This document shows positions 1 through 20,521 of a stretch of 20,521 nt of DNA, in pieces. The notes under the pieces were generated by a model, which was not told where the DNA came from, made no database searches, and saw nothing but the letters and a program-made list of their open reading frames with translations. The stretch's first letter is position 1. Each line of letters opens with the position of its first letter. The translations under genes and the position numbers were made by a program. This DNA is from a virus: IMG/VR virus record IMGVR_UViG_3300017773_000199, positions 1 to 20,521 of that record. The stretch is one strand, 5' to 3'.

Positions 1-325
1 CAGATACTGTTGTGTCTATACCTTCACCAGCTGCTACTGTAAATGTCTCTCCAAGATTAACTGCATTAGCTGTACCAGAAGAAGCACCAATGTTAATAAA
101 GCTATTATCTATCTGAGAGTTACTAATTGAAGCAATTGATACTGCTCCTGATGTTACACTAAAGTCTGCAGCAGCGAAAGATGCAACACCTTTGTTAAGT
201 GTTGTAGCATCTTCTCCATCAATCTTAATATTATTATTTGATACTGTGGTGTTAATACCTTCGCCAGCTTCGAATGTGATTGTATCACCTAGCGTAACTT
301 CATCTGTAGTACCTGTTTCAGCCGC
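1..325 (-). repeat. 79-residue (237-nt) coding tandem repeat in tail fibre
   Basis: Unit 1 lies at 89-325 and a partial unit 2 at 1-88. Translated, both begin with a Gly/Ala/Ser/Thr-rich stretch, then V-x-LG-(D/E)-T and the shared core AGEGI(N/D)TTVS. The DNA offset is exactly 237 nt: position 3 aligns with 240. The units are diverged rather than identical. More units may follow to the left of the window. Confidence 0.6.
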
Positions 326-1162
326 AATCTTTAGAGCCCATCCAGTAGACGTTACATTACCAGAGACATCTAAAGCACCACCAACGTTAGTATTACCTGA
401 TGATTGAACTATGTTTGTAGCACCTACACTGAATGTTGTACCATCATATGTTAAGTTAGCATCATCTTCTAATTCACCACCAGTACCAGCAATAACAACT
501 CTGTTATCTGTTAGATCTTCAATCTTAACTGTGGCTATTGTAGCAGATGTGTTTACATCTAAAGTATTAGATACAGTAACATCATCTGCAGATACTGTGT
601 CAATATTACCTGTACCGTTAACATGTATGTTACGCCATTGCTGAGCATCTGAACCTAGGTCGTATGTGTTGTCTGTATTTGGAATAATATGAGAGTTAAC
701 ATCAGCTGAGAATACAACGTTATCTGTATTTGCATCACCTAACGTAACTGATCCATTAGAACCAGCTTTCATATTAACAACACCGTCTACAGTAAGAGTA
801 CCATCTACTTGTAGGTTACCCCCAATGTCCACGTTGCTATGAACGTCTAAATCACCTTTTATAGTGTTAGTAGCACTAGAGTCTCTCATATGTAACTTAG
901 CAGAATTAATCTGTGTATTGTTAGCTGAGTCTAGTCTTCCATCTAACTCTGCAATTGCAGTTGATACTGTACCAGCAGTAGTACCCATAGCACCTGAAGT
1001 TATTGTCCCTAACTCTGCATCATGCTCGTTAATAGCTCCCACAATATCTGAATCAGTAGTTGTTGTGAGATTACCTCTCCAACCTACGTCAGCTGAAACT
1101 ATGTTCACCTTCTCTTGGAACGTTTTTACTGTATCACTAATGTTTACAATTTGCTTTGGCAT
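1..1162 (-). CDS. Tail fibre protein with beta-repeats, C-terminus beyond window
   Basis: Open frame from ATG at 1162-1160 running off the left edge, so only the first 387 residues are visible. It starts MPKQIVNISDTVKTF, 3 nt after the stop of the 73-residue gene, with a purine-rich GAGAAG upstream. Residues about 40-80 carry an 'AINEHDAELGTI' segment followed by a second AIAELDGRLDS segment, probably short helices. Then come beta-rich Gly/Asp/Thr repeats (GDLDVHSNVDIGGNLQVDG) and the motif 'IIPNTDNTYDLGSDAQQW', which is widespread in marine phage fibres. From residue about 280 there is a 79-residue tandem repeat (237 nt) with the core AGEGI(N/D)TTVS; the second copy is cut by the window edge. 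No enzyme motif is visible. I infer a trimeric receptor-binding or side fibre attached to the baseplate periphery. The three plus-strand open frames across this region look like antisense shadows. Confidence 0.8.
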   Translation of the reverse strand, partial: MPKQIVNISDTVKTFQEKVNIVSADVGWRGNLTTTTDSDIVGAINEHDAELGTITSGAMGTTAGTVSTAIAELDGRLDSANNTQINSAKLHMRDSSATNTIKGDLDVHSNVDIGGNLQVDGTLTVDGVVNMKAGSNGSVTLGDANTDNVVFSADVNSHIIPNTDNTYDLGSDAQQWRNIHVNGTGNIDTVSADDVTVSNTLDVNTSATIATVKIEDLTDNRVVIAGTGGELEDDANLTYDGTTFSVGATNIVQSSGNTNVGGALDVSGNVTSTGWALKIAAETGTTDEVTLGDTITFEAGEGINTTVSNNNIKIDGEDATTLNKGVASFAAADFSVTSGAVSIASISNSQIDNSFINIGASSGTANAVNLGETFTVAAGEGIDTTVS

Positions 1163-1165
1163 ATC

Positions 1166-1387
1166 TTACTTCTCTACTAGTTTTGTCAGTAAATCTTTTA
1201 TAACACTCATATCATTCTTAAGTTGATCCACGTCAGATTTAAGTTCTCTTTGTTCTTGTTGTTCCAGTTGCTGTCTATGCTTTCTTTCTCTAGCATTGTT
1301 AGCCTCTGTACTATTTATATTAATTATAGCACCCGATTTTATATCTCGAACAAGATCTGTATGACCTTCTACTTTCACTCTATTCAT
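1166..1387 (-). CDS. Small coiled-coil protein between two fibre genes
   Basis: A 73-residue protein beginning MNRVKVEGHTDLVRDIKSGA. The N-terminal 25 residues resemble a short protein I recall in T4-like cyanophages (pattern RVK-x-EG-x-x-x-LVRD-x-x-x-GAIIN-x-N). The rest is strongly charged: residues about 30-50 are Arg/Gln/Glu-rich, and residues about 50-70 show heptad-like hydrophobics (V-DQL-NDM-VI-DLLTKLV), predicting a coiled coil. It starts 1 nt after the stop of the large fibre gene and ends 3 nt before the next fibre gene, so it is co-transcribed and probably translated by coupling. There is no signal peptide or membrane segment. The function is unknown. Its position suggests a fibre trimerisation, joining or assembly factor, which is inference only. 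The overlapping plus-strand frame at 1223-1408 is a poorer candidate. Confidence 0.75.
   Translation of the reverse strand: MNRVKVEGHTDLVRDIKSGAIININSTEANNARERKHRQQLEQQEQRELKSDVDQLKNDMSVIKDLLTKLVEK
1312..1319 (-). promoter_or_regulatory. Possible late promoter octamer inside the 73-aa gene
   Basis: The minus strand reads TATAAATA, the T4-type late -10 octamer, about 150 nt upstream of the tail-fibre ATG at 1162. It lies inside the coding region, where it encodes part of IININS, so it may be a codon coincidence. The long distance to the next start makes it weaker than the two intergenic copies. Confidence 0.25.
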
Positions 1388-1388
1388 A

Positions 1389-4300
1389 TTACACCGTTAA
1401 TGCTATAACTCTTAGATCACCGAATCTAGGTACCTTTGCGTTGTTTGTTGATCTCATTACTATCTTAACCTGAAACTGATCGAAGTCATTTAATGTTCCG
1501 TTAATGCCACCAGGTAGATATCTGTAATCTCTAAAGATAGTTGGATTGTCACTTGCTGGTATTGCTGTCTCAGGAGCTATCAAAGTGTAAGTAGATGTTA
1601 ATAAGTCTCCGCCGCTATTTGTTCTAAAGTAAACATCGAAGTTACTTGTAGATGGTCTGTTAGCAGATAATAATATCTTTAACCCTTTAGCTTTCTCTGA
1701 CAGTGTTACAGGTTTAGTAACATGCTTAGCTAATGTTGTACCACCGATCGAATTTGTTTCTGCAACGTCATCGAAAGCGTTATTCTCATCAATTCTATTA
1801 TGAATTGTAGTAAGAGAAGTTCTTTGTAGATCAATCACTGGTGATACATATGAGTTACCTGCTGCTAATTCAAGTTTAATTAAAGCAGAAGGGTTACTAG
1901 ACATTCTATCTGTTTCGTTACGTGAAGTAGCTAGAAGCTTAGGGTTTTGAAAGTATACGTTCTTATTAAGAGCAATAGGAGTATATTCAGTATCTACTTG
2001 TTCAGCTGTTTCGCTACCTGCAGTAGACTTACCTGTTGTTAATCTAGAATATCCATTAATTGATGTAGCAGGAGGTAGTATATTTTCTACACCGACCCTT
2101 GCAAGTTCAAACATATGCTGTCTTTCTACAACAAAATCTCCTCCGCCTATTGTAGTGCTTGTTGCATTTGCAGCAACTACAAACTTAAATTCATCACCAG
2201 TTACAGCTGTTACAGTATGAACTGCATTTAATTGAACTGTAGGTATACCACCTACTGATACAGCACCTGTAATTTGTACTTTACTTCCTACTATAAATCC
2301 ATGATCTTGTAAGTATACCTGTACTGTATTTGATGTGTTAGTTGTTCTAATACTATTAGATGTATTAACACTTGCTGGACTACTATTCTGTAGAATAACA
2401 GTTCCGCCAGCAGCAAAGTTAGCGCGTACTAGCTTAAATGTTAAGTCTTTAGTTTGATCTGGCTCCCAAGTTTTAGAGTTCTGAGATTTAAATAGTGACC
2501 CTAATGTAGCTTGCTTATTTAATTTCTTCTCAGTTGATCCTAAAATAAACTGACCAGCCTCAGCAACATACACGTTGTATTCATTAGAGTCTGATAATAG
2601 AACTATACAATAGTCTTCATCACCTGATAGGTACACAGGCTCTTCCAAGGTGAATGTTGTTATTGCTGAACCGTCTTCAGATACTGTAATTGCATCTGGA
2701 CTCTTAAATGTAGTTGATCCTGGAACAATCTCATCAGAAGAAGGAATACCGTTGACTAATGGTCTTAATTGAGCCACAACTGGTGTTTTACCTATCTCAG
2801 GTTTAGATTGGAATCTTACTTCTATCTTAGTAATAAACACTCCAGAAGTTTCAGCTACTGAAAAGGATTGAGCTAGAGGATCTTTACTACAAGTGTTTCT
2901 CTGCTTTTTAGAAGCCACGGCTCTTATTCCAGGATGTGGATGTCGACCTACTGGAGGGTTATGTTTAAAAAACTTACCGTTTTTATATACAGTTCCAGGA
3001 CCAGTAGCAGGTACATGATTATCGTTAGTATTACTATTACCTGGATAATTAGTACCTTGAATAATACCTACAACTGTTGTCTTTGTAGTAACTTCTAGAT
3101 CTACTGACCTAGTAGATAAAACTGTTTGCTGTCTGTGAACCATTACACCTTGAGCATAGTACTTAGCAGTTGCAATAGATGTACACGCATCTTCATCATT
3201 ACTACTAATATCAAGCAATGAGAACGCTTTATCACCAGATGTAAATTTTATATCTTTTGTATTAGGTAAGAAGAAAGAACCTGATAAAGCACCATCAGCA
3301 TTTGTTTGTAATACAGGTGTAGGTGTATCTGGGTGTTGAGTTAAAGTGTTATATCCAGAACCATAGTCTTGATTAGTAGCAGATGCTCGTTGGAATGTTT
3401 CTTCTTTAACCCAAGAACCTACTGACTTTAATCCAAAGAATGGATAATGTCTCGTATTAGGTTTTAAGCCTTGTGCTTTAAAGAATATCTTACGTGTTCT
3501 CATATACGGTAAGAATGCACGGCTTACTTCTACACCTTCTTCATCTATAAACGTGGTACTAGTTTTAATTCCAGATATTTTTATCTCTTTATCAGATCGT
3601 TTTATTTGATTTCCAGATGTAAAGTTACTACCTGTATTGCTTCCGAGAGATTCTCCAACAGTAAGATCTTTCTTCACTCCAGACCAGTTAAAGCTCCAGT
3701 CATTCCAGACTTTACCTTTTACAGCTCCTTGAACGAAACCACCATCAACAACAATAGGTTCAGTAAATTCTGTATCAAACCATTCATCTGAAGTAGGAGA
3801 TAACTCCATGAAACCTCTTTTTAAGACAACTGAGAACGGATTAACATTTTCTATACCTGTAATAAATTCATTAGATAGATAATCAACATTATCATAATCT
3901 AACATAATGTTATCACCTTCTATGTGAACATTGAAGTTATCTGTAGCATCACTATCATAGTATAGGTTAGTGTTTCTAGCACTGAATTGAGGTCTCATAT
4001 TTTGTAGTAGAGGATCAACAGCTGATTTAGATTCAGGACTTATAGTAAATGTTCTTGTTTGATCTCCAAAGTTATCTACAAAGAAACCTGACTTAGTACG
4101 ACTTAATCCATTAGCATCAAATATCTCAAAATTAGATGTTTCTAATTCTAATAATGATAGAGCTGTAGTTTCTTCTAGATTAGATATACGTTGTTCTATT
4201 TTACCAATATCAGCCATAGTAAATCTCTTATAAGAAAGCTGTTCACTGTTGACATCATTATCATCTAGTACATAAGGATTCATAACAACATTAAATAGAT

Positions 4301-6596
4301 CTAGAGTATTTTCAGGTGATTTAGGTAGTTCAGGTACAATAGCAGCATTACCTTTTATTACCTGTAAAGCTCCATCATTACCTATAACTACTTTAGCAGC
4401 TTGAGCTTGATAGTAATTTACATCTAAAGTAATAAGATCAGTAGGTCTTGGCAGCTCATTAATTCTTGAACCGGCGCCAAAATTACCATCTGCGTTAACT
4501 ACAGGTCTAAAATCAATTACATTACGAAGATTAATTATATCACCGTTAGACCTAGTAAAGTTAGGAATGTCTTCATAATCAACCTGACCGGTATAAGAGT
4601 TAACCGCAAAGAAGTCTCCTCCAGATCCATGCTCAAAATATTTGTATTTAACAAAAAGAGTTGTAGGAGGAGTGCTACCTGCAACTAGGTTTAATTTACC
4701 ATTAGCATAGAAGTTATCTCTTTGTCCATTATCAGTTTCAAATATAGACGATTTATCTTCACCAGCAGAATCTGTTTCAGAAATTATTTCAAATGAGAAG
4801 ATATCTGGCTTATCAAAAGTATAACCTGTAACATTATTACTACCATCACTATCAGCATCTGTAGCTGTAGTAAAGGATTGAGTTCGCTCAGTTAATGTTT
4901 TAGTTCTTACTGTACCCGCTGACTTATTAACATAAGCAAGTACTTCATAAGAAGATTGGTTAGGAGCAAGGTCTGTAAGGTTTACAGTATCTGAACTAAC
5001 ACTTGTTATAGTTGGACTCTCTTCAATATCTGAGTCTGCTGCTCCCATAATCCATAAAGATAAATCTGCAAATGCTTCACCGTTAGCTGGAACTGATAAA
5101 GAACCATTACCTGAAGCACCTGTATCTGGTATTGTAAACCTTCTTTGCACTCTAAGAGAAATATCTGATATAGACTGAGGTCTAGTGTTAGGTAATTCAA
5201 ATAATAGAGAACTGTTAGCAGCATCTTTTAGCACTGCTTTACTTACTTCTAAAACTAGATTAAAGAAGTTTGTATTAGATGTACCAATTGATTTAACATC
5301 AGAGAAGTTCTGACCTGAATTCATTTTAATATCGAATAGGTATAGTCTATAGTTAGATCCATCCTCTTCTACATGGCGAACTCTTGCTGTACCAATTGTT
5401 GACCCACCATGAGTTACAGCAGAACGTAAATCCATAACCTGTAGTTCATTGATATTAGGTAAACCTTTATTACCGTTAACTAAAATATAACCACCATAGT
5501 TAGCCGCGACTACTTCATTATTTGCTGTTACTGTAGCGCGAGGCTTAGAAACAACTATAGCAGTTTGACCAGCAGTAGCAACTCTATATCCATCAACGTA
5601 GCCTATACCTGGACTTACTATGTAATTTAGTTTGCTTGTATCAGAATCGTTAGTTTCAAATTCAAGTTCAAAAGGTTTTACTATATAATCGCCAGACTCT
5701 TCTTTTGTGCGTCGTGCTAATGTATCACCTATTCTATTATAGCCATCCATAGCGCCTACTTGAGACTGAACAAAACCTGATACTATGTTTACAACTTCAA
5801 TAAAGTTTTCATCTGAATCTACATCTGCTTTATTAGCAAGTGTTAATTTTATTCTATATCGATCAGCACCTGGAGATGCTAGGTTAGGCGTAGCGCCTTG
5901 ATTATCAAACAGAGCTGAATTATCTGAAGATGTAACAATATCTTGAGTAACTATGAAACCTAATCTAACATCTGGATTGGTTGTATACTTAGATATAATT
6001 AAAGATTGCTCTTTAGCAAAAACAAAGTGTTCTTGAGCAAAGAAATCACCTGCATGAATAGAAGCTTTAGTACCTTGTCCAACTGCCGGATTTGAAACTG
6101 TGTTAGTTCCTTGAACAGTTAAGTTAAAAGATGTACTAGATATACCTTCACCGGCTAAGACTCTTACAGAGCTTGAGTTAGCAGATGTTTCAGTAGCAGA
6201 TTTTGTATCTGTATATGTTACATATATTGTAGCCGGATCACTTGAAGTTGCAGCTAATACTTCAATTACTTTAAATTTAATATTACTATCAGAAGTAAAC
6301 TCTACTCCGACTATATCTGTTATAACAGGTGGAAGAGGAAGAACAGTTGTGTCTAATTTAATAAACTCATACTCATTATTTACTGTAACTCCGCCAGGGT
6401 TTACAGCTGCACCTTCTTTAAAAATGTGAGAGCCAAGTCTACTAAGCTCTCTTTGCATGATTGTTTGTAACTGAGTAAGCTCACGAGCTTGCAATGCACG
6501 GCCACTATTAAATAGAATCCTGTGGAAGTTGTCGCTGTCTTTAAAATCATCTCTGTAAGTAGATGAGAATATTTCGGATGTAAATGCTTTTACCAT
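1389..6596 (-). CDS. Very large DUF4815-type baseplate/tail-fibre structural protein
   Basis: A 1,735-residue virion protein. The first ~70 residues carry the pattern I associate with DUF4815 in marine T4-like phages: NFHRILFNSGRALQARELTQ, followed by QRELSRLGSHIFKEGA. The middle is long, beta-rich and Asp/Ser/Thr/Asn-rich, with one predicted helix or coiled coil at residues about 793-820 (IGKIEQRISNLEETTALSL). Residues about 1195-1225 are rich in His, Pro and Gly, including an HPH at 1219-1221. A conserved-looking segment begins near 1238 (DPLAQSFSV) and includes PVYLSGDEDYCIVLLS and LGSLFKSQNSKTWEPDQ; similar text is common in large cyanophage fibre proteins. The start is supported by GGAAGAC 5 nt upstream of ATG, and 12 nt separate it from gp8. 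Its position after gp8 suggests a peripheral baseplate or fibre part, perhaps replacing T4 gp10-gp12 functions (inference). Confidence 0.8.
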   Translation of the reverse strand: MVKAFTSEIFSSTYRDDFKDSDNFHRILFNSGRALQARELTQLQTIMQRELSRLGSHIFKEGAAVNPGGVTVNNEYEFIKLDTTVLPLPPVITDIVGVEFTSDSNIKFKVIEVLAATSSDPATIYVTYTDTKSATETSANSSSVRVLAGEGISSTSFNLTVQGTNTVSNPAVGQGTKASIHAGDFFAQEHFVFAKEQSLIISKYTTNPDVRLGFIVTQDIVTSSDNSALFDNQGATPNLASPGADRYRIKLTLANKADVDSDENFIEVVNIVSGFVQSQVGAMDGYNRIGDTLARRTKEESGDYIVKPFELEFETNDSDTSKLNYIVSPGIGYVDGYRVATAGQTAIVVSKPRATVTANNEVVAANYGGYILVNGNKGLPNINELQVMDLRSAVTHGGSTIGTARVRHVEEDGSNYRLYLFDIKMNSGQNFSDVKSIGTSNTNFFNLVLEVSKAVLKDAANSSLLFELPNTRPQSISDISLRVQRRFTIPDTGASGNGSLSVPANGEAFADLSLWIMGAADSDIEESPTITSVSSDTVNLTDLAPNQSSYEVLAYVNKSAGTVRTKTLTERTQSFTTATDADSDGSNNVTGYTFDKPDIFSFEIISETDSAGEDKSSIFETDNGQRDNFYANGKLNLVAGSTPPTTLFVKYKYFEHGSGGDFFAVNSYTGQVDYEDIPNFTRSNGDIINLRNVIDFRPVVNADGNFGAGSRINELPRPTDLITLDVNYYQAQAAKVVIGNDGALQVIKGNAAIVPELPKSPENTLDLFNVVMNPYVLDDNDVNSEQLSYKRFTMADIGKIEQRISNLEETTALSLLELETSNFEIFDANGLSRTKSGFFVDNFGDQTRTFTISPESKSAVDPLLQNMRPQFSARNTNLYYDSDATDNFNVHIEGDNIMLDYDNVDYLSNEFITGIENVNPFSVVLKRGFMELSPTSDEWFDTEFTEPIVVDGGFVQGAVKGKVWNDWSFNWSGVKKDLTVGESLGSNTGSNFTSGNQIKRSDKEIKISGIKTSTTFIDEEGVEVSRAFLPYMRTRKIFFKAQGLKPNTRHYPFFGLKSVGSWVKEETFQRASATNQDYGSGYNTLTQHPDTPTPVLQTNADGALSGSFFLPNTKDIKFTSGDKAFSLLDISSNDEDACTSIATAKYYAQGVMVHRQQTVLSTRSVDLEVTTKTTVVGIIQGTNYPGNSNTNDNHVPATGPGTVYKNGKFFKHNPPVGRHPHPGIRAVASKKQRNTCSKDPLAQSFSVAETSGVFITKIEVRFQSKPEIGKTPVVAQLRPLVNGIPSSDEIVPGSTTFKSPDAITVSEDGSAITTFTLEEPVYLSGDEDYCIVLLSDSNEYNVYVAEAGQFILGSTEKKLNKQATLGSLFKSQNSKTWEPDQTKDLTFKLVRANFAAGGTVILQNSSPASVNTSNSIRTTNTSNTVQVYLQDHGFIVGSKVQITGAVSVGGIPTVQLNAVHTVTAVTGDEFKFVVAANATSTTIGGGDFVVERQHMFELARVGVENILPPATSINGYSRLTTGKSTAGSETAEQVDTEYTPIALNKNVYFQNPKLLATSRNETDRMSSNPSALIKLELAAGNSYVSPVIDLQRTSLTTIHNRIDENNAFDDVAETNSIGGTTLAKHVTKPVTLSEKAKGLKILLSANRPSTSNFDVYFRTNSGGDLLTSTYTLIAPETAIPASDNPTIFRDYRYLPGGINGTLNDFDQFQVKIVMRSTNNAKVPRFGDLRVIALTV

Positions 6597-6608
6597 ATTA
6601 GTCTTCCA

Positions 6609-7979
6609 TTAAAGTTGGATAATAATTTTTATATCTTCTGTTTGATCTGCTGATCTTTGTATTGCTGCTCTATTATCTATATACATTACTTCACCTGAGT
6701 TTGGATCTACATCCCCATTTAAATAAGCATACGAATCAGCATCCGCTCCTGTATTCAATAGTATACCAGCTCCATTTCCATCTACTTCACTTATTGTCTC
6801 ACCTTCAGTAAAAGCAGTAAATTGAGTATCTGAATCTTGTATATACCAAACAGAAGCTGAATCAGCTTTTACTACGTAAGCTCTAGCTAGTGAAGATACA
6901 CCTTCTATAGTTTTATCTGCAGAGAAAGCCGCTGATGGTGCACTGTTAAAGTTCATTCTACGCAGTGCATTACCTGTTACTCCAGTGTAGTTAGCACTAC
7001 TATCAGGAAGCTCAATATTCTTAATTAGTGTAACTTGTCTAAAGTCGTTATTAACAACCCAATTTGATCCTTCATCACCATCTGGTTTAGATGTAAACAT
7101 CATAGCTGTTGCTTTAAGATCATCTCTAGGATCAGCTCCAAACCCAGCTGCAGGTCCTATAATAGGTCTTGCTGTAGCGCCAGTACCATTACCACCAGTA
7201 ATTGATACATGAGCGTATGTGTATAATGATCCATGAGCTTTTGCTCCATCTGAATCTTTTACATTAATTTTAGTAACAGCTCCACCGTTAATTGTAGCAG
7301 TACCTTTTGCTTCTGTACCATTACCTACTATAGTAACAGTTGGTACTGTTGTATATCCTGAACCACCACCTGTAACTTGATATCCAACTACTTCTCCGCC
7401 AATAGCAGCATTTTGAATACCTACTTGCTCAACATGATCAGCAGGTGAGGATGAATCAAACAATCCAAACTTAGTTACTGGCATAAAGTTAGCAGCTAAG
7501 AATTGTGATGCTCTTAAAGCACCAACTGAATATAAGAATTTCCAAACATAACCGTCTGCTGTTTCGAATGCTGTAGTTAATGTACCAGTAGGCTTAACTG
7601 TAGATGTAACAGATTGTCCAGTAGCAGCTAGTCCTGCTTCTAAACAAACATAAACATTGTTTTCGTCTGTAATAACATAAAAACTATTTGTTGGATGCCC
7701 TGTAGAGTTATCATTATACCCTTGATATATTGCTCCTAAAGACCAGGTATATCTTGGTATAACAAATGAATGAGCTTCTACATTTTTTACAGCTGTCATG
7801 TTATATTGAGCGTCTCGAATAGTTCGAATCGTATTAGATGGGGTAGGTGCTGTATCAGCGCTATCCCAATCAATAGGTCTACCTACACTAACATAATAGC
7901 TATTAGCGGCGCTATCAATATCCTTTTGTAGGTTTAAAAGAATCTCTTTTTTGAATCTATCTGTAATAATTGCTGGCAT
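6609..7979 (-). CDS. 8: Baseplate wedge protein gp8
   Basis: A 456-residue homologue of T4 gp8 (334 residues), a dimeric wedge component that bridges gp7 and gp10 in T4. The N-terminus (ITDRFKKEILLNL, then YYVSVGRPIDW) matches the T4 'SKFRTEKMLNF...ITFGRSEPW' region. DGYVWKFLYSV near residue 140 matches T4 DGYVWEYLFEI. The last ~30 residues (SGEVMYIDNRAAIQRSADQT, then EDIKIIIQL) match the T4 C-terminus almost position by position. Residues about 199-281 are an insertion of Gly-rich beta repeats (GSGYTTVPTVTIVGNG and related). Residues about 360-420 contain a second beta insert (FTEGETISEVDGNGAGILL). It starts 10 nt after the preceding stop with GAGATA as a weak ribosome site. Confidence 0.9.
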   Translation of the reverse strand: MPAIITDRFKKEILLNLQKDIDSAANSYYVSVGRPIDWDSADTAPTPSNTIRTIRDAQYNMTAVKNVEAHSFVIPRYTWSLGAIYQGYNDNSTGHPTNSFYVITDENNVYVCLEAGLAATGQSVTSTVKPTGTLTTAFETADGYVWKFLYSVGALRASQFLAANFMPVTKFGLFDSSSPADHVEQVGIQNAAIGGEVVGYQVTGGGSGYTTVPTVTIVGNGTEAKGTATINGGAVTKINVKDSDGAKAHGSLYTYAHVSITGGNGTGATARPIIGPAAGFGADPRDDLKATAMMFTSKPDGDEGSNWVVNNDFRQVTLIKNIELPDSSANYTGVTGNALRRMNFNSAPSAAFSADKTIEGVSSLARAYVVKADSASVWYIQDSDTQFTAFTEGETISEVDGNGAGILLNTGADADSYAYLNGDVDPNSGEVMYIDNRAAIQRSADQTEDIKIIIQL

Positions 7980-7989
7980 GTTATATCTC

Positions 7990-9009
7990 TTATGCTGTTA
8001 TATAGTATAGTGCTGCTGCATCGCTTGATGTGTACAGTTTAGGCATCATTAGCATCCACCCATCTGTATTATCAACCCACACACAGTTAACTATACCGTA
8101 TTGTTTTACTGTAAAGCTAGTACCGTTAAAGAATGTTGTAGGAGTTACGGTAACAGCTCCTGTAGCTCGGTTAACAAACGTTTTTGTTTGTCCTACTTCT
8201 GTACCGTTAGCTAATGTAGCAGTAGAAGCAGCGTTTAAATTAAATATAGACATTGTTCGTGCTAAACTAATAGCTTGAGCATTAGCGTTAACTGTTTCAG
8301 ATTTATATGTTACACCTGTCTGTATTTCAACTAGACCTGTACCAGTACCTGACAATCCTAAACTAACATTAGTGTCTGTACCTACTGCTGCAACCTGAGG
8401 AACTCCTGTTGTAGCTGCGTTACTAATCTGAACCTCATTTACAGCAGAAGCTGTAGGAGCTAGTTTTATTATTTCTGCACCATTAACATCATTTATTGTT
8501 GATAAAATATTCGGAGCAGATATAATAGGGGTAGTTAATGTTTTATTAGTTAACGTTTGAGTATGATCATTAAATACGAATGTATCACTGTCTGTTAGAA
8601 GAGGTAGATTAACATTTCTGTCTGCAGCTAATTCTTTAACTGTAAATACATACTGATGATCTAAACTTGTATCATTAATCTGAGGTAAAGTTAAAATAGG
8701 ATCTGTTAAAGTTTTATTAACAAGAGTCTGAGAACTACCAACAAGAGCAACAACACCACTTTGATTAGGAAGATCAATCTCAACTTTAGCTGAACCTTCA
8801 ATAAATCCTAATACTGTATTATGTGTTAGTCCGTTATAGACTAATCCACTATCTGCTAAAGACATCTTTGAGGTAACCTGAGCACTGTCACCACCTAAAA
8901 GTTGGTACAATTCTCCAAAGTTATCATTTATTTTACCGGCAGCGATCCTGAGCGTATCGCCTGTACCATCATTGGCTGTAGTGCCTTTATTAATGTTTTG
9001 TCTTGCCAT
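7990..9009 (-). CDS. T4 gp10/gp9-type N-terminal docking domain protein
   Basis: A 339-residue structural protein. The first ~42 residues (MARQNINKGTTANDGTGDTL, then KINDNFGELYQLLGGD) closely parallel the N-terminus of T4 gp10 (MKQNINIGNVVDDGTGDYLR..KINENFDELYYELGDGD) and, less closely, gp9. In T4 these proteins are trimers docked on the wedge, and the motif probably marks the docking helix. Two copies of TL-x-NKTLT-x-PI follow (residues about 92-110 and 152-170), a pattern common in marine phage tail proteins. The C-terminal ~90 residues (VGQTKTFVNRATGAVTVTPT, FFNGTSFTVKQYGIVNCVWV) look like a beta-sandwich, with some resemblance to an early domain of gp10. It has its own late promoter upstream. 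I infer a wedge-attached connector for fibres; I cannot decide between gp9 and gp10 as the better name. Confidence 0.75.
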   Translation of the reverse strand: MARQNINKGTTANDGTGDTLRIAAGKINDNFGELYQLLGGDSAQVTSKMSLADSGLVYNGLTHNTVLGFIEGSAKVEIDLPNQSGVVALVGSSQTLVNKTLTDPILTLPQINDTSLDHQYVFTVKELAADRNVNLPLLTDSDTFVFNDHTQTLTNKTLTTPIISAPNILSTINDVNGAEIIKLAPTASAVNEVQISNAATTGVPQVAAVGTDTNVSLGLSGTGTGLVEIQTGVTYKSETVNANAQAISLARTMSIFNLNAASTATLANGTEVGQTKTFVNRATGAVTVTPTTFFNGTSFTVKQYGIVNCVWVDNTDGWMLMMPKLYTSSDAAALYYITA

Positions 9010-9036
9010 TGCTAAGTCCGTATCTGTGGTTAGTTT

Positions 9037-9044
9037 TATTTATA
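9037..9044 (-). promoter_or_regulatory. T4-type late promoter before gp10-like gene
   Basis: The minus strand reads TATAAATA in the 42-nt gap 9010-9051, an exact match to the T4 late promoter -10 octamer, 27 nt upstream of the ATG at 9009. Transcription would begin roughly ten bases downstream of the octamer, leaving a short leader that includes GGACTTAGC before ATG. In T4 this element is read by gp55-directed RNA polymerase with the sliding clamp. The placement in one of only two real gaps supports function. Confidence 0.65.
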
Positions 9045-9051
9045 ATGGTTA

Positions 9052-10029
9052 TTATGCTGAATCTGAATCATAGTAAGTATATTTAACTTCATCCATAGTA
9101 TCGAATACTGAACGATCCTGACTGAATCTCTGAACTCTACTATCTAGTCCAGCTGAATCTTCGTCCATTGTTGGGCTAGTAGTACTAATAAGCTCTCTAA
9201 TTGTATCGTAGTTGCGATCGATCTCTGATAATGGGATATCTTGAATAGCTGAGATTGCATCTGGTAGACCTACTCTTAGCTTACCATAAGTTCCTCTACC
9301 ATCTGAATCCACCTCACCAGTTAAGTCTGTTACTAGTAATGGTGTATCTAGTGTAGCTTCACCTTGTACAACAGGAATAACATTTGCTTTAACAAAGTCT
9401 GGCATAATACCGAGATTTAAATTACCTGTCTCTTCAAGTAATACTTGACCTCCAAAGTACATACCTGCTGGATGAACAAATAACTTATAAGCTTCTTTCC
9501 ATTGAGATATAGGAATGTCAGCTTTTATTAGTATAGCAAATACTTGATATAGTTTATCGTCTGTTATATACTTTTGAGACTCTGGACCGATACGTGATGT
9601 GTCTTCACCTATCATAAACCTGTCTTCTTTTGTATATCTTACATCAGGTGTAACTCCAAAGAAAGTTCTAAAGAACTGTTGTATAGAATATAGAGTACCT
9701 TTTGATCTATAAAGGTTGTTAGAGAATTTAGCAGCCGCTCTTTTGTTACTAAAGCCTTCGAAATAAGACTGACCAAGAAGCAGCTCATCTTCTATAAAAG
9801 ATAAAAGAGATAAATCATTAGCTGTAATATCTCTTGCTGTAATAATGTCATGTACTAGTCTAGCTGGAGATTGATCTGAATCTTCAAATTGATTATACAA
9901 CTCAAGCATTTTAACAAGTTTAGGATAATCTTCTAAAAAGTAATCCGGAAGGACTTGCTCTACTAGATGATGATCAGTAAACCTATAATCTCTACGTAGG
10001 TTATCTTTTAATGTATAATCTCTGGGCAT
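9052..10029 (-). CDS. Baseplate wedge protein, gp7/P2 gpI-like
   Basis: A 325-residue protein directly after gp6 with a 1-nt gap. The N-terminal half is helical: DYFLEDYPKLVKMLELYNQF, then LSLLSFIEDELLLGQSYFEG. Near residues 97-120 it reads RAAAKFSNNLYRSKGTLYSI followed by QQFFRTFFG. This has the same layout as the 'R..AI..LHR.KGT..A.R.....LG' signature of P2 tail protein I, whose fold is also found in T4 gp7. T4 gp7 is about 1,030 residues, so this would be a reduced form keeping the wedge-core part. Residues about 165-205 (YQVFAILIKADIPISQWKEA, YKLFVHPAGMYFGG) also look like a tail-protein helix pair. The C-terminus is acidic (YTYYDSDSA). The gp7 assignment rests on gene order and this short motif. 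Confidence 0.6.
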   Translation of the reverse strand: MPRDYTLKDNLRRDYRFTDHHLVEQVLPDYFLEDYPKLVKMLELYNQFEDSDQSPARLVHDIITARDITANDLSLLSFIEDELLLGQSYFEGFSNKRAAAKFSNNLYRSKGTLYSIQQFFRTFFGVTPDVRYTKEDRFMIGEDTSRIGPESQKYITDDKLYQVFAILIKADIPISQWKEAYKLFVHPAGMYFGGQVLLEETGNLNLGIMPDFVKANVIPVVQGEATLDTPLLVTDLTGEVDSDGRGTYGKLRVGLPDAISAIQDIPLSEIDRNYDTIRELISTTSPTMDEDSAGLDSRVQRFSQDRSVFDTMDEVKYTYYDSDSA

Positions 10030-10030
10030 T

Positions 10031-11854
10031 TTATACTGACTCTACTATTACTGCTGATGAGAATGATGGATCTTCATCAAATGTAAGTATATCTTCTCTT
10101 TGAGGGGATATAGCACTTTGATTAGCAGGGATAGCTTTTATCTTAATAAAGTTAACACCTCCTATAACACTGGATGGTTTAAACCCAACTAAGAATAATT
10201 CTCCACTAGCAGGGTCATATGAGCCTACGTTATCTACTATAACAGATGAACCATCTAAAGTAACAATTTGTAATTTAGTGCTTTTTAGTTTATTTCTTAT
10301 TTTACCAGCTCTATTATCAATATTAAAAGGAGAACTATCTATAATATAATTCTCATCATCTGCTGCTTGTATAGAGACAGGAAACCTTAATGTAAAATCA
10401 TTCTGAGCATCTAGCCTAGGAATAATTCTTTGCTGCATTTTTACTTCCATACGAGATGATAGTACAGCTGGAGACACATCATCTACAAGAGTTAAGATGT
10501 TTGAACGTCTAAAGGCTTGACTGAACTTACCTGTGTTTGAACTAAAGTATTCTCTAACCACAGTATTAACAGAATCTGTAATACTATTAAGAGATAGAGT
10601 TGTAAGCTTTGGATTAAACTGGAAGAAGGTATTAGCTTCAATAAATGTTGTTATAGGGTCTAAGAATCTTAATTTAAACGAAACAATAGCTAACTGGTTT
10701 ACTAAGTCTTGTATACTATTCTTTGTTGTTGTTTTAGTAGCTGGTAGCACATCATCTTCAAATACAATAGACATGTATACAGCTCCAAACTCAGGCTTGA
10801 GAGCATTCTCTCCTCCAAAAGATTTAATATCTTTAATAAGAGTAGAGAAGTTTCTAAGAACTAATGATGAATAGTCATCAGCTGTAACCATTCTATTCTG
10901 AGTAGCATATTGGAATGGAGCGTTTGTTCTAATAGACTGCTCTGATTCTTTTACATCACCACCAAGAGAGTTAGTAACTGTCTGTGCTACAATCTCATAT
11001 CCAGTACCACCTACGTTTACTTGAGTTATAGGATTAAATATAGTACCGTCATTAGCAACTGGACCTGATGCTGAAAGATAATCTACTTCTATTTTATAAC
11101 CTGCCTTTGGAGTAACACCGAATGTAACTCCGTCTCCAAATGATAGTTCAAAGAACTCATTAGGAGACTCTTTTAAGATATAAAGTGCTGTAGCAGAATT
11201 AATAAGAGTAGCTTGTTTAATATTCTGATATGTAGTAAACGCTATAGATGTAGGTGATTCATATACTCTAATCACAGCTGTGTCTATGTCCATATTTTTA
11301 TCTGGTATAATATATAATGCATCTTGAGACTCAGCATCAGCAATAAATGTTTTTGTTTTCTGAGTACCTTCAAATATGTCTATATTTACTGATCCTGTAG
11401 CAGTTTTAAATTGATAGATTCCAGATCCATCATCAGTTGCTGTAACAGTATCTCTTGTTTGAAAAGAATAAGATACATCATCTATTGAGCTTTCAAATAC
11501 CACTCCAGGCGCTAATGAAACTGTAGTTGGTCTTTGTACTAATGATGATAGGTTTACAGAAAAGTTAACTGTAGCCCTTGCTGCTGTTCTAGACTTTGGA
11601 ACATAACCAATACCCTCAGCTAACGACACGAGAGAGCTTCTCAGCTGCGCAGTCCCAAGGAATGACTCGTTCAAAGCGAAGTTAGCGATAAGTCCATTAT
11701 AGTGAGTGTTATAAGCTAGTACATCTAGTATATTAGATAGACCAGACGCTTCGAAGTTATAGTCAGCAAACTCATCTTGTTGAGCTAAGAATGTCTTCAA
11801 GTTATTTTTAATCGACGTAAAGTCTAGGTTTGTTGACTTAATTGTAGTTGCCAT
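10031..11854 (-). CDS. 6: Baseplate wedge protein gp6
   Basis: A 607-residue homologue of T4 gp6 (about 660 residues), which forms the inner wedge ring of the baseplate and belongs to the Mu gp47/P2 gpJ group. The N-terminus is characteristic: LDFTSIKNNLKTFLAQQDEF, EASGLSNILDVLAYNTHYNG, and NESFLGTAQLRSSLVSLAEG followed by IGYVPKSRTAA. The middle is beta-rich, with ELSFGDGVTFGVTPKAGYKI near residue 230-250. A further conserved-looking stretch is APFQYATQNRMVTADDYSSL near 310-330. It overlaps the gp25 stop by one base (TAATG), which suggests coupled translation and fits the physical gp25-gp6 contact known in T4. No oddities were seen apart from the modestly shorter length. Confidence 0.9.
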   Translation of the reverse strand: MATTIKSTNLDFTSIKNNLKTFLAQQDEFADYNFEASGLSNILDVLAYNTHYNGLIANFALNESFLGTAQLRSSLVSLAEGIGYVPKSRTAARATVNFSVNLSSLVQRPTTVSLAPGVVFESSIDDVSYSFQTRDTVTATDDGSGIYQFKTATGSVNIDIFEGTQKTKTFIADAESQDALYIIPDKNMDIDTAVIRVYESPTSIAFTTYQNIKQATLINSATALYILKESPNEFFELSFGDGVTFGVTPKAGYKIEVDYLSASGPVANDGTIFNPITQVNVGGTGYEIVAQTVTNSLGGDVKESEQSIRTNAPFQYATQNRMVTADDYSSLVLRNFSTLIKDIKSFGGENALKPEFGAVYMSIVFEDDVLPATKTTTKNSIQDLVNQLAIVSFKLRFLDPITTFIEANTFFQFNPKLTTLSLNSITDSVNTVVREYFSSNTGKFSQAFRRSNILTLVDDVSPAVLSSRMEVKMQQRIIPRLDAQNDFTLRFPVSIQAADDENYIIDSSPFNIDNRAGKIRNKLKSTKLQIVTLDGSSVIVDNVGSYDPASGELFLVGFKPSSVIGGVNFIKIKAIPANQSAISPQREDILTFDEDPSFSSAVIVESV

Positions 11855-12300
11855 TATCTTAGCCTCGATAGGTTCGTAGTGAATGTTACTGTTTCTTGTG
11901 TACTAATAACCTTAAATTGTACGGTTACACTTATATCATGTTGATCTGGAAGAGCAATAACAGATATGTTAAGTATTTCAGCTCTAGGTTCATATTTAAT
12001 TATAGCGTTTCTAATATTTTCTTCTACTTCATCTTCTATATCATCATCTGCTAGTTCAAATAATAAAGCTCTTAGGTTAGCACCATAGAAAGGTTGAAAA
12101 GGTTTCTCAAAGTAATCTGTAAGAAGTAAATTCTTTATTGATTGCTTAACAGCAGCTGCATCTCTCTTCTTGTAGATATCACCTGCTGGTTTTTTTGCAA
12201 AGGTTAAATCAATATCCAAATAGTCTACGGTACGCGAGGATACTAGCGTACTTTTCTGAAGATTACCATCTTCTGTAGATAAAACTCTTCTTATAGCCAT
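11854..12300 (-). CDS. 25: Baseplate wedge protein gp25
   Basis: A 148-residue homologue of T4 gp25 (132 residues), related to TssE of type VI secretion, which nucleates sheath assembly at the wedge core. Two family marks are visible. One is PFYGANLRALLFEL near residues 68-81. The other is the EPR triad at residues 104-106 (YEPRAEIL), the conserved core motif of the family, which contacts the gp6 bundle. The ATG is preceded by GGAAGAC and by a late promoter octamer in the 31-nt gap upstream. The downstream overlap with gp6 is one base. There is nothing unusual in length or composition. Confidence 0.92.
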   Translation of the reverse strand: MAIRRVLSTEDGNLQKSTLVSSRTVDYLDIDLTFAKKPAGDIYKKRDAAAVKQSIKNLLLTDYFEKPFQPFYGANLRALLFELADDDIEDEVEENIRNAIIKYEPRAEILNISVIALPDQHDISVTVQFKVISTQETVTFTTNLSRLR

Positions 12301-12321
12301 TTGTCTTCCAATAATTTCTGT

Positions 12322-12329
12322 TATTTATA
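12322..12329 (-). promoter_or_regulatory. T4-type late promoter before gp25
   Basis: The minus strand reads TATAAATA, an exact T4 late octamer, in the 31-nt gap 12301-12331. It ends 21 nt upstream of the gp25 ATG and is followed by the ribosome site GGAAGAC. It would drive gp25, gp6 and the gp7-like gene as a unit. Confidence 0.65.
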
Positions 12330-12331
12330 AG

Positions 12332-13426
12332 TTAAATTAGTGTGTTTGAAACTGATATGTAAGACTCTTTACTAAGGCTAACTCCATCCACACCTATACT
12401 ATATACAGGAGAGTTTAAATCTAAGAGACGTACACCATTTAGATCTCCCAACGCTCTTATTATAGACTGTCTTACTAGTGTTTGTCTTCGTCTAGATGTC
12501 TTATCTGTTATTTTAAATAACAGGAAGGTAATATCATGTTCTAATTGATATGATGTGTTTACTATTTTAAATATCCTATCAGCAATCTGGGTAGGAGTAT
12601 CATTTGAGCTTATAGCATCATTAACTCCTGCAGATATTACTACAACTTCACCTTCTTTAATAAGTTGAATATTCTTTATTATAGCTTGATCTCTAGAAGT
12701 TCTTGCATCCCTAGCAAATGTTTGCCACGGATCTCCTCCATACACTTTTAAGTTTCTAGCATGAACATCACCAATAGTAAAGTACCCTGTAACCTCATCA
12801 GGTAAGTTTGCTGGGAATTCAATAGCTGTTGTAGGTGATTCAGTTATTTCTATTAGCTGACTTACAGCTTGTACTTTATTATTAAATCTAGTTTCAACTA
12901 ATCCTTTGAATCTGACATTATAATCTGAACTTATTTCAGGCATCTCAATAACAATTTGTACATTTAGTTCACCTTCATTGTAAGTATCATAATCTAATAT
13001 TAGTTTATCGTATGTACGATGATATGTTTGTAAAAATCTAGCCAGTTCAAATGTCTTTTCATTGTCAATAGAATTATTACGTCTTAACTCATACACAACA
13101 GATCGACCTGATGTTGCTAAGAAGTTTGTGTTCTCTTCTGTCTCAGTAATCTGCTCTTCTGGATCAGCTTTATATAACCCTTCTATAACAACAAGTTTAT
13201 GTCTACTGAATCGTTTACTATCTTCTCCAATAGCTTTTAGTATTTGAGCTTGAGGTAGAAGGTTACGAGCGATTTGTATTCTATCTTTTACTTCTGGTAT
13301 ATGATCTAGAGTAATACCTTTAAGAAAGTTACCCATTGTAATACCGCTATTAAGTAAAGTATTAGCATTTACTTTATTAAGCCCTTCAGGTAAGTATCTA
13401 AGATCTGGTAAATATTTAAGAGCCAT
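12332..13426 (-). CDS. Baseplate-associated protein with degenerate SGNH-like C-terminus
   Basis: A 364-residue protein between the spike genes and gp25. The C-terminal ~155 residues follow the SGNH/GDSL hydrolase layout: block I at 219-222 reads GDVH (usual GDS), block III at 267-270 reads GVND (intact GxND), and the last block at 347-350 reads DGVS (usual DxxH). The nucleophile Ser and catalytic His are therefore replaced, while the oxyanion Asn269 remains. The N-terminal part is less clear. KLVVIEGLY near residue 76, TSGRSVVYEL (105-114), ELARFLQTYHRTYDKLIL and ELNVQIVIE (about 153-161) resemble the order of strands in M15 (VanY-like) peptidases, but the metal ligands are absent (Tyr112 and Val156/Gln157 where Asp and His are expected). 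It overlaps the needle gene by one base. I infer a structural or glycan-binding role. The SGNH likeness is moderate; the M15 likeness is tentative. Confidence 0.6.
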   Translation of the reverse strand: MALKYLPDLRYLPEGLNKVNANTLLNSGITMGNFLKGITLDHIPEVKDRIQIARNLLPQAQILKAIGEDSKRFSRHKLVVIEGLYKADPEEQITETEENTNFLATSGRSVVYELRRNNSIDNEKTFELARFLQTYHRTYDKLILDYDTYNEGELNVQIVIEMPEISSDYNVRFKGLVETRFNNKVQAVSQLIEITESPTTAIEFPANLPDEVTGYFTIGDVHARNLKVYGGDPWQTFARDARTSRDQAIIKNIQLIKEGEVVVISAGVNDAISSNDTPTQIADRIFKIVNTSYQLEHDITFLLFKITDKTSRRRQTLVRQSIIRALGDLNGVRLLDLNSPVYSIGVDGVSLSKESYISVSNTLI

Positions 13427-14874
13427 TATCTAATAATCCTTTTAGAAGTGAGATGAGGAGATGGATTACCTATAACAGAACTACCTTGCACTACAAGCGT
13501 TTCTGTATCCTGTATAGTTTCTACATTAGGAGGAGATGTATTAGCATAGTCTGGAGATAGTTTACCTTCAGATAACATTAAGGTTGTAAACTCTACGTTG
13601 TCTCTATGTGCTGGATCTCTCATCTTACGTCTTACTTGAGCAACATCTATATTCTTATTTGTTACACCTGATGTCTTTTTAGATAAGTCAACATTGTTCT
13701 TTTGTATATCTTCTGGATCAACCTTAACAACTCTTACACCTTTATCACTTTTTGTTCTATAATCAGTTAAGAGAGTAGCTGTAGGTTTAGCTGTTGCAGT
13801 TGTGTTATTAGCTAAATCATCTGCTGAGTTGCTTGTATATGAATACGCAGATCCGGATGTGTTTCCACCAGGATCCGTATCAGGATAATTCTGAGCTGCT
13901 GTAATATTAGATTGCTTTGCAGTACCATTTAGATCACCATGGAATGTAGTGTAGTGAGCTGATGTTCCTTCCACTCTAGTAATATTACCCTTTGGAGTAT
14001 CCATTGAAACATCAGCGTATACTGTACCACCAGCTCTTAGATTCATTGTATACATTTGCATATTCTCACCACCTATTGTACCTGTATCACCAAATACAGA
14101 TAAGTTATCAGCAGCTATGTTAGCTTCAGGCGAAGTAAGTACAACCTCAGCTTCTGATGTCATAGTTAGTACTCCAGATATAGCTTCTGTATGAGGACCT
14201 TCTACAATATATCTACTATCACCTTTTACAACTGTAGATAGTCCTTCAAGGTACTGATGAGCTCCTCCTCCAGTAACTAAATTAGTCTGATTACCATCAA
14301 CTGTTTTTACATCATCTCCTGTAACAGTTCTTGTATAAGATCCATTAACTACTTCTGTCTTCTTAGTAGAGTTAACGTTATATTCACCACCTACATTAAC
14401 ATTGAAATCACCTGTTACATCGATAGTAAGATTACCTTCAAACTTTAGATTGCCATTCTTTACTTCTAAGAAATAGTCTTCGTTAGCTTTATCAATACGT
14501 CTCTTAGATGATATAATAATAGACCCATCAGGTCCAATGTTTATACCATCACCATTCTTATGACGAATCATTATTCTTTCTGAACCAGGAGTATCGTTAT
14601 ATTCTACTGTATGACCAGCTGGTGTTGTATGAGCATAGCAAGTAGAATTACTTATTCCATTACCTTGAGCAGTATCAGCAGGAACATCTGCACCATACGT
14701 ATTAATTAATAGTCCACCTTTAGCTGTAACTGGCTTTCCTTCTCCTCCAGCGTTTGGATAAGATCCTGTATTATCAGAGAAAGGATGCTGAACAAATCCT
14801 TGAGATTTAACCGAACCTTCACCTTGTACTACCTGTCTGTTTACTACAGACTCTACATTATTTGTCTTACCCAT
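13426..14874 (-). CDS. Spike needle protein, gp5 C-terminal/VgrG-like beta-helix
   Basis: A 482-residue protein that looks like the needle part of T4 gp5. Residues about 85-120 read AGHTVEYNDTPGSERIMIRH, then GINIGPDGSIII. This is the segment that in gp5, VgrG and gpV-type spikes leads from the OB-fold into the beta-helix. Residues about 140-290 consist of short alternating strands of the V-x-G-x type (NLTIDVTGDFNVNVGGEYNV, GSYTRTVTGDDVKTVDGNQT), typical of the triple-stranded beta-helix. The C-terminal ~140 residues are Ser/Thr/Asn-rich and then charged (RRKMRDPAHRDNVEF). No lysozyme is present; that domain is two genes upstream. It should trimerise beneath the hub and pierce the outer membrane. 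No terminal PAAR-type tip motif was seen. It overlaps both neighbours by one base (TAATG). Confidence 0.75.
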   Translation of the reverse strand: MGKTNNVESVVNRQVVQGEGSVKSQGFVQHPFSDNTGSYPNAGGEGKPVTAKGGLLINTYGADVPADTAQGNGISNSTCYAHTTPAGHTVEYNDTPGSERIMIRHKNGDGINIGPDGSIIISSKRRIDKANEDYFLEVKNGNLKFEGNLTIDVTGDFNVNVGGEYNVNSTKKTEVVNGSYTRTVTGDDVKTVDGNQTNLVTGGGAHQYLEGLSTVVKGDSRYIVEGPHTEAISGVLTMTSEAEVVLTSPEANIAADNLSVFGDTGTIGGENMQMYTMNLRAGGTVYADVSMDTPKGNITRVEGTSAHYTTFHGDLNGTAKQSNITAAQNYPDTDPGGNTSGSAYSYTSNSADDLANNTTATAKPTATLLTDYRTKSDKGVRVVKVDPEDIQKNNVDLSKKTSGVTNKNIDVAQVRRKMRDPAHRDNVEFTTLMLSEGKLSPDYANTSPPNVETIQDTETLVVQGSSVIGNPSPHLTSKRIIR

Positions 14875-16253
14875 TATACATTTCCTTGTGCAGCGCTAAT
14901 TAATTGAGCTGTTGAAAAAGATCTACTCGTACCACCATTGTTAGTTTTCTTAAACGCTTCTAAGTAACTTGCAATTGAAAGCCCAACCGGTACTTTAGAT
15001 TCATCTAAATCTTCTTCAGCATCAAATGCTTGACCACCAGGCCATACTTGATAGAAAGCTTCAAAGATCTTTCTTACTGTATCCCCTTGCTGTATTGTAG
15101 CATCACCGTTTTGATAGTGAGGTAATACTATCCCTATAGAATACTTATCATGAGTACTAGAGAACGTACCATCTATAGCTATAGGTCTACCTCTCTGTAA
15201 ATTACCATTTGATTGAACTACATAGTGAAAAGGTATACCGTCATTACCATCAGCAATGTATGATGCGTGTATATCTTTAGCTGTTAATATCTGATCAGGA
15301 GTCATCTCATGACCGTAAAATACTAATTCTGTTATCTCTCTACTACATTTTATAAATTCAATTATTAGTTGTTCTTGTGTAGCAACAATATCAAAGAAAT
15401 CGTCTCTCGTATTAGCGCCATTCCATACAGTGTTCTTACTTGTTACATCATACACTCCTGTACTAGATGTAAACTCTGTATCAGTTTTTAATTGCTGATT
15501 AATATCAGTAGGTACAGTAGGTAAAAAAGACTCTATATCAGCTATAGACTTTTTAGTTAATTTTTCAACTAAGAGTATAGCTTTACGAGCTTCCTTAGCT
15601 TGTAATAATAAAAGTACGTCTACTGTACTTTCTTTAGGTACTCCAAAGTTTTCTATAACAGATAGAGGTGTTATATCTGATTGTAAAAGTATATCCTGTA
15701 TAGGATTACCTGTTTTAGTTTTAGCTAGGTTAGTAAAAGATGATACAAAGGAATTTAACGAGGTAGAAAACTCATTAGAAAACTCTGTAAAGTCTTTATT
15801 AGATATATCTTTTACTTGATTAGAATACTTCTTTGGAGTTATATTGCTTATTATTGTTTCAGTCTGTGAAGCAGTAGGAGTAGCTATAGCTCCTATAGAT
15901 GCTTTAACACCTTCTGGAGTAGGACATGTAATGACAATATCTAAAAAGCCATTAGATACTGTTGCACCAGTTATCTTATCCAGATCGGTTTTACTATCAC
16001 TAACGTTTTTTATTATCTGATCTTGTATACCTGGTATGTTTTGAGATAATATAGCTATACTAGAAGATGTACTGTTAGATGTATTAAGAGCTTGAATACC
16101 GCTTAATGTTTCGTTTAATAAGCCTCCCAAACTTGTTGAGTTTAAAGCTTGTACAGCAGAAGCAACGGTTGATGTATCATTAACAAGATCAGAAAACCCT
16201 GCACCCACCTTTGCACTTCTTAAGATACTATTAATTTCAGGTATAGTAGCCAT
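14874..16253 (-). CDS. Structural protein with degenerate amidase/PGRP-like C-terminus
   Basis: A 459-residue protein in the spike section. Residues 1-280 are Ser/Thr/Asn-rich and mostly helical, with no recognised fold. Residues about 300-415 follow the amidase_2/PGRP layout of T7 lysozyme: ELVFYGHEMTP (His315), AKDIHASYIADGNDGIPFHY (His343), GNLQRGRP, THDKYSIGIVL (His368), then QVWPGGQAFDAEED. In active members the first strand ends in the zinc-binding 'VHxx', and the last segment supplies a His plus a Cys or His. Here the first site is Tyr (with His two residues later), and no His/Cys pair follows the GGQ segment. The usual catalytic Tyr before HY/HF is Phe. I therefore infer a binding or scaffold domain rather than an active amidase. 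One-base overlaps (TAATG) with both neighbours place it firmly in the hub/spike operon. Confidence 0.65.
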   Translation of the reverse strand: MATIPEINSILRSAKVGAGFSDLVNDTSTVASAVQALNSTSLGGLLNETLSGIQALNTSNSTSSSIAILSQNIPGIQDQIIKNVSDSKTDLDKITGATVSNGFLDIVITCPTPEGVKASIGAIATPTASQTETIISNITPKKYSNQVKDISNKDFTEFSNEFSTSLNSFVSSFTNLAKTKTGNPIQDILLQSDITPLSVIENFGVPKESTVDVLLLLQAKEARKAILLVEKLTKKSIADIESFLPTVPTDINQQLKTDTEFTSSTGVYDVTSKNTVWNGANTRDDFFDIVATQEQLIIEFIKCSREITELVFYGHEMTPDQILTAKDIHASYIADGNDGIPFHYVVQSNGNLQRGRPIAIDGTFSSTHDKYSIGIVLPHYQNGDATIQQGDTVRKIFEAFYQVWPGGQAFDAEEDLDESKVPVGLSIASYLEAFKKTNNGGTSRSFSTAQLISAAQGNV

Positions 16254-17362
16254 TATGAATCTCCAAATTTCTTAGACACTTCTTTAGCAGATATTAATCT
16301 CTGTTCAAATGCAGCAGAGTATTTTAGTAATGCACTACTCTGTCTAGATGATCTACGTACAGCACCTCTTATACCTCCTAATCTAGAGTGAAGGTTATAA
16401 TTACTTATGAAAGAAGACTCTTTATGATAATTATAAGCTGTAGAAGGTGTCTCATATAATGCCATAACAACCTCTGTATATTCTACAATTGTACTAGAGT
16501 TTACTAATCTAGCATAAGTTCTTTTAGATTGTTTATTTTCTAGTTCATATACAACAAATGCTAACTGTACTGAGAAGTTTAAATAATTAGCTCCTGGTAT
16601 AGTATTAGCAAATGTTTTTAACTCTGGTTGTCTTGAGTTCCACTGAGCTATACCTACAGCAGGCTCTACAGGGGGTCTAGCTTTTGGATCTAATGTATGA
16701 CCTGATTCATGAATAAAGTTACCTACAAATGCAGCAGCACAAGAACCTGGATCTCCAATATTACCTCTTGTTTCGAAGTAACCTTTTAAATAGTTAAAAG
16801 CTTGTTCCTGTCGAGTAGATCCAATAAGTTTAAGATTCAATGTACCAGACCCTGATGTACTATAATCAAGCGCATCAGCTTGTTGTGCATCTATCTTTGT
16901 TCCTATCTGAGGAGCAGGTTGCCCCACTTCTAGAAGTCTTTCTATTTCAAGCTGAGTAATAAGATCGCCAATTTTAACATTAGTTTCTGTTTGCGAGTTT
17001 CTAGGAACAGCATATGCATCCTGAGGTTCTTCATTGATCACTCTTAAACCAGAATCATGAGGTATAGATCCTAACACAAGAGGACTCTGAGAGTGTTTAC
17101 CGTCTAAGAAGATACCATAGACTTGAGCTCCTACTTGTATACCATCAGGCATAGTAGATCCAGATACACCACCTTGAGTAACAGGTACAACAACAGACGC
17201 CCAGGGCAGATCGCTTATCTTTACTTTAGTTGTATCTTCGTTATGAATACCAAATATACGTACTCTAACTCTACCTAGGTTTCTAACATCACCTATCTGA
17301 GAAACTACTCCAATAAACCATCTGGAGTCATCACCATAAAACTCTGTGTTTATTGTTCTCAT
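16253..17362 (-). CDS. 5: Hub/spike OB-fold protein with tail lysozyme, gp5-like
   Basis: A 369-residue protein corresponding to the first two parts of T4 gp5. Residues about 10-105 form the gp5/gpV OB-fold: WFIGVVSQIGDVRNLGRVRV, RIFGIHNEDT, LPWASVVVPV, and VGAQVYGIFLDGKHSQSPLV. After a linker (about 110-170) comes a lysozyme domain unlike the T4L type but like the phage tail lysozyme family (PF18013): AFVGNFIHESG with predicted catalytic Glu219, GIAQWN at 237-242, a QLAFVVYEL helix, then YETPSTAY. The key residues I expect are present, so it is probably active on peptidoglycan during infection. The T4 gp5 C-terminal beta-helix is missing and is supplied by the protein at 13426-14874. The start overlaps the gp27-like stop by four bases (ATGA), consistent with the tight gp27-gp5 complex. 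Confidence 0.82.
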   Translation of the reverse strand: MRTINTEFYGDDSRWFIGVVSQIGDVRNLGRVRVRIFGIHNEDTTKVKISDLPWASVVVPVTQGGVSGSTMPDGIQVGAQVYGIFLDGKHSQSPLVLGSIPHDSGLRVINEEPQDAYAVPRNSQTETNVKIGDLITQLEIERLLEVGQPAPQIGTKIDAQQADALDYSTSGSGTLNLKLIGSTRQEQAFNYLKGYFETRGNIGDPGSCAAAFVGNFIHESGHTLDPKARPPVEPAVGIAQWNSRQPELKTFANTIPGANYLNFSVQLAFVVYELENKQSKRTYARLVNSSTIVEYTEVVMALYETPSTAYNYHKESSFISNYNLHSRLGGIRGAVRRSSRQSSALLKYSAAFEQRLISAKEVSKKFGDS

Positions 17363-18750
17363 ACTGCACCTGTCTTATCAGTTAGCTTAACTATATCCAT
17401 CTTTAGATTATATTGACCTTCAATAAACATATGTCTAGTCCTGTAAACTAAAAATTTACCTGATTTATTCTTATCAACATCACCTGCTCTTATTGATCCA
17501 TCAGCTTGAGATGTAGATGCAACATTTAGAAGAATGTTTGACCCTATTCCTATATCTAGGTCACCTGATATGTAAGGTTGACCTGGAACAGTAATTTCAT
17601 AAACATTGTTTAAAAGAATAGATCTTAACGCTGCTGATTTAATTTTTAACTTATATAATGACTCTTGCTTATGCTCATCAGCATAACCAGCTATAGATGT
17701 TACTCCATCTGCTTCATAGAACTTTCTAGATGTAACAACCTCACTAAACACTTTAGAGTTTAGGTCTCCAATATTAACCGCCTCACCGCTTATTCCAGTA
17801 AATTTTAATGCATCATCATATCCTAGAGATGATAAAACATCTGAATTAGCTTCTGTGTGATCATACAATCTTTGTAATGTAAATTTACTATCGTGATGAG
17901 GTCTATCTGATTTACTTCCAGAAGTTAAGTCCATAGTTTTAAACTCAGACCCTACAGCGCCTGATTGAGCTATTCTTAATGTACTTTCTATTTGAGAAGC
18001 CTCATAAGACTTGACATGAAACATTTCAGTACGTCTAATATTTGGACCAGACTCAGTAGGTACTTGGTTATGAGATGTTTGAGAGTAAGAGTATGGATAG
18101 TCTTTATTCCATGGCGATTTTACCATCATAGTGTCTAGATCTTCTAGTCTTATAAGATCATCTCTTAATGCTGCATATAAAAAATAAGGTGCACCTAAAG
18201 ATGTTGCCATCCTATCTCTAAGCCATTCTGTAGCCTGTAAAGGGTTCCAGTAAGGTATGTTTACTTTCATACGTTGTTGTTTTGGCTCTACATTTTCAAA
18301 CCTAAGTGTTTTGTTAAGATGAGAGTTTAGTATATCCATAACAATAATTTCTGGTATTCCAGTATAGGATTCGCTAATCTTTTTTATAGAACTTAAATAA
18401 GCGTGCTCTTCCATGAGAGTAAGAGTGTGTAGATCTGTTCGCTCATTAACAGATACATTATTAGCAACACCTGTTATCATAAAAGTTTTTACAATTGGTG
18501 ATGAGTCTTCATGAGCAAGTAATGTTATAGTTAATCGCTCACTTCCTTTAATACCTATAACATCTTTAAACCTAACATCATCTACTAACGCGCATGTACC
18601 TGTGAGATATGGTAACTCTACACTTTCAAATATATTAAGCTCAGCTATTGACCTAGAAATATCCATTGGCGGTCCAAATGCTATATCATACCTATCTGCA
18701 GTAAATATAACACTTTCAATTATGTACTGAGTTTGAGAATTGTTAGTCAT
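17359..18750 (-). CDS. 27: Baseplate hub protein, gp27-like
   Basis: A 463-residue protein. In T4, gp27 (391 residues) forms a trimeric ring between the tail tube and the gp5 spike. Supporting features are the position directly upstream of the gp5-like gene, with a 4-nt ATGA overlap, and an N-terminal barrel-like part: IAELNIFESVELPYLTGTCA followed by LVDDVRFKDVIGIKGSERLT. Further signs are TLTLMEEHAYLSSIKKISES and the later NIPYWNPLQATEWLRDRMAT near residue 170-190, a segment typical of gp27/gpD-type hub proteins. The C-terminal part ends in beta segments: GDLDIGIGSNILLN and GKFLVYRTRHMFIEGQYNLK. There are no enzyme motifs. Assignment rests on context plus overall pattern; direct residue identity to T4 gp27 is low. 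Confidence 0.68.
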   Translation of the reverse strand: MTNNSQTQYIIESVIFTADRYDIAFGPPMDISRSIAELNIFESVELPYLTGTCALVDDVRFKDVIGIKGSERLTITLLAHEDSSPIVKTFMITGVANNVSVNERTDLHTLTLMEEHAYLSSIKKISESYTGIPEIIVMDILNSHLNKTLRFENVEPKQQRMKVNIPYWNPLQATEWLRDRMATSLGAPYFLYAALRDDLIRLEDLDTMMVKSPWNKDYPYSYSQTSHNQVPTESGPNIRRTEMFHVKSYEASQIESTLRIAQSGAVGSEFKTMDLTSGSKSDRPHHDSKFTLQRLYDHTEANSDVLSSLGYDDALKFTGISGEAVNIGDLNSKVFSEVVTSRKFYEADGVTSIAGYADEHKQESLYKLKIKSAALRSILLNNVYEITVPGQPYISGDLDIGIGSNILLNVASTSQADGSIRAGDVDKNKSGKFLVYRTRHMFIEGQYNLKMDIVKLTDKTGAV

Positions 18751-18752
18751 GC

Positions 18753-19502
18753 TTATGCTTTCAATAGTCTAAAATATTCACTCACAACACTTGTAACTCT
18801 AGATGGTTTTATTATAATTATATCTTTTAACTTATCATTAAATTCAATATTATCTTCCATAATAGTAGTAGGTATTAACCCTGACGTTGTTTGATTGTAT
18901 GGGTCTATATCTACTATATCTCCAGCTGAATTTTTATAGTATAATGTAGCGTTATATTGTACAGACTCGCTAATAAGGTTAGCAGTGTTTATTGCTTGTT
19001 CTTCTGCTGTAGTACCTGCTACAATCTGTTCCGTCTGTCCAAAGTTGTTATTTAATCCTGCTTCGTTTTCATCAGAAGCAATAACTATCTGACCGAGATC
19101 TAAATTACGCTCTATTACTCTACCTGTTGTACCTGATGTTTTACCTAAAACAAAATCACCTGGTAAAAAATTAGCTGCTATAGCATCTTCTGTTGTAACA
19201 GTTCTATGAGGATATCTTTTTTTAACTAACTCTCTCATTTCTCTTTCTGGTAGAGGCCAGCCTGATTCTCTTAAACCATCATTCATAAAAAAGAATGTCC
19301 AATGATAGTCAGGAGTACCATAGAGTTTCTGAGATACCACATCAGGCCTATCTCCATCCAGTATAGTATATTTCTCATAAAAGGCAACTTCACTTTTTAA
19401 TTGATCAATCATATCAATGTAAGAAGTTATATTAGGAAACACAGTATTAGCTTCATTATCACCGAAGTTATATTCTACGAATGGAAATCTTTGAAAGTAC
19501 AT
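18753..19502 (-). CDS. 53: Baseplate wedge protein gp53
   Basis: A 249-residue homologue of T4 gp53 (196 residues), which locks wedges together around the hub. The N-terminal ~110 residues carry the family pattern: MYFQRFPFVEYNFGD, NITSYIDMIDQLKSEVAFYE KYTI split across the first helix, DGDRPDVVSQKLYGTPDYHW, and FFFMNDGLRESGWPLP. This is the LysM-like core. Residues about 120-170 are an extra beta segment (FLPGDFVLGKTSGTTGRVIE) that probably accounts for the greater length. The C-terminus (IIIKPSRVTSVVSEYFRLLK) resembles other gp53 ends. The ATG is preceded by AAGGAA and lies one base from the gp48 stop. Confidence 0.88.
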   Translation of the reverse strand: MYFQRFPFVEYNFGDNEANTVFPNITSYIDMIDQLKSEVAFYEKYTILDGDRPDVVSQKLYGTPDYHWTFFFMNDGLRESGWPLPEREMRELVKKRYPHRTVTTEDAIAANFLPGDFVLGKTSGTTGRVIERNLDLGQIVIASDENEAGLNNNFGQTEQIVAGTTAEEQAINTANLISESVQYNATLYYKNSAGDIVDIDPYNQTTSGLIPTTIMEDNIEFNDKLKDIIIIKPSRVTSVVSEYFRLLKA

Positions 19503-19503
19503 A

Positions 19504-20520
19504 TTAATATTCCTTATTCTGTACTAAGTCTTTATGCAGTGTACCTGATTCAATAAAGGACATAGTAATATCTACTTCAGTAAAATCTCCACCTTCTAAG
19601 AATCCCATACCTGAAGCATTGTAAGTAGCTGAGAAACTTCTAATATAAGAAGGAAGTATTCTAGTAGCTAGACGTTCCTTTTTATTATCATACTTTAACT
19701 CTATTTGAAATACGTTAGGGAACTTGTAACCAGCGTTTATACCTGCCATTTCGATAACTTCAGGGTAAAGATTAGATCTAAAAAATTTAATAATATCTTT
19801 TATCGCTTGAGTTTCCTTTTTAGATGTAGGTATTAATTTAAATGTGAACGTAAATTCTCTTAGAGGCACACTTTTAAATAACGCTCTTGTGTTTGGATTA
19901 ATAGCTACTCTTGTAGCAGAACTAACAGCTCCTCTTGCTGCATCACTAGGTATAAATTTAGCAGCTCTATTAACAGCTAACCTAGCTAGGTCTTTACTAC
20001 CTGAACTTCTATTCCCGATAGCATCAATGATTGAAGCTGCAGTATCACCTATACCAGTAACTATAGAAGGTAAAAGACTTGCTCCTTCTTGCATTGCTGA
20101 TTGAGCCCCTGCTCCTAATATTCCTAAGTCAACATTTGAATAAGCAGCTCCGTCTGTAATTTGTACTGCTTGTGGTAAGTATAGAGTAGCGCTTCCTTTA
20201 GGTCCTCCTTTAAAACTTTGACCAGTAGCATTTTGAATACCTGACGCAGCTGTTCCTGGAGGTCCATTATTAGCAGTAGTTACTCTTTGTTTAAATTCTT
20301 TTTTCTTCTTAGTACTACCGAAATGAAAACCGTTTTCATCTCCGAAGGCTTCTTTTTCATAAATTTCTTGAGATTGTTCGTTAGCCGTCTTTAAGGATAT
20401 ATCAGCTATATCAAATAAAAAGTTTACATCAAACGATTCTATCTCTCTAGCAGTAAATTTAATTTCTGCTGCATACGGAGTGTTCTTATTATCAATAGGA
20501 AACTTGTAATTATCATTCAT
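19504..20520 (-). CDS. 48: Baseplate tail tube cap protein gp48
   Basis: A 338-residue homologue of T4 gp48 (364 residues), which sits on the hub and starts tail-tube polymerisation together with gp54. Residues about 205-235 (NPNTRALFKSVPLREFTFTF, KLIPTSKKET) and the following KDIIKFFRSNLYPE helix give the tube-initiator core seen in T4-like gp48 proteins. The last ~45 residues (RSFSATYNASGMGFLEGGDF, TEVDITMSFIES) match the T4 gp48 end (PNLPSTFTLEITMRE). Residues about 80-200 are a Gly/Ala/Ser-rich middle part (GPKGSATLYLPQAVQITDGA). The ATG lies one base from the right edge of the window, so a longer N-terminus or the ribosome site cannot be checked. Gene order places it at the head of this block, before gp53. 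Confidence 0.83.
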   Translation of the reverse strand: MNDNYKFPIDNKNTPYAAEIKFTAREIESFDVNFLFDIADISLKTANEQSQEIYEKEAFGDENGFHFGSTKKKKEFKQRVTTANNGPPGTAASGIQNATGQSFKGGPKGSATLYLPQAVQITDGAAYSNVDLGILGAGAQSAMQEGASLLPSIVTGIGDTAASIIDAIGNRSSGSKDLARLAVNRAAKFIPSDAARGAVSSATRVAINPNTRALFKSVPLREFTFTFKLIPTSKKETQAIKDIIKFFRSNLYPEVIEMAGINAGYKFPNVFQIELKYDNKKERLATRILPSYIRSFSATYNASGMGFLEGGDFTEVDITMSFIESGTLHKDLVQNKEY

Positions 20521-20521
20521 A

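Follow-up and report, generated by a model that had tools for sequence, protein, structure and literature searches.

The window analysed here, a 20,521-base record of an uncultivated virus, carries a T4-type baseplate operon on its minus strand (Table 1). A gp5 OB domain, a gp27-like protein, gp25, gp53 and gp6 stand together within this single operon, and the window is the baseplate operon, hub and spike included, of an uncultivated T4-like phage. Genes of the spike region overlap by 1-4 nt, through ATGA at the gp27/gp5 junction and TAATG at the gp5/amidase-like, amidase-like/needle and needle/SGNH gene junctions; open reading frames, strand and overlaps are as described in the original prediction, made from the sequence alone. 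The C-terminal beta-helix of gp5 has its own gene (the needle), whose phrog_430 match covers positions 339-580 of the 868 of this hub/tail-lysozyme family. The single gene 5 of T4 is therefore split here.

DNA and protein searches of the isolate-phage collection found no close relative and no DNA match. The best gp6 match in the collection was C48C1, at 42% identity; the amidase-like protein gave one short match among isolate phages and the SGNH gene, in a protein search, none. C48C1 and Pelagibacter phage HTVC008M carry OB and needle alone, and neither was matched by the profiles of the amidase and lysozyme domains.

Table 1. Genes, domains and key residues of the baseplate operon, in order of transcription
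Feature	Position	Strand	Match
Tube cap-like protein	19504-20520	-	
gp53 baseplate wedge (tree marker)	18753..19502	-	phrog_232, E=2.3e-26
gp27-like hub protein (tree marker)	17359..18750	-	phrog_350, E=2.3e-37
gp5-type hub protein, OB + Phage_lysozyme2, no beta-helix	16253..17362	-	
OB domain of gp5-type protein	about 17048-17362	-	
Phage_lysozyme2 domain of gp5-type protein	about 16427-16825	-	
Catalytic Glu219 of lysozyme domain	16706-16708	-	
Amidase-like hub protein	14874..16253	-	phrog_822
N-terminal helical region, amidase-like protein	about 15399-16253	-	
C-terminal Amidase_2/PGRP-fold domain	about 14946-15368	-	
Zinc His1 site, now Y313	15315-15317	-	
Catalytic Tyr site, now F342	15228-15230	-	
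Zinc His2 site, now A412	15018-15020	-	
Zinc Asp site, now P422	14988-14990	-	
gp5 C-terminal beta-helix spike (needle), own gene	13426..14874	-	phrog_430, E=3e-15
Spike-tip protein, M15-like + SGNH-fold domains	12332..13426	-	
M15-like domain, residues 1-204 of tip protein	about 12815-13426	-	
SGNH-fold domain, residues 212-364 of tip protein	about 12335-12793	-	
SGNH Ser site, now V221	12764-12766	-	
SGNH His site, now S350	12377-12379	-	
gp25 baseplate wedge (tree marker)	11854..12300	-	PF04965, E=8.8e-13
gp6 baseplate wedge (tree marker)	10031..11854	-	phrog_219, E=2.2e-122

A lysozyme and three altered enzyme folds

Scans of viral contigs yielded about 120 loci with an amidase-like gene, many of them from shared contigs, and in one relative search the best 80 of 343 matches were used. 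We compared 60 distinct amidase-domain sequences, the window's included: 43 from distant relatives and 17 from the clade of the window. Gene order is nearly constant among the loci carrying the amidase-like gene.

In the gp5-type protein, Pfam recovered Phage_lysozyme2 (PF18013) at E=3.5e-12 (47.1 bits for a cut-off of 28.2) and Gp5_OB at E=6.7e-8, and a profile of the gp5 family matched the OB domain of T4 gp5 at E about 1e-12. Glu219 and the motif GIAQW are unchanged across seven aligned window-clade sequences. The Glu of a relative's lysozyme domain was aligned onto position 45 of phi29 gp13, which we take to be the catalytic residue of that protein. With its domain above cut-off and Glu219 aligned with this Glu45, the tail lysozyme appears intact, as originally predicted, and is apparently the sole working hydrolase beside three enzyme folds without catalytic residues.

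The first of these is the amidase-like protein. It matched the phrog_822 amidase (E=2.9e-6), its family profile matched T7 lysozyme (E=3e-19), and Foldseek paired its AlphaFold model with LysCS, T7 lysozyme and PGRPs at E values of 2e-5 to 5e-4 (probability 1.00). The two AlphaFold models used here are of moderate quality (pLDDT 77.6 and 80.7; pTM 0.45 and 0.54). The first zinc His is present in 43/43 distant relatives versus Y, F or C in 17/17 window-clade sequences, and the second is likewise H in 43/43 versus A or S in 17/17. The zinc Asp is found in all 42 relatives resolved at this column and in none of the 17 clade sequences, which carry Pro and other residues. The catalytic Tyr, present in 43/43 relatives, is replaced in the clade by Phe (15) or Met (1) and kept once. 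L054 retains the Tyr with its zinc ligands gone, a state that fits stepwise decay. In the relatives Amidase_2 is recognized by Pfam at E 1e-12 to 1e-15, the scores examined exceeding the cut-off, and the amidase-intact gene occupies the identical operon position. From these alignments we infer that the amidase-like domain lost an N-acetylmuramoyl-L-alanine amidase site that was present in the ancestor of the group.

The domain could still be an enzyme if its metal site had been relocated, for example to H315, H379, H343, H368 and nearby acids. H315 and H379 are new His residues close to the former site; H379 is found in nearly all window-clade members and not in the relatives, H315 in most members, and the domain is conserved. 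However, Tyr stands in place of H315 in both of the deepest branches (L054 and L095), L095 has no H379 and L071 has Val at that position. The catalytic Tyr, too, is gone in nearly all members, and no third conserved ligand substitutes for the lost His or Asp. We rejected a relocated zinc site at H315/H379 because of this poor conservation across the clade, and we consider activity of this kind very improbable. As for a second amidase compensating elsewhere for the dead one, none scored over threshold for Amidase_2 in the three window-clade records searched, all of them fragments; one Amidase_2 only was present per record, including a record of 160 kb.

On the tip protein, Lipase_GDSL_2 gave a weak Pfam score (E=0.0034, under cut-off), and a profile of the SGNH gene had no match among PDB sequences. 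The AlphaFold model of the protein matched several SGNH enzymes with E values starting at 3.7e-6, among them PatB (Foldseek E=3.7e-6, probability 1.00), PAF-acetylhydrolase and GDSL esterases. The position of the Ser in block I is V, L, I, F or H, and that of the His in block V is Ser or Ala, in every clade member. The residues kept are Gly-Asp of block I, Gly and Asn of block III and Asp of block V, with D220, G267, N269 and D347 invariant (alignment A3). This domain has so far been seen in the window clade alone, already lacking Ser and His.

For the other domain of the tip, a profile-profile comparison (hhalign) with phage M15 domains gave E=1.1e-5 over 143 columns (probability 82%), against 0.19 for an unrelated control. 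This family-family version is the only convincing one among our M15 comparisons: a comparison using a single-sequence profile gave a probability of 5.7, and Pfam and PDB sequence searches found no M15 match. The second-best viral structural match of the tip model was gp5 of Pseudomonas phage pf16 (pf16_208), in which OB and beta-helix domains are followed by an intact M15 domain with SQHLKGEAVD...WIHVSL. In the M15 alignment, GRSVVYELR of the window faces GEAVDIQF, and YDKLILDYD faces YDQFLLEY. The SxHxxGxAxD and WxH ligands are missing in the window and in the aligned relatives, with a possible residual His in copies of the L074 and L133 types. In the window clade needle and tip are separate genes and the SGNH domain is an extra on the latter; in most of the distant relatives the needle protein itself ends in the N-terminal tip domain, fused at its C-terminus, and SGNH is absent. 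Such a gene structure would place the M15-like domain at the end of the spike, of which it appears to be an old C-terminal domain, mostly ligand-free across the sampled group.

These results bear out two fold assignments of the original prediction, namely a PGRP-like amidase domain without metal ligands and an SGNH-like domain without Ser and His, and favour a third, named there as a possibility, an M15-like domain without metal ligands. For the first, profile, Foldseek and residue evidence agree; the second follows from the match to SGNH enzymes together with V221 and S350; the third is made probable by the profile comparison and the matching position in pf16, Pfam giving no support. The fold search of predicted structures and the homologue alignment proposed with it have both been carried out and speak for it, the former with probability 1.00 for the amidase-like and SGNH folds and the latter with the zinc ligands of the amidase gone throughout the clade and present in the relatives. 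Could the domains instead be phage-specific folds that resemble enzymes by chance? Taken alone, the amidase and SGNH domains of the window do fall below Pfam cut-offs, and for M15 neither Pfam nor the PDB sequences offer support. Against this stand the intact Amidase_2 of full-length homologues and the T7 lysozyme profile match, the Foldseek probabilities, and an M15 comparison with a clean control and an agreeing position in pf16. Mistaken assignment is hence extremely improbable in our view, and for the amidase and SGNH domains it is largely refuted.

History of the losses and selection on the presumed dead domains

To place these changes we used a tree of four markers, gp53, gp27, gp25 and gp6, with the enzymes themselves left out. 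On this tree, built by a quick method and with some long branches, the 15 amidase-dead rows are monophyletic (SH-aLRT 100) and nested within amidase-intact phages, and the characters require one amidase change and about four changes of the lysozyme Glu. As read from sequence, then, there is a single loss of the amidase active site, and it falls on the stem of the window clade. The lysozyme Glu has been lost in amidase-intact phages only, about four independent times: it is Gln in L037, L038 and L043 (GIAGW), Thr in L136 and L137, Lys in L129 and L139, Ile in L080, and Val, Ser or Ala in L144, L147, L148 and L150. The lysozyme2 domains of L136 and L129 are still clearly homologous (E 4e-19 and 1e-19). 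Two further loci, L081 and L083, have a T4-type lysozyme (PF00959) inserted within the lysozyme2 domain.

Among the sampled genomes, none combines the two losses. The inside of the window clade accounts for 22% of the ingroup tree length, and all four losses would fall outside it by chance with P about 0.37; the non-overlap of amidase and lysozyme losses is accordingly not significant. A rule that one hydrolase must keep working is thus put forward as a hypothesis, four events being too few to decide it.

Among window-clade members, the median dN/dS of the dead amidase domain is 0.14, lower than that of the lysozyme domain (0.18) and beside 0.24 for the N-terminal part of the amidase-like protein, 0.20 for SGNH and 0.13 for the M15-like domain, all values being rough since in most pairs dS lies close to 1. 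Purifying selection of this strength suggests that the dead amidase is kept for structure or ligand binding. On a reading of relaxed decay, both the amidase and the SGNH domain would be dying remnants, carried along because the rest of each protein is needed. Redundancy with the lysozyme would allow the amidase to decay, and the losses do alternate between the two enzymes. Yet the dead amidase evolves under a lower dN/dS than the N-terminal part of its own protein, and those clade copies that are complete have the domain at full length. We judge relaxed decay improbable.

The original prediction had proposed that several envelope enzymes were recruited as structural or ligand-binding parts around one working hydrolase. 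One working hydrolase does stand beside three disarmed enzyme folds, all in conserved baseplate genes. Recruitment is retained for the SGNH domain only: the amidase is intact in 43 relatives and was lost once, and the M15-like domain appears to be an old domain of the spike tip, where an intact M15 is found in other T4-type phages. The locus is better described as a turnover of redundant wall-degrading modules, the dead ones being retained. Taken as one statement, this evolutionary history and the predicted inactivity of the disarmed domains seem likely to us.

Possible functions and known systems

In the mechanism that we propose, the gp5-type protein would dock onto the gp27-like ring; once the spike meets the cell wall, glycan strands would be cut by the lysozyme2 domain of this protein. 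The amidase-like partner would stay in the hub, its domain now serving as an assembly part and/or a peptidoglycan-binding pad; we weigh the structural and the binding role about evenly. The M15-like and SGNH domains of the tip may touch the surface or the wall, and the SGNH domain probably binds glycan there rather than de-esterifying it. A bolder version, which we hold to be doubtful, makes the hub a pair of interchangeable wall-cutting subunits, either but not both of which may die; the dead one would then recognize peptidoglycan in the manner of an animal receptor PGRP and serve as a pad by which its live partner is positioned.

The gp5-gp27 hub of T4 resembles this arrangement in its homologous OB domain, gp27-like neighbour, beta-helix spike and single tail lysozyme. 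In contrast to T4, the window encodes its spike in a separate gene and uses Phage_lysozyme2, the type of phi29 gp13, as its lysozyme; it also has an amidase-fold protein and an M15-like/SGNH tip in addition. An M15-family domain ends the gp5-type spike of pf16, Caulobacter phage Cr30 and Methylophilales phage Melnitz, and M15 domains of the pf16 kind occur in spike or PAAR-type proteins of Melnitz, Cr30 and other large phages. These three phages keep SxHxxGxAxD...WxH, whereas the domain of the window lacks it and is followed by SGNH. Unlike the window, phi29 gp13 joins Phage_lysozyme2 to an M23 endopeptidase in one chain. The Phage_lysozyme2 domain itself, with Glu45 aligned, is shared with this tail tip protein (3csq).

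Several wall-hydrolase folds also meet in the hub protein gp15 of Anabaena phage A-1(L), where two of the domains are proven active (PMC10966104), but there they form a single large protein. The type VI secretion effector TseP combines an amidase and a lysozyme at a contractile spike, and its role in assembly survives inactivation of the amidase by H339A (PMC11893102). The amidase part is thus structural regardless of activity, although TseP is a secreted bacterial effector whose amidase is naturally active. Each element of the locus, taken separately, has a known relative. A literature search, which misses most subscription journals, found no description of the set: three disarmed wall-enzyme folds around an intact one, a sister state with intact amidase, and independent losses of the lysozyme.

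At one operon position, related phages thus offer a natural series in which both enzymes are intact, the amidase is dead or the lysozyme is dead. Comparing homologues along this series makes it possible to test whether a tail hydrolase is needed to cut, or instead to assemble and dock the spike. An amidase or lysozyme annotation on a tail gene may, moreover, hide a pseudoenzyme. Receptor PGRPs without the zinc site have retained the fold for binding. Foldseek places the window's domain in the same Amidase_2 fold as these catalysis-deficient proteins, which are animal immune receptors, unlike the phage protein, whose binding is putative; the locus adds a viral example of a disarmed PGRP-like fold.

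The division of gene 5

Whereas gene 5 of T4 is single, its counterpart in the window is divided into an OB+lysozyme gene and a beta-helix gene, with another gene separating them. The split with an intervening gene is constant throughout the whole group.

Helical region of the amidase-type hub protein

The N-terminal helical region of this protein in L083, one of the compared loci (residues 7-217), matched phrog_22415, of unknown function (E=7e-5). On the strength of this sequence match, the helical region may also be present without the amidase in other phages.

Catalytic domains of gp5 and gp208

The minimal gp5 of C48C1 and HTVC008M matched neither the lysozyme2 nor the amidase profiles. 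Pseudomonas phage pf16 gp208 has been described as a T4-like tail lysozyme (PMC5587285); Pfam revealed no lysozyme domain in it, and its catalytic domain is an M15 peptidase.

Positions of the proteins discussed
Protein	Locus	Positions	Domains
OB+lysozyme	window	16253-17362	
Beta-helix	window	13426-14874	
Minimal gp5	L019 (phage C48C1)	8839-9429	OB + needle sequence
Minimal gp5	L020 (HTVC008M)	848-1900	OB + needle sequence
pf16 gp208	L158	7025-8557	C-terminal M15 peptidase
Amidase-type hub	L083	9312-11237	
Nested gp5	L083	8020-9315	PF00959 within Phage_lysozyme2
Nested gp5	L081	1028-2323	PF00959 within Phage_lysozyme2

In the nested gp5 proteins, a T4-type lysozyme is inserted in the Phage_lysozyme2 domain, one hydrolase inside another. 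In three contigs, each from a different metagenome (L037, L038 and L043), the catalytic Glu of the tail lysozyme in gp5 is naturally replaced by Gln (YQSG, GIAGW), alongside an intact amidase.
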